A program made the position numbers and the translations under genes. From NCBI GenBank assembly GCA_030429835.1, contig JAUIGC010000001.1, positions 60,082-124,081 on the forward strand: a stretch of 64,000 nucleotides of DNA, written 5' to 3'. Below the pieces are notes generated by a model. That model searched no databases, was not told the DNA's origin, and worked only from the letters and a program-made list of their open reading frames with translations. This DNA comes from Bacteroidia bacterium (lineage in GTDB: Bacteria; Bacteroidota; Bacteroidia; Flavobacteriales; Flavobacteriaceae). Within the stretch, counting starts at the first letter, position 1. Each line of letters begins with the position of its first letter. Positions 1 through 64,000 of this stretch are shown here, one piece after another.

Positions 1-1375
1 CGACCAGTTGGGGGATTCCATACTTATCCTTTAAATTGTCGTGCAAGCGAACATGATTACTTTCAATAGGTACACATTCCCCCATCATCCAAGTACTGAC
101 GTGCCAATTATCCCATTTCGGCTTAAGGATATTCTCCCGCAATTCATCACCAATAATACCCTCTGTTTCCGTTTTTCTTCCCCTACTTCCGGAAACTCCA
201 ATGGCATACCCTCGTAAGAAGTCAGTCTCTTGCTTAAAAACATTTCTAAATCTTGGCATATAAGCATGACTTGGGTTTCCTCCATCGGTCGTTTTGTCCT
301 TAAACCCTTCATATTCCGCATTTGCCTTTCCTCGGTAATTATGCCAAGTAATGTATTTACCTAATAATCCATTATCATTACCTAAACCATCCGGAAATCT
401 CTCTGAGGTGGAATTCAGAAGAATTGCATTGGAATTGAAGGTGGAGGCATTGACAAAAATTATTTTTGAATAAAATTCAATCATTTCACCTGTCGTAGAA
501 TCAATAACCCGTACGCCAGTTGCCTTACCCCTTTTTCTTTTTTTATTGTTATGAATAATGGAATGTACGACCGAATTGGGTCTCATCGTAAGATTGCCAC
601 TTTTTTCAGCCCAGGGAAGTGTAGTTGAGTTGCTACTAAAATAACCTCCATAATTGCATCCCCGGTTGCACATGCGCTGATTTACACATTTAATTCTTCC
701 TTGAGCTCTGTGAAGGGGTTGAGGGTCGGTTAAATGAGCACACCTAGCTTGAATTAAATGTCTGTCATTACCGTAATTTTGCTTTAAGCTTTCCTTAAAA
801 TATCGCTCTATACAACTTAATTCAAAACCTGGCATGGTAATACTATCTGGTAATTCCGGAAGTCCATCGTTACCACCGGCCACACCGGCAAAGCGCTCAA
901 CATGGTCGTACCAAGGGGCTAAATCCTTATATCGAATGGGCCAATCTACGGCAAAGCCATCTCGGGCGGGACCTTCAAAATCATAATCGCTCCATCGTTG
1001 TGTTTGCCTGGCCCACAAAAGTGATTTCCCACCTACATGGTAGCCTCTAAACCATTGAAATGGCTTTTCTTGAACATATTCTTGTTCATCGTCCTTCATT
1101 TGCCAATGTAAAGTCGATTCGTTGAGCCTTCTTGCGTTTTCATGGTTAACTCTTTTTTCCAAAGGCACGGTACCTCTGTACTCAAAATCCCAAGGCGCTT
1201 TTGAAGCTGTTGGGTAATCAAGTATATGCTTTACATCCCTTCCACGTTCTAGCACCAAAGTTTTGAGACCTTTTTCACAAAATTCCTTGGCCGCCCAGCC
1301 GCCGGTTGCTCCTGAACCAATGACAATTGCATCGTAGGTTCTTTTCTTTTCTGAGTCTATTGCTAAATGTGCCAT
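1..1375 (-). CDS. GMC-family FAD-dependent oxidoreductase (partial, 3' end outside window)
   Basis: This reading frame is absent from the ORF track because it runs off the left edge; I translated it from the ATG at 1375. Near the N-terminus it has a dinucleotide-binding glycine motif (GSGATGG, residues 20-26) followed by LVLERG, as in FAD-binding GMC oxidoreductases. Further on there is a cysteine-containing stretch, CNRGCNYGGY. About 458 codons are visible and the C-terminal catalytic part is missing. Only 1 nt separates it from the upstream subunit-3-like gene, so the two form an operon. GMC large subunits of this kind oxidise sugars or glycosides in the periplasm. It has no signal peptide of its own, so export with the Tat-tagged partner is inferred. 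The exact substrate is unknown; a glycoside 3-dehydrogenase role is suggested by the DUF1080 neighbours. Confidence 0.9.
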   Translation of the reverse strand, partial: MAHLAIDSEKKRTYDAIVIGSGATGGWAAKEFCEKGLKTLVLERGRDVKHILDYPTASKAPWDFEYRGTVPLEKRVNHENARRLNESTLHWQMKDDEQEYVQEKPFQWFRGYHVGGKSLLWARQTQRWSDYDFEGPARDGFAVDWPIRYKDLAPWYDHVERFAGVAGGNDGLPELPDSITMPGFELSCIERYFKESLKQNYGNDRHLIQARCAHLTDPQPLHRAQGRIKCVNQRMCNRGCNYGGYFSSNSTTLPWAEKSGNLTMRPNSVVHSIIHNNKKRKRGKATGVRVIDSTTGEMIEFYSKIIFVNASTFNSNAILLNSTSERFPDGLGNDNGLLGKYITWHNYRGKANAEYEGFKDKTTDGGNPSHAYMPRFRNVFKQETDFLRGYAIGVSGSRGRKTETEGIIGDELRENILKPKWDNWHVSTWMMGECVPIESNHVRLHDNLKDKYGIPQLV

Positions 1376-1376
1376 C

Positions 1377-1898
1377 TTATACCGTTTCTATTTCAACGCA
1401 GCCATGGTAATATCCCGGTGCCATTTTATACTTAAAATAGGTTGTCATCACCTCCTTCGAAGTTCTAAAACCCCTAATTGTTTCGTTTTTCATAAATTCA
1501 AAGAATTCCCTTTCCAACATATTTACTGCGTTTGATTTCGCCAACAAAATCGATTTGCGTTCATCTGGATTGCAGGAAACAAAAGGTTTCCCAAAGGTTT
1601 CAGAGGCAGATTCATTAAGGTCATTTAACTGCTGTTTAAAACTCTCTTGAATTTCTTTCTCATAACAATCGGCCAATAAGCGCTGAATATATTTGTCCAC
1701 ACCAACCGATAGGGCTCCTATTTGGTCGCCTTGGGGAATTATAGTATCCACTACCGAAGACAGAATCTTTTGATCATCATCCACATACAAGTTGGGTATA
1801 TTCACGTCAGAAGGTCCCCAACCATTCGCCCAAGTGGGCAAGGAAACCAAGCTGAGGGAACCCATCAGCAAATTTTTAAGTGATTTACGTCTATCCAT
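1377..1898 (-). CDS. Gluconate 2-dehydrogenase subunit 3 family protein with Tat signal
   Basis: The 173-aa protein begins with a twin-arginine signal (DRRKSLK, then a hydrophobic stretch ending near PTWA). The mature part resembles the small subunit of membrane-bound flavin sugar dehydrogenases: an early segment, VVDTIIPQGD, and a helical body. This subunit is known to pair with a GMC catalytic subunit and carry it through the Tat system. The GMC gene starts 1 nt downstream on the same strand, which supports that pairing. The cytochrome c at the far end of the locus (21017-21496) could be the electron acceptor; that is inference. Family membership is fairly secure, the substrate is not. Confidence 0.85.
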   Translation of the reverse strand: MDRRKSLKNLLMGSLSLVSLPTWANGWGPSDVNIPNLYVDDDQKILSSVVDTIIPQGDQIGALSVGVDKYIQRLLADCYEKEIQESFKQQLNDLNESASETFGKPFVSCNPDERKSILLAKSNAVNMLEREFFEFMKNETIRGFRTSKEVMTTYFKYKMAPGYYHGCVEIETV

Positions 1899-2151
1899 AA
1901 TAAGAATTAAATTTTTAAACTATTATCTTAAAATTATCAGAATGGTAAATTTTTGCAATTTATACCATGAAGTGCTAAATAAATGGAACCAAATTATCAT
2001 AATCACATAAAATATTGTCATTCACTATTGATTCGGATGAGATAAAATGATTTGCGAATTCTAATACTCCTAAGGGTAGCCATAAAATTGGTTTAGGCGC
2101 ATTTCAATTTGGGAAAATTGATGTTACTTACCAATGGCCAGCAGATAAGTG

Positions 2152-3009
2152 TTAGTCCAAATACTGCATTGGCAATTCCTTTAAGGGCTTTATTCTAATG
2201 TCTTGATAAAATATCTCAGCACCTTCCGCTTGGAGCTGTATTTTACCTTTAGTTAGGGGTATTTCTTGATTGCCTTCACCATATTGTGAAGAATTATACA
2301 GAACCATAACTTTTTTTCCATTAACTACGTGGATGGCAGTACTTCCGAAGCAATAAAGATCAATAGTATTCCATTCCCCACTACGTTTCTCAGCATTTAC
2401 TGATTTACTAGCATGTCTTCCTTGTGGTAGTTTATGTGAAAAGTGAATCAGGTTCCCTGTAGGATCATACATATAATCCCCACCTTTATTACTTACTGGA
2501 ATGTCAAAAGTTGCACCCGCACAACCCCAGTAATCACCTGTGTCTCCTTCCTGAATCTGAAATTCCTGTGATCTCATCCAAAATCCACTATCTGCTCCGT
2601 GCTCACCGACAGCATGATACAGTATGCCACTGTCTCGAGGACTATTTTCTTTTGGAGGATATTTGTTTTTACCCCATTTAAATTTTAAGTGCAGATGATA
2701 ATTTTCAAATTCCTCATGAGTTGAAATTCCGCCAAATCTTTCACCAGAGATATGCAACGTCGGCTTACCTTCCAGTAGGATTATTTTAAAAAGACCATTG
2801 GGATCATTGTTTAAACCCAGTCTTGTTCCGCTAGTCCATTCGCTCCACTCCCCTTTTGTATATTTTGCTCCTATATAAGTATCCCAATTGGACAGGTCCT
2901 TTCCATTCAGTAATAGCTTCCATCCTCCTTGGGAATTTTGGGAAATCAAAATGGAATTGAACAATACAAACAATAGAATCACGGAGCGGATTTTTTTATT
3001 GAATAACAT
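2152..3009 (-). CDS. DUF1080 / 3-keto-disaccharide hydrolase family protein, secreted
   Basis: The track ORF starts at 3048, but the ATG at 3009 puts a normal signal peptide (MLFNKKIRSVILLFVLF, then a cleavage region near LISQ) at the N-terminus, so I prefer it; that gives 285 aa. The mature protein has the typical beta-sandwich pattern of DUF1080: WKLLLNGKDLSNW near the start, then LHLKFKWG, SGILYH and EFQIQEGDTGDYWG. Members of this family hydrolyse 3-keto-glycosides, while others are only predicted carbohydrate binders. Its position beside a GMC dehydrogenase and opposite a second DUF1080 gene favours the 3-keto-glycoside role. It is transcribed away from the redoxin gene at 3264. Confidence 0.85.
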   Translation of the reverse strand: MLFNKKIRSVILLFVLFNSILISQNSQGGWKLLLNGKDLSNWDTYIGAKYTKGEWSEWTSGTRLGLNNDPNGLFKIILLEGKPTLHISGERFGGISTHEEFENYHLHLKFKWGKNKYPPKENSPRDSGILYHAVGEHGADSGFWMRSQEFQIQEGDTGDYWGCAGATFDIPVSNKGGDYMYDPTGNLIHFSHKLPQGRHASKSVNAEKRSGEWNTIDLYCFGSTAIHVVNGKKVMVLYNSSQYGEGNQEIPLTKGKIQLQAEGAEIFYQDIRIKPLKELPMQYLD

Positions 3010-3263
3010 GTTGTGTATAAAAAAGTTAATATTACAATTAAATGTCAATCGATAAAAGCAAGCTTGGCTCCCTTCCTTATTAATTGATAATTTATCTACC
3101 TAAAAAAACAGTATTTCTACCAATACTGGTTCGATTAATTCTTAAACTTAAATTTTTATTAGGAACAACAATAAAAATTCATCACTCCTAAAATTTTCGA
3201 ACTCTTATAATTTTTTCATTTAGTATTAAAACTATTCATGTACATTAAATAAAATAACCTCTT

Positions 3264-4493
3264 ATGACAAATTTTTATAAATTCTTTAAATTAAAATTGA
3301 GTGCCTCCTTCATATGTTCTTGCTTAATTATGTTTACAATTATATCCTGTAAAGAAAAGCGAAAGGACATACAAGAAATGGAAAAGGTGGCCGTGGCAGA
3401 TACACCTTTCTTCAAACCCAATCCACAATTCATTGAGAAAGTAGAGGTAAACAAATTGGAATTAGGGCAACCCGCACCCGATTTTAATCTCCCGGGAATT
3501 GATGGAAAATTTCACAATCTGGCCGAATACACCTCGGAAGTGTTAGTTATTTTGTTCACATGTAACCATTGTCCGACGGCCCAGGCCTATGAAGATCGGG
3601 TGATTGCATTTGTTGACGACTATAGTGATAAAGATGTGCAGTTGGTGGCCATATCGCCTAATAGTCCAATTGCCGTTCAATTGGAGGAATTAGGCTATAC
3701 AGACTTGAGCGATAGTTTCGAAGAAATGAAGATTAGGGCAGAAGACAAGAAATACAATTTTCCATATTTATATGATGGGGACACGCAGTCGGTCTCATTG
3801 AAATATGGTCCAGTCGCAACGCCTCATGCATTCGTTTTCGATAAAGACAGAATTTTACAATATGTAGGACGGTTGGATAGCATCGAGAAACCGGGTTCTG
3901 CCAACGCTGAGGACTTACGGCTTGCCGTAGACGCGTTGCTTCAAGGAAAGAACCCAGAAGTGTCCATCACCAAAACATTTGGTTGTTCAACAAAATGGGG
4001 ATGGAAATCCCAAAACCATGAGAGGTTGGATGCAGCTTGGGCCGAAAATCCCGTGGAAGTTTTACAAGTGAACAATGAAAAAATAAAAGACATATTGGCC
4101 AATGATGATTCCAACAAATTACGCTTATTGAATATTTGGGCAACTTGGTGCGGTCCATGTAGGATTGAATACCCTGAATTCATTAATGTCCATCGTATGT
4201 ATAAAGAGCGGGATTTCGAATTTGTTTCCCTATCTGCAGACAAGCCATCAAGTGAGGATAAAGTCCTTGAATTTTTAGAAAGTAGAAATTCTTCAGTTAA
4301 AAACTATATTTACGCAAGCGAAGATAAATACGCCTTGATTGAGGCTATTGACCCCCATTGGAATGGTGCACTGCCGTATACCCTCCTGATAGAACCTGGA
4401 GGTAACATAATCTGGACCCATCAAGGAGAGGTGGACTTTGCCCAACTAAAAAAGAAAATCGTAGAACATAAACTTATCGGTCGCTATTTTTAA
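3264..4493 (+). CDS. Double thioredoxin-fold lipoprotein (peroxiredoxin-like plus thioredoxin domain)
   Basis: The 409-aa protein starts with a lipoprotein-type signal (hydrophobic stretch, then TIISC followed by charged residues). It carries two redox domains. The first (about residues 65-225) begins GQPAPDFNLPG and has a Cys-x-x-Cys centre, CNHCPTA, with the cysteines at residues 100 and 103. The second (about 260-400) has the classic WCGPC motif at 295-299 after NIWAT. Such proteins act on disulfides or thiols on the periplasmic face of a membrane. Two redox centres in one chain may pass electrons between domains, which is inference. It stands alone, 90 nt upstream of the hybrid regulator and on the same strand, so it may or may not belong to the sugar locus. 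Confidence 0.85.
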   Translation: MTNFYKFFKLKLSASFICSCLIMFTIISCKEKRKDIQEMEKVAVADTPFFKPNPQFIEKVEVNKLELGQPAPDFNLPGIDGKFHNLAEYTSEVLVILFTCNHCPTAQAYEDRVIAFVDDYSDKDVQLVAISPNSPIAVQLEELGYTDLSDSFEEMKIRAEDKKYNFPYLYDGDTQSVSLKYGPVATPHAFVFDKDRILQYVGRLDSIEKPGSANAEDLRLAVDALLQGKNPEVSITKTFGCSTKWGWKSQNHERLDAAWAENPVEVLQVNNEKIKDILANDDSNKLRLLNIWATWCGPCRIEYPEFINVHRMYKERDFEFVSLSADKPSSEDKVLEFLESRNSSVKNYIYASEDKYALIEAIDPHWNGALPYTLLIEPGGNIIWTHQGEVDFAQLKKKIVEHKLIGRYF

Positions 4494-4582
4494 TCCATCA
4501 CGCAATAAATCGGAAACTATTTTTCTTATGAGAATTTAAAACATAGTAAAAGCGGAGCGTTGACTCACTTTGAAAATCAATT

Positions 4583-7500
4583 ATGACGAGATTATTTGTT
4601 TTTTTCATATTAATCACCTTATCAACTTGGACCTTTGCACAGGATTTAAATTTTCAGAAATATGGTGTTAGCGAAGGTCTGAGCAGTAATACGGTGTTTT
4701 CCACTGTTGAGGACAAAGATGGATTCATTTGGATTTCAACTGAGGAAGGCGTTGATCGTTTTGATGGATTACTTTTTAAACATTACGACCTCCCAAATCT
4801 GTACGAATATCGCACCGTAAAAGATGTGGAATACTATTTAAGGATAGATTCCAAAAACCAATTATGGCTCATTACATTGGGGGGGCTATTATATAAGTTC
4901 GATGCAAAAAAGGATGAATTCGTCTTGTTCCAAAAAATAAAAGATGAATCAAATCAAACCTTGATTACTTTTTACATAGACCACAATGACGACTTATGGT
5001 TTGGGATGCAAAATGGGGTGCTCATCTTTAATCCAAAAACTAAGGAGTTTGGTAATTTACCAAAAGTGCAGTATCAAACATCTGCCATAGTTCAAGATGT
5101 TGGGAATCGTTATTATTTAGGGACTAGCGATGGCATATTGGTATTGGACGATCAAAAAAAGTTATTGTATAATTTACTTGATTTAACTTCCTTTAAAGAC
5201 ACAGGTCTCAAGGGATCCTATATTGGATCTCTTTACGTGGATGAGCAAAACGACCGTTTGTGGATTGGAGCAAATAAACTGGGACTTTGCGCCTTCAATC
5301 TCATTAATTTTGACTTTATCCGGCCAGAAGGGTTAGGAAACTTCAAAGGACTAAAAATTAAGAGTTTCGAACGATTTTCGGATCATGAGGTCATAATTGG
5401 AATTGATGGGGAAGGCCTACTCATCTGGGATCTGGATAAGCAAGTTATTTCACGGGAAATTAAGGACGATGACAACAAACTTGGTTCATTAAGTTCGCTC
5501 TCCGTGCAACAGGTTTTTCGTAACAGCACTGGTGTTTTCTTTATATCAACATGGCGTGGTGGCTTAAATGTGTACAGTCCTGGCAAACTAAATTTTCACT
5601 CGATAGAGCATTACCCAATAGGTAGTAATTCCCTTAGGAATAATGTGGTCATGATGTTGGAGGAAATATCCACTGGAATTATTGGTTTTGGTACTGACAA
5701 AGGATTAAGTATCTGGAACAAAATGGATAATTCTTGGGCCAATGTCGATATTGAGGGTGGGGATGAAATACATATGTCAAATTCGAGATCGATGGCGGTT
5801 GATCGTGATGGTAATATTTGGTCAACTTCCTACACAGATTCGTTGGTACTATTCAAGCAAAACAAACAGGATACTTTTTATAGTACCAAAGATTTCCACG
5901 ATACCTTGAAAGAAATCGATGTAATGGAGGTATATACAGATCTTGGTGATTTGGTTTGGATAAGTAATGATGACAAAAAAAGGGTTTATTACTATTCACT
6001 AAGCCGAAAAGAGGTGGGGTACTACAATTTTTTTGTAGATAATGTGCAGGCCATGTTGGCTTTTGGAGACGACCGACTTGCGGTTGGTACTGCCACTGGT
6101 CTTGAACTTATCGATACAAAAAAAGATTCCCTAGTCGACATGGAAATAATCAATTCTTCTAGGCTCAAAACCGCAATGATATCCAGTTTGGCCCTCGACG
6201 CTAACAAGCAGCTTTGGGTGGGTACCAGATATGAGGGATTGTTCATAATTAATTTTTTTAAGAATACCCTGACCCGATTGACTGCCCAGGACGGTCTATT
6301 ATCCAATCGCATTTTTGCATTAGTCAATGATTCCGACAACATGTGGGTGAGTACTTCCAAAGGAATTTCTAGAATAGACAATAAAAATGGTATAAGCAAT
6401 TTCACGGAATCCGATGGCTTAATATCCGTGGATTTTAATTATAATGCCGCACTTAGGGACTCGGACGGTCAACTCTATTTTGGAACCAACGAAGGTGTTG
6501 TGACCTTTAATCCAAAGGAAATAAATCCGGTATTGTCAAAAAAACATTTGGTATTCGATGAATTTTATTTGAATCACAAAAAAGTACTTTCAAATTCGGG
6601 CTCACCCCTTTCAAAACCAATCAATGAAACGGAATTCATAGAATTAAGACATAACCAGAATTCATTTTCAATTGTCTTTTCAAGCATTGATTTTTTACAT
6701 TCCGACCAAGGAAATTTTCAATGGAAATTAGAGAATTTTGATGATGCTTGGGTTTCTGGTCATGGAGAGAATTCCATGGCTAGCTATACGAATATAAATC
6801 CAGGAAATTATATTTTCCGACTTAGGATGTTGGGCCAAAAAGGACAACCTATCGCCCCGGAAAAACATTTGAAGATGGTGGTGCTTCCTCCGTTTTGGAG
6901 GACCACCTGGGCTTTTATCATTTATTCTATAGTTGGGTTAATCATCATTTTGTTTTTATCTTATGCCAATGGTCTCAGAATAAAGAGTAAACACACAAAG
7001 GAGAAATTACATTATCTAGTAAATATGGCACATGAGGTGAAAACACCCTTAATGCTAATAACGGCGCCGCTTACAGATGTTTTGAAAAATAATAGCGTCG
7101 ATACTGCGATGCGCCAAGGTATTCAAATTGCACTTAAAAATGCCGATTTATTGCATAGGCAAATGGTACAATTTCTTGATTTTAGACGACTGGATGCCCA
7201 ACAGAAGGATTTGACTCTGGAACCTATTGACGTCATAAAATTATTGAAGGACAAAATGTTTGCTTTTAAAGTGCTGGCCGATAAAAAAAACATAGATTTT
7301 TCCTTTGAAACCACCTTTGATATTCTGTTGGTCAAAACAAATGAAAAAGTAGTTGATAAAGTAGTTAGTAATCTGATCTCAAATGCTATAAAATATACAA
7401 AACCGGATGGAAAAATTGTCGTCGATTTATGTCTTGAAAATAACGATTGCATCATTCGGATAAAGGATACGGGAATAGGGATTCCCATAAGCCAGAGAAA

Positions 7501-8524
7501 AAAGATTTTTCAGCTTTTTTACCGATCTCCGGAAGCTATGAAATCAGGAAGTATGGGAAGTGGAATAGGTCTAGTATTGGCTAGTGATCTAGCAAAATTA
7601 ATCAAGGGAAAGGTAAAACTTTCCGAATCCTCCTCGAAAGGTTCAATTTTCTCCTTTTCTTTCCCTTATAAAAAAGTCGACGATTTAGACAATGGCACAG
7701 AACTAAGCGACTTTCTCGAATTTTCTGAAGATGTAATTGCTCTTCCCTCCAGAGCCAGGGTTTTATTGGTGGAGGATAATGAAGATTTCATTGGGTATAC
7801 CAAAAACCAGTTAAGCCATCAATATAGCGTTACCACGGCATCCAATGGACATATTGCTTTAGAAATTTTAAGAAAAGAAGCCTATGATATTGTTATTAGT
7901 GATATCATGATGCCCAGGATGAACGGTCGACAATTGTGCATGAATTTAAAAAACAATTTCGAAACCTGTCATATCCCTGTGATTTTATTGACTGGGCTTG
8001 GATCAAAGGAGCACATATTGGAAGGCCTCGAGTGCGGTGCCGATGATTATATTGTAAAACCTTACGACTATGAATTGTTGAATAGTAAAATTGAGACTTT
8101 ACTTCAAAATAGAACCTTTCTAAAGCGAAAGTTCCTTTTTCATGATGTGAATGAGGGAGAAATTGAATTCTCCAATAAGCTTGATGAAGAATTCATCAGT
8201 AAAATCACGCAATTTGTAAATGACAATATAAGCGATGTCAATATTTCTCCAAAGGACCTCTGTGAACATATGGGAATGAGCCGTACTTCTTTCTATAATA
8301 AGTTGAAGGTGTTGATGGATATATCGCCCAACGAATTCATTCGTACCATCCGATTGAAAAAAGGAAGGTCCCTCCTATTGAAAAATAGCTATAATGTGAG
8401 TGAGGTTGCCTATAATGTTGGTTTTTCGGATGCCAAATATTTTGGAACACTGTTCAAGAAGTATTATGGCCAGAATCCTTCAACGTTTATAGCGGAAAAA
8501 AGAAAATTCGCTTCTAAATTCTAG
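4583..8524 (+). CDS. Hybrid two-component system sensor/regulator (one-piece, AraC output)
   Basis: This 1313-aa protein has a signal peptide (to about residue 19) and a periplasmic sensor made of Reg_prop beta-propeller repeats, such as GLSSNTVFSTVEDKDGFIWIST. A Y_Y_Y domain follows, then a membrane helix near residue 775 (TTWAFIIYSIVGLIIILF). The cytoplasmic part has a HisKA box (MAHEVKTPL, His817), ATPase motifs NLISNAIKYT, DTGIGIP and GSGIGL, a receiver domain (LLVEDNEDF, phospho-acceptor Asp1107 in DIMMPRMNG) and a C-terminal AraC helix-turn-helix (VSEVAYNVGFSDAKYFGTLFKKYYG). All key residues are present. Such regulators sense a sugar in the periplasm and switch on the adjacent SusC/SusD operon, here about 300 nt downstream. 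The ligand cannot be read from the sequence. Confidence 0.97.
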   Translation: MTRLFVFFILITLSTWTFAQDLNFQKYGVSEGLSSNTVFSTVEDKDGFIWISTEEGVDRFDGLLFKHYDLPNLYEYRTVKDVEYYLRIDSKNQLWLITLGGLLYKFDAKKDEFVLFQKIKDESNQTLITFYIDHNDDLWFGMQNGVLIFNPKTKEFGNLPKVQYQTSAIVQDVGNRYYLGTSDGILVLDDQKKLLYNLLDLTSFKDTGLKGSYIGSLYVDEQNDRLWIGANKLGLCAFNLINFDFIRPEGLGNFKGLKIKSFERFSDHEVIIGIDGEGLLIWDLDKQVISREIKDDDNKLGSLSSLSVQQVFRNSTGVFFISTWRGGLNVYSPGKLNFHSIEHYPIGSNSLRNNVVMMLEEISTGIIGFGTDKGLSIWNKMDNSWANVDIEGGDEIHMSNSRSMAVDRDGNIWSTSYTDSLVLFKQNKQDTFYSTKDFHDTLKEIDVMEVYTDLGDLVWISNDDKKRVYYYSLSRKEVGYYNFFVDNVQAMLAFGDDRLAVGTATGLELIDTKKDSLVDMEIINSSRLKTAMISSLALDANKQLWVGTRYEGLFIINFFKNTLTRLTAQDGLLSNRIFALVNDSDNMWVSTSKGISRIDNKNGISNFTESDGLISVDFNYNAALRDSDGQLYFGTNEGVVTFNPKEINPVLSKKHLVFDEFYLNHKKVLSNSGSPLSKPINETEFIELRHNQNSFSIVFSSIDFLHSDQGNFQWKLENFDDAWVSGHGENSMASYTNINPGNYIFRLRMLGQKGQPIAPEKHLKMVVLPPFWRTTWAFIIYSIVGLIIILFLSYANGLRIKSKHTKEKLHYLVNMAHEVKTPLMLITAPLTDVLKNNSVDTAMRQGIQIALKNADLLHRQMVQFLDFRRLDAQQKDLTLEPIDVIKLLKDKMFAFKVLADKKNIDFSFETTFDILLVKTNEKVVDKVVSNLISNAIKYTKPDGKIVVDLCLENNDCIIRIKDTGIGIPISQRKKIFQLFYRSPEAMKSGSMGSGIGLVLASDLAKLIKGKVKLSESSSKGSIFSFSFPYKKVDDLDNGTELSDFLEFSEDVIALPSRARVLLVEDNEDFIGYTKNQLSHQYSVTTASNGHIALEILRKEAYDIVISDIMMPRMNGRQLCMNLKNNFETCHIPVILLTGLGSKEHILEGLECGADDYIVKPYDYELLNSKIETLLQNRTFLKRKFLFHDVNEGEIEFSNKLDEEFISKITQFVNDNISDVNISPKDLCEHMGMSRTSFYNKLKVLMDISPNEFIRTIRLKKGRSLLLKNSYNVSEVAYNVGFSDAKYFGTLFKKYYGQNPSTFIAEKRKFASKF

Positions 8525-8820
8525 AAGTGCCAACCCATTTTTGCGTTCAGTTTTTAAAGACAATTTGTCTACACTGATTATACTTTCACAACTATCTTAA
8601 TATTTTCACTACAAAAAATTTAATGTATTGAAATATAAATAGTTACATCTCAAAAATGTCGATTGATAGTTTTTCAACCATTAAAAACAGTAAATCGACC
8701 TCGTCAGTTCAAAGCGTCCATACCTTCATCCATGAAAATGATTCAATTACATCTCTCTAAAATCTATGGAGTATGTGCTTCCCATTTTCTAAAATAGTCA
8801 ACTAACTAAATTATCAAACA

Positions 8821-11800
8821 ATGATGAAGTATCAAAAAATTACAGATCATTGGACAATCCCGAAGAAAGTAATACGCATCTACGCTTTCTGGTTCATCTT
8901 ATTCTTACCCTATTTGGGAATACAAGTGTCCTATGCGAATTTTAAAGAACCACTGACCGAAAAACCTTTCCACTTAGGTGTCCAAACGAACATCACGGGC
9001 ACGGTTAAGGATGCTACAGGGACTCCTCTCCCTGGTGCCAGTGTATTGGTTAAGGGGACCACTAACGGTACCCAAACAGATTTTGACGGAAACTATACTA
9101 TACAGGCACAAATGAATGATGTACTGGTGTTTAGCTATCTTGGATTTTCTACGCAGGAAGTTGTTATTTCAGGTAATACAGTTATTGATGTGACGCTATC
9201 GGAAGATGCGAGTCAATTGGACGAAGTAATTGTTACTGGTTATACGACGCAGTCTAAGGCCACAGTTACTGGGGCAATGTCCCAAGTAGCCACTGAGGAT
9301 GCCTTGTCCGTTCCCATTCAAAATGCTGGGCAGGCCCTTCAAGGAAGAGCTTCTGGGGTAACTGTAGTAGGTGGCGGACAACCTGGCAGTACTCCACTAA
9401 TAAGGGTCAGGGGTTTTGGAACAACGAATGAAAATGGTCCGTTATTGGTCATTGACGGCATGCAGACCACGGATGCCAGTATACTAAGTCAAATAAATCC
9501 GAATGATATACAATCGATAAACGTACTTAAGGATGCATCTGCTGCCATTTATGGGGCAAGGGCGTCCAACGGTGTAGTTATCGTAACGACAAAAAATGGA
9601 ACACGGGAAGATAAGCCTTCGGTAACTTTCAATACCTATATAGGTTTTCAAAGAGTTGGTAACACGCCGGATGTGCTTACTTCCCAACAATTAGGAGATG
9701 TACTTTGGCAAAGCTTCCGAAATGATGGGGTCACCCCTAGCCATCCCCAGTACGGGGATGGTGATTCTCCAATAATACCTGACTTTATTCGGGGCGATGG
9801 GACACTCCCTTATGATGTGAACACCAATAAAATTACCCGTGGAGCAAACACCGATTGGTTGAATGAGATTTTTCAAACCGCACTCATACAAAATTACGAT
9901 GTTTCTGTCCAAGGCGGGGGACAAAAAAGCAGGTATTTAATGTCCGTAGGCTATCAAAATACGGAGGGTATTCAAATACATACAGGATTTGAGCGTCTAG
10001 TCACACGACTAAATACGGAATTTGACGTAACGGAACATTTTAGAATTGGTGAACATCTGAATGTAGGTTTCACTGACCAACTTTCCCAAAACCAGTTTGG
10101 CGTTGCGCTTACCATGCCTCCCTTGGTCCCTGTTTACGACGAAGGAGGGAATTTCGGTGGAGGTGGTCCGTCCACTGCGGCTGGCCTTAGTAATTCAAGT
10201 AATCCGGTTGCAGAGTTGATTCGTGGAAGGGATAATTTTGATCGTGGACTACGCGTATTAGGTGACGTATATGGAGAAATAAGGTTTTTGAAAAACTTTA
10301 CCGCAAAAACCTCCTTCGGGTTTAACTTCAACGATCATTTCGTCAATAACATTGTCAGGGCCAATCCTGAAGCCCCTGAGCCAAAAACAAACTCGCTGAC
10401 CGAAACCAACAGTAGGGCGACTTCCTGGATATGGTCCAATACTATTCGCTGGGATAAGAGTATAGGTGATCATAATTTTCAGCTTCTAGGCGGGGTGGAA
10501 GCTATCAATGATGAGTTTAGAATTACCCAAACCAGGGTTCAGAATTTTTTATTGGAGGATAAGGACTTTTTCATTTTAGGTGCGGGAACTGGCACGCCTT
10601 CCATAATTGATAGTAGATGGGAGAATAGCACGTTGTTCTCATATCTATTCAACGCAAACTATTCCTTTAAGAATCGATATTTGGCTTCCTTATCCGTACG
10701 CCATGATAGGACTTCAAGATTTTCAGACGGAAACAATACGGGTATATTTCCAGCGACAAGTCTAGGTTGGGTCATTAGTGAGGAAGATTTTATGAAAGAT
10801 AAAAATTTAATCTCATTCTTAAAATTTAGGGCTTCCTATGGAGAGTTGGGAAATCAGGATATTCCCGTTCCCAATCCCGACGTAAATATTCTACAAGCCC
10901 AACAAGAAGTTGGTTTCTATTCGGTCGACGGTGCTTCTGTAGCCACTGGTGCCATCTTATCTTCATTGGGCAACCCCGGACTAAAGTGGGAACGTTCCCA
11001 ACAATTTAATGTTGGTTTGGATATAGGCTTAATCGATGATCGTATTAATATGTCATTGGATTATTTTAATAATACAACCCAAGATATGATTATTGCCAGT
11101 CCCTTGCCGTCTACTTCCATTGATGCCAATGCCGCATATATTAACGCTGGGGAAGTGAACAACAAAGGTTTTGATTTTACCTTAAATGTTACAAGTCCAA
11201 ATCAAGACGCTCCATTTAAATGGGATGTTGGTTTCAACTTTTCAACCTATAAAAATGAACTCGTAAAAGTAAACGATAATAATCCAGATGCGTTCTTGAA
11301 TGGTTCTGTATTTAGATCTGGTGTTATAACTAGGAGTTCTGCAGGGTTACCGATATCATATTATTTTGGTCGGGATGTTATTGGCATTTTTCAGTCTGCA
11401 GAAGAAGTATCCGCAGCAGCGGACCAAGGGTTTGCTACCCCTGAGGACGGAGTAGGTAGGTTCCAGTATCGTGATATTGATGGCAACGGTGTTATCAATG
11501 ATAATGACAGAACCGTACTTGGAGACCCTCATCCCGATTTTACCTATGGTTTAAATGCAAATATCTCCTTTAAAAAATTCTTTTTAACGCTATTCTTGCA
11601 AGGTGTTCAAGGAAATGAGGCTTATCATTTTGCGAAAATAGGTACTGATTTTCCGAGTTTTTTCAACAGTAATCGAAGTACTAGGGTTCTTGATTCTTGG
11701 AGTGTTGACAATCCAGATGCTGTGCTTCCTGCCCTGAGCACCAGTATACGCAACAACGAGTCCCAACCCAATTCTTATTTTGTGGAAGACGCCTCCTACC

Positions 11801-12051
11801 TGCGTTTACGTAATCTACAGTTAGGTTATGATTTCGGATATCCTAGCCTCGGTATCTCAAAGGCTCGGATCTATTTACAGGGAACCAATGTATTTACCCT
11901 TACCAATTACCAAGGTTCAGAACCTGAAATTGGTCAGGGTAATGCCGGTGACGACCCTAATCCTCCTGCTGGAGATTTGACCATTGGAGTGGATGGAGGA
12001 AGGTTCCCTCAACCTAAGTCATACATACTCGGTTTCAATTTCACGTTTTAA
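8821..12051 (+). CDS. SusC/RagA-type TonB-dependent outer-membrane receptor
   Basis: The 1076-aa protein has an N-terminal hydrophobic export segment (about residues 20-40), then a carboxypeptidase-regulatory-like domain starting ITGTVKDATGTPLPGASV. A TonB box region follows (QLDEVIVTGY), then a plug domain with the SusC signature (PLLVIDG, INPNDIQSINVLKDASAAIYGARASNGVVIVTTK) and a long beta-barrel ending in an aromatic C-terminus (YILGFNFTF). It imports an oligosaccharide or glycoside across the outer membrane with TonB energy. It sits 27 nt upstream of susD-like 12079 and is surely cotranscribed with it. The hybrid regulator upstream is its likely activator. Confidence 0.97.
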   Translation: MMKYQKITDHWTIPKKVIRIYAFWFILFLPYLGIQVSYANFKEPLTEKPFHLGVQTNITGTVKDATGTPLPGASVLVKGTTNGTQTDFDGNYTIQAQMNDVLVFSYLGFSTQEVVISGNTVIDVTLSEDASQLDEVIVTGYTTQSKATVTGAMSQVATEDALSVPIQNAGQALQGRASGVTVVGGGQPGSTPLIRVRGFGTTNENGPLLVIDGMQTTDASILSQINPNDIQSINVLKDASAAIYGARASNGVVIVTTKNGTREDKPSVTFNTYIGFQRVGNTPDVLTSQQLGDVLWQSFRNDGVTPSHPQYGDGDSPIIPDFIRGDGTLPYDVNTNKITRGANTDWLNEIFQTALIQNYDVSVQGGGQKSRYLMSVGYQNTEGIQIHTGFERLVTRLNTEFDVTEHFRIGEHLNVGFTDQLSQNQFGVALTMPPLVPVYDEGGNFGGGGPSTAAGLSNSSNPVAELIRGRDNFDRGLRVLGDVYGEIRFLKNFTAKTSFGFNFNDHFVNNIVRANPEAPEPKTNSLTETNSRATSWIWSNTIRWDKSIGDHNFQLLGGVEAINDEFRITQTRVQNFLLEDKDFFILGAGTGTPSIIDSRWENSTLFSYLFNANYSFKNRYLASLSVRHDRTSRFSDGNNTGIFPATSLGWVISEEDFMKDKNLISFLKFRASYGELGNQDIPVPNPDVNILQAQQEVGFYSVDGASVATGAILSSLGNPGLKWERSQQFNVGLDIGLIDDRINMSLDYFNNTTQDMIIASPLPSTSIDANAAYINAGEVNNKGFDFTLNVTSPNQDAPFKWDVGFNFSTYKNELVKVNDNNPDAFLNGSVFRSGVITRSSAGLPISYYFGRDVIGIFQSAEEVSAAADQGFATPEDGVGRFQYRDIDGNGVINDNDRTVLGDPHPDFTYGLNANISFKKFFLTLFLQGVQGNEAYHFAKIGTDFPSFFNSNRSTRVLDSWSVDNPDAVLPALSTSIRNNESQPNSYFVEDASYLRLRNLQLGYDFGYPSLGISKARIYLQGTNVFTLTNYQGSEPEIGQGNAGDDPNPPAGDLTIGVDGGRFPQPKSYILGFNFTF

Positions 12052-12078
12052 ACCGCAATTAATTAAAATTTTAAAATC

Positions 12079-13749
12079 ATGAAAAAAATAATAAATGTCT
12101 TTCTTCTATTGGGAATGCTTTTTTCCTGTAATAAGGAGTTTACGGAAATTGCCCCGAAGGGAAGTTTAAATTCGGATGCACTAGCCAACGAAAATGGGGT
12201 TGAACTCCTTTTGGTGGGGGCGTATTCAATGCTCGACGGTTTCCGGTTTGGTTTATCGCAGGATTATCGGTCCAGTGGGGACAATTGGTGGTTTGATGTC
12301 GTTTCGGATGATGCACACAAAGGGGCAACGAATGGTGACCAAAACGAACTTTATCTTTTAGAACATTTTGATTGGGCCACCAACAACCCATATATACGGG
12401 ATGAATGGATAGGGCCATTTGCCGGGGTAAATCGTGCCAATGCCGTTCTCGACCAAGCCGCAAAGATTGAAGACGTTGACCTCACGCGACAAATTGCAGA
12501 GGCACGTTTCTTAAGAGGTCATTTTAATTTTGAGCTTCAAAGAACTTTTAGAAACATTCCTTTTATCGGAGTAGAAGATTTAAGTGACCCTAACAAGCCA
12601 AATGATGGACCCATTTGGGAGACCATTGAAGATGATTTTCAATTTGCCATTGACAACCTGCCCAATTCGCAAAATCAAGTGGGAAGAGCGAATGCTTGGA
12701 CTGCCAAAACCTATTTGGCAAAAGTATATTTATATCAAAGTAAATTTTTGGAAGCAGTAGAAGTATTCCAGGATGTCATTACCAATGGTCCCTATGCGCT
12801 AAATCCTGAATACGTGGACAATTTTACGATTGCCGGTGAGAATGGACCAGAAGCAGTTTTTAGCATTCAATTTTTAAATGACGGGGGCGATTCCTACAAT
12901 GGTAATCGAGGGGGCGCTCTGAACCACCCAGGAGGCGGGCCACTTGGAACGTGTTGCGGATTTTTCCAACCTTCACAGGACTTGGTAAATGCCTTTCAGA
13001 CGGATGGTTCAGGATTACCTTTATTGGAAACGTGGAATCAGACCGATGTGGCCAATGATATGGGAATTGCTTCCAATGAGCCATTTGAAGTCCATACCGG
13101 GCCATTGGATCCTAGGTTGGATTATACTGTAGGAAGGCGTGATATTGATTTTAATGGATTTGGTCGTAATCCCGGATTCGACTGGGTAAGGGTTCAAGCT
13201 GCGGGAGGGCCTTACATATCAGCTAAAAATACATATCGAGCATCTGAACCCGATGCACGTTCTACCGGTGGGGCCTGGGGACAAGATCGTTCTGGCATAA
13301 ATTATAATGTCATCAGGTATGCGGATGTCTTATTAATGGCTGCCGAGGCCTTGGTTGAAACAGGTGATTTGGAAACTGCTTTGGATTACGTAAACCGGAT
13401 TCGCGAACGAGCAAAAAACTCGACCCCCGTGCCCGGCATTGAGGGTATCACGCCAACCAATTATGTAGTAGAACCCTATACAACATTTCCAAGTCAAGAC
13501 TTCGCACGTTCAGCCGTAAGATTTGAACGAAGGTTGGAATTGGGTATGGAGGGCCATCGCTATTTTGATTTGGTCCGTTGGGGAATTTTAGAGGAGACTA
13601 TGAACACCTATTTTCCTAACGAGGAACGAACAATTCCTGGTATAGACCTTGGTTTGGAGGTATTACCTAAACACAATGTTTTTCCAATTCCATTGGAAGC
13701 CATTGATTTAAGTAATGGGGTGTTAATTCAAAATCCCGAGTGGCAATAA
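12079..13749 (+). CDS. SusD/RagB-type surface glycan-binding lipoprotein
   Basis: The 556-aa protein starts with a lipoprotein signal (MKKIINVFLLLGMLFSC, Cys17). It has the usual SusD sequence signs: EIAPKGSLN at the N-terminus, TPR-like helices (ARFLRGHFNFELQRTFRNIPF, TAKTYLAKVYLYQSKFLEAVEVF), the conserved ADVLLMAAEAL and ALDYVNRIRERA segments and, near the end, RFERRLELGMEGHRYFDLVRWG. SusD caps the SusC barrel and binds substrate at the cell surface. It follows the SusC gene by 27 nt. Many aromatic and glycine-rich loops (GGGPLGTCCGFF) could form the ligand site, but the sugar cannot be inferred. Confidence 0.96.
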   Translation: MKKIINVFLLLGMLFSCNKEFTEIAPKGSLNSDALANENGVELLLVGAYSMLDGFRFGLSQDYRSSGDNWWFDVVSDDAHKGATNGDQNELYLLEHFDWATNNPYIRDEWIGPFAGVNRANAVLDQAAKIEDVDLTRQIAEARFLRGHFNFELQRTFRNIPFIGVEDLSDPNKPNDGPIWETIEDDFQFAIDNLPNSQNQVGRANAWTAKTYLAKVYLYQSKFLEAVEVFQDVITNGPYALNPEYVDNFTIAGENGPEAVFSIQFLNDGGDSYNGNRGGALNHPGGGPLGTCCGFFQPSQDLVNAFQTDGSGLPLLETWNQTDVANDMGIASNEPFEVHTGPLDPRLDYTVGRRDIDFNGFGRNPGFDWVRVQAAGGPYISAKNTYRASEPDARSTGGAWGQDRSGINYNVIRYADVLLMAAEALVETGDLETALDYVNRIRERAKNSTPVPGIEGITPTNYVVEPYTTFPSQDFARSAVRFERRLELGMEGHRYFDLVRWGILEETMNTYFPNEERTIPGIDLGLEVLPKHNVFPIPLEAIDLSNGVLIQNPEWQ

Positions 13750-13884
13750 ACTTTTAGCCGTATGGAGTTTTGATTTTGTCCGAAGATTCCGATAAGGGTA
13801 TTATAAGGTTTCTCATATATCCGTATTTTTTCCAAAATCTAAATTAAGGGCATACTTCTTAAAAATGTCATACGCTTACAGGAA

Positions 13885-14682
13885 ATGCCCAAAATTATTT
13901 TTTATAGGGGTTTGTTACCGTGCTTGGGGATTATTTTAATCATGTCTCTCCTTGTAGCAATTCCCTATTTCGGAAAAAAGCCAATAGGTGTTGGTGCTAT
14001 GCCTCCCGTTTCTACTGAAATTTTGTTTGACGGTACTCGGGAACTATTGGATGAGAAATGGACCTATTGGGAAGGACCGCGGTTTTCCTCGGAACTACCT
14101 ATTAAATGGAACATCGTACCTGACCCTATTGATGATGGATTTGTATTGAATAGCAATGACCCCTATGCCCTAGGAGGGCAATATGGTACAGCCGATATCG
14201 TGACAAAAAAAAAGTATGGGGATTTTCGGCTTCACATTGAGTTTCTGATTAAGGATAAGGGTGGGAACAGTGGTGTATACCTCCAGAACAGGTTTGAAAT
14301 TCAGATAGTAGATGGGGATAAGACGAGTCATGGATTAGGGACAATCATCAACGAAACGGACTCTCCATATTTTGCATACAACGGATTAGAAAAATGGAAT
14401 GCCTTTGATATTACTTTTCGTTCTGCCAGATTCAAAGATGGAGTGCTTTTCGAAAAGCCATTGGTAACGATGTACTTTAATGGACATAAAGTGCATTCAA
14501 ATGTAGAGATCAAACAAGTATGGGGGGGAGCGAATTCGGGTATTGATGGCGGCAATGATGAGGGAAGGGGTATCACTGACTCTCCAGAAGGGTTAAAACT
14601 GCAGTCTGAAGGATATAATGTATTGTTTCGGAACATTTGGATCGAAGAGTTGACACTAAACAAGGCCGATACCAACTTCTAA
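13885..14682 (+). CDS. DUF1080 / 3-keto-disaccharide hydrolase family protein (second copy)
   Basis: The 265-aa protein has one N-terminal hydrophobic segment (LLPCLGIILIMSLLVAIPYF), either a signal peptide or a membrane anchor. The DUF1080 beta-sandwich follows, with ILFDGTREL, DFRLHIEFLIKDKGGNSGVYLQNRFEIQIVDG and a C-terminal GLKLQSEGYNVLFRNIWIEEL, where this family usually ends. It is only distantly similar to the copy at 2152-3009, so the two may act on different linkages. It lies 135 nt after susD on the same strand and is probably part of that transcription unit. Hydrolysis of 3-keto-glycosides is the known activity of the family; the role here is inferred from that and from the GMC dehydrogenase. 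Confidence 0.88.
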   Translation: MPKIIFYRGLLPCLGIILIMSLLVAIPYFGKKPIGVGAMPPVSTEILFDGTRELLDEKWTYWEGPRFSSELPIKWNIVPDPIDDGFVLNSNDPYALGGQYGTADIVTKKKYGDFRLHIEFLIKDKGGNSGVYLQNRFEIQIVDGDKTSHGLGTIINETDSPYFAYNGLEKWNAFDITFRSARFKDGVLFEKPLVTMYFNGHKVHSNVEIKQVWGGANSGIDGGNDEGRGITDSPEGLKLQSEGYNVLFRNIWIEELTLNKADTNF

Positions 14683-14827
14683 ATGAAGTAAAATCCTTTC
14701 CAATTACAAATCTGATATTATTTCAACCTTATTAAACAATTTTTCCACCTCTGGGCTTATCGTTGACACTATTATTGTGGGATAATGTTCAGATAATACT
14801 AAACCAATTCAACTAAAATTATATATA

Positions 14828-16339
14828 ATGAAAATGAAACTTTTGCTTTTATGTTTTTTTCTAACACAATTATCGATTTCACAAAATAATCCTATAGGTG
14901 TTTTTGAATTCAATAAAGATATAGGGAATCCAAAATTGGCAGGATCTGCCACGTATGATGAAAGCAGTCAAACCTATACCATAAAAGGTGCGGGTTACAA
15001 TATATGGGGGCAACGTGACGAACATCGATTCCTCTACAACAAATTGAAAGGCAATTTTATCGTAACTGCTAATTTTGAATTCGAAGGCTATAATGAAGCA
15101 CACCGTAAAATAGGATGGATGGCACGAGCGTCCGAAGATGACAATGCAGTCATGGTCGGTGGGTTTATCCATGGGGATGGACTTACCGCCGGTCAATGGC
15201 GTGAGCGTAAAGGGGTCGAAATGAGGAATCCAGAGGATGATGTATGGGCTCCAAAGCGCTTTTATCAAATTATTCAGTTGGAACGTAGAGGAAACACGTT
15301 TATAGTAAGGGCCGCTCATCCTGGAGAACCCCTTCAAGAAATTAGCAGAAAGGACTTACCATTTATGCCAGAAGAAGCATTGACAGGGATTGTAATCAGT
15401 TCACATGAGGTCAACACCATTGAAACGGCTAAAGTCTGGAATGTTCGTATTGATCAACCTGTGGATGACATGTACAATCCCAATGAAGAAGGTTGGATAG
15501 GTTGCCGTATGGAAACTTTAAATGTCTTCGATGGAAAAAGGAAAGTGATTTTTGAAAAGGATAGTCGCTTTGAAGCTCCAAATTGGATGCCAAACAGCAA
15601 AGAACTCTTATTTAATATGGATGGGTCTTTATATACTATCCCGGCAAGCGGTGGACCTACCAAAAAATTCAATACGGGGTCTGCCAATCGACTAAATAAT
15701 GACCATTGTATCTCCTTTGACGGTAAAATGCTAGGAATTAGCCATAATGATGGAAATGGTTCAAATGTCTTTGTATTGCCAATACAGGGGGGAGAACCCA
15801 AAGCCGTTACAACAGAGGCCCCTTCGTATCTGCATGGGTGGTCTGCCAATAATAAAGAGGTAGTATACGTTGCGCAACGAGGTGGTAACGGTATTTACGA
15901 TATTTACAGAAAACCTATAAACGGTGGCAAAGAGGTAAAACTGACAAATAATCAAAAATTGGAGCATGTGGACGGGTGCGAATACGCTCCTGATGGAAAA
16001 TATATTTACTACAACGGTTCAAAAAATGGTGGCACTATGCAACTTTGGCGGATGCGGCCAGATGGTAGTGAAAATGAACAGCTTACTTTCGATGCCTATA
16101 ACAATTGGTTTCCCCACATATCCCCAGATGGAAAATGGATAGCCTTTATCTCTTTCCAACCCGATATAGAATTAAATAGTCATCCCTCCTATAAACAAGT
16201 GATGTTGCGTTTGATGCCTGTTTCAGGGGGCGCACCAAAAACGATTGCTTACATGTATGGTGGACAGGGAACTATCAATGTGAATTCATGGTCGCCTGAT
16301 AGTAAACATATTGCCTTTGTCAGCAATTCTAAAAAATAA
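14828..16339 (+). CDS. Secreted lectin-like plus TolB/PD40 beta-propeller protein
   Basis: The 503-aa protein has a signal peptide (ending near LSISQ). The N-terminal 200 residues look like a concanavalin-type beta-sandwich (GAGYNIWGQRDEHRFLYNKLKGNF, then GWMARASEDD), as in DUF1349-like modules. From about residue 215 it has WD40-like/PD40 propeller repeats, with blades ending in patterns such as HISPDGKWIAFISF and SWSPDSKHIAFVS. There is no transmembrane helix and no catalytic motif I recognise. A paralogue follows at 16544. Automated annotation often calls such proteins TolB-like, but a Tol-Pal role is unlikely here; binding or processing of the locus substrate is more plausible. A clear terminator hairpin follows the stop codon. 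Confidence 0.8.
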   Translation: MKMKLLLLCFFLTQLSISQNNPIGVFEFNKDIGNPKLAGSATYDESSQTYTIKGAGYNIWGQRDEHRFLYNKLKGNFIVTANFEFEGYNEAHRKIGWMARASEDDNAVMVGGFIHGDGLTAGQWRERKGVEMRNPEDDVWAPKRFYQIIQLERRGNTFIVRAAHPGEPLQEISRKDLPFMPEEALTGIVISSHEVNTIETAKVWNVRIDQPVDDMYNPNEEGWIGCRMETLNVFDGKRKVIFEKDSRFEAPNWMPNSKELLFNMDGSLYTIPASGGPTKKFNTGSANRLNNDHCISFDGKMLGISHNDGNGSNVFVLPIQGGEPKAVTTEAPSYLHGWSANNKEVVYVAQRGGNGIYDIYRKPINGGKEVKLTNNQKLEHVDGCEYAPDGKYIYYNGSKNGGTMQLWRMRPDGSENEQLTFDAYNNWFPHISPDGKWIAFISFQPDIELNSHPSYKQVMLRLMPVSGGAPKTIAYMYGGQGTINVNSWSPDSKHIAFVSNSKK

Positions 16340-16422
16340 ATCCACGAAATAACCATGGTGTTTCCCGTATCAAAATCAAAAATGTTCAAAAGAGTTGAGT
16401 TGTAGTTTGAGTTAATTTGAAA

Positions 16423-16446
16423 ACGCGGGCTTAGGCCCGTGTTTTT
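16423..16446 (+). terminator. Rho-independent terminator after the first propeller gene
   Basis: An 8-bp stem, ACGCGGGC / GCCCGTGT with one G-T wobble, encloses the loop TTAG and is followed by a T run. It lies about 85 nt after the stop of 14828-16339, so the paralogue at 16544 may have its own promoter or rely on readthrough. Confidence 0.8.
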
Positions 16447-16543
16447 CTATTACAGAGTAAATCACACCCTTTTCCGGTAGATTACCCATCGACGATTGAA
16501 AACGACTATTTGATAAGGAACTAAACCCACAAATACCAGCATT

Positions 16544-17785
16544 ATGAAAACAACGCATCTCATAGTATTAACTTTTCTTTTCAACTGTTCAGCATTTGCA
16601 CAAATCGGCGCATTTGATAAAGCGGTTGATATAGGAGATCCAAAAATAAAGGGATCATCGACCTATGATAGTAAGAACCAAACCTATACCCTCAAGGGCG
16701 GGGGCGAAAACATTTGGTTCAATCATGATGAATTTCATTTTCTATACAAAAATATTAAGGGGGATTTTATCCTGACCGCCAATTTTGAGTTGATTGGAAA
16801 CGAAGATGGTAACGGTCATCGAAAGACAGGATGGATGATTAGGGAAACGACCGAACACGACGCAGTAAGCATCAATTCTTGCTTACATGGGGACGGTCTG
16901 GCCGTCCTTCAATGGCGTGTTATGCCCGGAGCCTACATGCGCGATCCTGAGGAAGAAATTTTTTTTCCAAAACAATATTTTGGTGAAACCATTATTCAAC
17001 TTGAACGCATAAATAACATAGTGACAATGCGTATTGCCCATCCTGGCGAACCGTTGGAAGAAATGGGTTCAATGTCTTTACCTGAATTGAATGACGAGGT
17101 TTTGGTGGGTTTATATTCCTTGGCACATGACCCAGAAGATATTCAGGAAGCGAGGGTTTGGAATGTGAATATGACAACTCCGATTCCTCCTGATTGGCAT
17201 CCCAATCCTTTAGTGGAGACCCTATCCCATGAAGGCCTTACAGTTCCATCCAAGATTGAGGTAATCGATATCAATAGCAGAAAAAGAAACGTACTACGCA
17301 CTTCAGAAGATGTAATGGAATCCCCCTATTTTTCTGCTGATGGAGAGACTATTGTATTCGGGAAGGATGAAAAAATTGTTGGCATAAACGTGAGTGACGG
17401 GACGCCGATGGATATCGATAAACCGACAAAACCCAAATCGGGAAGAAGTAAATTCAACTATTATTCGGAAGGGAAATTCAGCACCAATCAAATATGGCGA
17501 AAAAAATCTGACGGTTCAGAAGCAAGGCAATTGACGTTTGATTTGGAACATGCCCGTTCCCCCCATGTTTCACCTGATGGTAAATGGATAGCCTATATCG
17601 CTTATCCACACGATTCAAATCCACAAATCGCTTCCTCGTTTCAACAAGTCACCCTAAAATTATTGCCTGTTGACGGAGGTGCACCACGTACCCTATGTTA
17701 TTTCAATGGGGGTAAAGGTAGCTTTGACAATTATGCTTGGAGTCCAGATAGCAAATCTTTGGTATTTGTAAGTTTTGGTAAATAA
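16544..17785 (+). CDS. Paralogous lectin-like plus short beta-propeller protein, secreted
   Basis: The 413-aa protein has a signal peptide ending near CSAFAQ and repeats the plan of the gene before it. The N-terminal lectin-like half is clearly homologous (GDPKIKGSSTYDSKNQTYTLKGGGENIW against the same region there; also GWMIRETTEHDAVSINSCLHGDGL). The propeller half is shorter by about 90 residues, with fewer blades, and ends AWSPDSKSLVFVSFGK. The pair probably arose by tandem duplication followed by loss of blades. Function is unknown; carbohydrate binding is the best guess from the N-terminal fold. The DUF3500 gene starts about 30 nt downstream. Confidence 0.78.
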   Translation: MKTTHLIVLTFLFNCSAFAQIGAFDKAVDIGDPKIKGSSTYDSKNQTYTLKGGGENIWFNHDEFHFLYKNIKGDFILTANFELIGNEDGNGHRKTGWMIRETTEHDAVSINSCLHGDGLAVLQWRVMPGAYMRDPEEEIFFPKQYFGETIIQLERINNIVTMRIAHPGEPLEEMGSMSLPELNDEVLVGLYSLAHDPEDIQEARVWNVNMTTPIPPDWHPNPLVETLSHEGLTVPSKIEVIDINSRKRNVLRTSEDVMESPYFSADGETIVFGKDEKIVGINVSDGTPMDIDKPTKPKSGRSKFNYYSEGKFSTNQIWRKKSDGSEARQLTFDLEHARSPHVSPDGKWIAYIAYPHDSNPQIASSFQQVTLKLLPVDGGAPRTLCYFNGGKGSFDNYAWSPDSKSLVFVSFGK

Positions 17786-17815
17786 CGGTTCTTGTGTGGA
17801 AGTAACTATCAAGAA

Positions 17816-18835
17816 ATGAAAAAATTAAATAAAATAATCCTTATCGTAGCAGGCATTCTCCTTTTTAACGAAACCAATGCCCAGGATATTTCCAAAAAGG
17901 CAAATCTTTTTCTGAACACCTTGTCAAAAGAACTAAAGGTAAGGGTTCATTTTTCTTATGAGGACAGCGAACGATTCAACATGAACTATATTCCAATAAT
18001 CAGAAAAGGACCCACGTTTCACGATTTTAATGACACACAAAAAGCGGCAGCTTGGGATCTATTAAAGTCAAGCTTGAGCGATGAAGGTTTTAGAAAGTCC
18101 ACCGAAATAATGGAATTGGAAAAAATTCTTTTAGTTCTTGACCCCTCATTTGAAATGCCTGACGGAACGGGCAGGGACCCCCTAAATTATCATTTTTGCA
18201 TTTTTGGCAACCCGTCACCTACACAGGTATGGGGTTGGCGTTTTGAAGGGCATCATATATCATTGAATTTCACCTCCAATGAGGGTAGAATAGTGGCCTC
18301 CACTCCCACCTTTATGGGATCTAATCCTGCGATGATAGCTGTAAGGGGACAACGTCAAAAGGCAGTTTTGGAAAAAGAATCGGAACTGGGCTTGAAATTG
18401 GTAAATTCACTCACAAGGGAGCAATTGGCACTCGCCAAATTCACGGATGTTGCACCGTATGAAATTTTTTCTGAAAACTATCGGAAGGTTGAGGATATTG
18501 AAAAATTAGGCATATCATATTCACAACTGAACAAAGAACAGCAATCCCTATTTTCTGAATTACTCGATATATACATTGGCAATTACATTTTTGAATTCTC
18601 CGATATCTTTAGGAAAAAGATAATGGATGCGGGAATTGAAAATTTAAATTTTGCCTGGGCCGGCGGATTAAAGGAAGGTATCGGCCATTATTATAGAATA
18701 CATGGCCCAATGCTCTTGATAGAATTTGATAATACCCAGAACGACGCGAACCATATTCATTCCGTAGTACGAGACATAACGAATGATTTTGCAGAAAATT
18801 TATTGAAAGAACACTATGAGAGAGAACATCGATAA
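17816..18835 (+). CDS. DUF3500 domain-containing secreted protein
   Basis: The track uses a TTG at 17792; I prefer the ATG at 17816, which gives a 339-aa protein with a normal signal peptide (KLNKIILIVAGILLFNETNA, then QD). The body matches DUF3500 in pattern: FHDFNDTQKAAAWDLLKSSLS, PLNYHFCIFGNPS, WGWRFEGHHISLNFT and near the end GHYYRIHGPMLLIEFDNTQNDANHIHSVVRD. That last segment is rich in histidine and acidic residues and may bind metal, which is inference. The biochemical function of the family is not established as far as I know. It lies about 30 nt after the propeller paralogue and 46 nt before the Tat-tagged isomerase, so it is part of the sugar-locus operon. Confidence 0.82.
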   Translation: MKKLNKIILIVAGILLFNETNAQDISKKANLFLNTLSKELKVRVHFSYEDSERFNMNYIPIIRKGPTFHDFNDTQKAAAWDLLKSSLSDEGFRKSTEIMELEKILLVLDPSFEMPDGTGRDPLNYHFCIFGNPSPTQVWGWRFEGHHISLNFTSNEGRIVASTPTFMGSNPAMIAVRGQRQKAVLEKESELGLKLVNSLTREQLALAKFTDVAPYEIFSENYRKVEDIEKLGISYSQLNKEQQSLFSELLDIYIGNYIFEFSDIFRKKIMDAGIENLNFAWAGGLKEGIGHYYRIHGPMLLIEFDNTQNDANHIHSVVRDITNDFAENLLKEHYEREHR

Positions 18836-18881
18836 TTAGAAGGCACAAATTCAATTAATTTTAATTAAATAAAACTGTATA

Positions 18882-19718
18882 ATGACAACAAGAAGGAATT
18901 TTTTGCGCCAATCAGCTGCTATTGCAACAAGCACCTTGGTTATGCCCATTTATGATTTCAATAGTTCAAAAAAGGATTTAGAATTAGGTGTACAACTCTA
19001 CACCTTTCGCAATGAGCTAAAGAATGATGCTTACGGGACCTTAAAACAAATTTCGGAATTAGGCTTTAAAAAAATAGAGACTGCCAGAAGTGGAAATGGC
19101 CATTATTACGGATTTTCACCCAAAGAAATGAAAGACATCTGTGTCGATTTGGGCATGAAATTGGTCAGTGGGCATGTGCATTTGGACAAAAATTGGAAAA
19201 AAACGATGGAGGAAGCAGTTACATCTGGACAAGAATATCTTATTTGTTCAACAATGCCCAGTACTGGACAAACCATTGACAATTATAAAAGTGTCGCAGA
19301 AACTTTTAACAAGGCTGGGGAGGAATGCAAAAAATTGGGCCTCAAATTTGGTTACCATAACCATGAATATGAGTTTGAAATGAATAATGGGGAGGTACTC
19401 TATGATATTCTTTTAAAAAACACGGAATCCGATTTAGTTCATATGGAACTTGATTTAGGCTGGGTAGTTGTAAGTGGCAACGATCCTTTGGATTATTTCA
19501 ACAAATATCCAGGGCGCTTTCCTTTATGGCATTTAAAGGATATGGATATGACAAAAAAAATAAGTACGGAATTTGGAAAAGGCGGGCTAGATATAGCGCA
19601 AATGATGAAAAATCAAAAAGTCTCCGGTGTCGAACATATTTTTATAGAACAGGAAGAATACGCTGACCATCCTTTTAACAGTATGAAAGATAATTTGACA
19701 TATTTGGAAAACATGTAA
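18882..19718 (+). CDS. Tat-exported sugar phosphate isomerase/epimerase-like TIM barrel
   Basis: The 278-aa protein starts with a twin-arginine signal (TTRRNFLRQSAAIATSTLV). The mature part is an AP-endonuclease-2-type TIM barrel: LGVQLYTFRNEL, LGFKKIETA, GHVHLDKNW, FGYHNHEYEF, MELDLGWVVVSGNDP and WHLKDMDM. The glutamate, aspartate and histidine residues that bind metal in this superfamily are present (HNHEYEF, LDLGW, HLKDMD, IEQEEY). Such enzymes isomerise or epimerise sugars and keto-sugars; periplasmic members occur beside GMC dehydrogenases and DUF1080 proteins. A related lipoprotein lies at 46392-47315. The substrate is unknown, a 3-keto sugar being one possibility. Confidence 0.87.
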   Translation: MTTRRNFLRQSAAIATSTLVMPIYDFNSSKKDLELGVQLYTFRNELKNDAYGTLKQISELGFKKIETARSGNGHYYGFSPKEMKDICVDLGMKLVSGHVHLDKNWKKTMEEAVTSGQEYLICSTMPSTGQTIDNYKSVAETFNKAGEECKKLGLKFGYHNHEYEFEMNNGEVLYDILLKNTESDLVHMELDLGWVVVSGNDPLDYFNKYPGRFPLWHLKDMDMTKKISTEFGKGGLDIAQMMKNQKVSGVEHIFIEQEEYADHPFNSMKDNLTYLENM

Positions 19719-19812
19719 TTTATCACTAATGTAGCATCGGATAACCGTTACCAAATGTATTACCTTAGATAAACAAACTGATCAGATTTCATGCAACTTG
19801 GATTTATGTCCT

Positions 19813-20979
19813 ATGAAAAAACGACGAGAATTTATAAAAAAGAGTGCATCCATGGCGGCTGCTTTGACCGTTGGTAGTATAGATATAGTTAAATCCAATT
19901 ATAATCAAAAGTCTCTAAGCCGTACTTCTCCTCTATTTGTAGAGCTTTCCAAAGATGCAGGCATCGAGTTAAGTAATGCCTATTTCTGGGGAAAGGAAAG
20001 TCATAGCCATCTTATAGCCTTAGCCAAGCAAATGGGAGCTTTTGGTGCTGTAGCAGGAATAGATAACAGATTTTTCAAGGATAGAAACAGGAAACCATGG
20101 GAATTTGAAGGCATTAAAAATGTCGTGGATGGCTGGAAAAGTTTAGGTTTACATTATACGGTCGTGGAAGGGCCTCCGGCATTGGGGACAAAGACCAAAT
20201 TGGGTCTGGAAGGCAGGGATGAAGAAATTAGCAATTTCATTACGTTTATGACCAATCTAAAACGGGCGGGTGTTGATTGTATTTGTTATAACTGGATGCC
20301 CGTGATAAGTTGGGCCAGAACATCCACGGACACTATTGGAAGGGGTGGAGCTCTAGTAACCGCGTTTGATTATCAAGAAATCAAGGATAAACCTATAACG
20401 GAATATGGCGAGTTTTCAAAAGAGCAAATGTGGTCGAATTTGGAATACTTTTTGAAGGCAGTCATTCCTGAAGCAGAAAAATTGGAAGTTAAATTGGCTA
20501 TGCACCCCGATGACCCCCAAGTGCACAGTATTCAGGGGATTCCTAGAATTATGAATACCGTTGAAAATTTTGACCGTTTGTTGAATATCGTGCCAAGTAC
20601 ATACAATGGTATTACAATGTGTCAAGGAAATTTCTCCCTTATGGGCGTGGATATTCCAACCTTGATTCGAAGGTGGGGACATCAAGGTAAAATCCACTTC
20701 GTACATTTCAGAAATGTACAAGAGCTCAGCGGTGAACTTCCAAGCACCAAATTCACCGAAACTTTTCATGATGAAGGTGATATTGACATGTATGAGGCAA
20801 TGAAGGCCTACTATGACATTGGCTTCAAAGGTGCCTTAAGGGCAGATCATGTTCCTACAATGGCCGGAGAAGAAAATACAATGCCGGGATATATGACCTT
20901 AGGTAATTTATACGCTATTGGTTATATACGTGGACTTGTGGAATCCGTTAGTAAACAACAGGAAAATGGGACCAATTAA
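19813..20979 (+). CDS. Mannonate dehydratase (UxuA)-like protein with Tat signal
   Basis: The track starts at a TTG (19798); the ATG at 19813 gives MKKRREFIKKSASMAAALTVG, a twin-arginine-type leader, so I use it (388 aa). The body resembles UxuA: an MPVISWARTS segment, LAMHPDDPQ with GIPRI following, GITMCQGNFS, HFVHFRNVQ, FHDEGDIDMY and a C-terminal LRADHVPTMAGE. These histidine, cysteine and aspartate residues line the metal and substrate site in known mannonate dehydratases. UxuA normally works in the cytoplasm on D-mannonate, so a Tat leader is odd. The protein may act on an aldonate-like product released in the periplasm. It lies between the isomerase and the cytochrome c gene. Confidence 0.82.
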   Translation: MKKRREFIKKSASMAAALTVGSIDIVKSNYNQKSLSRTSPLFVELSKDAGIELSNAYFWGKESHSHLIALAKQMGAFGAVAGIDNRFFKDRNRKPWEFEGIKNVVDGWKSLGLHYTVVEGPPALGTKTKLGLEGRDEEISNFITFMTNLKRAGVDCICYNWMPVISWARTSTDTIGRGGALVTAFDYQEIKDKPITEYGEFSKEQMWSNLEYFLKAVIPEAEKLEVKLAMHPDDPQVHSIQGIPRIMNTVENFDRLLNIVPSTYNGITMCQGNFSLMGVDIPTLIRRWGHQGKIHFVHFRNVQELSGELPSTKFTETFHDEGDIDMYEAMKAYYDIGFKGALRADHVPTMAGEENTMPGYMTLGNLYAIGYIRGLVESVSKQQENGTN

Positions 20980-21016
20980 AATAAAGACTCAAATTAACTT
21001 AAAATAAAAGTGAGGT

Positions 21017-21496
21017 ATGAATGGATTTTGGCAGGTAATATTTAACTGTATTTTTAGTATAGGTTTTGTCCTAGGGTTCAACCAAATTGGAACGGATAGA
21101 AGCGAATCCACTGAAAGTTTAAGAGAAGTGGTGTCTTTTACGGTTCAAAAAAATAATTGGGGACAAACAAACTCTGGAAAAGAAATTTATGAGCAGTATT
21201 GTTTGATGTGCCATCAACCAGCAGGTAATGGAATTATGGGTGTCACCCCACCATTATCAGATACGGAATATGTATTGGGCGATAAAGAGCGCTTGGTTAA
21301 ACTAATACTCAACGGTTCCAGTGAAGGGTTAACCATAAAAGGGGTTACGTACTCAACACCCATGCCTGGTTTTGATAGTCTTAGTGACCAAGAAATTGCA
21401 AATGTTGCTACCTATATCCGAACTAGCTTTGGTAACACTGCCGATTCCGTTACGGAAATGGAAGTGGCCCAGTTTAGAACCGAAAATCAGCAATAG
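21017..21496 (+). CDS. Small exported cytochrome c
   Basis: The 159-aa protein has an N-terminal hydrophobic export segment (residues 3-25) and a single haem-binding CLMCH motif at residues 62-66, preceded by GKEIYEQYC. The distal methionine is probably the one in STPMPGFDSLSD, and the C-terminal helix is NVATYIRTSFGN. It is a class I mono-haem cytochrome of the type that accepts electrons from periplasmic sugar dehydrogenases. It closes the sugar locus, 37 nt after the mannonate-dehydratase-like gene. Electron transfer from the GMC enzyme at the left end is inferred from family knowledge, not shown. Confidence 0.92.
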   Translation: MNGFWQVIFNCIFSIGFVLGFNQIGTDRSESTESLREVVSFTVQKNNWGQTNSGKEIYEQYCLMCHQPAGNGIMGVTPPLSDTEYVLGDKERLVKLILNGSSEGLTIKGVTYSTPMPGFDSLSDQEIANVATYIRTSFGNTADSVTEMEVAQFRTENQQ

Positions 21497-22128
21497 TTAA
21501 TAACTTATAACCCAGTTTTTTAAAGGTCTTTGGAAAATTATCAACATAACTTCCATAGCAGTTTAAAATGTTAGAAATTAAGTAGGTTCAAGATCCTTTT
21601 CAAATAAAATTTTGAAGAATCATCACCTTCAATAAAAATTCGGATATATGGAGGTAACGTAGCCCCTATATATTAGGGAAGGTTCATTAACCGGAATTTA
21701 GGTCCAGAATTGGTTACCGCTTCTGCTATTTTAAATTTTCGGCATACATTCTGATGGCATAGCTATGGGGTGCCCGGTCTATAAATTGTAGTAATTTAAG
21801 TAATCCGCTGGCGACCAATTTGATTTCGATAGAGATGAGCATATTAATATTAAAATAGACCATATCAACCTTCTGAAATGCTTTAATATTTCTATGTGTC
21901 TCAAGAAGTAAAATCGATTTACGATTTTCTAGATTTTCAATTAATTTTGATTTTATTGCTCATCTAAAACAAAGATAATTTATAGGTTTTTGTAACAGAA
22001 TAAAGGTAGTTATTTAATATTTTTGTAATAAAATAAAGGGTATTTCGGTAGTAATTATAGAAGCAATCAGTATGAATTCAATCATCTAAAAAAATATTGC
22101 TTTCCTTTCGTTCAAAAGTAAACTTCTA
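21497..22128. other. Gene-free stretch, probable left junction of the island
   Basis: I see no convincing gene or RNA in these 632 bases. They hold the left copy of the 14-bp direct repeat (21697-21710), a weak inverted repeat CCCTA-TATAT-TAGGG near 21663, and AT-rich DNA. The change from sugar-locus genes to island genes happens in this interval. Confidence 0.6.
21697..21710 (+). repeat. Direct repeat, left copy (candidate attL)
   Basis: TTTAGGTCCAGAAT occurs here and again at 40360-40373, just outside the integrase gene, in the same orientation. A 14-bp match is common by chance over a whole window of this size, but having both copies in the two short gene-free junctions is unlikely. It is a candidate target duplication or att core; recombination itself is not shown. 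Confidence 0.45.
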
Positions 22129-22422
22129 TCAAGACCTTCTGATAAAAGCTTTTTTTCTAGCTAAATCCAACAACTCCTTTTTGGAAAAGAAAATAGCCCT
22201 TCCGATTTGATAATAGGGTACAATTTTTTTCTTCTTCCAACTGATCAATGAGGTTACGGAGATACCCAAGAATTTGGCAGCTTCCTGTTGGGTGAGCCTA
22301 TCATCCTCTGGATTGATAGACGACTCATTGATTAATTCCGTTTTGCGAAGTTCTTCCAAGACCATTTTTACGGTTCTTTTCAAATCTTCCTTCGTGTGCG
22401 TGTAAAAAAGTACATTTCCCAT
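22129..22422 (-). CDS. Excisionase/MerR-like helix-turn-helix DNA-binding protein
   Basis: The 97-aa protein carries an HTH_17-type winged helix: LTQQEAAKFLGISVTSLISWKKKKIVPYYQIGRAIFFSKKELLDLARKK, residues about 43-90. This is the typical helix, substrate-recognition and wing layout of excisionase-family proteins common in Bacteroidota mobile elements. The N-terminal 40 residues (YTHTKEDLKRTVKMVLEELRKTE) form a predicted helix also seen in this group. It lies at the left end of the proposed island, while the tyrosine recombinase lies at the right end. It could be the recombination directionality factor or a regulator of the adjacent 492-aa gene. Confidence 0.85.
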   Translation of the reverse strand: MGNVLFYTHTKEDLKRTVKMVLEELRKTELINESSINPEDDRLTQQEAAKFLGISVTSLISWKKKKIVPYYQIGRAIFFSKKELLDLARKKAFIRRS

Positions 22423-22490
22423 ATGTAGTGTATTTAAGCCGGGTGAAAAAGCCGGATAACTAAATTGGGGACAAATAGGAAAAATTGGGT

Positions 22491-22511
22491 TGCACTACAA
22501 GACTTAGTGCA
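22491..22511. repeat. Perfect inverted repeat upstream of the HTH gene
   Basis: TGCACTA and TAGTGCA flank a 7-nt spacer (CAAGACT). It lies between the 492-aa gene and the HTH gene. It could be an operator for the HTH protein, a weak terminator, or a recombinase core with a 7-bp overlap. No T run follows, so I do not favour a terminator. Confidence 0.5.
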
Positions 22512-22575
22512 TTATCGCTTTCAAACATCCAATTCACAGGGATACTTGGCGGGAATTTAATTTTTGTTGGTGCAC

Positions 22576-24054
22576 TTAATTGTCAATCCTTAGGATGGAA
22601 CGAACCCGCCTTCTAATAGTATCGTCGGGAAATAGGTGGTGCTCATCACTTGGTATCCGTATCAAGGAACTGTAACTAAAGCCGTCCTTTCCATTTTTTT
22701 CATGTATATCATCATCAAGGGTTCGGATAATCTGGGTCTTGTTACTTACCAAATAATCCTTATCAGATAGGTAGAGCAATAATTTCGTAAAGTCCTTGGC
22801 ATGTTCCGTCGGAATAAAGGTCATCGGTATGTACCCGAAGTTTTTTACTGTTCGCTTTGAGTAATCCACTTTGTCATCATACTCATAGGAAAAGTTACGA
22901 TATATGAAACTCTCTAAAGCCCTATCACTCTCTTCGTCGATTCTTAATTTTATATGTGAAAAAAATTCGATTAGAGCCTTCTTAAGTTTTAATTGTGACC
23001 CCTTATTTGAAATTATGATTTGATGTTGGGATGATTTCTCAATTTCCGTTTTAACCTCCTTGTTCAAATCCGAGGTTTTGAGATTTTTTAACCACTTTCG
23101 ATATTCATAAGAATTGACCAAAGGTGGTGATGACATTTTCAAAGTTTTCATACCCGTTTCCCTATCCTCAACAAAATAGGCCTTACCCTTTGCATAGGAA
23201 ACCAAATCTTGAAAATAACGGTCTTTTGTAATTTGTTGTAGCTCATCCAATAAATACAATACCCTAGACTTCACAAGCGCAAAAAACTTTTTATCCTGAA
23301 GTGCGTCCAATACCAGTCGTTTCCATTGCTCAAATCCCATCAATATGGGCAATAAGAACGCTTCCCTAGTCATAAATGCCATAGGGAGCGATTGTTTCGG
23401 TTTACTCAAAAACATCTTATTTATTTTTTCCCCTTCCACACCAAGACAATCATCAAAAGACATTTTTAATGAGTTTACTTCCCTTTCCACATTCATACGA
23501 AGGTAATTGATACCATGACCATAGAAGGGAGCCGAATTCTCATCGGGAATGTCGTAGACGGGAAAACAAAGCCGTTCCTCTAAGGACATCAAATGGAACA
23601 AGCGTCCATAATCCACTTTCGGTTCGATAAGGCATTCATTAGCTTTGTAATAAAATAAGAACCGATCAACTGATTCATTAGAGTCTACTTCTTCACTTAA
23701 ATACTTAATGGTTCCATAATCCAATCGGAAGAATTTTATGCAATCCTTGCTCAATCTATTAGGTAGAAACGTTCCCTTTCCAATTTCATTGGAAGAAGGG
23801 ACTTCTCTTAGTTCAGTTAGGAGGTATTTTTTAGGTTTTAAGGCAGTAAAATCAAATAGAATATCCAGGTTGGTCAATAAAATATCATCCTTAATATTTC
23901 CCAATAACCATCCTAGTAAATGATAGTACTGATACGGACTTAGATTTTCAATCTTCCTTCTCGTGAACTCCTTGAACTCTTTGGTCTGGAAATCACTGAA
24001 GAAAAACTGAATAATCGAATCGAAGGATTCTTCTATATTTAAGGATTTGGCCAA
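22576..24054 (-). CDS. Hypothetical protein, 492 aa, island-associated
   Basis: I do not recognise this protein. It is long, soluble-looking and rich in Lys, Glu, Asp and Leu, with no signal peptide, membrane helix or obvious nucleotide-binding motif. Visible features are a helical N-terminus (ESFDSIIQFFFSDFQTKEF), a segment LPMAFMTREAFLLPILMGFEQWK in the middle, and a C-terminal Arg-rich end (DTIRRRVRSILRIDN). It lies upstream of the excisionase-like gene on the same strand, at the left end of the island, which suggests a mobile-element function or a cargo gene. Its base composition is AT-rich, unlike the kinase genes that follow. A defence or replication role is possible but unsupported. 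Confidence 0.75.
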   Translation of the reverse strand: MAKSLNIEESFDSIIQFFFSDFQTKEFKEFTRRKIENLSPYQYYHLLGWLLGNIKDDILLTNLDILFDFTALKPKKYLLTELREVPSSNEIGKGTFLPNRLSKDCIKFFRLDYGTIKYLSEEVDSNESVDRFLFYYKANECLIEPKVDYGRLFHLMSLEERLCFPVYDIPDENSAPFYGHGINYLRMNVEREVNSLKMSFDDCLGVEGEKINKMFLSKPKQSLPMAFMTREAFLLPILMGFEQWKRLVLDALQDKKFFALVKSRVLYLLDELQQITKDRYFQDLVSYAKGKAYFVEDRETGMKTLKMSSPPLVNSYEYRKWLKNLKTSDLNKEVKTEIEKSSQHQIIISNKGSQLKLKKALIEFFSHIKLRIDEESDRALESFIYRNFSYEYDDKVDYSKRTVKNFGYIPMTFIPTEHAKDFTKLLLYLSDKDYLVSNKTQIIRTLDDDIHEKNGKDGFSYSSLIRIPSDEHHLFPDDTIRRRVRSILRIDN

Positions 24055-24540
24055 AAGCGATTCGTTTGAAAAAAGTCTTATCCAAACGGGAATATTGACA
24101 ATATCTTGTATAGTTTAACGCAATATTTGTGATTATAACTTCTTTTTTTAAGAAGATCTTGTTTTTAATTAAAGATATTTCATATAGACCATTGCTTCTT
24201 TTTCATTAATCTACGACAAATAAATTTTTAACAAGGTAAAATGCATTGTCAACTAATTTCTTATGGTACCAATCAAATGCTCAAGATTCCAATCTTCTAC
24301 AAGGAGATAGAAATTCATTTTACTGTTTTTGCTTATCTCTAAGCTTACTTAAGTCTTAAATAGCTTAGCCTTATGTAGAAAATAATAAGAACTATCTTTT
24401 AGTAATTAACTGGACTAGAATGTTATTGGGTTTTCCATATAGAATCAATAGTTAAACATTGAGCAATTTTTGCTTCAAAATTTCATTGAAATGGAAATAT
24501 TTAAGAACTTCACTTATTTAACCATTAGTCGGGAATTAAT
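24055..24540. other. Intergenic region upstream of the kinase operon
   Basis: The 486-nt divergent region lies between the 492-aa gene and the histidine kinase. It is AT-rich and holds inverted repeats: CTTCTT / AAGAAG at 24139-24155 with a T-rich loop, and CTAAGC / GCTTAG at 24339-24368 around a central ACTTAAGT palindrome. Either could be part of promoter control. I see no gene and no clear sigma-54 promoter here. Confidence 0.5.
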
Positions 24541-25629
24541 ATGACCTCTACCGAGGCAAAACTAAAGGAACGTGTAAAAGAACTGACCTGTCTTTATGAA
24601 GTCACTTCAATCATCGTAAATTCAGACTACAACGAACTTGAAACCTCACTAGAGGCCATTTGCTATTGTATCAAACGCGGCTGGCAATTTGTGGAGGATA
24701 CGGAGGCCCATCTGACAGCGGATGGGTACGAGGTGCAGACAGAAGGCTACGATCTGGACCGGGTAAGTTTGACCTCCGACATCAGAATCTTCAACAAGAT
24801 AGGTGGCCAAATCACCGTGGGCTATCCAGCAAAGAAATATAGGTTGGCGGATTTCCTGGTCGAAGAACAGACCCTTTTGGACAACATCAGCTTGGCGGTG
24901 GGGAACCTCTTGGAACGTAAACAAATTCGCGACAGCGAGACTTCCACGCGGAGACAGATGGAACGTGCCGATCGCTTGCACATTCTGGGTGAGATCACGG
25001 CGGGGATAGCTCACGAACTAAATACACCTTTGGCTAACATCCTTGGTTTTGCCGAACTGCTGAAGGAAAAAGTTAGGAAAGAGGATAATGTTCGTGATCT
25101 TCAAAAAATTATGGATAATGCCATTTTTAGTCGCGAAATCGTAAAGAAATTGATGTTCTTCGCTTGTGAAATGCCCCAAGAGATGGGGGTTGTAGAATTG
25201 GTTCCAACTGTAGAGAATGTGCTGAAACTACTCAAACCACAGCTCAGGGCAAAAAATATTACGCTTGAAAAGTCTTTCACCGATGAAAGCCTCAAACTAA
25301 GGGCCGATACCGTGCAGTTGACCCAAGTACTGTTCAATTTAATCATGAACGCCGCTTATTACTCTCCCCATGGGGGGAGCATCCGTATCGAAATTGCCGA
25401 AAAAGGAAAGAACATTAGGATACGGATAGCCGATCATGGAAATGGCATCGACCCCGAAATTGCCGAAAAGGTCTTCGAACCCTTTTTTACAACCAAACCG
25501 ACGGGGGATGGTTCCGGATTGGGCCTCAGCGTGGTCCACGGAATCATCAGCAGCCATAAGGGCGCGATCTCACATGCACCAAATACCCCAAAAGGAACCG
25601 TATTTACCATCGATTTTCCTAAATTGTGA
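24541..25629 (+). CDS. Soluble sensor histidine kinase (NtrB-like partner)
   Basis: The 362-aa protein has no signal peptide or membrane helix, so it senses an internal cue. Residues 1-130 form a GAF-like or helical input region (RVKELTCLYEVTSIIV, as seen in GAF/PAS-linked kinases). The HisKA box follows (AGIAHELNTPLANILG, His158). The ATPase domain has NLIMNAAYYSP, IADHGNGI, FEPFFTTKP and GDGSGLGLSVVHG. All catalytic motifs are intact. The stop codon overlaps or abuts the start of the NtrC-type regulator, so the two are translationally coupled. Base composition is clearly more GC-rich than in the preceding 492-aa gene. The signal is unknown. Confidence 0.93.
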   Translation: MTSTEAKLKERVKELTCLYEVTSIIVNSDYNELETSLEAICYCIKRGWQFVEDTEAHLTADGYEVQTEGYDLDRVSLTSDIRIFNKIGGQITVGYPAKKYRLADFLVEEQTLLDNISLAVGNLLERKQIRDSETSTRRQMERADRLHILGEITAGIAHELNTPLANILGFAELLKEKVRKEDNVRDLQKIMDNAIFSREIVKKLMFFACEMPQEMGVVELVPTVENVLKLLKPQLRAKNITLEKSFTDESLKLRADTVQLTQVLFNLIMNAAYYSPHGGSIRIEIAEKGKNIRIRIADHGNGIDPEIAEKVFEPFFTTKPTGDGSGLGLSVVHGIISSHKGAISHAPNTPKGTVFTIDFPKL

Positions 25630-25631
25630 CC

Positions 25632-26954
25632 ATGGCACTGCGTAAGGAAAACATCTTAGTCGTCGATGACGATATCGACATTCTCGAACTGTTGCAACGG
25701 CACCTTCATTCGATGGATTACCATACCTACAAGGCCGTATCGGTAAAAGAGGCGCTCTTTATCCTCAAGGATTCCTTTATCGACCTGTTGATAACTGACA
25801 TACAGATGCCGCAGGTCGACGGGCTCCAATTGCTAAAGTTTGCCAACGAGCACTATCCCGAGATGCCCAAACTGGTGGTCACGGGCTATCCCTCCGTTGA
25901 CGGTGCGCTGGAGACTTTCAAGTCGGGTGCCATCGATTACCTGACGAAACCCTTTACCAAGGCGGAATTGAAGCAAGCAGTCGAAAAGGCATTCGTACAC
26001 GGCCAAAAAAGAAAAGCCAACAAAACCGTTGAAACCAACCTTAATAGCAACTACGGAGATATGGTCGGAGCATCCGAAGGGTTTCAGAAGGTCACCAACA
26101 TCATTGACAGGGTCAAGGACAATAAAGCTACTGTACTCATCAAAGGAGAAAGCGGTACGGGAAAGGAACTTGTAGCACGGGCCATCCACTATTCGGGAAA
26201 GTTCTCGCGAGCTCCGTTCATAGCCGTCAACTGCGGGGCCATACCCGAAAACCTACAGGAGGCCGAACTTTTCGGTTACACCAAGGGTGCCTTTACCGGG
26301 GCGAATGAAAACCGGAACGGGTTCTTTCAGGCTGCACAGGGCGGTACGCTCTTTCTTGATGAGATCGGAACGGCTTCCTTGGCCGTGCAGACCAAATTGC
26401 TGCGAGCCCTTCAGGAAAAAGAGATTACCAAGGTGGGTTCGCAAAAAGGCGAAAAAGTGGATATCCGCATCATCGCCGCCACCAACACCAATCTGAAGGA
26501 GGACATTAAGGGGAAAAATTTTCGGGAGGACCTGTACTACCGATTGACCGTGGTCGAAATCGAAGTACCCCCACTTCGAGAGCGCAAATCCGATATTCCC
26601 CTATTGGTTGAAAAGTTCCTCAGAAAATATGGCGTAGAATACAAGGATAGGCTGTTGCGGATGTCAGCCGGAGCCTTGGAGGTGCTGCAACGCTACCACT
26701 GGCCGGGCAACATCAGGGAACTGGAGAACATCGTCCAGCGCGCCGTGATCATGTCAGATGGTCTCATCGATGTCAATGACCTTCCCGATTTCCTCAAATA
26801 TCAGATCGAGTTCCCCGAAAAGGGCTTTGTTCCGCTCAGGGATATGGAAAAGGAATACGTAAAACGTGTTTTACTGCATACCCAGGGAAACAAAACCAAG
26901 GCCGCCGAAATCCTCCAGATAGACCGAAAGACCCTACGCGACAAGCTTGACTGA
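25632..26954 (+). CDS. NtrC-type sigma-54-dependent response regulator
   Basis: The track starts at a GTG (25626) overlapping the kinase stop; the ATG at 25632 is equally possible and gives 440 aa. The receiver domain has VVDDDIDILELL and the phospho-acceptor in LLITDIQMPQVDG. The AAA+ domain has Walker A GESGTGKE, the sigma-54 contact loop GAFTGA, Walker B GGTLFLDEIG and the arginine-finger region FREDLYYRL. A Fis-type HTH ends the protein (GNKTKAAEILQIDRKTLRDKL). All residues needed for activation of sigma-54 RNA polymerase are present. A possible sigma-54 promoter lies downstream at 27081-27096, ahead of the GreA/Rnk-like operon, which makes that operon its likely target. Confidence 0.96.
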   Translation: MALRKENILVVDDDIDILELLQRHLHSMDYHTYKAVSVKEALFILKDSFIDLLITDIQMPQVDGLQLLKFANEHYPEMPKLVVTGYPSVDGALETFKSGAIDYLTKPFTKAELKQAVEKAFVHGQKRKANKTVETNLNSNYGDMVGASEGFQKVTNIIDRVKDNKATVLIKGESGTGKELVARAIHYSGKFSRAPFIAVNCGAIPENLQEAELFGYTKGAFTGANENRNGFFQAAQGGTLFLDEIGTASLAVQTKLLRALQEKEITKVGSQKGEKVDIRIIAATNTNLKEDIKGKNFREDLYYRLTVVEIEVPPLRERKSDIPLLVEKFLRKYGVEYKDRLLRMSAGALEVLQRYHWPGNIRELENIVQRAVIMSDGLIDVNDLPDFLKYQIEFPEKGFVPLRDMEKEYVKRVLLHTQGNKTKAAEILQIDRKTLRDKLD

Positions 26955-26988
26955 AACCGGTCGGTTTCTCCCCAGCTGGGGAGTTTTT
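26953..26988 (+). terminator. Double-hairpin terminator after the NtrC-type gene
   Basis: Two hairpins lie back to back. GAAACCG-GT-CGGTTTC is followed by a perfect 16-bp palindrome, CTCCCCAGCTGGGGAG (26968-26983), and then TTTTT. The second hairpin plus the T run is a good intrinsic terminator and separates the two-component operon from the genes downstream. Confidence 0.8.
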
Positions 26989-27080
26989 CCCCAGTACTTA
27001 AAACTTTTCAATTAAAATTCATATATATAACCATCTGTTTTTCATATGGTTATATTTTTTGGCACACTTTGGCATTTTGC

Positions 27081-27096
27081 AGGCATGCCTTTTGCC
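27081..27096 (+). promoter_or_regulatory. Candidate sigma-54 (-24/-12) promoter
   Basis: The sequence AGGCATGCCTTTTGCC has GG and GC separated by exactly 10 bases and fits the -24 core GGCA and the -12 core TTGC. An overlapping alternative (TTGGCATTTTGCAGGC) has the same GG-N10-GC spacing but a poorer -12 element. It lies about 137 nt before the first GreA/Rnk-like gene and directly after an NtrC-type activator gene. No start site is shown. Confidence 0.5.
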
Positions 27097-27232
27097 TTTT
27101 ATGGCATGAATAAAAAATGAACCATGTTAGTATTTATCCCATCATTGGTAAATACTAGAAAAACTTGCCGAAACGGGGATACAAGGGTCCTTGGTCGTAT
27201 AAAGAAGTCGGACAGTTCAAAAAAGACAAGCC

Positions 27233-27709
27233 ATGAAGCACGGTAGCCTGATATTCGGAAAGGAAAATTTCAGGATGATCAAGTTTTATTTGGAGACTAA
27301 GGAGGTCATCGAAGACTATACCCATGAGGACACTCTGAAGGAGTTGGAAAAAAGCATGCTGGATGCCTCCGTGGTCGAAACGGACAAGATTCCCAATGAC
27401 GTCGTGCAGATCTATTCCACCGTCAGTGTACGGTCCCGGTCCGGATGGGAAGAAACCTTTGATCTGGTCCCGCCATATGAACAGAACATCAAAAATGACA
27501 AGATTTCGGTCATCAGCTCTTTGGGAGCAAAGATAATAGGGCTTTCAGTAGGCGACATCGTAAAGCATGGCCTTCCAGGAAACATTGTTAGCCTGACCAT
27601 CGAAAAAGTAGTGCAGAGCAAGAAGCGGGTCAAATTGGTTATACCCGAAGAAGCTCTTGAACGGATTTTATCAAATCGAGAAAAGGATTTATTAACCCTA
27701 AATATATAA
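27233..27709 (+). CDS. GreA/GreB C-terminal-domain (Rnk-like) protein 1
   Basis: The 158-aa protein has a short helical N-terminus (residues 1-50). The GreA/GreB/Rnk C-terminal fold follows: IPNDVVQIYSTVSVRSRSGWEETFDLVPPYEQ, then KISVISSLGAKIIGLSVGDIVKHGLPGN and SLTIEKVV. It lacks the long coiled coil of true GreA, so it resembles Rnk, which binds RNA polymerase but does not promote cleavage. A diverged paralogue lies at 30434-30853. It is the first gene after the candidate sigma-54 promoter and is 2 nt from the next gene. A role in transcription under stress or starvation is inferred. Confidence 0.85.
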   Translation: MKHGSLIFGKENFRMIKFYLETKEVIEDYTHEDTLKELEKSMLDASVVETDKIPNDVVQIYSTVSVRSRSGWEETFDLVPPYEQNIKNDKISVISSLGAKIIGLSVGDIVKHGLPGNIVSLTIEKVVQSKKRVKLVIPEEALERILSNREKDLLTLNI

Positions 27710-27711
27710 TT

Positions 27712-28071
27712 ATGATCAAATATGCAATTGCCCTTTTGTTTTCAGTGAGCGTGTTGAACGCACAGAACAATGTAGACCAAACCACGGCTGTAAAGGTCGG
27801 TGACGTTTTCGAGATCGGTACCCCAGAATCGAACAAATACAAGCACATCAATTTCCCCAGAGCGAACTTTATCATCAAACGCGGTGGTATCGCAAACTAT
27901 AAGCGAGTTCAGGGAGAGGAAGTGGTAGTGACTTCCGTAAAAGAGAAAAAGGACGGAACTACCCAAATAAAAATTAAGCGCAATGATGGTGGCCGTTTCT
28001 TCGGAAGCCATACGGTTGTCTCGGCAGACTTTCAAGATGCACTGGCATCCGGGGAGCTAGAGGCTAAATAA
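27712..28071 (+). CDS. Small exported protein of unknown function
   Basis: The 119-aa protein has a signal peptide (MIKYAIALLFSVSVLNAQ). The mature part is all-beta in pattern: TAVKVGDVFEIGTPESNKYKHINFP, FIIKRGGIANYKRVQGEEVVVTSV, TQIKIKRNDGGRFFG and a final helix SADFQDALASGELEAK. I think this pattern is conserved in Flavobacteriaceae but I cannot assign a function. It has no cysteines and no catalytic motif. It begins 2 nt after the Rnk-like gene, so it is cotranscribed with it. Confidence 0.78.
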   Translation: MIKYAIALLFSVSVLNAQNNVDQTTAVKVGDVFEIGTPESNKYKHINFPRANFIIKRGGIANYKRVQGEEVVVTSVKEKKDGTTQIKIKRNDGGRFFGSHTVVSADFQDALASGELEAK

Positions 28072-28207
28072 TTAGTTTGGTTGGTTAATGTTATCCACCT
28101 GGAAGCGCAAAACTTGATTTGCTCAATAAACTGGCGACCGGGTGGATTTAACCCTAGTATTTAACACTTAACGATAAGAATTTTATTAATCAGCAAAATT
28201 TGGAATC

Positions 28208-28834
28208 ATGTTTACAAGACCCTCAACATCCCAACGCTTACAGGTAGGCCTAATTTTGGCAATGGCCTTTCTTTTGGTCCTTGGTTCCAATAGACTGGAC
28301 CAAAGACACTTTTCAACTATACAGACCACAGTGAATTCCGTCTACAAAGATCGGGTCGTAGTGCAGGATTATATTTATCAATTGAGTTCTATTTTTCATA
28401 ACAAAAAAGTTGAACTAATTACAAAGAATAGCCCTGACTCAGCTGGAAATGAAAAGATAGCCCAACTACTCAATGATTTCAGAAATACCGAGCTGACCCT
28501 TGAGGAGCAAGACCGACTCAACAAACTAAGCGGACAATTTGAGAAACTAAGGGATTTGGAAAACAGGATTATGAATCCCAAGACTAACATAGATGCTGAT
28601 TTAGGTGTCGTCGCAAGCAAGACACTTGATGAAATCGAATTAAGTCTAGATGCCCTTGCCCAGATACAACTAGACGAAAGTGGGCAATTGACAAGCGTAT
28701 CCAATAAGGCGTTGGGAATGAACATTCTCTTGTCGAAACTTGAAGTGGCATTTTTGATCATTATAGGGCTTGCCATGTTAGCGCTTATCTTCTACCCGGC
28801 ATCCGAAGTAAGGGCGGCTATAAAAGACCTATGA
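28208..28834 (+). CDS. Stand-alone 4-helix-bundle membrane sensor (MCP-like input domain)
   Basis: The 208-aa protein has two membrane helices: LQVGLILAMAFLLVLGSN (residues 11-28) and VAFLIIIGLAMLALIFYP (about 180-197). The periplasmic part between them is a helical bundle with the pattern of the 4HB_MCP ligand-binding domain (VNSVYKDRVVVQDYIYQLSSIFHNKKVEL, then a second long helix pair). No HAMP, kinase or chemotaxis signalling domain follows; the protein ends 11 residues after the second helix. It overlaps the next gene by 4 nt (ATGA). It may act through another membrane partner or be a membrane stress sensor. That is inference. Confidence 0.8.
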   Translation: MFTRPSTSQRLQVGLILAMAFLLVLGSNRLDQRHFSTIQTTVNSVYKDRVVVQDYIYQLSSIFHNKKVELITKNSPDSAGNEKIAQLLNDFRNTELTLEEQDRLNKLSGQFEKLRDLENRIMNPKTNIDADLGVVASKTLDEIELSLDALAQIQLDESGQLTSVSNKALGMNILLSKLEVAFLIIIGLAMLALIFYPASEVRAAIKDL

Positions 28835-29064
28835 GCAAGGTGGAAATGAAAGCAACAACGATGAAAAATTATAAAAGGAGCATTTGCTCGTCCTGTACAC
28901 ACGTACCTTATTGCTCGATTACTACTTACATGGGCAATATCAGCTCGTGCAGCGAGTATAGACACTATCTGGACGATAATAGGGAATCAGAGTATATGGT
29001 ATCCGAAGAAATGATGGGTGAAACGGTGACCATGATACCCAATAAAGAAGGGATTTTAAGCTAA
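28831..29064 (+). CDS. Small cysteine-containing protein, translationally coupled
   Basis: The 77-aa protein overlaps the end of the 4-helix-bundle sensor by 4 nt. It has a cysteine pattern C-x2-C-x5-C-x11-C (residues about 19-40: ICSSCTHVPYC and later SSCSEY), which could bind zinc or an iron-sulfur cluster. There is no signal peptide. Internal ATGs at codons 6 and 11 are alternative starts, but the 4-nt overlap favours the first. I do not recognise a family. The glutamate dehydrogenase gene begins 6 nt downstream. Confidence 0.75.
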   Translation: MSKVEMKATTMKNYKRSICSSCTHVPYCSITTYMGNISSCSEYRHYLDDNRESEYMVSEEMMGETVTMIPNKEGILS

Positions 29065-29070
29065 AACATA

Positions 29071-30363
29071 ATGACAACATTGACTAAAACACAAAGAACA
29101 CAACGTAAGCAGGGCATGCTGAACAACGTGATGCGCCAGTTCGACCATGCAGCGGATATCATCCAATTGAACGGGAACATCAGAAAAATATTGGAGGTCA
29201 CCAACAATGAGTTTGTAGTGCACTTTCCCGTGCGCATGGATAACGGCGAGGTAGAGATTTTCACAGGCTACAGGGTACAGCATAACAATGCCCTAGGGCC
29301 CTACAAAGGTGGGCTACGTTACCATCCAACGGTGGATATAGATGCAGCAAGGGCGTTGGCCATGTGGATGACCTGGAAGACCTCTCTGGCCGGACTGCCC
29401 TACGGTGGAGCCAAGGGAGGTATTCAACTGGACCCCTCCAAGTATTCCCAAGAGGAACTGCAGCGCATCACAAGAAGGTTCACCTATGCCCTTGGCGATA
29501 ATATCGGCCCCGAGCTGGACATACCCGCTCCGGATGTAAACACCAACCCACAGACCATGGCGTGGATATTGGATACCTACATGAGTACCAAGTCCCCTGC
29601 AGAAAGATCCACCAACATGCATGTCGTGACCGGAAAGCCCATTGGTGCCGGAGGTTCAGAAGGTAGGGACAGAGCAACGGGATATGGTGTGTTCCTTACC
29701 ATAAAGTTCTGGGCGGAACAGAAGAAGATCGACCTAAGGGATAAGAAGTTTATCGTACAGGGTTTTGGCAACGTAGGGTATTGGGCCGCCCACTTTCTGG
29801 AAAAAGAGGGTGCCACTATGACCGCAGTACAAGATGCCTATGGTAGTATTGCCAATGACGAGGGCATTTCCGTTGAAAAGCTTTTGGAGTATACCAAGGC
29901 GAATAAAGGTAGTATTCAGGGTTATGCAAGTGCATATTCCATAGAGAATTCCGAATTCTTTGGTCTTGATTGTGATATCTGTGTGCCAGCTGCCCTGGGG
30001 AACCAAATCACTGGAAAGAACGCCAAAAAGATAAAGGCATATCTGATTGCAGAAGGAGCCAATGGTCCGACGGATGTTGGGGCCGAGACCATCCTTTTAA
30101 AAAAGGGCATTGAAATCATTCCCGATATTCTATGCAATTCGGGCGGGGTCATAGGTAGTTACTTCGAATGGTTGCAGAATAAGAATGGCGAGATTTGGCA
30201 GTTGGACGAGGTCATGGCCAAACTGGAGAAAAAAATGCGTGAATCATTCACCAGAGTGTTCGAAACCTCCAAAGAAAGAAATATTGACATGCGCACAGCC
30301 GCATTTATCATCGCTATCGAACGCTTGGAAGAAGCCTATGTGCAACGGGGAATTTTTCCCTGA
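29071..30363 (+). CDS. Glutamate dehydrogenase (Glu/Leu/Phe/Val dehydrogenase family)
   Basis: The 430-aa length fits GdhA-type hexameric enzymes. Substrate-site motifs include NALGPYKGGLRYHP, the catalytic-lysine segment GLPYGGAKGGI and PAPDVNTNP. The nucleotide-binding fold has VQGFGNVGYWAAHFLEKEGA, and a Gly-rich loop IGAGGSEGRDRATGYGV lies between them. It interconverts glutamate and 2-oxoglutarate plus ammonia. Its place between two GreA/Rnk-like genes, downstream of an NtrC-type regulator, suggests nitrogen- or energy-linked control in this island. A good terminator follows. Cofactor choice (NAD or NADP) is not decided from sequence. Confidence 0.95.
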   Translation: MTTLTKTQRTQRKQGMLNNVMRQFDHAADIIQLNGNIRKILEVTNNEFVVHFPVRMDNGEVEIFTGYRVQHNNALGPYKGGLRYHPTVDIDAARALAMWMTWKTSLAGLPYGGAKGGIQLDPSKYSQEELQRITRRFTYALGDNIGPELDIPAPDVNTNPQTMAWILDTYMSTKSPAERSTNMHVVTGKPIGAGGSEGRDRATGYGVFLTIKFWAEQKKIDLRDKKFIVQGFGNVGYWAAHFLEKEGATMTAVQDAYGSIANDEGISVEKLLEYTKANKGSIQGYASAYSIENSEFFGLDCDICVPAALGNQITGKNAKKIKAYLIAEGANGPTDVGAETILLKKGIEIIPDILCNSGGVIGSYFEWLQNKNGEIWQLDEVMAKLEKKMRESFTRVFETSKERNIDMRTAAFIIAIERLEEAYVQRGIFP

Positions 30364-30385
30364 AACAAGGGCTGCATATTTGATG

Positions 30386-30411
30386 GCTCCTGCCAGTTTG
30401 GCGGGAGCTTT
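30386..30411 (+). terminator. Rho-independent terminator after glutamate dehydrogenase
   Basis: GCTCCTGCC and GGCGGGAGC pair as a 9-bp stem with one T-G wobble around the loop AGTTT, followed by TTTA. The T run is short, so the second Rnk-like gene 23 nt on may still receive readthrough. Confidence 0.7.
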
Positions 30412-30433
30412 AAACCACTAAAGAACAGAAAAC

Positions 30434-30853
30434 ATGAAATATGGAAGTTTGGTCATTGAAAAAAAGGAATATGTGCTTTTGAAGCGATTGATGAACCTTT
30501 CTGGTTTTTACAAGGACGACACCCTGCGAAAGTCAGTCATAAAACTTTACGGGGAACTGGAGACCGCACACGTCCAGGATGAATTGGAAATGCCAAGTGA
30601 CGTTGTACGGCTCAACTCTGAGGTGACGGTAAGGTCTAAGGCGGGCTGGTTCAAGACCTTTCATTTGGTCATGCCTAAGGAGAGTGATTTAAAAAATGAC
30701 AGGATATCTATAACTACTCCAATGGGCTCTGCCGTGATCGGGTATGCCGAAGGCGACTCCCTCCTATGGGAATTTCCTTCAGGTGAGCAACAACTGACCA
30801 TCGAGAAAGTGGTACAGGCAACTAAACAGATTAACTTGGATATGGTGCTATGA
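30434..30853 (+). CDS. GreA/GreB C-terminal-domain (Rnk-like) protein 2
   Basis: The 139-aa protein is a paralogue of 27233-27709. The shared frame is KYGSLVIEKKEY at the start, then MPSDVVRLNSEVTVRSKAGWFKTFHLVMPKES, RISITTPMGSAVIGYAEGD and QLTIEKVVQATKQ. The copies differ enough that duplication was not recent. As with the first copy there is no long coiled coil, so an Rnk-like rather than GreA-like function is likely. It overlaps the next gene by 4 nt (ATGA). Confidence 0.85.
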   Translation: MKYGSLVIEKKEYVLLKRLMNLSGFYKDDTLRKSVIKLYGELETAHVQDELEMPSDVVRLNSEVTVRSKAGWFKTFHLVMPKESDLKNDRISITTPMGSAVIGYAEGDSLLWEFPSGEQQLTIEKVVQATKQINLDMVL

Positions 30854-31266
30854 AAATGGAAAAGAGAACGAACAATTTGGGACAATTCCAAAACACCACA
30901 ATGGTCAAAGACCACACAAAGGATGTTGATGATTGGATAAACGATTTAAGGTATATCGATAAAGAATTGAAGGATTTGCTAGGTTTACAAAATGAAGCAA
31001 CTACCGGAAGAAGTCATGCCAAGCAATTGATGGCCTTAAAAAATGCGAGCTATAGGCAGATACAGGGCCTTACGGCCTACAAGGGGGCCATAGACCAGGC
31101 CTTGGAATGTGATACGGCTGCCTGTGACACCTATTTTCAAGAAAGCCATGAGGCCCACTTTCAGGAGTATCAAGGCCATTTTGACTCATTCAGGGAACTT
31201 CAGTTGGAACTGTTTCCAAAACTGAGAGCGGGCCTAGAGGCTCACTTTCGAACAATTGGGACTTAA
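30850..31266 (+). CDS. Small helical protein of unknown function
   Basis: The 138-aa protein overlaps the second Rnk-like gene by 4 nt. It is predicted to be almost all helical and is rich in His, Glu and Gln (DDWINDLRYIDKELKDLLGLQNEA, then SHAKQLMALKNAS, ESHEAHFQEYQGHFDSFRELQLELF). Spaced His and Glu residues recall four-helix or ferritin-like bundles, but I see no proper paired ExxH motifs. Two cysteines occur close together (ECDTAACDTY). No signal peptide. Function unknown; its coupling to the Rnk-like gene suggests a shared stress role. Confidence 0.75.
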   Translation: MKMEKRTNNLGQFQNTTMVKDHTKDVDDWINDLRYIDKELKDLLGLQNEATTGRSHAKQLMALKNASYRQIQGLTAYKGAIDQALECDTAACDTYFQESHEAHFQEYQGHFDSFRELQLELFPKLRAGLEAHFRTIGT

Positions 31267-31305
31267 CAGGTCGGGGATGATCATGAAGAAAAAAAACTGA
31301 ACAAA

Positions 31306-31509
31306 ATGCCCATGCAACCACGACGCCAATAACAGAATTCCCGAGCTAGACCTGATTACATCAAAACCTATGATTTCTCAGATGTAATGGTATTTCGAGC
31401 GAACAGGGGATTTGAAAGGGTCAAAATCCAGATCATCGAATATGCTGTTCCCATCTTTGCAGCATTGATTGCCCTAATGGCATTTGCGCTGAACATGATG
31501 TTTCGATAG
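31306..31509 (+). pseudogene. Possible small membrane-protein gene interrupted by TAA
   Basis: An open frame begins at ATG 31306 (MPMQPRRQ), meets TAA at 31330-31332, and continues without another stop for 58 codons to a TAG at 31507. The downstream part reads QNSRARPDYIK, then an ATG at 31387 and a single membrane helix (EYAVPIFAALIALMAFALN). If the TAA were CAA the product would be a 67-aa single-pass protein. Alternatively only the 40-aa protein from 31387 is made. The whole 347-nt interval between 31266 and the stress-protein gene holds nothing else I can see. Confidence 0.4.
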
Positions 31510-31613
31510 ATGGTTCAATAATTAAAATAAAGATACCTTCTTGGCATTGAATGTCTGAACTAATAAATCCAAGTCAACATAATTTGACATTTGTCAACGT
31601 AAAACTAAACACA

Positions 31614-32456
31614 ATGGGGAAAAAAATTTTATTGCTTACCGACTTCTCAGAGAACTCTTGGAGAGCCATTAAGTACGCCGTTCGACTATACATAGATCAA
31701 AGTTGTGATTTCTACATTTTGAATACCTATGCCAAGGATTCTTTTGGTTTGGACGCTTACGTTTTGTTAGATCCTGATGATGCCTTCGGAAGGTTGTCCG
31801 AAAGCCATTCTAGAGACGAACTTGGCAACATAGTGGATTGTCTTTCAAAAGAGCACAAAAATCCGATTCATCGATTTCACGTCATTTCACGTTCCGAGCT
31901 TTTTTTGGATGCGGTTAAAAGTGTAATCGATAGTCTTAACATTGACTTAATCGTCATGGGTGCAAAGGGAATGTCGAATGAGTTCGTAAAATATGGTAAA
32001 AACACCTTAAAGGTAATCGAGAACATCAGAAACCGACCAGTTCTTGTCGTCCCTGAGAATGTTTTGGTTGATTTGCCCAAGGAAATTATTCTGGCCACAA
32101 ACTTTAATTCTGAAATAGAAGTGTCTCAACTTAAGCACCTTGTGGAAATTGCCAAAATCAATAATGCGCATATTCAGATTCTGAGTGCTGCAAATGTCAG
32201 TGAGATGACACCTGCTCAGAAAAAAAACAAGATGCTACTGGAGCTTCAATTAAACGGTATCGAATACGATTTTACTGTGTTTTTGAATATTGGAATCTTC
32301 AAAGCATTGAGTCGATTTACCAAGGCCAGGCGAAGTAGTATAATCAGTTACCTGGACAAAAAACCTTGTATTTTGCAATCCCTAGGATTGAAGAAAACTT
32401 TTTTGGGTAAGCTAGGATATAACAGTAACCTGCCCATACTCGCCCTTCATCAATAA
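31614..32456 (+). CDS. Tandem universal stress protein (UspA family)
   Basis: The track starts at 31551, but the ATG at 31614 places the usual USP beginning (KKILLLTDFSENSWRAIKYAV) right at the N-terminus, so I prefer it (280 aa). The first USP domain has IDLIVMGAKGMSNEFVKYGKNT and PVLVVPE, close to the ATP-loop pattern of the family. The second domain (from about residue 150) starts PKEIILATNF and ends SNLPILALHQ, with a degenerate nucleotide loop. Tandem USPs of this size are common in Bacteroidota. It is followed by a SulP transporter and likely belongs to the same stress cluster. Confidence 0.92.
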   Translation: MGKKILLLTDFSENSWRAIKYAVRLYIDQSCDFYILNTYAKDSFGLDAYVLLDPDDAFGRLSESHSRDELGNIVDCLSKEHKNPIHRFHVISRSELFLDAVKSVIDSLNIDLIVMGAKGMSNEFVKYGKNTLKVIENIRNRPVLVVPENVLVDLPKEIILATNFNSEIEVSQLKHLVEIAKINNAHIQILSAANVSEMTPAQKKNKMLLELQLNGIEYDFTVFLNIGIFKALSRFTKARRSSIISYLDKKPCILQSLGLKKTFLGKLGYNSNLPILALHQ

Positions 32457-32607
32457 GATTCAAAGCCATATGATTACCATAGATGGTTGTTCAATAAAGA
32501 ACTGTGGCTAGCATAAACCACCCAAAAATGATTGGAAAGGTTTGTTTTTTAAGCCTTAAAAAAAATCGTTCCAAAGTTTAATAAACTTTCAACACTATAA
32601 ATTGTTT

Positions 32608-34467
32608 ATGAAGAATTTTTTTACTCATTTAAAAGGAGATCTTTTCGGAGGAATAACAGCAGGTATCGTTGCTTTACCTTTGGCGCTTGCATTTGGAGTT
32701 AGCTCTGGAATGGGGCCCAGTGCCGGTCTATATGGAGCTATATTCATCAGTTTTTTTGCTGCCCTTTTTGGGGGTACCAACACTCAAATATCGGGACCAA
32801 CCGCTCCCATGACTGCTGTGAGCATGGTGGTAATCGCAGGTATCGTAGCAATAAATGATGGCAGTCTCGAAAAGGCACTGCCCGCCATCCTTTTGGTCTT
32901 TCTCCTAGCCGGAATAATGCAAATTGGCCTGGGTCTCTTGGGTATCGGGAGGTATATTAGGTATATACCCTATCCCGTTGTTTCTGGGTTTATGACGGCC
33001 ATCGGTGTCATCATTTTGCTCACCCAAATTCTACCTGCTGTAGGCTACTACCCAAAAGAGGACGAAGAGTATGTTGAACAATTTAAACCACAGGCAGAGG
33101 GTATAATTCTAGGAAATATTCTTAAGGAAGAAACAGGAGAAGGAATTTTGGTGCTCGAAGATTTCGCGGAAACCATTGATCGGGCCAATGGGGTAACTTC
33201 AGAAGATATATTGAAAGAATCAAAAACATTAGCTAACAATGAGGCTGCTGGGGTAATTGGCACTATCAAGATTCTGCCCAGAGCACTACAAAAGATAAAT
33301 TGGATGGAGTTGGCCCTAGCCCTGGCAACCATCTTTATCATCTATGGCTTTAAACGCATTACAAGTGCCATTCCGAGCGCATTGGTCGCCCTCGTAGTCG
33401 TAACCGGTGTGGCTTATGGCTTTGGATTGAATTATCGCTCCATCGAGCAAATACCAAGCGGCCTTCCTGTACCGAATTTTGATATTTTCACCGAGTTTGA
33501 ACTGGGTTCGGTAACACCTTATATTTTTACTGCATTGACCTTGGCATTACTCGGTGCAATAGATTCCCTATTGACCTCGGTGGTAGCCGACAATATGACG
33601 AAGACAAAGCATCGCCCAAACCAAGAATTGATTGGTCAGGGCATTGGAAACAGTATTGCAGCAGTTTTTGGGGGCATTCCAGGTGCTGGTGCAACCATAC
33701 GTACTGTAGTGAACATAAATGCTGGAGGCAAAACCAAATTATCTGGAATGATTGCTGGGATTCTACTATTGGTTATCCTTTTGGCCTTTGGTCCGGTAGC
33801 CTCACAAATACCGGCAGCGGTTCTGGCTGGAATTCTTGTTACCGTTGGGATTGGAGTTATGGACTATAAAGGCCTAAAAGCGATTCCGTTCTTACCAAAA
33901 GATACTAAAATCGGGCCTATTAAATTCAGTTCCGAAGTTGTGATCATGCTGGTAGTACTGGTATTATCGTCGATTTGGAATTTGGTATATGCCGTTGGCA
34001 TTGGTCTAATTATCGCATCATTGATGTTCATGAAAAAAATGGGTGAACTGACAGCAGAACGAAGTGATGTGAAAACTCTTAGGAATGAAAAGGGATGGGC
34101 CGATGAAGCTGATTTTCCTGAAACCTTAAAAGAAGAAGTCTTTATCAAACATCTTAAGGGGCCCTTATTTTTCGGTTCTACCAGTGAATTTCAAAATTTG
34201 GCCAACCAAATACCCAGAACGGCAAAAACTTTGATTGTACGGATGGGACGGGTTCAGTATTTAGATCAATCTGGGCTATATACCTTGGAAGATGTTCTTC
34301 TTGATTTGAAAAAGTCCCATATCAATGTTCTTTTTGTGAATATTTTGAAACAACCGAAATACATGATGGAAAGGGTAAACATCATTCCACATCTTGTTCC
34401 GGGTCATCATATTTTCAAAGACTTTTCAGAATGCCTCGAATGGATAAAGCAAAAAGAGGCTAGATAA
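32608..34467 (+). CDS. SulP-family anion transporter with STAS domain
   Basis: The ATG at 32608 is preferred to the TTG at 32602 used by the track (619 aa). The N-terminus has the SulP entry FGGITAGIVALPLALAFGVSSGMGPSAGLYGAI, followed by about 10-12 membrane helices, including GGTNTQISGPTAPMTAV and the conserved NQELIGQGIGNSIAAVFGGIPGAGATIRT. A cytoplasmic STAS domain occupies about residues 510-610 (LFFGSTSEF, VRMGRVQYLDQSGLYTLED). About 60 residues around 150-215 (EEYVEQFKPQAEG onwards) form an insert between helices. Substrates in the family include sulfate, bicarbonate and dicarboxylates; the one here is unknown. Confidence 0.94.
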   Translation: MKNFFTHLKGDLFGGITAGIVALPLALAFGVSSGMGPSAGLYGAIFISFFAALFGGTNTQISGPTAPMTAVSMVVIAGIVAINDGSLEKALPAILLVFLLAGIMQIGLGLLGIGRYIRYIPYPVVSGFMTAIGVIILLTQILPAVGYYPKEDEEYVEQFKPQAEGIILGNILKEETGEGILVLEDFAETIDRANGVTSEDILKESKTLANNEAAGVIGTIKILPRALQKINWMELALALATIFIIYGFKRITSAIPSALVALVVVTGVAYGFGLNYRSIEQIPSGLPVPNFDIFTEFELGSVTPYIFTALTLALLGAIDSLLTSVVADNMTKTKHRPNQELIGQGIGNSIAAVFGGIPGAGATIRTVVNINAGGKTKLSGMIAGILLLVILLAFGPVASQIPAAVLAGILVTVGIGVMDYKGLKAIPFLPKDTKIGPIKFSSEVVIMLVVLVLSSIWNLVYAVGIGLIIASLMFMKKMGELTAERSDVKTLRNEKGWADEADFPETLKEEVFIKHLKGPLFFGSTSEFQNLANQIPRTAKTLIVRMGRVQYLDQSGLYTLEDVLLDLKKSHINVLFVNILKQPKYMMERVNIIPHLVPGHHIFKDFSECLEWIKQKEAR

Positions 34468-34552
34468 AGTGGAAAACAACAAAAAAATATCCAGGCAAGT
34501 TTTATGAAGGAAGTCTAGATTTACAAAGAACAATTTAAAAATAGAACACATC

Positions 34553-35059
34553 ATGATAAGATTTCTTCTGTCTACCCTTATTTTACTGCTATGTTCCTGT
34601 AACGAATTTGAAGATCAAATTGAATTCCAAGATGAAGTCTACGCTGCTAGAACCACGGATATTAAAGCATTATATTCCCTTGAATCGGGTAAGTCCTATC
34701 TATCCGTATACCCGGAGATTTATAGCATTTCAGAGCATAAAAAACATAGTCTCACGGTAATCGCAAGTATTAAAAATATCAGTTTAAAAGATACATTGTA
34801 CATCCAAAAGGCCGAATACTATGATACCAATGCAAAACTGGTACATACTTATATAGATAGGCCAATTTATGTTAGTCCTTTGGAGACCATTGAAATTGTA
34901 ATCGACGAAATTGACCTAACCGGGGGAACGGGGGCCAACTTTATCTTTGAATGGAAAATAAAACCGAAGTCGTCGGAACCATTCTTTGAAGGTATAATGA
35001 TATCTACGTACAGTACTCAGGGATTGTCCTTTACAACCCAAGGCAAAAGAATAGAATAA
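34553..35059 (+). CDS. DUF3124 lipoprotein
   Basis: The 168-aa protein has a lipoprotein signal (FLLSTLILLLCSC, then NEFED). The mature part has the DUF3124 pattern: SGKSYLSVYPEIYS, HSLTVIASIKNISLKDTLYIQKAEYYDT, YVSPLETIEIVIDE and GGTGANFIFEWKIK. The family is small and uncharacterised as far as I know, and often lies beside SulP and mechanosensitive-channel genes, as it does here. It sits between these two and probably shares their transcript. Confidence 0.85.
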   Translation: MIRFLLSTLILLLCSCNEFEDQIEFQDEVYAARTTDIKALYSLESGKSYLSVYPEIYSISEHKKHSLTVIASIKNISLKDTLYIQKAEYYDTNAKLVHTYIDRPIYVSPLETIEIVIDEIDLTGGTGANFIFEWKIKPKSSEPFFEGIMISTYSTQGLSFTTQGKRIE

Positions 35060-35116
35060 GATCTTAATGATATATTACGGATACATCAGGAATGTTTTAA
35101 ACAATACCGATAAACG

Positions 35117-36361
35117 ATGCAGAAAGAAATAAATAGGCTGCTCTACGATTATCTAATAAAAACTGGTATTGGCGAGCAATATGCGTCGTATCTAAACCTA
35201 TTTATATTACTCATAGGAGCTATCGTAGTGGCCGGATTGCTCTATTTGATCATATGGAGAATTTTACGGTCTATTTCTGTGAGATTGGCACGCAATACCT
35301 CGACCAATTTTGATAATTTTTTGGTAGCCCATAAAGTTCCAAGGTATTTAGCCCATATAGTTCCGTTATTACTACTATTTGAATTAGTTCCCTTAGTCTT
35401 CGCCGATTTTGAATATGGAGCCAACATTGCCGAAAAAATACTGCAAATTCTTTTTGTGTTACTGGCGTTGTTTATGGCCAAAAGTATTTTCAGGAGTATA
35501 AATGAATACCTTAAGACCAAACCCAGGTTCCATGATAAGCCAATGGATAGTTACATTCAGGTATTTATGATCTTCGCTTGGTTTGTAGGCATCTTGACCA
35601 TTTTGGCGATTATAACCGATGTTCAAATATGGAAGTTTTTCACAGCCTTGGGTGCCGGGTCTGCCATCATTCTCTTAATCTTTAAAGATTCAATATTGGG
35701 GCTTGTAGCCAGCATACAAGTCAGTGCAAATGACATGGTACGTATTGGTGACTGGATAACTTTCGATAAATATGGAGCGGATGGAGATGTCATCGAAATC
35801 ACCCTCGCTACGGTAAAGGTGGGCAATTTTGACAAGACGATTACTACTATTCCAACGTACGCACTGATATCTGATTCGTTCAAGAATTGGCGCGGTATGC
35901 AAGATTCAGGTGGTAGACGTATCAAAAGGGCTTTGGTCATAAGATAACAAAAAATTAGGTTTTTAAGCGACGAGGATATTGAATCCCTAAAAAAAATTCA
36001 GCTCATTCAAACTTACCTAGAATTAAGGGTCGATAAAATAAACGCGTACAATAAAGAAGTTCAAGCAGATAAAGAATTGGCCTTAAATGGAAGGAACCAT
36101 ACAAATTTTGGAGTGTTTCGCAAGTACGTCAGTGAATATTTAGAAAATAATCCTGCCGTAAACAAAGGCATGACCTTAATGGTGCGCCAACTATCTCCGA
36201 CCACGCAAGGTATTCCCTTGGAAATCTATGCTTTTAGCGCCGACAAACGCTGGGAAAACTACGAATACGTTATGGCCGATATTTTCGATCATCTCTTGGC
36301 CGCCTTGTCGCATTTCGATCTTGAGGTATTTGAGCTACCTGTATCCTTGGGAACTAAGTAG
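35117..36361 (+). pseudogene. MscS-type mechanosensitive channel gene broken by in-frame TAA
   Basis: The first part (35117-35947, 276 aa) has the membrane helices of a YbdG/YnaI-like channel and the pore and beta-domain sequence (FTALGAGSAIILLIFKDSILGLVASIQV, then RIGDWITFDKYGADGDVIEI). It stops at TAA 35945-35947 right after GRRIKRAL. Reading continues in the same frame without another stop to 36361 with QKIRFLSDEDIESL and the C-terminal channel domain (HTNFGVFRKYVSEYL, RQLSPTTQGIPLEIYAF). Joined, the product is 414 codons, about the length of E. coli YbdG. A single base change explains the break. The 276-aa fragment lacks the C-terminal domain and is probably not a normal channel. A sequencing error is the main alternative. 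Confidence 0.85.
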
Positions 36362-36401
36362 ACTATCATAATGCTATGCTATACACTATATAACAACTGT
36401 T

Positions 36402-36419
36402 GAAAGTTTCTAAACTTTC
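36402..36419. repeat. Perfect inverted repeat after the channel gene
   Basis: GAAAGTTT and AAACTTTC flank CT, giving an 18-bp near-palindrome about 40 nt after the channel stop codon, between convergent genes. There is no T run, so it is only a possible terminator. Confidence 0.4.
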
Positions 36420-36599
36420 GTCCGTATGCCTTAAGATAAATTATGCAGTTTCTGTGAAGAGTTGAATCTTTTTCAATATGTTATGAATCCGCTTCATGGT
36501 TTCTTCCTTTATGCCTTCTAACCATAAAGTTAAGAAATATACTTTACATTTAATTAACATTAAATTTACATATGTAGTATGTCAACTCAAATATTCTCC

Positions 36600-37790
36600 T
36601 CATACTGTACCTTCCTTTCCTGCTCCCCAACCCATAAAAAATTTAAGTACGGCTAGTACTAGGAGCAACAAAAGACCATAAGTCCAATCACTGATCATAT
36701 CATAAAGGCTTCTAAATAAAATAGGGCCCATTGCTGCTACAAAATATCCAATGGATCGTGCCATTCCTGAAAGTTCGGTTGCCGATTGCGCATCTTTTGT
36801 ACGCAAGACTAGAAACAGCAGAGCCAAACCGAAGGTACCGCCCAATACAAAGCCGAGTATGGCCATCCACAAGGGAACCACCCCAAAAGATGGAAGAAGT
36901 AGCCCTACCAATCCCAATATATCTAACAGCACCAATATTGTAACAACTAATCTTTGGTTTCTTCTTTTCCCAGCAAGGGTCGGAATGATAAGTGAGCCCA
37001 AGATACCGGTCACTTGACAAAGTGAGAGCATCCAATCCGAATAGTTGGCATCGTAGCCCCTGTCCAGTAGCATTGCGGGAAGCCACGCAAGTATGACATA
37101 AAAGGTCAACGATTGCAAACCCATAAAAAGGGCCGCTTGCCATGCAATAGCAGAACCTACCAACGCTTTGATGCCATCACGAAACCCCCTGTTTTGCCTA
37201 TCAATCTTAATGCGATATACCTGGGGAACCCATATTAATGTAGCCAACAATGCGGGGAATGCCTATATTGCCAAAGATCCGCGCCAACCCAAACCAATTT
37301 CGTCCGCCAGTGGTACACTTATACCTGCTGCAACTGTAGCTCCCAAGACCATAACACTGGAATACAGACTCGTGATGAATCCTGATTTTTTTGAAAAGTT
37401 CCTTTTGGTCAGACTTGGTAGCAGAACATTGCCGAAAGCGATGGCGACACCTAGGGATACTGTGCCTATGTATAGGGCAGGAAGCCAATCCAGTATTTGT
37501 AACGCAATTCCGGCAGTTAGTAATACCATGGCGCCTAATAGGGTGCCTCCGATTCCAAAACGCTTAGTGAACATAGAGATCAACGCTATTATGATTCCAA
37601 AAATGATTAAAGGTAGTGTTGTCAAAAGGCCCAAAAGCGAATTTGACAGCCGGAATCGTAGCGAATATCATCTATCAATGGCCCCACACTGGCTAAGGCA
37701 GGCCGTAGATTAAAGCAATTGCCAAAATACCAATAATCAAAAGCGAGTCGCCGTATTTCGACTTTGCGGTAGAGTTGCGCTTTAGAATAA
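36600..37790 (-). pseudogene. CynX/NimT-type MFS transporter pseudogene
   Basis: Two track ORFs (37263-37634 and 36600-37250, both minus) lie in the same frame and are split by a TAG where GSLAI is followed by AFPALLATLIW, as expected from a TGG-to-TAG change. Upstream of 37634 the N-terminus can be read by adding one base twice: LLIIGILAIAL then (shift) LRPALASVGPLIDDIRYDSG then (shift) SNSLLGLLTTLP. LRPALASVGPLI is the typical start of CynX-like transporters. The C-terminal half has many intact membrane helices. With two single-base deletions and one stop the gene cannot make a full transporter. No start codon is evident near 37790. Confidence 0.85.
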
Positions 37791-37994
37791 ATTTAGTGTA
37801 TCTCCTAATAAACGCTCTAAAGTAGGCAAAGCAAATCAGTTATAATAGAATCTCCTGCATTTCTGGTTGAGGTGTTCTTTGTACGGTGAAACAATTTAAT
37901 CCAGTTATGAACTTTACCAAACCTTTATGAATTTTCTTTAATCAAATCAAGGTCTTCAACGTATTTTTGGAGATTATTCATTTTGTATAGAAGA

Positions 37995-38441
37995 ATGATT
38001 CTTGACCTGCTTATTGCGATACTTTGGAGCATGTCGCCCTTTGGAGAGGCCAAAGTTGGAATTCCCTATGGTTTAGTCAAGGGTCTCAATAGTTATTTAG
38101 TTCTTGGTGCATGTTTCTTGGCAAATGTTATGGTATTTCCCATTATGACGTTCTTTTTGGAACGTATCAATAAATATTTCATTAAATGGCGATTTTACAA
38201 AAAATCCGCAATTTTTATTGCCCGAAAGGCTAAGACAGGGTCAGCCGGTAAAATCCAAAAGTTTGGTTTTTTTGGTCTAGTACTTTTCGTAATGCTGCCC
38301 GTGCCCGGAACTGGTGTCTATGCGGGAAGTATTGCCGCCTACCTCTTGAAAATGGAAAAACAAAAAGCATTTTGGGCCAATACCATAGGTATTTTAATTT
38401 CGTCCCTAATCGTATGGTCTGCTACCATGCTTTCTACTTAA
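37995..38441 (+). CDS. COG2426-type small membrane protein (putative small multidrug export family)
   Basis: The track starts at a TTG (37983); the ATG at 37995 gives 148 aa and starts at once with a membrane helix (MILDLLIAILWSMSPFGEAKVGIPYGL). SPFGEAKVGIPYG and the later PVPGTGVYAGSIAAYLLKM with KAFWANTIGI match the conserved pattern of this small integral membrane family. There are about four membrane segments. The name multidrug export is a database label with little direct support. It seems intact, although genes on both sides are broken. Confidence 0.85.
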   Translation: MILDLLIAILWSMSPFGEAKVGIPYGLVKGLNSYLVLGACFLANVMVFPIMTFFLERINKYFIKWRFYKKSAIFIARKAKTGSAGKIQKFGFFGLVLFVMLPVPGTGVYAGSIAAYLLKMEKQKAFWANTIGILISSLIVWSATMLST

Positions 38442-38584
38442 AACTGGACTATTTAAATCTGTTCAAAAAGGCACTGGCACGGTATATACATTACAAACCA
38501 TATTTTCCTATCTGGGCTTCAATTGCTCAGCATCCTTTTTTTTGTTGAATGTCATTATGTATCTACGAAATTGGAAAATCCGTC

Positions 38585-38947
38585 ATGAACATTAAAATTT
38601 ATGGCGGAAGTGGATTTATTCCAGTTTGTGAACCTGGCTTCCAAAAATATGGAGGTAACACCACCTGCATTTACATGGATTTGCTGATAAATGACCGCAG
38701 TAAAATGATTGTTCTTTTTGACACAGGCACAGGTATACGGCAACTATCCGCAGATATTGAATCTGGTAAGCTTCCACAAGCGGATTTTATCCTATTGATA
38801 TTTACCCATTTGCATTGAGACCATATTCAAGGTTTCCCCTTCTTTTCGCTTTTAATTGAGAAATTTCACTGGATCGATAATTATTATTATTCGGCCAAAG
38901 CTGAGTTAAATATTGTTCCAAGCTTTGGACATTTCCTCCTGCTTTAG
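38585..38947 (+). pseudogene. Metallo-beta-lactamase-fold hydrolase, broken by TGA and cut by integrase
   Basis: The frame from ATG 38585 reads NIKIYGGSGFIPVCEPGFQKYGGNTTC, then FDTGTGIRQL, the start of a metallo-beta-lactamase-fold protein. At 38816-38818 a TGA sits inside the metal motif: FTHLH-stop-DHIQGFPFF, where related proteins have THxHWDHIQG, so TGG became TGA. The frame then runs on for 42 codons and overlaps the 3' end of the integrase gene from 38906, beyond which no MBL-like sequence remains. The track ORF at 38549-38818 is only the piece before the TGA. The gene has lost its C-terminal half and is certainly dead. Confidence 0.85.
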
Positions 38948-40141
38948 TTTTTCAGCTATTTTTACATAGCGTCGAAAGGTTTCTTCCTTTTTATGGCCAG
39001 TGATATTTCTTACTACCATTTCCTTCATACCCAATACTAGGCTATTGGTCACAAACGTTTTTCGGGCGGTATGGCTTGTAATGAGCTCATATTTTGGAAC
39101 GGTCTTATCCAAACGTTTTTTACCACGATAACGTGTTATCGAAGTGGCGGCATCGATTCCAGCCAATCGACAGCATTCCTTGACATACGAATTGAATTTT
39201 TGCGGGGATATTATGGGCAGAGGTTCCCAAATCGTATCCCGATATCTTTGTAATATGGATTTTGCATATACGTTTAATGGAATCCGATGATCTATGGTGC
39301 GGGTCTTTTGAATGTTAAGCTTAATCTCGTTCTCCATGATGTTTGATGGCCGAAGGTTTTTTAAATCCGAAAAACGCAGGCCTGTAAAGCATCCAAAACA
39401 GTATACATCTCGAACCCGACGCAATTTTTCTTTTTTAAACTCGTGATGGTACAGTTTCATCAATTCTTCAAGGGTCAAATAAATTACCTCGATTTCCTCT
39501 TCGGGAGCTTGAAATTTCAAAAAGTCCAAATTTTCATGATAGTCATTTTCCATGGCCCAACGCATAAATGTCTTTAACGTTGTAATCAACCTTGAGAAAT
39601 AATTGTTTTTTGTTTTCTTTTCTACAAAACAGAATTCCTGAAACTTGGCAAAAAATTCCTTGTTGATGGTATCAAAGCGAAGGGGATATTTTTTCCGTTC
39701 GCTGAAATCCCTAAAAACGTTCAAGGCAGTCACATAGGATTTAATAGTTCTCTCTGCTTTGGTCAGTTTACCAGAATCGATAAATTCATTAAAACAAAGC
39801 ACAAAATCCTTAGATACGTTGACGCCTAAATCGGAATCAAATCGGGCCAGAAAATCTTCCTGGCTAGGAGTCATTTCATGAAGGTGGTAGAATCGAAATA
39901 TTTCTTTGGCTTTTTGCTCAAAACGCTCAATCTTATCATTGTATTCCAAATGATAATTGTATGGTTCGGATTTGAGGGGCGCTTTTATGCGTTCATTTTT
40001 ATCATTCCAATGTTTTAAACTGGACTTGGCTCCTTCAACTGTTCTTCTTATTCGAAATCCATCGAAGGTAATCACAGCTCTAACAGGCATTAATCCATGC
40101 CTGTCCGTCTTGTCCTTTCTTATCTCAAATGAAACTTGCAT
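38906..40141 (-). CDS. Tyrosine recombinase / phage-type integrase
   Basis: The track begins at 40192; the ATG at 40141 gives MQVSFEIRKDK, the normal start of Bacteroidota integrases (411 aa), while the extra 17 residues (MPPILPPILSG) are encoded by a tandem DNA repeat and are doubtful. It has an Arm-type N-terminal domain, a SAM-like core-binding domain (residues about 90-200) and a catalytic domain. The catalytic residues are visible: Arg in TGLRFSDL, a Lys in LNIQKTRTIDHR, HTARKTF, and GHKKEETFRRYVKI with the nucleophile Tyr. It is therefore likely active. It lies at the right edge of the island, next to the right direct repeat, and its 3' end overlaps the broken MBL gene. Confidence 0.94.
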   Translation of the reverse strand: MQVSFEIRKDKTDRHGLMPVRAVITFDGFRIRRTVEGAKSSLKHWNDKNERIKAPLKSEPYNYHLEYNDKIERFEQKAKEIFRFYHLHEMTPSQEDFLARFDSDLGVNVSKDFVLCFNEFIDSGKLTKAERTIKSYVTALNVFRDFSERKKYPLRFDTINKEFFAKFQEFCFVEKKTKNNYFSRLITTLKTFMRWAMENDYHENLDFLKFQAPEEEIEVIYLTLEELMKLYHHEFKKEKLRRVRDVYCFGCFTGLRFSDLKNLRPSNIMENEIKLNIQKTRTIDHRIPLNVYAKSILQRYRDTIWEPLPIISPQKFNSYVKECCRLAGIDAATSITRYRGKKRLDKTVPKYELITSHTARKTFVTNSLVLGMKEMVVRNITGHKKEETFRRYVKIAEKLKQEEMSKAWNNI

Positions 40142-40166
40142 ACTGTGTAAAGATATGAAACCTGAT

Positions 40167-40190
40167 AAAATAGGGGGCAAAATAGGGGGC
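40167..40190. repeat. Two tandem 12-bp repeats at the integrase start
   Basis: AAAATAGGGGGC is repeated twice with no gap, just upstream of the preferred integrase start. It could be a pair of integrase arm-binding or autoregulatory sites. Confidence 0.55.
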
Positions 40191-40297
40191 AATATTTTTG
40201 TAAAAATTAAAAAAGTTCAATTTTATTGAACTTCAAAAGGCCAATATACATCGATACTGAGGTATAAAAGTACATATAAGTAGGTTTAGGGGATATG

Positions 40298-40316
40298 GTA
40301 CTCCCGCCTCGAGTAC
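40298..40316. repeat. Inverted repeat with 7-nt spacer (candidate recombinase core)
   Basis: GTACTC-CCGCCTC-GAGTAC is a perfect 6-bp inverted repeat around a GC-rich 7-nt spacer. Tyrosine recombinase core sites often have inverted arms around a 6-8 bp overlap. I did not find the spacer at the left edge. Confidence 0.4.
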
Positions 40317-40318
40317 AG

Positions 40319-40355
40319 AAACCCTTCTTAATCCATTTGATTTTGAAGGGTTTTT
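40319..40355 (+). terminator. Rho-independent terminator at the right junction
   Basis: AAACCCTTC and GAAGGGTTT form a 9-bp stem around a 17-nt loop, with a T run after it on the plus strand and an A-rich mirror on the other side, so it may work in both directions. No plus-strand gene ends directly before it, which hints that one was displaced by the insertion. Confidence 0.65.
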
Positions 40356-40359
40356 AAAT

Positions 40360-40373
40360 TTTAGGTCCAGAAT
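40360..40373 (+). repeat. Direct repeat, right copy (candidate attR)
   Basis: TTTAGGTCCAGAAT matches 21697-21710 exactly and in the same orientation. The distance between copies is about 18.7 kb and encloses the excisionase-like gene, cargo and integrase. Confidence 0.45.
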
Positions 40374-40552
40374 AACGCACTAAAACATCATTCTTCTCAA
40401 AAAAAATCAAAATTCAAAATGTTTTAACCAATTTCAAACAAGTTCCTAGAACTCAAGATTCTGGCTTATTAGCCGAAAACCATTCCCAAAAAAACTACAA
40501 AAATTTAATTTAGACACAATTTACAAAATCGCCTTTTTAACCAAATTCAGTT

Positions 40553-41587
40553 TTAGAAAGCGTTTAAAATTGCCTCATAATAATAAGGGAAAATCCATGA
40601 GGATATCAAGAGAATAAAAGAACCCATTAGGCGTACCAAATTATTCTGTGCAATGGGTATTGGAGATAATTCATAAATATACTTTCGGTAAGCAATCAAC
40701 TCCATCACAGAAATTTTTGGCTGTTTGTTGGTTATGGCCAATTGTGCCAAGCTGGGCTCGTGATTGTCCATTGCTTTTCTTATAAGCAATTTTTCATTCC
40801 GTAGTTTTTTAGAAATGTCATTGTAAATACCATAAAACGGAACAAATAACAGAAATAAGAGTATTGGGCCACTAATGATCAAAGTGGAAAACAACGATGT
40901 CATCAGTTCTGGCTCCTTCCAAATGGAAAATGGAAAAACCGTATAAAGGCCAATAATGCTCATAGCTGCGGCTATACCCATTTGTGAAAACGGATCGAGT
41001 TTATGAATATCCAACAAGTCCACAAAGGCAAAGTTACGCTCTATTTTATTAAACCTCAGTACTTCGGTTATGGTTATATAGTTCAGTTGAAGCAACAACA
41101 TACCAGTAAGTATCGCGAACCATTTTGATAGTCCTAAACCTAAAAAATAAAATTGACCATCCACCTGAAAATGACCATTGGGAGAGTTATAATTAACAAC
41201 GAATACAAGTAAGGGAGCCAATAATGAAACAAGTAAAAATCTGTAAAATCTATAATGCCCGGATTGAATAAACAAGTCTTGATACTGGTGTTCGTCTATA
41301 TTCAAAGAAGGTTTAATTTTTTTCAGGTAATATTCAACTTTTCTAGAAAACCAAATTAAATAAGGAATCACAAAGCTTATGCCCAATGAATTCGTTAAAT
41401 TGATTCCAGGGATATTTTTAAAAAGAAAGGATAGGGAAAACAAAATAATGAATACAATGAAAGGAGAAATCTTAAGCCTGTCACCCATACGCAATATAAG
41501 AGGCCTATAGGTCGTTGAGGTGAAGAAATTTAAAATTTTACTTTTTACGGTATAAAAAAAGTCCAAAACCCTAGCTTTCATTACCAA
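40553..41587 (-). CDS. Polytopic membrane protein of unknown function
   Basis: The 344-aa protein has about seven to eight membrane helices (for example ISPFIVFIILFSLSFLF, LLVSLLAPLLVFVV, FAILTGMLLLQLNYITI, LFSTLIISGPILLFLLFVPFYGI). A charged cytoplasmic stretch lies before the last helix (NDISKKLRNEKLLIRKAMDNHEPSLAQLAI). I do not recognise the family. Its start lies 17 nt inside the end of the YiiX-like gene upstream, so the two are cotranscribed and probably act together. It is outside the island. The first codons MVM offer two starts. Confidence 0.8.
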   Translation of the reverse strand: MVMKARVLDFFYTVKSKILNFFTSTTYRPLILRMGDRLKISPFIVFIILFSLSFLFKNIPGINLTNSLGISFVIPYLIWFSRKVEYYLKKIKPSLNIDEHQYQDLFIQSGHYRFYRFLLVSLLAPLLVFVVNYNSPNGHFQVDGQFYFLGLGLSKWFAILTGMLLLQLNYITITEVLRFNKIERNFAFVDLLDIHKLDPFSQMGIAAAMSIIGLYTVFPFSIWKEPELMTSLFSTLIISGPILLFLLFVPFYGIYNDISKKLRNEKLLIRKAMDNHEPSLAQLAITNKQPKISVMELIAYRKYIYELSPIPIAQNNLVRLMGSFILLISSWIFPYYYEAILNAF

Positions 41588-42389
41588 CCCTGGTATTTTT
41601 AAGATTTCCGACCAATTTTAAAGAAGGACTGTGGGACATATCGCGAAGTGTACATGTACCCAATGGCACAAGTGCTTCACCAGCCTTTAAAACAAGCGAA
41701 TCCTTTGAATTATGAATACCTTCACTCAAATTCAAATCCTCGAAGTGATTTAACAATTGCTTTTTAAGATCATTTAGCTTCTTATTATTATCCAACAAGG
41801 GAACATGTTTTCTAGATCCATCAATCCTGACTTTGATTCCGTAGGGCCTTTCCGGTACATTGCTGGCATTCCAGAAAGCGGTTGTAGCCACCTGAACACA
41901 TACCATTGCCTTTTTCCCTTTGTTGTTTTCCAAAATCTCTACAAGTTTGTGTTCTATTAACCTTCCAAGAAGATCTACTACCTTTTGTTTGATTCCATAC
42001 TTGACTTGGTCTACTGCCAAAATAACCAGTCCACCCAAAAGGAGTTCAGAATAAAAATAAGGCCCTCCGACAAAGGACATTGCGTTTTGAATAACTGGCT
42101 CCGCAGGGAGATTTGGTGACCCTAAAGGTTCTTCATTTTCTCCATAAAAACGAAAAGCATCCAACAAATCGATTTCTTTCATGTCCATGACTTCGGACAA
42201 TTCCTGATGTAAAATACCCTTGGTGGTAGCATGAACAATCATGTGCTTGCCATTTTCTTTACCCACATACAATATCGTGTGTGAATAACCGCCTTGGTCC
42301 ACTTCTTGAATTAATTTAGAAAGGGCATTGTCCTCACTGCAAAGTAGAATATCCCCAGGATTAAGTTGATCGGGAGTTATGGTTTTCAT
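41571..42389 (-). CDS. YiiX/YebB-like permuted papain-fold cysteine hydrolase
   Basis: The 272-aa protein begins with the pattern of permuted NlpC/P60-like enzymes: LNPGDILLCSED, then GGYSHTILYVGKENGKHMIVHATTKGI, where the histidine of YSHT would be catalytic. The cysteine likely lies in the later segment AMVCVQVATTAFWNA. That order, His before Cys, is typical of the permuted group. There is no signal peptide. Such proteins cleave amide or thioester bonds in peptidoglycan or lipids; the substrate is unknown. It overlaps the membrane-protein gene by 17 nt, which suggests a membrane-associated pair. Confidence 0.78.
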   Translation of the reverse strand: MKTITPDQLNPGDILLCSEDNALSKLIQEVDQGGYSHTILYVGKENGKHMIVHATTKGILHQELSEVMDMKEIDLLDAFRFYGENEEPLGSPNLPAEPVIQNAMSFVGGPYFYSELLLGGLVILAVDQVKYGIKQKVVDLLGRLIEHKLVEILENNKGKKAMVCVQVATTAFWNASNVPERPYGIKVRIDGSRKHVPLLDNNKKLNDLKKQLLNHFEDLNLSEGIHNSKDSLVLKAGEALVPLGTCTLRDMSHSPSLKLVGNLKNTRVGNES

Positions 42390-42800
42390 ATGGTTGGTTT
42401 ATCTATAAATATAAACAATTTCAAGCTTGACTATACCAAAAGCAACTACTCTTGGAACATTTGCAATTCATTTAGCCTTTTCAAGTCCAGTTCTACTGCG
42501 ATTTCATAACTTCTGTTAAACATAATGGTCTATTTTTAAGAGGGATGACGAAGAAACCAAATAAGACGTTACTATTAATACTACTGGGATGAACCCTATT
42601 TAATCAGGGATTTCCCAAAAAATACGTGAATAAAAGTATCTCAGTTTCATTTGTCACTTAGTTACAGTATGTTCCTGGCGACCTTGGCAAAAGGTTATAT
42701 TCGGAAATATTCTAAATCCAATAAAAAGTTTAACCTTACATTAAACCTTTTGTTATTTTAGGCCTCTAAAATTGAACAATACTAAACAACCTATATCGTC
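42390..42800. other. Intergenic region, divergent promoters
   Basis: These 411 nt lie between the divergent YiiX-like and PepSY genes. I see only a very short minus-strand frame (MFNRSYEIAVELDLKRLNE and a few more residues, 25 codons, about 42450-42525), too short to call. No repeat or terminator stands out. Confidence 0.5.
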
Positions 42801-43310
42801 ATGAGTAGAAAATCAGAGAACACCTTTAGGGAATTTCATAGATATTTAGGCTTTTTCCTTGCCGGAATCATGGCCGTTTATGCTATTAGCGGTATCGTAC
42901 TGACATTTCGCAACACGGATTTCCTAAAAAAGGAGGTGACCATCACCAAAACACTCCCAGTCGGGTTGAATGAGGAAAAACTCGGGCAGGAACTTCGTAT
43001 GCGCTTTTTTAAGGTGGACAAGATAGAGGGTGATATGGTCTATTTTGGTTCCGGTTCCTACAATCAGGTGACGGGTGAAGTATCCTACACGGAAAAACAT
43101 CAGCCCATCATTATAGAAAAGATGAACAAACTACATAAAATGCATCAGGGCAATCCCTTGTTTTGGCTTGCCGTACTATTTGGCATAGGGTTGCTGTTCT
43201 TTTCGGTATCGGCATTTTTTATGATCAATCCAAAAGCACCCATTTACAAAAAAGGAATCTATTTTGCCGTTGCAGGATTTTTATTGACTGTAGTTCTTCT
43301 AATGGTGTAA
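42801..43310 (+). CDS. PepSY-associated membrane protein
   Basis: The 169-aa protein has the PepSY_TM layout: an N-terminal FREFHRYLGFFLAGIMAVYAISGIVLTF helix, a short extracytoplasmic beta domain (residues 45-110, with VYFGSGSYNQVTGEVSY) and two more helices (NPLFWLAVLFGIGLLFFSVSAFFMI; GIYFAVAGFLLTVVLLMV). LHKMHQGN before the second helix carries conserved histidines. Larger relatives are linked to iron or siderophore reduction; this short form has no known role. It is monocistronic, with a strong terminator after it. Confidence 0.85.
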   Translation: MSRKSENTFREFHRYLGFFLAGIMAVYAISGIVLTFRNTDFLKKEVTITKTLPVGLNEEKLGQELRMRFFKVDKIEGDMVYFGSGSYNQVTGEVSYTEKHQPIIIEKMNKLHKMHQGNPLFWLAVLFGIGLLFFSVSAFFMINPKAPIYKKGIYFAVAGFLLTVVLLMV

Positions 43311-43334
43311 ATCTGCTTCTTTTTATATAAAATA

Positions 43335-43362
43335 AAAGCCCGGACCAATGTCCGGGCTTTTT
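43335..43362. terminator. Bidirectional terminator between convergent genes
   Basis: AAAGCCCGGAC-CAAT-GTCCGGGCTTTTT is an 11-bp perfect stem with a 4-nt loop. It ends the PepSY gene on the plus strand, and the A-rich left arm lets it also end the carboxylesterase transcript from the minus strand. Confidence 0.88.
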
Positions 43363-43384
43363 CTTTAACTTTTTTGCCTTCTTC

Positions 43385-44998
43385 TTAATTGGCTCCTACA
43401 ATTTCAAACAATTCCTTGTCCAGCTGTGGTTTTACCTTACAGGTTACGTCAAAATGCATCGTGGCCGTATTCCTTTCATTGTATGCAGGCCATTCTGGTA
43501 AGCTCGCCGCGTTGGGATTCCCCGTCTTGGCAAAATTAATCCAGGCACTACTCATTTTATCGGCCAATTGATGGGCCTCCTCGCCTCCTCCAGTCATTTG
43601 ATTGGCCAAATCCACCGTATCAAACACAAATGGTAATTCCATACAATGCAAGGCCTTATATTTCCCATTAAAGACTGGGGACTGCCAGGTAAACAGATAC
43701 ATATAGACATCCGCCCCGTCATTTAAAGCGGATTTTTCGTTCGCCTGTACCACGGCTCCCGGTCTAAACATGGTATCCACATCCAAAAAATCTTTGGGGT
43801 CCGTATCGTTGGGATATGCTTTTTTTACGGCCTTTATATAGGCATCGGCATTTTCCTTATACCGTTCCTTAATCTGTTTCATAATATCTTCTTCAGAAGC
43901 ATTTACCAATTGCATCGTGGTGAAAGGTGCAAATTCGTTTTTTACTGTTCCAATCAATAACGGTATATCTTTGGACATTTTTAAGGCCTCGTTGGAATTT
44001 ACCTGATATGGTAAATCCGTTCCGTCCAGGCTAGGGCCCCAACTAAGACCAAATCCTATAGCAGGTTTGCCTGCAGCCCGCATTTTTTCAGCTGTAATTC
44101 TTAAAGCCTTGCTACTTGCTTCGGACAATACTTCAAAAGGAATATCCTGAATGCTATCTACGGAAGCTTCATCCAACCCTAGAATGGATAGTGTTTCTGA
44201 CGCTATAGCCTGAGTATCCTCTTTTTCCAAAATGGCACTTCTAAAAGATCCGCTCTGATTGATGGCTTTGTGGAACAAACCCTCGGCCTTAGGCATGGCC
44301 ATTAAGGTATTTACCTTGGCCCCACCACCGGATTGGCCAAAAATGGTCACATTATTTGGATCACCCCCAAAATTGGCAATGTTGTCCCTGACCCATTCCA
44401 AGGCCAAAACAATATCCAACATTCCGTTGTTGGCAGAATGACTGTATTTATCACCGTAGGCAGATAGGTCCAAGAACCCTAAAACGTTTAATCGATGATT
44501 AATGGACACAACGACCACATCTCCTTTTTTGCTCAAATTTTCACCATCATAAGACGGTAACTCGTGACTTGATCCCGAAGTGAAACCTCCCCCATGAATC
44601 CAAAACATCACGGGTCTTTTTTTATTGTCCGATATACTTGGTGTCCAAACATTCAAACTTAAACAGTCCTCATTGGTATATCCCCAATCATGGTCAAAAA
44701 CAAATTCCACCTCATCATTGACCGTAGTTGTTGGCGTTAATAAAGGAGCTACTGGTCCGTACATTGTAGAACTACGAATACCCTCCCATGGTTCTGGTTT
44801 TACAGCGGTCTCAAATCTTTCCGCCTTACCGTAAGGAATTCCCTTATACGTGAAAATATCGTTTTTAATATAGCCACGGACCTTTCCATTATTGGTGTTT
44901 GTAACCGCCACATCCATTCCGGTCTTCACCTCTTGCGCCTCCATGGAAATGGAAACGGATAATAGAAGTAGGCAAATTTTAAAAGTTAGTTTTTTCAT
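43385..44998 (-). CDS. Secreted type-B carboxylesterase (copy 1)
   Basis: The 537-aa protein has a signal peptide (KLTFKICLLLLSVSISMEAQ). The alpha/beta-hydrolase core has NTNNGKVRGY, FTYKGIPYGKAERF, EDCLSLNVWTP, the oxyanion loop WIHGGGFTSGSS and the nucleophile elbow FGQSGGGAK (Ser223). A late ALHCMELPFVFDT segment holds the probable catalytic His. It hydrolyses carboxylic esters, most likely in the periplasm. It is the last gene of a minus-strand cluster with an alditol-oxidase-like protein 14 nt upstream. A related esterase lies at 49870, under a candidate shared operator. Confidence 0.94.
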   Translation of the reverse strand: MKKLTFKICLLLLSVSISMEAQEVKTGMDVAVTNTNNGKVRGYIKNDIFTYKGIPYGKAERFETAVKPEPWEGIRSSTMYGPVAPLLTPTTTVNDEVEFVFDHDWGYTNEDCLSLNVWTPSISDNKKRPVMFWIHGGGFTSGSSHELPSYDGENLSKKGDVVVVSINHRLNVLGFLDLSAYGDKYSHSANNGMLDIVLALEWVRDNIANFGGDPNNVTIFGQSGGGAKVNTLMAMPKAEGLFHKAINQSGSFRSAILEKEDTQAIASETLSILGLDEASVDSIQDIPFEVLSEASSKALRITAEKMRAAGKPAIGFGLSWGPSLDGTDLPYQVNSNEALKMSKDIPLLIGTVKNEFAPFTTMQLVNASEEDIMKQIKERYKENADAYIKAVKKAYPNDTDPKDFLDVDTMFRPGAVVQANEKSALNDGADVYMYLFTWQSPVFNGKYKALHCMELPFVFDTVDLANQMTGGGEEAHQLADKMSSAWINFAKTGNPNAASLPEWPAYNERNTATMHFDVTCKVKPQLDKELFEIVGAN

Positions 44999-45012
44999 TG
45001 TTTCAATATTTT

Positions 45013-46383
45013 TTAGGCTTGATATAAATTCTTATTCAAATAATCATTTTTGAATTTTCCATCGGGATCGTGCTTTTTCGCCAAAGCTAGAAAATCCGTA
45101 AACTTGCTATATCTTGAGGACAACACCTTAGGATCAACGTTAAAGATTTTACCCCAATGCGGCCTGAACTGAAAAGGTTCCAGCTCTTCTTCTATCATAG
45201 TTACTAAAGCTCCAACTTCCTCAGGGTTTTGTTTCCATGTGAAATGGATTGCAACACAATCCTCCTGATAACAAGGGCTCATCCAATAATCATCTGCCGC
45301 TATCGTACGTATTTCGGTAATCATTAATTGCGGAGAAATTAGGTCCCTCTTTTTTTCCAAGGCCAATATGGCATCAAGTGCTTGATCTTTGGGAACAAAA
45401 AATTCCGATTGTAATTCCTCTCCACTACTGGGCGTAAAACCCATTTTAAAATGTGGCAACCTATCATACCAAGGTCCGGGAACACCCATTTGGTCCGTGC
45501 AGTTCACGGCGGACAGTTCCGTAATGGGATGTAGGTTTCTTGTCGCCGCCTTGGCACCAAAATAGTCGTCGCCCAAATCCTTTACTTCTTCATCAGTCCT
45601 TCTTTTCACCCATACCTGACTGATTTTTTGATCTTGCCAATCGGTAAAAAGACTTACACTATAACCACCCGATAAGATGTCATTAAAATTTTCCTTCAGA
45701 GATTCCAAGGGAAGTTCCTGAAAAACATCCTGCCGAACATCAAATGTCTTTTGGATATCCAAGGTCATTTTGGTGATAATCCCCAAAGCTCCGAGGTTTA
45801 CCACAGCACCATTAAAGGCTTCATCTCCCCTTTTTAACACTATAATTTCTCCATTGCCGTTTACCAATTCAATGGCAGCAACACCTGTAGCCAAATTTCC
45901 ATTTTTGACCCCGGAACCATGGGTTGCCGTTGCACAGGCTCCCGCAACCGATATATGGGGAAGAGAGGCCAAATTGTGCAAGGCATACCCCCTTTCATGT
46001 AACTCCGGAGCAAAATCGCCATACTTGGCACCCGCACCCACTGTCACGGTCATGTTTTCCTCATCCACACCCAAAACTCCATTCAAATGCTGCGTTGAAA
46101 TTTGGTTCATGGGGCTATCCGCAATATTATTGAAGCAATGCTTAGACCCCAGTGCCTTTTGGGCTTCCAATTCCTTGATCAACTCTTGGACTTCCTCGGC
46201 CGTTTTTGGTTCATATAGGTTCTTTGCCTTATAGGTATAATTCCCCGCCCAATTCTTCCGAACAGGTTCCAGAGGCAAATCTTCCGACATTTTCTTTTTG
46301 TCCAGTTTACATGAAGCCAAAGGATTTATCGTGGTGGCCGCCGCAAACGCTGCGGTGGTCTTTAAGAAGGTTTTACGTTTCAT
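45013..46383 (-). CDS. Alditol/xylitol oxidase-like FAD-binding protein
   Basis: The 456-aa protein starts with a Tat-like leader (KRKTFLKTTAAFAAATTI; Lys-Arg instead of Arg-Arg) that runs into a possible lipobox (PLASC). The FAD-binding domain has ALGSKHCFNNIADS, in which the histidine matches the covalent FAD site of alditol oxidases, and LHNLASLPHISVAGACATATHGSG, a segment very like bacterial alditol oxidase. The C-terminal domain has HFTWKQNPEEV and FRPHWGKIF, as in the aldonolactone oxidase family. It probably oxidises a polyol or sugar alcohol outside the cytoplasm. It lies 9 nt after the isomerase-like gene. Confidence 0.9.
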   Translation of the reverse strand: MKRKTFLKTTAAFAAATTINPLASCKLDKKKMSEDLPLEPVRKNWAGNYTYKAKNLYEPKTAEEVQELIKELEAQKALGSKHCFNNIADSPMNQISTQHLNGVLGVDEENMTVTVGAGAKYGDFAPELHERGYALHNLASLPHISVAGACATATHGSGVKNGNLATGVAAIELVNGNGEIIVLKRGDEAFNGAVVNLGALGIITKMTLDIQKTFDVRQDVFQELPLESLKENFNDILSGGYSVSLFTDWQDQKISQVWVKRRTDEEVKDLGDDYFGAKAATRNLHPITELSAVNCTDQMGVPGPWYDRLPHFKMGFTPSSGEELQSEFFVPKDQALDAILALEKKRDLISPQLMITEIRTIAADDYWMSPCYQEDCVAIHFTWKQNPEEVGALVTMIEEELEPFQFRPHWGKIFNVDPKVLSSRYSKFTDFLALAKKHDPDGKFKNDYLNKNLYQA

Positions 46384-46391
46384 ACTAGGAA

Positions 46392-47315
46392 TTATTGAAA
46401 TCCAATTTTCTTTAATCCCTCATGACTAATTTTAATTGCTTCCAAAGGTTTCATTCCGTCAAAGGTCATATCCTGCTCCACCATGTAATACTCCATTCCC
46501 GAAAGCTCTTTCTTCTCTAAAATCCTACCAAAATCTATGGTTCCTTGGCCCACTGGAGCAAATCTTCCTTGATCATCCATATCCTTCACATGCCAAAGTT
46601 TAAAACGACCAGGATACTTTTCAAAGTAGGCCACAGGATCTGCACCAGCCTTGGTCACCCAATACAGATCCATTTGAAAGTTAACATTGTCAGGATTGCA
46701 GTTTTCCAGTAAATAGTCTATCATGACCACATCATCATCTCCTTTTTTAAATTCAAAATCGTGATTATGGTATAATAATTTAAGACCCGCTTTACTTGCC
46801 TTCTCACCTAGGGTGTCCAAAATTTCGGCAAGTTCCTTGGCCGTTCCCTTCATGCCCATGGTCCTTTCTTCCGGATTAAAAGTGAACATCCCCATAGGAG
46901 GAACAGGTACTACAAAATATTCAAACCCCGCTGCCTTAACGTCTGCCATCATCTGATCGGCATTTTCCAATGTAACACTCGATTGATGTGTGCTTATAGG
47001 GGTGAGCCCTACCTCGGATAAGTAGGCTTTAAAATCCGCAGGGGTCATGTTATAGAATTTACCATCTGCATAACCTGCAGCCTCAATGTTTTCATATCCC
47101 GCATCCGCAACGGCCTTAAGGGTTGCTTTGGCATCGGTTCCCATATCATCGCGCACGGTATATAGCGCCAATCCCCCAAAATCCTCAACTTCCTCAACCA
47201 TGGTTTCGGGAGTTTCCATGGTTTCATTAGTTTTATCGGCCTTCCCTTTACAGGATAACATCAGTCCTATTGAAGCCAGTATAAATCCGTTTAAAATTAT
47301 TTTTTTCATGTTCAA
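46392..47315 (-). CDS. Sugar isomerase/epimerase-like TIM-barrel lipoprotein
   Basis: The 307-aa protein has a lipoprotein signal (LNGFILASIGLMLSC, then KGKAD). The barrel has LALYTVRDDMG, AGYENIEAAGYADG, PISTHQSSV, LLYHNHDFEF, VNFQMDLYWVTKAGADP and LWHVKDMD, the same metal-site pattern as in 18882-19718, with which it is homologous. The alternative start two codons downstream (MKK) is plausible. It is the first gene of the run 47315 to 43385 and may act on the product of the oxidase downstream of it. Its membrane anchor places it in the periplasm. Confidence 0.88.
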   Translation of the reverse strand: MNMKKIILNGFILASIGLMLSCKGKADKTNETMETPETMVEEVEDFGGLALYTVRDDMGTDAKATLKAVADAGYENIEAAGYADGKFYNMTPADFKAYLSEVGLTPISTHQSSVTLENADQMMADVKAAGFEYFVVPVPPMGMFTFNPEERTMGMKGTAKELAEILDTLGEKASKAGLKLLYHNHDFEFKKGDDDVVMIDYLLENCNPDNVNFQMDLYWVTKAGADPVAYFEKYPGRFKLWHVKDMDDQGRFAPVGQGTIDFGRILEKKELSGMEYYMVEQDMTFDGMKPLEAIKISHEGLKKIGFQ

Positions 47316-47359
47316 GTTGTTTTTATTATTTATCGATCCAAGTTTAAAAATTCACTTAT

Positions 47360-48067
47360 TTATTTAAAACTATATAGATAGGGTGCCTTGTGGGCTTTTC
47401 CCTGAAATAGTTTTTCATGTCTAACCAAAATGTCCAAGGAAAGCATTTTTCTTTGAAATGTTGTACGCCGCAGTTTTTCTCCCAATATTGCTTCGTATAC
47501 CTGTTGCAACTGTTTCATCGTAAACTTAACGGGCAAAAGATTCATGCCTACCAGTTTTCTTTCCAAATTTTGACGGAGGACTTCCAGTGCTTTATCCACC
47601 ATTTCCCTATGGTCCATCATCAAGGGTGGAAGCTCATCTATGGAATACCAATTAATACTGTCCGATAATTCATCGGGTTTTAGCTTAACATTTTCATAAT
47701 TGATCAAAGCATAGTACCCAATGGAAATAAACCTTCCCAACATCCAACCATATTCATTTGTATCAAGGTTGTTTTCAGTCAGAATTTTTTTCATGATCGC
47801 CGAATCCGACCTTGTAAGACTTCCAAAGGTATAGAACTGCTCTAGGTAGATATCTTTTAAACCAGTACGCTGACTAACGCCATTCTTAACCGCATCATCC
47901 AGACTTTCATCCATTTTGACAAATCCACCTGGAAGCGCAAAATATCCTGTATTGTGATATTCCAAAACCAATATTTTAAGTTGGCTACCATTAAATCCGA
48001 AAATAACGGAATCATATGATACATTCTGAATATAATCCCGTTTTTCTGACGTACTCATCAATTTCAA
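47360..48067 (-). CDS. NUDIX-domain transcriptional regulator (NrtR/AraR-like) with degenerate NUDIX box
   Basis: The 235-aa protein joins an N-terminal NUDIX fold (residues about 15-145, with LKILVLEYHNTGYFALPGGFVKMDESL) to a C-terminal winged helix (FTMKQLQQVYEAILGEKLRRTTFQRKMLSLDIL). The catalytic REx2E(E) core is missing: the helix reads DDAVKNGVSQRTGL. So it should bind a ligand without hydrolysing it, as in sugar-responsive NUDIX regulators of Bacteroidota. Codon 4 (ATG at 48058) is an alternative start. A 23-bp inverted repeat lies 57 nt upstream and a near-identical one precedes the esterase at 49870, which suggests autoregulation and local control. Confidence 0.9.
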   Translation of the reverse strand: MKLMSTSEKRDYIQNVSYDSVIFGFNGSQLKILVLEYHNTGYFALPGGFVKMDESLDDAVKNGVSQRTGLKDIYLEQFYTFGSLTRSDSAIMKKILTENNLDTNEYGWMLGRFISIGYYALINYENVKLKPDELSDSINWYSIDELPPLMMDHREMVDKALEVLRQNLERKLVGMNLLPVKFTMKQLQQVYEAILGEKLRRTTFQRKMLSLDILVRHEKLFQGKAHKAPYLYSFK

Positions 48068-48402
48068 TGGTTTAAAAATCCCAATATATCAAATAACGTA
48101 CAAAACGAATAGAAAACAAAGTATTATTGTAACAAAATGAGACAATAGTTTTTAATTTTTGCCGCTTAGCTACCTACATGTTTTAAATTTAATCTTCCAT
48201 AAAATCAATCCCTTTGTTACTCTCCCAATGATCCTAGACAAGTAGAAATATATTAGTTAGAACACGATAGCTATTTAATTGCGAATTCTTCCAAGTATAC
48301 AATTGACATGCAAGACCCATTGGTCCATTAATTATATTCTCAATACCTCTTTAAAAATTCTATTTAAAAAAACACGTACCTTTTATTCCCAAATAAAAAA
48401 AT
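48068..48402. other. Divergent regulatory region between regulator and hydroxy-acid oxidase
   Basis: This 335-nt gene-free stretch holds operator candidate 1 near its left end. The rest is AT-rich, and I see no gene or hairpin in it. Confidence 0.55.
48125..48147. promoter_or_regulatory. Candidate NUDIX-regulator operator 1
   Basis: TATTGT-N11-ACAATA forms a 23-bp inverted repeat. The 11-nt centre and several flanking bases are also shared with operator 2 (22 of 23 positions identical). It lies 57 nt before the regulator start and about 255 nt before the hydroxy-acid oxidase start. Confidence 0.75.
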
Positions 48403-49551
48403 ATGTCCAAAAATTTTGATTCCAACTATCCCTCCGTAGATGATCTAAGAAACAAGGCTAAGTCTAGGATGCCAAGATTTGCCTTTGAATATTTGGACGG
48501 GGGCTGTAACGAGGATGTAAGTTTGGCGCTAAATACAAGCGATATTAGAAAGGTTCAGCTAGAACCCAGATACCTTCAAAACTATGGCACAAGTTCCACC
48601 AAAACAAAAGTGCTGGGTATGGAGTTCGATGCGCCTTTTGGTATTGCCCCTGTTGGATTGCAAGGGTTGATGTGGCCCAACTCCCCAGCCATACTCGCCA
48701 AGGCCGCATTTAAACATAATATCCCCTTCATTTTAAGCACGGTAACCACCATGAATATTGAAAGGGCGAGTGAACTAACCGAAGGGAATGCCTGGTTTCA
48801 ATTGTACAATCCAGTTGATGATGGCATCAGGGACGACATCATTAACAGGGCACAAGCGGCCGGATGTCCCGTTTTGGTACTACTTTGTGATGTTCCTACG
48901 TTCGGGTTCAGACCGCGGGATTTTAAAAACGGATTGGCCCTGCCGCCAAAAATGTCCATCACCAACATCCTTCAAATTCTGGGAAAACCCACATGGGCAT
49001 TTAATACGCTGAAGTACGGTCAACCTACCTTTGAAAACTTAAAACCCTATACCCCAGAAGGACTTAACCTAAAGCAATTGGGAGCCTTTATGGACAAGAC
49101 ATTTTCAGGTAGACTAAATGCCGAGCGAATAAAACCGATCCGGGACAAATGGAAAGGAAAACTGGTATTGAAAGGTGTGGCCTCCGAACGGGACACTCAG
49201 GATGCCATTAAAATGGGCTTTGACGGAATCATCCTTTCCAATCACGGCGGCAGACAATTGGATGCCGCCCAATCCACTATCGGCACTTTACAGGACATTG
49301 CTGGAAAATACGGTGACCAAATCGAAATTATGCTAGATAGCGGACTACGTTCAGGACCGGACATTGCAAGGGTCATAGCTAGCGGAGCAAAATTCACCTT
49401 TATGGGACGTTCCTTTATGTACGGTGTGGGTGCACTCGGGGCCAAAGGAGGAGACCATACCATTGGCATGCTCAAAACCCAATTTCAACAGGTAATGGAC
49501 CAATTATGTTGCGAAAAAGTTGAGGATTTACCAAAGCACTTGATAAAATAG
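48403..49551 (+). CDS. FMN-dependent alpha-hydroxy-acid oxidase/dehydrogenase (LldD/glycolate-oxidase family)
   Basis: The 382-aa length and motifs fit the family: FEYLDGGCNEDVSLALN at the N-terminus, FGIAPVGLQGLMWP and PFILSTVTTMNIE for FMN contacts, LVLKGVASERD with the catalytic lysine, and ILSNHGGRQLDAA with the active-site histidine and arginine. IEIMLDSGLRSGPDIARVIASGAKFTFMGRSFMYG binds the FMN phosphate. It oxidises L-lactate, glycolate or similar 2-hydroxy acids to keto acids. There is no signal peptide and it is likely cytoplasmic. It sits between the two operator candidates and may use the hydroxy acid released by the esterases. Confidence 0.94.
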   Translation: MSKNFDSNYPSVDDLRNKAKSRMPRFAFEYLDGGCNEDVSLALNTSDIRKVQLEPRYLQNYGTSSTKTKVLGMEFDAPFGIAPVGLQGLMWPNSPAILAKAAFKHNIPFILSTVTTMNIERASELTEGNAWFQLYNPVDDGIRDDIINRAQAAGCPVLVLLCDVPTFGFRPRDFKNGLALPPKMSITNILQILGKPTWAFNTLKYGQPTFENLKPYTPEGLNLKQLGAFMDKTFSGRLNAERIKPIRDKWKGKLVLKGVASERDTQDAIKMGFDGIILSNHGGRQLDAAQSTIGTLQDIAGKYGDQIEIMLDSGLRSGPDIARVIASGAKFTFMGRSFMYGVGALGAKGGDHTIGMLKTQFQQVMDQLCCEKVEDLPKHLIK

Positions 49552-49869
49552 AATGTAGGACGCCATTTATAAAATTACCGGGTCCGGTTGAGCCGTCGTA
49601 TAGTGTAAAATCGGGTGGCGGGATACAATTGTATTTAAGTACGTTCACTTAAAGAAACTACTTGCTGCTCTGAATTCGACAATAGGCTTTTTAAAAAAAT
49701 CAGATTCAATATTCTATTAGAAATAAACAGGCATTCCTCCCTATTTATCATTTTGAACACATCTATATTGCCAAAACATCCTTTTCAATCGATATTTTTC
49801 ATAATTATCATATGAATTTAGGATAATCGATGTATTATTGTAACAAATTGAGACAATAAAACTCTGAAA
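49552..49869. other. Intergenic region holding the second operator
   Basis: This 318-nt gap between the hydroxy-acid oxidase and the second esterase holds operator candidate 2 just before the esterase start. I see no terminator hairpin and no gene. Confidence 0.55.
49836..49858. promoter_or_regulatory. Candidate NUDIX-regulator operator 2
   Basis: This is the same TATTGT-N11-ACAATA inverted repeat as at 48125-48147, with one difference in the centre. It ends 11 nt before the esterase start codon, a place where binding would block transcription or ribosome access. Confidence 0.75.
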
Positions 49870-51501
49870 ATGAAATTACATATCTTTCCACTTTTGATGG
49901 TAGTTGCATCCATAAATTTCATTATGGCCCAAGAAACAAACTCATTTCCTGTACAGGTTAGGATAGAAAACGGAATTATTGAGGGGAATTACGATACACA
50001 TACCGGAATACAGCGCTATTTTGGGATACCCTTCGCCAAGCCTCCCGTTGGAGAATTACGCTGGAAGGCTCCACAACCCCTTGAAAATTGGGATGGTGTT
50101 AAAGAAACAAAGGCCTTTGGGCCACGACCTATGCAAACGATGGTCTTTGGGGATATGAAATCCCGATCCAGCGGCGTAAGCGAGGATTGTCTTTACTTGA
50201 ATGTTTGGACACCGGCCAAAAGGAACACCAAAGACCTTCCGGTACTGGTATATTTCTTTGGGGGCGGTAATGTAGCTGGAGATGCATCGGAACCAAGATA
50301 TGACGGAGAGAGCATGGCTAAAAAAGGGATTGTAGTAGTCACTACAAATTACCGCTTGAACATATTTGGGTTCCTGGCCCATCCTGAGCTTAGTGCAGAG
50401 GCCGACTACAAGGCCTCCGGGAATTATGGTCTTTTAGATCAAAATGCGGCCTTAAAATGGGTCAAGAACAATATAGCCGCGTTTGGCGGAGACCCCAACC
50501 ATGTGACCATAGCTGGCGAATCTGCGGGTTCCATAGGAGTTAGCCAGCAAATGGCTTCTCCCTTGTCCAAAGATTTAATTGCCGGTGCCATTGGCGAAAG
50601 CGGGGCAGGAATACATCCCACCATGGCACCTGTTTCCTTAGAAGAGGCAGAAAAAATAGGTGCGGAATTTGCCCAAAAAATTGGTTATCCTACCCTAGCG
50701 GAATTAAGAAATCTAAGTACCCGAGAGGTATATGAGTTATATAATGAAAGTCAAAGATTTGGTTTTCCGGCGGTACTTGACGGGTATTTTCTTCCTAAAA
50801 CATTGCCTGAGATATTCCAAAACAGAGAACAAGCCATGGTTCCCCTACTATTGGGATGGAACTCCGCAGAGATTCCTGGAATGGCATTTACACAAGGGCC
50901 GTACACCTCCGAAAACTATGCGAGCAAGGTAAAAGAGGCTTATCCGAAGGAATACAAAAAGGTAATGGAACTTTATCCTAGCGGTTCGGAGAAAGAAATC
51001 GAACTTTCCGCCACGGCTTTGGCTTCAGACCGATTTATTGCGTACAGCACATGGAAATGGTTTGATTTACACAGAAAAAATAGCGACCAGCCAGTATACC
51101 GTTACTTATATAGCAAACTTAGACCACCATTGGTGGACAATACAAAGTCAAGTGGTTTGGCAGGCGGTACCGTAGAAAAAGGTGAAGATGCCCCACCAGC
51201 CCCGAAACCTGTAGGAGCTCCCCACGCCTGTGAAATTGAATACTGTATGGGCAACCTGCACTTAGTAGACGACTATGCTTGGACGGCAGAAGACTATAAG
51301 GTTTCAGCCGATATGCAAAATTACTTTGCCAACTTCATAAAGATGGGTAATCCTAATGGTGAGGGACTACCCCAGTGGGATTCCGCTGCCGAAATGGGCG
51401 ATACCCCACCAGTAATGGTCATTGACACCCAAAGCAAATTGATCAAAGCTACAAACGACGCCCGTTACGAATTTCTTGATAAGGCTTACGGCCATAATTA
51501 A
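49870..51501 (+). CDS. Secreted type-B carboxylesterase (copy 2)
   Basis: The 543-aa protein has a signal peptide (LHIFPLLMVVASINFIMAQ). Core motifs are YFGIPFAKPPVGELRWK, EDCLYLNVWTP, YFFGGGNVAGDAS in place of the usual HGGG oxyanion loop (histidine replaced by phenylalanine), and the nucleophile elbow IAGESAGSIGVS (Ser218). The loss of the oxyanion-loop histidine may alter activity, although the glycines remain. The catalytic His is probably in GAPHACEIEY. It resembles the first esterase (43385) in plan, but the two are well diverged. It lies directly behind operator 2 and ends with a terminator. Confidence 0.93.
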   Translation: MKLHIFPLLMVVASINFIMAQETNSFPVQVRIENGIIEGNYDTHTGIQRYFGIPFAKPPVGELRWKAPQPLENWDGVKETKAFGPRPMQTMVFGDMKSRSSGVSEDCLYLNVWTPAKRNTKDLPVLVYFFGGGNVAGDASEPRYDGESMAKKGIVVVTTNYRLNIFGFLAHPELSAEADYKASGNYGLLDQNAALKWVKNNIAAFGGDPNHVTIAGESAGSIGVSQQMASPLSKDLIAGAIGESGAGIHPTMAPVSLEEAEKIGAEFAQKIGYPTLAELRNLSTREVYELYNESQRFGFPAVLDGYFLPKTLPEIFQNREQAMVPLLLGWNSAEIPGMAFTQGPYTSENYASKVKEAYPKEYKKVMELYPSGSEKEIELSATALASDRFIAYSTWKWFDLHRKNSDQPVYRYLYSKLRPPLVDNTKSSGLAGGTVEKGEDAPPAPKPVGAPHACEIEYCMGNLHLVDDYAWTAEDYKVSADMQNYFANFIKMGNPNGEGLPQWDSAAEMGDTPPVMVIDTQSKLIKATNDARYEFLDKAYGHN

Positions 51502-51543
51502 ATCACTTTCCGGACTTAGAAAATTAGTTCACCGAAACCATAA

Positions 51544-51579
51544 AAAGGAGGTATTATTGATTTTACCTCCTTTATTTTT
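51544..51579 (+). terminator. Rho-independent terminator after carboxylesterase 2
   Basis: AAAGGAGGTA and TACCTCCTTT pair as a 10-bp stem around a 10-nt loop, followed by ATTTTTA. Confidence 0.82.
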
Positions 51580-51666
51580 ACTATTTACAGGATTTAAACA
51601 AATCAAGCTGCAAAATTCTTAATTCGCTCTACTTCCTGAAATAACTGTTTAAAAGATTGTCTATTT

Positions 51667-52350
51667 TTGAAAGAATATCAATTACGGGCTACCTTGTTAA
51701 AAAAAAAGGCTTTAAGGATTAGGAAGATTATAACGATTACGGTAGTCCTTGTAAGCATTATCTTGATTTCCCTCATTGTTTGCAATGCCATCATCAATTC
51801 CTTTGCAGAGGGAAAAACGTATAATTCCCTTGAAACTGTTCCCAAAACTAAAATAGGAATCATTCTGGGTACCGCTAAGAATATGAGAGGGGGTGGTTCC
51901 AATCCATATTACGAATACAGATTAAATGCAGCTGTTTCGCTCTACAGAGCTAAAAAAATAGAATTTATACTCGTTAGTGGAGATAACGGCAGCATTTACT
52001 ACAATGAGCCTACCACCATAAAAAATGACTTGGTGGAAGCAGGAGTCCCTTCGGATAAAATATTCCTAGACTATGCGGGTTTTAGAACTCTGGATTCCAT
52101 GGTAAGGGCCAAAGAAGTTTTTGGGCTCAATGAGGCCACCATAATCTCGCAAAAATTCCATAATGAGCGCGCTATTTACCTAGCCCATAAGAACGGTTTA
52201 AATGCCATTGGCTTCAATGCCCAGGACGTTTCCCTAGAATCTGGGTTTAAAATCCAAATACGGGAATACTTTGCCCGGGTAAAAGTTTTTATCGATTTGG
52301 CACTGAAAACCCGACCGAAATTTTCCGGTGACAAAATTAAAATTGAATGA
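51667..52350 (+). CDS. SanA/ElyC-like DUF218 membrane protein
   Basis: The 227-aa protein has one N-terminal membrane helix (KIITITVVLVSIILISLIVCNAI), then a DUF218 domain facing the periplasm. It has IGIILGTAKNMRGGGSNPYYEYRLNAAVSLY, ILVSGDNG, TIKNDLVEAGVPSDKIFLDYAGFRTLDSMVRAKEVF and TIISQKFHNERAIYLAHKNGL. This fits SanA, a protein linked to envelope barrier function. The only start in frame near the helix is a TTG, with a second TTG nine codons on, so the exact N-terminus is uncertain. The Nramp-like gene follows after 39 nt and may be cotranscribed. Confidence 0.88.
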   Translation: MKEYQLRATLLKKKALRIRKIITITVVLVSIILISLIVCNAIINSFAEGKTYNSLETVPKTKIGIILGTAKNMRGGGSNPYYEYRLNAAVSLYRAKKIEFILVSGDNGSIYYNEPTTIKNDLVEAGVPSDKIFLDYAGFRTLDSMVRAKEVFGLNEATIISQKFHNERAIYLAHKNGLNAIGFNAQDVSLESGFKIQIREYFARVKVFIDLALKTRPKFSGDKIKIE

Positions 52351-52389
52351 TTACTTTAGTCTTCGATTAATTCAGGATTCGGTTTATAT

Positions 52390-53640
52390 ATGGGCTCATT
52401 AAGAATTTTAATCAAGAATCTTGGTCCAGGATTGCTCTTTGCAAGTATGGCAATTGGCACATCTCACTTGGTACTGTCCACAAAAGCCGGGGCCCAGTAC
52501 GGATGGGTCATGATTATTCCTATAGTTTTGGCCAATGTCCTCAAATATCCCTTTTTCGAATTTGGCGTACGATATACCAGTATCACCAACAAAACACTCA
52601 TTGAGGGCTATTTGAACCGTGGCAAGGGATATTTGTGGTTCTATGCATTTATTACTCTTTTCTCTACTTTTACAATTTTAGCCGCCCTTTACACCGTCAC
52701 AGCGGGGCTATTCATCAATTTGTTTAAGATGCAGGGAGTTCCCATAAGCATGGCGGCCCTTGGTCTTTTTGTCCTTATCAGTGCCCTTTTAATTATTGGC
52801 AAATACAAGTTTCTTGAAATGAGTCTAAAATTTGTCGTAAGTATTCTATTTGTGGCACTTATAGTAACAACGGCACTTGTTTTATTCAATGGACAGACAA
52901 GTCCGACGGAAAATTTTGAGCCTACACCCATATTTAACGAAGTTGGTATATTATTCCTAATTGGTCTAATGGGTTGGATGCCCACCACGGTAGAAGCTTC
53001 AAGTTGGATCAGCCTTTGGAGTATCGAAAAATGGAAGACGCAAGAGAAACCGAGTCTAAAGGAATCGCTACAGGATTTTAATATTGGATACTTCTTAACA
53101 GGATTACTTGCCATATTTTTTATGTTGATAGGCTGGTTTACCCTATATGGAACCAATACAATACTAAGTGACAATGCCGTTAGTTTTGCGGATCAGGTTG
53201 TCCAGTTATTTACAAGGCATATAGGACCATGGGCCTATATTTTCATAGCAATATCTGCCTTTGCCACCATGTTCAGTACATGTATGACAGCCCATGATGC
53301 GGTAAGCAGGGTTAGCTTGGACATCTTGGATTTACTGTTCCCAAAAGGAAAAACACGCCAAACAAAAGTAAATTTTGGCATTACGGTTCTTATACTGGCT
53401 GTCGTAAACTATATGGTGATTGCGCTGTTTTCAGCTAATATGGGAAATTTGATAGCCCTTGCAACCTTCGTATCCTTTGTCGTGGCTCCTATCATTGGAT
53501 ATATGAACCTAAAAAACGTAATGAGTGAGGATATCATGCCCAATCTAAGGCCAGGCAAGGCACTGAGGTTACTAACGTATTTAGGCATTATATTCCTTAC
53601 TCTTTTCTCCATCTATTATTTTTGGATAATGATTTTTTAA
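52390..53640 (+). CDS. Divergent Nramp-family transporter lacking canonical metal motifs
   Basis: The 416-aa protein has about 11 membrane helices in the Nramp fold. The first helix aligns to the family (GPGLLFASMAIGTSHLVLSTKAGAQYGW), but the metal-binding DPGN motif is replaced by GTSH. In helix 6 the usual MPH motif is replaced by a WMPTTVEASSW segment. The central family motif AxxxGxxG is only partly kept. It is therefore unlikely to move Mn or Fe like true Nramp proteins and may carry another cation or solute. It follows the SanA-like gene by 39 nt. The N-terminus starts straight into helix 1, so the start is credible. Confidence 0.87.
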   Translation: MGSLRILIKNLGPGLLFASMAIGTSHLVLSTKAGAQYGWVMIIPIVLANVLKYPFFEFGVRYTSITNKTLIEGYLNRGKGYLWFYAFITLFSTFTILAALYTVTAGLFINLFKMQGVPISMAALGLFVLISALLIIGKYKFLEMSLKFVVSILFVALIVTTALVLFNGQTSPTENFEPTPIFNEVGILFLIGLMGWMPTTVEASSWISLWSIEKWKTQEKPSLKESLQDFNIGYFLTGLLAIFFMLIGWFTLYGTNTILSDNAVSFADQVVQLFTRHIGPWAYIFIAISAFATMFSTCMTAHDAVSRVSLDILDLLFPKGKTRQTKVNFGITVLILAVVNYMVIALFSANMGNLIALATFVSFVVAPIIGYMNLKNVMSEDIMPNLRPGKALRLLTYLGIIFLTLFSIYYFWIMIF

Positions 53641-53736
53641 TCCGCCATGAAGCCTTTATCTATGGGGTCTAGTGGATGAATTTGCGATTGGTTGCTGATT
53701 TTTAGACCTTTGCACTGGAAAAATGCAAAAGAAACC

Positions 53737-53928
53737 ATGAAGCTAATCTCCATTAAAAGAAGAACAAGAACGGAAAGAAGATACACCCAAAAGATGGGTG
53801 TCCTATATACCAATGTGACCTATATCAAAAAATCCCTTTTGGGAATTCCCTTTAAAACCATGCACAAGTATCGAGGCACCTATTATGGAAAAATCAAGGG
53901 ATGTGAAGACTGTGTATTGACCAATTAG
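53737..53928 (+). CDS. Small basic protein, probably conserved in flavobacteria
   Basis: The track starts at a TTG (53692); the ATG at 53737 gives a compact 63-aa protein: KLISIKRRTRTERRYTQKMG, then VLYTNVTYIKKSLLGIPFKTMHKYRGTYYG and a C-terminal KIKGCEDCVLTN. It is rich in Lys, Arg and Tyr and has a final Cys-x2-Cys pair. No signal peptide. I do not know its function. It ends 5 nt before the convergent OmpA-family gene. Confidence 0.7.
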   Translation: MKLISIKRRTRTERRYTQKMGVLYTNVTYIKKSLLGIPFKTMHKYRGTYYGKIKGCEDCVLTN

Positions 53929-53933
53929 GATAA

Positions 53934-55853
53934 TCAATTATTCACTACCTCTATTAAAGTTCGTTCGTTCTGTTTGTGAAGAAAATCCAAACAATATACA
54001 CCGTTCGTACAATTATTTTTAATGTTTTCTTCTCCATAGCCCACGGATTCCAAGATAGTTTCTGAAGGTACACCTTTGCTAACTAAATAATCACGGATAA
54101 CATCCGATCGTTGTTGGGACAATTTTTGGTTGCTGGCATTGCTGCCCCTGCTATCCGTATGGGTCTCTATACGCAACCTTACATCTGGAAAGTTTTGTAC
54201 CGCTTCCACAACTTTATCCAACTCCATAGTAACCTCTGAAGTCAAGTTACTTTTTCCCTTGGGAAAATAGAATTTTCTAAGTTTAACAACCCTCTTGCCC
54301 TCGGTTTCCTCGACCAAATCCTCCAATTGTAACAATTCTATGGTGTACGGATTTTTTTGGATTTCCTCCAATTCACTTCCAGAATAGGTTCTTGAAAAGG
54401 CTGAAAACTCTCCTTTGCCAGACTGGAGAACAATTTCTTCCTGCCAAGGAATTTCAACACTAAAGTCACCATTTTCATCGCTATAAAGTTCCCGCAATAG
54501 GTTCCCTTGTGTATCCAAAAGTCGGATTTGGGCTTTTCCAATACCAAGATTGGTAGAAGCATCCACCACATTTCCCCGTAGGGCAAAAGTCTTAAGACCC
54601 GGGAGACTTTTTATTCTAAAGGAATAAATATCGTCACCGCCTTTTCCGCCTGGTCTATTGGAGGCCAAGTAACCTGTGTAGGTACCATTTTCTTGTTTGA
54701 TGATGAATCCAAAATCATCCTCTTTGGAATTGATGCCCTCTCCAAGGTTTACTGGAACCCCATAAATATCACGGCCCTGTATCTTGGACTTATAGACATC
54801 CATTCTACCAAGACCATAAAAGACATCGGAAGAAAAATATAGACTGCCATCAAAAATATAGGGGGCAATCTCATTCCCAGGTGAATTGATTCTAGGACCT
54901 AAATTAACGGGCGCAGACATCACCTGTCCATTATTGGTCGCTACATAATAAAGATCCGTGCCACCATAACTATCATCAAAATTTGCTGCAAAGTAAAGTC
55001 TGTCCGTACTATCATCATAAAACGGATAATAGAAAGAGGTACTCAAATTCTTCAATAGAAACCTAAATTGACCGGAATTATATAACATTCCCAAAGCGAG
55101 GGAATTCTTTCCGTTCTCATCGTAGGTCATCTCTCCTTCTTCAGAATTGGACAAAATATAGAAGATTCTATTGTTTTCCTCAGAATAGTAAGGCGTAGAT
55201 TTATGAAATTTGGAATCGGGTATCATGTCGAACAGATTGACCGTTCCTGTTTTCCCATTGTCGCTTATGGAAACCTCGTAAATATCCAAATAAGACTCTC
55301 CTGACGGCTCATATAACCCTTTCGACTTTAACGGTCTACTACTACTGAACAAAAGTTTATTCTTGTAAAAGGCGGGGGAGAAATCGGTTTGAGCAGTATT
55401 TAAAGAAAGATTGACAAGCGTTACTTTATTGGCGTCCAAGGCTTCTTTTCCCAATATTTCAAAATTGAATTCGGCATTATCCATCAATTCATTGGAAAGT
55501 AAAGGGGATTTGGACCTTAGAAAAGTTTGCACCCTATCCTTACTGGATGTTTTGGACAAGCTCTGCAACAATTGGTTGAATTGGTGCACAGTCATGATCG
55601 TGTCGTTCTTATTGACTTCTTGATATAATTCCGAAGCATTTTTATAGTTCCCCACTTTAAAGTAAGAATCCGCCAAATTCAATAATTGTGAATTGCTCAG
55701 TGGGCCTTTTTGTCGTTCTTTTTGATACTCTGCTATGGCCTTTCCATATTGATATCCATAGAAATAGTTATCCCCTTTGGAATTTTTACCCTGTGAAACC
55801 ATAAGGGCGGGCAAAAAAATCAACAATAAGAAAATATACTCTTTAACCTTCAT
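53934..55853 (-). CDS. OmpA-family protein with TPR, PD40 and regulatory-like domains (T9SS-associated)
   Basis: The track ORF starts at 56117, inside the upstream gene; the ATG at 55853 gives a proper signal peptide (KVKEYIFLLLIFLPALMVSQ) and 639 aa. Residues 30-110 are TPR-like (YGKAIAEYQKERQKG, SYFKVGNYKNASELY). Residues about 150-430 carry WD40/PD40 strands (FYNPF-like blades such as FSPAFYKNKLLFSSSRP, GYLASNRPGGKGGDDIYSF). A carboxypeptidase-like beta domain follows, and then a C-terminal OmpA domain (RIETHTDSRGSNASNQKLSQQRSDVIRDYL) that binds peptidoglycan. The gene follows the PorP/SprF gene by 10 nt. This is the architecture of PorE-like proteins that anchor type IX secretion parts. 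Confidence 0.92.
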   Translation of the reverse strand: MKVKEYIFLLLIFLPALMVSQGKNSKGDNYFYGYQYGKAIAEYQKERQKGPLSNSQLLNLADSYFKVGNYKNASELYQEVNKNDTIMTVHQFNQLLQSLSKTSSKDRVQTFLRSKSPLLSNELMDNAEFNFEILGKEALDANKVTLVNLSLNTAQTDFSPAFYKNKLLFSSSRPLKSKGLYEPSGESYLDIYEVSISDNGKTGTVNLFDMIPDSKFHKSTPYYSEENNRIFYILSNSEEGEMTYDENGKNSLALGMLYNSGQFRFLLKNLSTSFYYPFYDDSTDRLYFAANFDDSYGGTDLYYVATNNGQVMSAPVNLGPRINSPGNEIAPYIFDGSLYFSSDVFYGLGRMDVYKSKIQGRDIYGVPVNLGEGINSKEDDFGFIIKQENGTYTGYLASNRPGGKGGDDIYSFRIKSLPGLKTFALRGNVVDASTNLGIGKAQIRLLDTQGNLLRELYSDENGDFSVEIPWQEEIVLQSGKGEFSAFSRTYSGSELEEIQKNPYTIELLQLEDLVEETEGKRVVKLRKFYFPKGKSNLTSEVTMELDKVVEAVQNFPDVRLRIETHTDSRGSNASNQKLSQQRSDVIRDYLVSKGVPSETILESVGYGEENIKNNCTNGVYCLDFLHKQNERTLIEVVNN

Positions 55854-55863
55854 ATTCTTCAAT

Positions 55864-56850
55864 TTAGAAAAATCTTGGAGAATCAATTTGTTTCGGTTTA
55901 CCTTTAGAACCTTTATTATTCTTTTCACTAGAACCTCCAGAACCCTTTCCAAGATAAAACTTAAGTATGACCTCGTGGGATCCGCTATTAAATTCACCCA
56001 AAGGATTAGTATTGTAATCGTACGAATATCCAATAAATGTGCCATTGGAAATCTGAAACCCTGCCAAGCCGCTGAACGCATTTTCCACACGATATGAGGC
56101 ACCCACGGTGAATACATCGTTTATTAAAAAGTTTGTGGAAATATTAATAATCACTGGTGCACCTTTCAAGGTGTTAACAAGAAAAGCTGGCTTGAACTTT
56201 AAATTATCCGATAGATCAAAAACATACCCACCAATAAAATTGAATTGGAGTTTATCCTCTACAATAGAGGCAACATCATCATTATAAATTCCTTCCGTTA
56301 AAAAATTGGGCGCCGATGCTCCCAAATACCACTGATCAGAATACATGAACAATCCCGCTCCTATTGTTGGATAAAATCTAGTTACTTGCTCTTGACTTAA
56401 AGGCTCGCCCGGGTTTTCAAAAGTTCCTTTAGAAAAATCCACGTTCAAAAAAGACCCACCGGCATCCATACCAAATGATAATTTGGTCTCCTCAGAAAGA
56501 TTCACCTGATAGGAATAGGATATATCTGCATAGGTTTGGGTAACTGGACCCAATTGATCATTGACCACGTTGAAGCCCAATCCCATGGTCTCATTCTTAA
56601 AAGGTACATTGGTTCCAATCCTTATCGTTCTGGGTGCACCTGGAATATCTATCCACTGGGCCCTGTACAATGCGGCTATTTCAGGCGTTTCAACGGTTCC
56701 TACATAGGCAGGATTGAAACTTCCAATATTGTACATATACTGGGTATATTGAGGCTCCTTTTGACCAAAAACATGGGTTGTACCAAAAAATGTACAAACG
56801 ATTATTCCCAGGAATATATTGAATTTTGCTCTGTTCGTTAGGTATTCCAT
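55864..56850 (-). CDS. PorP/SprF-family type IX secretion outer-membrane protein
   Basis: The 328-aa protein has a signal region (IFLGIIVCTFFGTTHVFGQ), the family opening EPQYTQYMYNIGSFNPAYVGTVETPEIAALYRAQWIDIPGAPRT, and a beta-barrel with ends such as VGASYRVENAFSGLAGFQIS and GYSYDYNTNPLGEFNSGSHEVILKFYLG. A charged, low-complexity tail (KGSGGSSEKNNKGSKGKPKQI) follows the barrel. PorP/SprF proteins help a partner with a type-B sorting domain to reach the surface. The partner is the giant protein upstream, 6 nt away. Confidence 0.95.
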   Translation of the reverse strand: MEYLTNRAKFNIFLGIIVCTFFGTTHVFGQKEPQYTQYMYNIGSFNPAYVGTVETPEIAALYRAQWIDIPGAPRTIRIGTNVPFKNETMGLGFNVVNDQLGPVTQTYADISYSYQVNLSEETKLSFGMDAGGSFLNVDFSKGTFENPGEPLSQEQVTRFYPTIGAGLFMYSDQWYLGASAPNFLTEGIYNDDVASIVEDKLQFNFIGGYVFDLSDNLKFKPAFLVNTLKGAPVIINISTNFLINDVFTVGASYRVENAFSGLAGFQISNGTFIGYSYDYNTNPLGEFNSGSHEVILKFYLGKGSGGSSEKNNKGSKGKPKQIDSPRFF

Positions 56851-56856
56851 TATTGT

Positions 56857-59800
56857 CTATCTAATTAATTGGATCCAGCCTTTATCCGTCTGGCTTTCCA
56901 TAGGGCCAAAATCATTAACCAAAGTATATTGAAGCACATAGAAGTATGTACCTTTGGGCACTTCTTTGCCCTTAAAAGTACCGTCCCATACATCTGCAAC
57001 GGATTGGGTTCCGTTAGGCACCGTATCCGACCCCTCAAAAATGGTATTTCCATACCTGTCCACAATGGATATGGAATATTCTATACCCATACCGATATTG
57101 GTTATAGGGTCTTCAAGATTTAACCTTAAAACATCGTTCCTTCCATCACCATTGGGCGAGAATTGATTGAAGAGGAAACCGGGATCTGCGGATGTCCGTT
57201 CGTTTATTGTCACCACTATGATACTCTGATTGTTGGTGGCATCTTTACTGTCCCTTGGCGAAGATCGATCCAATATTGCCGTATTGCTAAAACTACCCTC
57301 AGCGGTTACCCTTCCTGTAATTTGCAGTTCTACCGCATTTTCCTCACCGGCCAGTATGGAAGGGATTTCCCAAATACCAGTATCTTTATTGTAAGCCCCT
57401 CCTGAATCATCGGATTCATATTCAAAAAGAGCCTCTTTACCTTCCTCTATAACATCCCTAATTATGACATTATTGATAGCTTCTGCAAAATCAGATGCAC
57501 TGGTAAGATTGGTCACTTTTATAGTAAAAGTTATTTGTTCACCCACCAAAGGGGTTTCATTGTTCACTGACTTTTCTATGGCCAAATCTATCCCTTCGTA
57601 TACTTGCGTTTCAATTGGGAGAGTTGCCTTATCATTATCAGGATTATCGTCTAAGGGCGTTGAACTAATTAATTCCGCTGTATTCGTGTAGCTTCCATCC
57701 TCCAGCACTACCGCTGTAATATCCAAAGTGGCTAATCCCAATGCCGGTAAATTGACCATAGTCCATGTCCATAATTCGTCAAGTGGGCTATATTCTCCTA
57801 AAGACGTTGTATGGGACACATAGTCAAATCCCGTACCGGTCAAATCATCAACTATGATAACCTCATCCACTTGTTTATCCGTTAGGTTCCTTACCGTTAT
57901 GGTAAACGTAATTTCATCTCCCGGAGCTACATTTTCACGATCCGCCTCTTTGGTAATTTCCAAATCAACCGGACAGTCTGGGCTAGAATTATCCGGAATA
58001 CATGCATTTTCATTCGCCGGATCTTGTTGGTCATTTACCCCATCTCCATCGGCATCTTCTATATTGGAATCCAAAGCGTCTATGATTCCATCCCCATCCT
58101 CATCCAAAGGGTTTTGAACATCGGGACCTACTTCCTCCCCGTCCAAGATTCCATCACCATCGGTATCCGGGTCGTTGGGATCCAAATCCAAGGCTACTTC
58201 CTCCCCTGTAAGCAAACCGTCATTATCGTCATCTACGTTACATTCGCTTACCGTGATTACAACATCCACGGAAATATCGGTACATGGGGCCGTTGCCACA
58301 TTGGTCGTGTAAGTAAATGTATATTGGCCATTGGGAACCCCTTCAAAATCCACTTCATTATCGGCATTTATGGTCAGGGTATTTCCATTGGTAGACCAGG
58401 TTCCAGAGCTTGCTCCAACCAATCGGCTGTCCAGGTCAACGACCGTATTGCCAAAGGCAGCGATACTACAGGCACCACCATTAGATACCACTGTACCCGT
58501 TGTAGGCTCATTACCTATGGTCGCAATAACCTCAACCCGTTCAGAAGCACAACCATTTGAAACGGCTTCCACAAAAAAGCTTGTGGTTTCAGAAATAGTA
58601 GGGGTAATGAAATTATCCCCGGCTCCCAAAGGCGTATCTGCATCTATGGCATCGTACCAATTAAATTGTGCACCACCTGTTGCCTCCGCCGAGAGTTGCA
58701 CATTGGAAGGTCCACAGGCCTCTCCGTCAGTTACACCAACAATCTCAGGGATAATATTCAGGGTAAGTTCCACTTCAATCGTTCCACTGGCACAATCGTC
58801 CGTAAAATTGTTAGGAGTTCCATTGTCGTCCAAAAAGAATCCATAATAAGAACCCTGTAGTGTTGGGTTTGCTACCTGCGCCGGGAGCAAATATGCATCC
58901 TCGTTCAATGGATTGGAGGAAGTACTCCAGACTAAGGATGTTTGACCTACCCGGCCGGCCGGAGGGGTTGTACTGGTATAATCATTTAAACTTGTAATCG
59001 TTGTATTTTGAAAAATGGGGGTAGGACCTGTTTCCGATTCCACACCACAAAACGTGGTTTCCTTTGTGGTATCCAGTTCAGGGGCGGCCACACAGTTGTC
59101 ATCATCATTAATAGTTCCGGTAGCTGTGCCACCATTTGCACGTTGCACACCATTTGATGGCAAGGCCAACTGCACGGTAAACGTTTCACTCTCTTCAAGT
59201 AAATCATCGTCTACCAGAGCTACCGTTATTGTTTCTATTTCACCAGCTGTACCGTCAAATGTCAAATTACCTACCGAACCGGTGTAATCCACACCACCCC
59301 CTATAGCCGTACCATTTGTAATGGTATAAAAAACGGTAGTTCCACCGGCCACAGCCAAATCCAGCTCGACCTCGAATATCATTTCGCCCGAAGGGTCATT
59401 CTCATTGGCGGTTACATCGGCAATGGTTAAGGTTGCTTGATCATTATCAGTAATGTTTACCGTTGCAGATCTTGTCCCGGCCGTTCCCAAATCGTAATCC
59501 GGGGAACTATCGGTCAAAGTTAAAATAACGGTTTCATTACCTTCCTGTATTTGATCATCTATTGGTGCTATAGAAACCGTTCTAGATTGTTGTCCGTTAG
59601 GTATGCTTATGCTAGCACCTATATTGGTATAATCCGTTCCATTAGTTGCCGTTCCCGTAATATTGTAGGTGACGACAATAGGTCCGCCGGTTGTATTTGG
59701 CGACCCCAAATCTATGGTGAAAAGTCCAGTTGCCGTGGCAGGAGTGTTTTCTGCTGCAGCGGCATCCGTTGCAGTAATGGTTGCCGTGAAAATATCATCG

Positions 59801-61290
59801 TCTATAATCGTAACCGTGTCTGAATTTGGTGTTCCAATTTCATAAGCACTAGTGCTTACACTATTCAACGTCATAACCACAGTTTCGTCGCCTTCCACTA
59901 AATTATCATCTATAGGGTTTATATTGATATTGGTAGAACTCTGCCCGTCTGGTATATTTGCATTTCCAGTAATCGTAAAATCCTGGCCTACACCTTGGAC
60001 TGCACTTCCAGAAAATGTATAGGTAACCGTTATTACGCCACCTGTAGTATTGGTTTCGCTCAAATTAATCCGAAATCTACCGGATTGTCCGGAGCCATCT
60101 TCATTTGTATTTGGCCTATCCGCAACTACCGTAACTTGTCCTACATCATCGTTCAATATAGTGCCAACTGCGGTATCCGTGTCATCGACTAACGGGTCTG
60201 ATGCAGTTAGGTTAACTATAAAGGTTTCATCAGCCTCTAAAACATTATCATTTAAAGAAGACACATTAAATTGCCTTGTCTCACCCGCAGTACCGTTAAA
60301 ATTAAGGGTTTGTTGGGTATTATTGTAATCTTCGGGTGCAACCAATGGAGCTCCGCCACCCTGCGCAGTACCATCCACAAAATCTGCATCTACGGTGAAT
60401 GGATTGGCTACCGCACTATTTAACGTGACAGTAAACTGCATCGATAAACCTTCGGTTTGTGAAACATTCTCTATAGTTAATACAGCGGCATCATCGTCAT
60501 TATTTGTAGCATTGATTACCTGATTTGGAACGAGATCAAAATCATCATCACTAGCGCCAGCATTTACTGCAACTGTTATATTATAAGCTTGAGGACCATC
60601 CGTAATGCCATCGTTGACTCCTGTTACGGTAACGTTTTGGGCTACATTATAATTTCCTGGAGTGAAGGTCAAAGTTGCGGGCGAAACAGTAGCCTCGCCA
60701 GTATCGGAAGAACTAATATTTAAAACAACATTGGATGTTGGTTGTGCATTTAAAACCACTGAAAAAATGTCAGCTACATTGGGTTCCGAGGTAACTGTAG
60801 TTCCCCCTGTTTGATTTATGGTAAAACCGGCAACATCATCGTCAGCAATCGTGAGGGTTGAAGTATTGTTCGTTGCACTAATAGTGTAATTCTGAGTCCC
60901 AGTTGGAGGAGCTATATCCAATTTAATTACCTCGGGGCCCTCAATCAAGGCATCGTCCAAAATATTAACGGTTATATCTACAAAAGTTGATAACGCCGGT
61001 ATAGTTTGAATACTTGAGATAACCTCTCGATCAACATCAGCAAGAGCAGTCGTTACCCCAGCATCTACGATTACCGTAACATCTCTTGGAAATATACTAG
61101 GTAATCCTGATAATGAAACTCTAAAAACTCCTACATTTCCAACATTACTCCCATTAATTTCTGCGGCGTCAGCGTCTACCAAAGCGATACTGGCTACATC
61201 TTGAGCATATATATTGGAATAAAGGGCGAAAAAGAATAATAAAGTAAGACCTTTCAGGTAAGACCATTTAAAAATATTCTCGGTTTTCAT
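56857..61290 (-). CDS. Giant Calx-beta adhesin-like protein with T9SS type-B sorting domain
   Basis: The 1477-aa protein has a signal peptide (LKGLTLLFFFALYSNIYAQ). About six Calx-beta-type repeats (residues about 30-770) each carry acidic calcium-type loops such as ENDPSGEMIFEVELD and SPNTTGGPIVVTYNITGT. An Ig/PKD-like stretch with cysteines follows (from CVAAPELD, to about 1050). Next are thrombospondin type-3 repeats (DPNDPDTDGDGILDGEE), two DUF11-like domains (LEITKEADRENVAPGDEITFTITVRN) and a C-terminal CHU_C/type-B sorting domain (FNQFSPNGDGRNDVLRL, IVDRYGNTIFEG, GTYFYVLQY). It is therefore secreted and probably surface-attached by the type IX system. Role is likely adhesion or gliding; this is inference. 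Confidence 0.94.
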   Translation of the reverse strand: MKTENIFKWSYLKGLTLLFFFALYSNIYAQDVASIALVDADAAEINGSNVGNVGVFRVSLSGLPSIFPRDVTVIVDAGVTTALADVDREVISSIQTIPALSTFVDITVNILDDALIEGPEVIKLDIAPPTGTQNYTISATNNTSTLTIADDDVAGFTINQTGGTTVTSEPNVADIFSVVLNAQPTSNVVLNISSSDTGEATVSPATLTFTPGNYNVAQNVTVTGVNDGITDGPQAYNITVAVNAGASDDDFDLVPNQVINATNNDDDAAVLTIENVSQTEGLSMQFTVTLNSAVANPFTVDADFVDGTAQGGGAPLVAPEDYNNTQQTLNFNGTAGETRQFNVSSLNDNVLEADETFIVNLTASDPLVDDTDTAVGTILNDDVGQVTVVADRPNTNEDGSGQSGRFRINLSETNTTGGVITVTYTFSGSAVQGVGQDFTITGNANIPDGQSSTNININPIDDNLVEGDETVVMTLNSVSTSAYEIGTPNSDTVTIIDDDIFTATITATDAAAAENTPATATGLFTIDLGSPNTTGGPIVVTYNITGTATNGTDYTNIGASISIPNGQQSRTVSIAPIDDQIQEGNETVILTLTDSSPDYDLGTAGTRSATVNITDNDQATLTIADVTANENDPSGEMIFEVELDLAVAGGTTVFYTITNGTAIGGGVDYTGSVGNLTFDGTAGEIETITVALVDDDLLEESETFTVQLALPSNGVQRANGGTATGTINDDDNCVAAPELDTTKETTFCGVESETGPTPIFQNTTITSLNDYTSTTPPAGRVGQTSLVWSTSSNPLNEDAYLLPAQVANPTLQGSYYGFFLDDNGTPNNFTDDCASGTIEVELTLNIIPEIVGVTDGEACGPSNVQLSAEATGGAQFNWYDAIDADTPLGAGDNFITPTISETTSFFVEAVSNGCASERVEVIATIGNEPTTGTVVSNGGACSIAAFGNTVVDLDSRLVGASSGTWSTNGNTLTINADNEVDFEGVPNGQYTFTYTTNVATAPCTDISVDVVITVSECNVDDDNDGLLTGEEVALDLDPNDPDTDGDGILDGEEVGPDVQNPLDEDGDGIIDALDSNIEDADGDGVNDQQDPANENACIPDNSSPDCPVDLEITKEADRENVAPGDEITFTITVRNLTDKQVDEVIIVDDLTGTGFDYVSHTTSLGEYSPLDELWTWTMVNLPALGLATLDITAVVLEDGSYTNTAELISSTPLDDNPDNDKATLPIETQVYEGIDLAIEKSVNNETPLVGEQITFTIKVTNLTSASDFAEAINNVIIRDVIEEGKEALFEYESDDSGGAYNKDTGIWEIPSILAGEENAVELQITGRVTAEGSFSNTAILDRSSPRDSKDATNNQSIIVVTINERTSADPGFLFNQFSPNGDGRNDVLRLNLEDPITNIGMGIEYSISIVDRYGNTIFEGSDTVPNGTQSVADVWDGTFKGKEVPKGTYFYVLQYTLVNDFGPMESQTDKGWIQLIR

Positions 61291-61441
61291 AGTTCAATTC
61301 TTGATTCTCCAATGTCAAACAATCAAATTCAAACAATGGATTAAGGGACGTAATATTACTAAAAAAAACAGCTAAGCCCTTAATTAACAGATTAAATCGA
61401 TTTTTTCTTGATGAAATACAATAGAATAATAGAATCAAGCA

Positions 61442-62326
61442 TTATTCCAATTCCGGACTTTGGGTTTCAACCGAGCCATCAATTTTCTTGACCAATCCCT
61501 GAAGTACTTTTCCGGGACCAATTTCCGTAAAGACCGTCGCACCATCGGCAATCATCTGTTGTACGCTTTGTGTCCACTTTACAGGTGCCGTTAACTGGGA
61601 AATCAGGTTTTTCTTGATTTCGTCAGCATCGGTCACTCCAGTGGTCGTTACGTTCTGATAAATCGGACAACTTGGGGCGGCAAAATTCGTACCTTCAATG
61701 GCACTGGCCAATTCTTCCCTGGCAGGTTCCATTAAAGGTGAATGGAAAGCCCCACCCACAGGCAAAACTAGGGCCCTTCTTGCTCCGGCCTCTTTCAATT
61801 TTTCACAGGCCAAATTCACGGCCTCTACTTCACCCGAAATCACCAATTGTCCGGGACAATTATAATTTGCAGCAACCACGATTCCCAGAGTTTCAGCACA
61901 TATTTTTTCTACAATGACATCGTCCAAACCTAGAACCGCGGCCATAGTGCTTTGTTGCATTTCACAAGCCTTTTGCATGGCCAAAGCCCTCTTGGACACC
62001 AATTGAAGTCCGTCCTCAAAATTTAACGTACCATTGGCCACCAGGGCGCTAAACTCCCCAAGGGAATGCCCTGCAACCATATCGGGTTTAAAACTATCGC
62101 CCATTACCTTGCTCAAAATAACGGAATGTAAAAAAATGGCGGGTTGGGTAATTTTGGTTTCCTTTAGTCCTTCCGCAGTTCCATGGAACATAGTCTCCGT
62201 GATGGAAAAACCCAGAATCTCATTGGCTTGATCAAACATTGTCTTGGCTACCGGATATTTTTCGTATAAATCCAATCCCATACCCACAAACTGTGCCCCT
62301 TGTCCGGGGAAAATATATGCGTTCAT
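61442..62326 (-). CDS. fabD: Malonyl-CoA:ACP transacylase
   Basis: The 294-aa protein has all FabD landmarks: YIFPGQGAQFVGMG at the start, the nucleophile elbow VAGHSLGEFSAL (Ser88), the substrate-binding Arg in ALAMQKAC (upstream segment SKRAL), the catalytic His in PVGGAFHSPLM and the C-terminal EIGPGKVLQGL. It loads malonyl groups from CoA onto acyl carrier protein for fatty-acid synthesis in the cytoplasm. It stands as a single gene here, away from other fab genes, which is usual in Flavobacteriaceae. Confidence 0.97.
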   Translation of the reverse strand: MNAYIFPGQGAQFVGMGLDLYEKYPVAKTMFDQANEILGFSITETMFHGTAEGLKETKITQPAIFLHSVILSKVMGDSFKPDMVAGHSLGEFSALVANGTLNFEDGLQLVSKRALAMQKACEMQQSTMAAVLGLDDVIVEKICAETLGIVVAANYNCPGQLVISGEVEAVNLACEKLKEAGARRALVLPVGGAFHSPLMEPAREELASAIEGTNFAAPSCPIYQNVTTTGVTDADEIKKNLISQLTAPVKWTQSVQQMIADGATVFTEIGPGKVLQGLVKKIDGSVETQSPELE

Positions 62327-62394
62327 CGTTTTAAATTTAGGTTCGGCAAAAGTAAGGATTATCGCCGTAACGACCTTTTATTTAGTTTATCAAG

Positions 62395-62910
62395 TCAATC
62401 ATTTTCTTTAAACCAACCAGAGTACATAATATAGGCTTCGGCGATTCTGTTAATCTCACCCTCACTTAATTCTGGACTTATATCCTTTATTTTCTTGGCC
62501 GGCATACCTGCAAAAACACTTCCTGAGGGCACATGTGTACCCTTAGTCAACACGGCACCTGCGGCAATAATGCTGTTGCTTTCAACGACACAATCGTCCA
62601 TGACTATACTTCCCATGCCAATAAGCACATTGTCCTTAATGGTACACCCGTGTACAATGGCATTATGACCAATGGATACATTATTACCGATATTGGTAGG
62701 CGATTTTTGATAGGTACAATGAATAACCGCCCCATCCTGGATATTTACCTTGTTTCCAATATTGATGTAATGAACATCGCCCCTAATGACGGCATTGAAC
62801 CAAACACTGCATTGGTCTCCCATCGTAACCTCACCCACAATTGTAGCGTTTTCGGCCAAAAAACAATCCTCTCCTATTTTTGGATGTTTTCCATTCACCT
62901 CTTTAATCAT
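62395..62910 (-). CDS. Gamma-carbonic-anhydrase-like left-handed beta-helix protein
   Basis: The 171-aa protein has hexapeptide repeats throughout (ATIVGEVTMGDQCSVWFNAVIRGDVHYINIGNKVNIQDGAVIH and on). The zinc-site histidines appear to be kept: one in GAVIHCTY and two in SIGHNAIVHGC. The C-terminal helix (INRIAEAYIMYSGWFKEN) is typical. It may act as a gamma-carbonic anhydrase, but many relatives have other or unknown activities. It ends 69 nt before fabD and starts close to the LytTR regulator. Confidence 0.88.
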   Translation of the reverse strand: MIKEVNGKHPKIGEDCFLAENATIVGEVTMGDQCSVWFNAVIRGDVHYINIGNKVNIQDGAVIHCTYQKSPTNIGNNVSIGHNAIVHGCTIKDNVLIGMGSIVMDDCVVESNSIIAAGAVLTKGTHVPSGSVFAGMPAKKIKDISPELSEGEINRIAEAYIMYSGWFKEND

Positions 62911-62925
62911 AAACTCTTTTTTATA

Positions 62926-63657
62926 TTAATCAAAATACGACAACAAGTCTTTCTTTTTGGATGCCGAAACCAATAATTCCTTTCCGTTGGACAATACGAC
63001 GCTCCCACCCTTACCCTTTCGATATTTGACCACTTCATTCACATTGACCAAATACGATTTGTGAATACGGGCAAAATGAAATTCCAACAAAGCGTCCTCA
63101 AAATATTTAAGTGTTTTGCTTACCAAAATCTTTTTGTTCTCCAAATAGATTTTAGTGTAGTTATCATCCGCCTGGCAATATAGGATTTCTTCCACATTGA
63201 GTACCTGAAACCCGTCTTGTTGTGGCAGTGTCAATTTTCCCTGTATACTTTTGGTATTGGTGTTCAAGACCTTTTCCTGCAAATGGTTTTCCTTGGTCCT
63301 TACCTCCTTTACATATTCTACCGCTTTTACCAGTTCATCAATATTTATGGGTTTGGTAAGGTAATAGGCCGCATGATGGTTTAGGGCATCCTTGGCATAG
63401 TGGTCATAAGCTGTAACGAAAACCGTTTCAAAACTTCGGTCCGGTATTTGGTCCAAAAGATCGAAGGCATTGCCGAAAGGCATTTCCACATCCAAAAAAA
63501 CCAGATCAAGCTCGTTTTTTTCTATTAATCCAACACCTTCCTTAATAGAAGAAGCCATCCCAACAAGTTCAACATCCGGACAATACTTATTTATGTAGTT
63601 ACTGAGGATTTCCCTACTATTGGCTTCGTCCTCAACTAAAATCGCTCTTAAGTTCAT
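62926..63657 (-). CDS. LytTR-family response regulator
   Basis: The 243-aa protein has a receiver domain (AILVEDEANSREILSNYI, phospho-acceptor in LVFLDVEMPFGNAFDLL, Lys in LTKPI) and a C-terminal LytTR DNA-binding domain (GFQVLNVEEILYCQADDNYTKIYL, FARIHKSYLVNVNEVVKYRKGKGGSVVLSNGKELLVS). Its start overlaps the stop of the kinase gene by 4 nt, so they are translationally coupled. Targets are unknown; the next genes on the strand are a gamma-carbonic-anhydrase-like gene and fabD. Confidence 0.95.
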   Translation of the reverse strand: MNLRAILVEDEANSREILSNYINKYCPDVELVGMASSIKEGVGLIEKNELDLVFLDVEMPFGNAFDLLDQIPDRSFETVFVTAYDHYAKDALNHHAAYYLTKPINIDELVKAVEYVKEVRTKENHLQEKVLNTNTKSIQGKLTLPQQDGFQVLNVEEILYCQADDNYTKIYLENKKILVSKTLKYFEDALLEFHFARIHKSYLVNVNEVVKYRKGKGGSVVLSNGKELLVSASKKKDLLSYFD

Positions 63658-64000
63658 TTGTCTTTTTTTAAAGTAAACAATACTTGGGTGCCCTCCCCAT
63701 TGGGTTTTAAATTAGAAATGGAAACGGATACCTTATCGCCGTACATATCATTTAAAATGGCAATCCTCTGTTCTATATTTCCCATCCCCTTGGACTTCTG
63801 TTTCCTTTGGTTCACCGTTTTTAATTCAGTTGATTTCTTTCTGCCTATACCATCATCAACAACGAGTATTTCCAATTCATTTTCATTCTTAGCACGAACC
63901 TTTACTTCCAAAAGCCCTTTTTCTTCCTTATAGCGCAGTCCGTGCCATATGGCGTTTTCTATATAGGGTTGCAATAACATAGGAGGAATCTGAAAGGTGG
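63654..64000 (-). CDS. LytS-type sensor histidine kinase (partial, 5' end outside window)
   Basis: The track gives 63654-63980, but the frame continues to the window edge (FQIPPMLLQPYIENAIWHGL). PMLLQPYIENAIWHGLRYKE is the N-box of the His_kinase/LytS family, and ILVVDDGIGRKKS with KGMGNIEQRIAILNDMYG are the G boxes of its ATPase domain. The sensor and the phosphorylated histidine lie outside the window. It overlaps the response regulator by 4 nt. Confidence 0.93.
   Translation of the reverse strand, partial: TFQIPPMLLQPYIENAIWHGLRYKEEKGLLEVKVRAKNENELEILVVDDGIGRKKSTELKTVNQRKQKSKGMGNIEQRIAILNDMYGDKVSVSISNLKPNGEGTQVLFTLKKDK

Follow-up and report, generated by a model that had tools for sequence, protein, structure and literature searches.

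A conserved 23-bp palindrome as the predicted operator of an NrtR/AraR-like regulator and of secreted esterase genes in a marine Maribacter

Regulators of the NrtR family combine a Nudix-like domain with a winged helix and carry a degenerate form of the Nudix motif (REUXEE), and the characterised members are described as repressors that are released by a small ligand (PMC4666351). AraR from Bacteroides thetaiotaomicron (BT0354; PDB 5bs6, 5dd4, 5ddg, 5deq) binds DNA in its apo form and is released by L-arabinose (PMC4666351). XylR from Bacteroides (BT0791), a family member with a pentose/hemicellulose context, controls xylRBAE (PMC3878776). NrtR from Shewanella oneidensis (PDB 3gz5) has the same domain architecture, acts in NAD metabolism, and has ADP-ribose as its ligand. 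Here we analysed a 64,000-nucleotide stretch of DNA (the window) from the genome of a marine Maribacter that is ~83% complete. The window encodes a regulator of this type (47360-48058, minus strand) and contains two 23-bp palindromes that, on sequence grounds, are almost certainly docking sites for this adjacent NUDIX-domain protein.

The regulator is 232 residues long, with an inactive Nudix domain and an NrtR winged helix. It matches the Pfam families NrtR_WHD (1e-18; 67.6 bits, cutoff 27), NUDIX (24.7 bits, cutoff 21.1), and AraR_C, and its best match in the PDB is AraR (5bs6, 1.5e-37). Its Nudix catalytic segment reads NGVSQR in place of REUXEE. With its domain architecture, degenerate motif, and a palindromic operator beside its own and its target genes, the protein displays traits of the NrtR family, and it shares with XylR both this family and an origin in the Bacteroidetes. 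However, it differs from AraR in several respects. The sequence identity is low, the arabinose-ligand residue Arg34 is replaced by Tyr and the loop that follows is three residues shorter, with Arg86 and His131 kept, and the clade of the regulator has an insertion of ~15 residues before the RFISI segment. The recognition helix reads R-R-T-T-F-Q-R rather than D-K-R-N-F-R-K, with K179, R180, N181, and K184 of AraR replaced by R, T, T, and R, respectively. The genome also encodes a separate AraR-like paralogue on another contig (C88), and it is this paralogue that adjoins the araA/araB-type L-arabinose genes; therefore, the regulator in the window is not the arabinose regulator. A role as an NAD-type NrtR that binds ADP-ribose is not indicated either, with a score of 89.7 bits for the NCBIfam NtrR model, far below its cutoff of 400 bits. 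The distinction from XylR is drawn from the target genes, as no xylose isomerase or xylulokinase gene with a site was found in the source genome. These sequence features place the regulator in a separate NrtR/AraR-like clade whose Nudix box is dead. A search of openly licensed papers yielded no account of this clade or of its operator, and this group of sugar-type NrtR proteins from marine Bacteroidetes is apparently undescribed.

Operator 1, TATTGTAACAAAATGAGACAATA, is located at 48125-48147, 66 nt 5' of the likely regulator ATG at 48058 on the minus strand, and operator 2, TATTGTAACAAATTGAGACAATA, is located at 49836-49858 and ends 11 nt 5' of an esterase ATG at 49870 (neither palindrome is assigned a strand). 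They share all but one of their 23 positions. The initial annotation had described a pair of 23-mers identical at 22 positions, with the second copy 11 nt before 49870, and both its coordinates and its count are correct. Within the window, TATTGT-N11-ACAATA matches exactly at these two places only. Beginning 4 nt after operator 1 is a probable promoter for the regulator (48065-48124, minus strand) consisting of TTTG, 19 nt, and [T/G]TTATTTG, putative elements that we take to be of the Bacteroidetes -33/-7 type. The promoter columns are conserved in regulator orthologues, and a search of the window with a strict Bacteroidetes promoter consensus gave matches at chance level. The operators resemble that of AraR in being imperfect palindromes with GT/AC at -7,-6/+6,+7, and G-7 and T-6 share the register of the operator in the AraR crystal structure. 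Residue 179, which contacts G7 in AraR, remains basic in the regulator (Lys to Arg). Sugar-use genes are the targets of AraR and the predicted targets here, but the operator core and the targets themselves differ.

Conservation of the site follows the regulator clade closely. We compared 39 loci encoding orthologues with at least 64% identity to the regulator, from Maribacter, Zobellia, Eudoraea, Pareuzebyella, Cerina, Muriicola, Pricia, Emticicia, and unclassified Bacteroidetes, with 41 loci encoding paralogues with 35-43% identity. Of the 39 orthologous loci, 35 have a site with at most two mismatches 67-94 nt 5' of the regulator (at most one mismatch in 33, and two in the other two); the remaining four lack a good site. 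The regulator-linked site extends to Zobellia, Eudoraea, and Emticicia, the last of these from another order, and it persists before the orthologues as an isolated island between flanks that diverge. In contrast, none of the 41 paralogue loci has the site, with the best match having four mismatches, as in shuffled sequence. Five Maribacter genomes that lack an orthologue contain no intergenic site except for one match (G006); in those relatives that were examined, a match of this form falls within a coding frame. This pattern supports the proposals in the initial annotation that the palindrome is a shared operator of the NUDIX regulator and that the regulator would control its own gene.

A genome-wide scan, suggested at the outset as a check, gave a result that depends on how the motif is defined. 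With the 12 fixed bases and at most one mismatch, the source genome has 44 matches compared with 19 for a reversed control, and among five exact matches two (C6, C212) lack the inner bases; this weakly specific motif was therefore dropped as a genome-wide marker. Regulator-linked sites have internal CA...TG bases in common, which gives the refined core TATTGTnnCAnnnTGnnACAATA. With at most one mismatch, this core has four matches in the source genome compared with none for the reversed control, and 60 compared with one in 36 Maribacter genomes. Because the core yields four genomic matches against none, the pair in the window is well beyond chance. Matches to TATTGTnGAAAAnTGnTACAATA in several genomes were discarded, as they lie within a coding frame in all three loci examined (L115-L117), and TATTGTnGAAAAnTGTTACAATA is a false positive of the operator motif that recurs within a coding frame in the same Maribacter loci, L115-L117.

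The regulator gene is followed on the same strand by genes for a sugar isomerase/epimerase-like TIM-barrel lipoprotein (46392-47309, minus strand; Pfam AP_endonuc_2, PDB 8tcd), an FAD-linked oxidase of the alditol (xylitol) oxidase type (45013-46383, minus strand; Pfam FAD_binding_4 and ALO, PDB 8ot8 and the xylitol oxidase 2vfr), and, last in the operon in the window, the secreted carboxylesterase EST2 (43385-44998, minus strand; Pfam COesterase, 5.6e-100). These downstream genes are the most conserved partner set of the regulator. The TIM-barrel gene adjoins the regulator in nearly all relatives, and a GH3 glycosidase is often added to the operon; a search for relatives of the TIM-barrel protein in the literature found nothing useful. 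In Maribacter litopenaei (L049, L114), the oxidase, EST2, and EST genes of the locus appear split into several frames.

The second target, EST (49870-51501, plus strand; Pfam COesterase, 4e-110), is a secreted carboxylesterase with operator 2 in front of it. The genus has 17 EST orthologues, spread over 16 genomes, and each of them is preceded by the site (17/17), yet the gene is far from the regulator in most of these genomes, which upholds the earlier suggestion that the regulator would control it. A single site from which the regulator and esterase genes diverge is seen in Eudoraea, Pricia, Emticicia, a Flavobacteriaceae isolate, and a distant MAG, and this arrangement seems to be the ancestral one; in the window, a hydroxy-acid oxidase gene sits between the two, and each has its own copy of the site. 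Elsewhere in the source genome, contig C55 has a second divergent regulator/esterase pair, 65% and 72% identical to the window proteins, respectively, separated by a perfect palindrome with a perfect core match. Conservation backs two weaker sites: CATTGTAACAAATTGAGACAATC, which precedes a fused two-domain esterase (C156), is present in 5 of 5 genomes with the gene, and TATTGTCTCAATTTGAGACTTTA, 182 nt 5' of the listed start of a CE1-type esterase (C311), has the same form in six genomes. We therefore predict with good confidence a regulon comprising the regulator operon (43385-48058), the esterase at 49870, the C55 pair, and the C156 and C311 esterases. Compared with the small regulon of regulator, oxidase, and esterase proposed initially, this set retains the regulator and esterase, loses the oxidase, and adds the operon partners and the C55, C156, and C311 genes. 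In most relatives with a displaced esterase, a nucleoside-hydrolase-like gene diverges from it (L095-L102), and in Cerina litoralis (L140) a relative of this gene lies 3' of the regulator.

The excluded gene encodes an FMN-dependent L-2-hydroxy-acid oxidase (48403-49551, plus strand; Pfam FMN_dh) and lies between operators 1 and 2. Its control by the regulator, as the initial annotation proposed, would be consistent with the position of operator 1 in the shared intergenic region and with its adjoining the esterase in several relatives. However, the distance from the site to the oxidase ATG varies from 102 to 357 nt among relatives, and conservation is limited to the ~35 nt immediately 5' of the ATG, which in the window lie about 200 nt from operator 1. 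In five relatives where the oxidase gene is displaced from the regulator, no site better than five mismatches was found before it, and the gene opposite the regulator varies among relatives (esterase, GH67, CE1 esterase, GH2, or none). From these comparisons, control of the oxidase is improbable, and the gene probably lies outside the regulon.

How the sites would act can be considered in light of their positions. In the favoured model, a dimer of the NrtR/AraR-family regulator would bind the 23-bp sites and obstruct the promoter or transcription initiation, until a sugar-type ligand enters the inactive Nudix domain and releases it. Repression is favoured because, at most esterases, only 8-40 nt separate the site from the start codon. 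A protein bound there would obstruct transcription, and the position is too far downstream for activation; the characterised NrtR-family members are also described as repressors (PMC4666351). The direction of control is less certain at the regulator promoter, where 4 nt separate the end of the site from the presumed -33 element, in a location that activators also use. The same protein acting on the same operators as an activator, or activating its operon and repressing the esterases, is an unlikely alternative. The near identity of 27 bp around both window sites might instead suggest a mobile or duplicated repeat, or sites that belong to another transcription factor, but the close co-occurrence with the regulator clade, the narrow spacing, and the survival of the site amid diverging flanks make this very improbable. 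Weighing against the favoured model are the altered recognition helix (R180T and N181T relative to AraR), the four orthologous loci with no good site, and the 182-nt distance at the C311 esterase. We consider it likely that the sites are operators through which the regulator would act as a ligand-responsive repressor of its own operon, the 49870 esterase, the C55 pair, and the two further esterases.

In the source genome, every firmly supported transcription unit of the regulon includes a secreted esterase. The regulon probably serves the breakdown of plant or algal polysaccharide, and its products could remove esters and side chains from an acylated, possibly glucuronoxylan-like, substrate. 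The link to xylan comes from GH67 and GH3 neighbours in relatives, such as Pricia, where GH67 is 3' of the esterase and co-directional. This reading is a weak one, as most GH67 genes in Maribacter lack the site; GH67 was dropped as a general regulon member, with the site present only where the gene diverges from the regulator (G012), and no GH67 was found in the ~83% complete source genome. A pentose or a uronic-acid-related sugar, suggested by the GH67, GH3, and esterase context, is thus a weak guess for the ligand. More speculatively, we propose a distinct NrtR-family clade dedicated to secreted esterases, in which the ligand would be a product of de-esterification, or of the TIM-barrel protein and alditol-type oxidase of the operon, and two paralogous regulators would read one operator. 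The analysis provides a testable operator code and a list of predicted targets for sugar-type NrtR proteins of an apparently undescribed clade in marine Bacteroidetes, and it brings scattered secreted esterases together in one predicted regulon that offers a handle on their substrates.

Several other sites and neighbours were seen in the genus. The site-like sequence TATTGACACATCTTGAGACAATA is ~275 nt before a SusC/SusD pair in the source genome (C43; L110:5878-5900) and at two further loci (L109, L111). This SusC-associated site, which has a defective half and occurs in three Maribacter species (C43, G007, G005), is a possible member of the regulon. In four Maribacter species (L133, L137, L141, L147), a GH2 beta-galactosidase-like gene of ~1260 aa is divergent from the regulator. 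A related palindrome, TATTGTTACAATATGTAACCATA, occurs in two Maribacter genomes (L118:6776-6798; G035:C65:61905), and in the first of these it lies 71 nt 5' of an asparagine-synthase-like gene.
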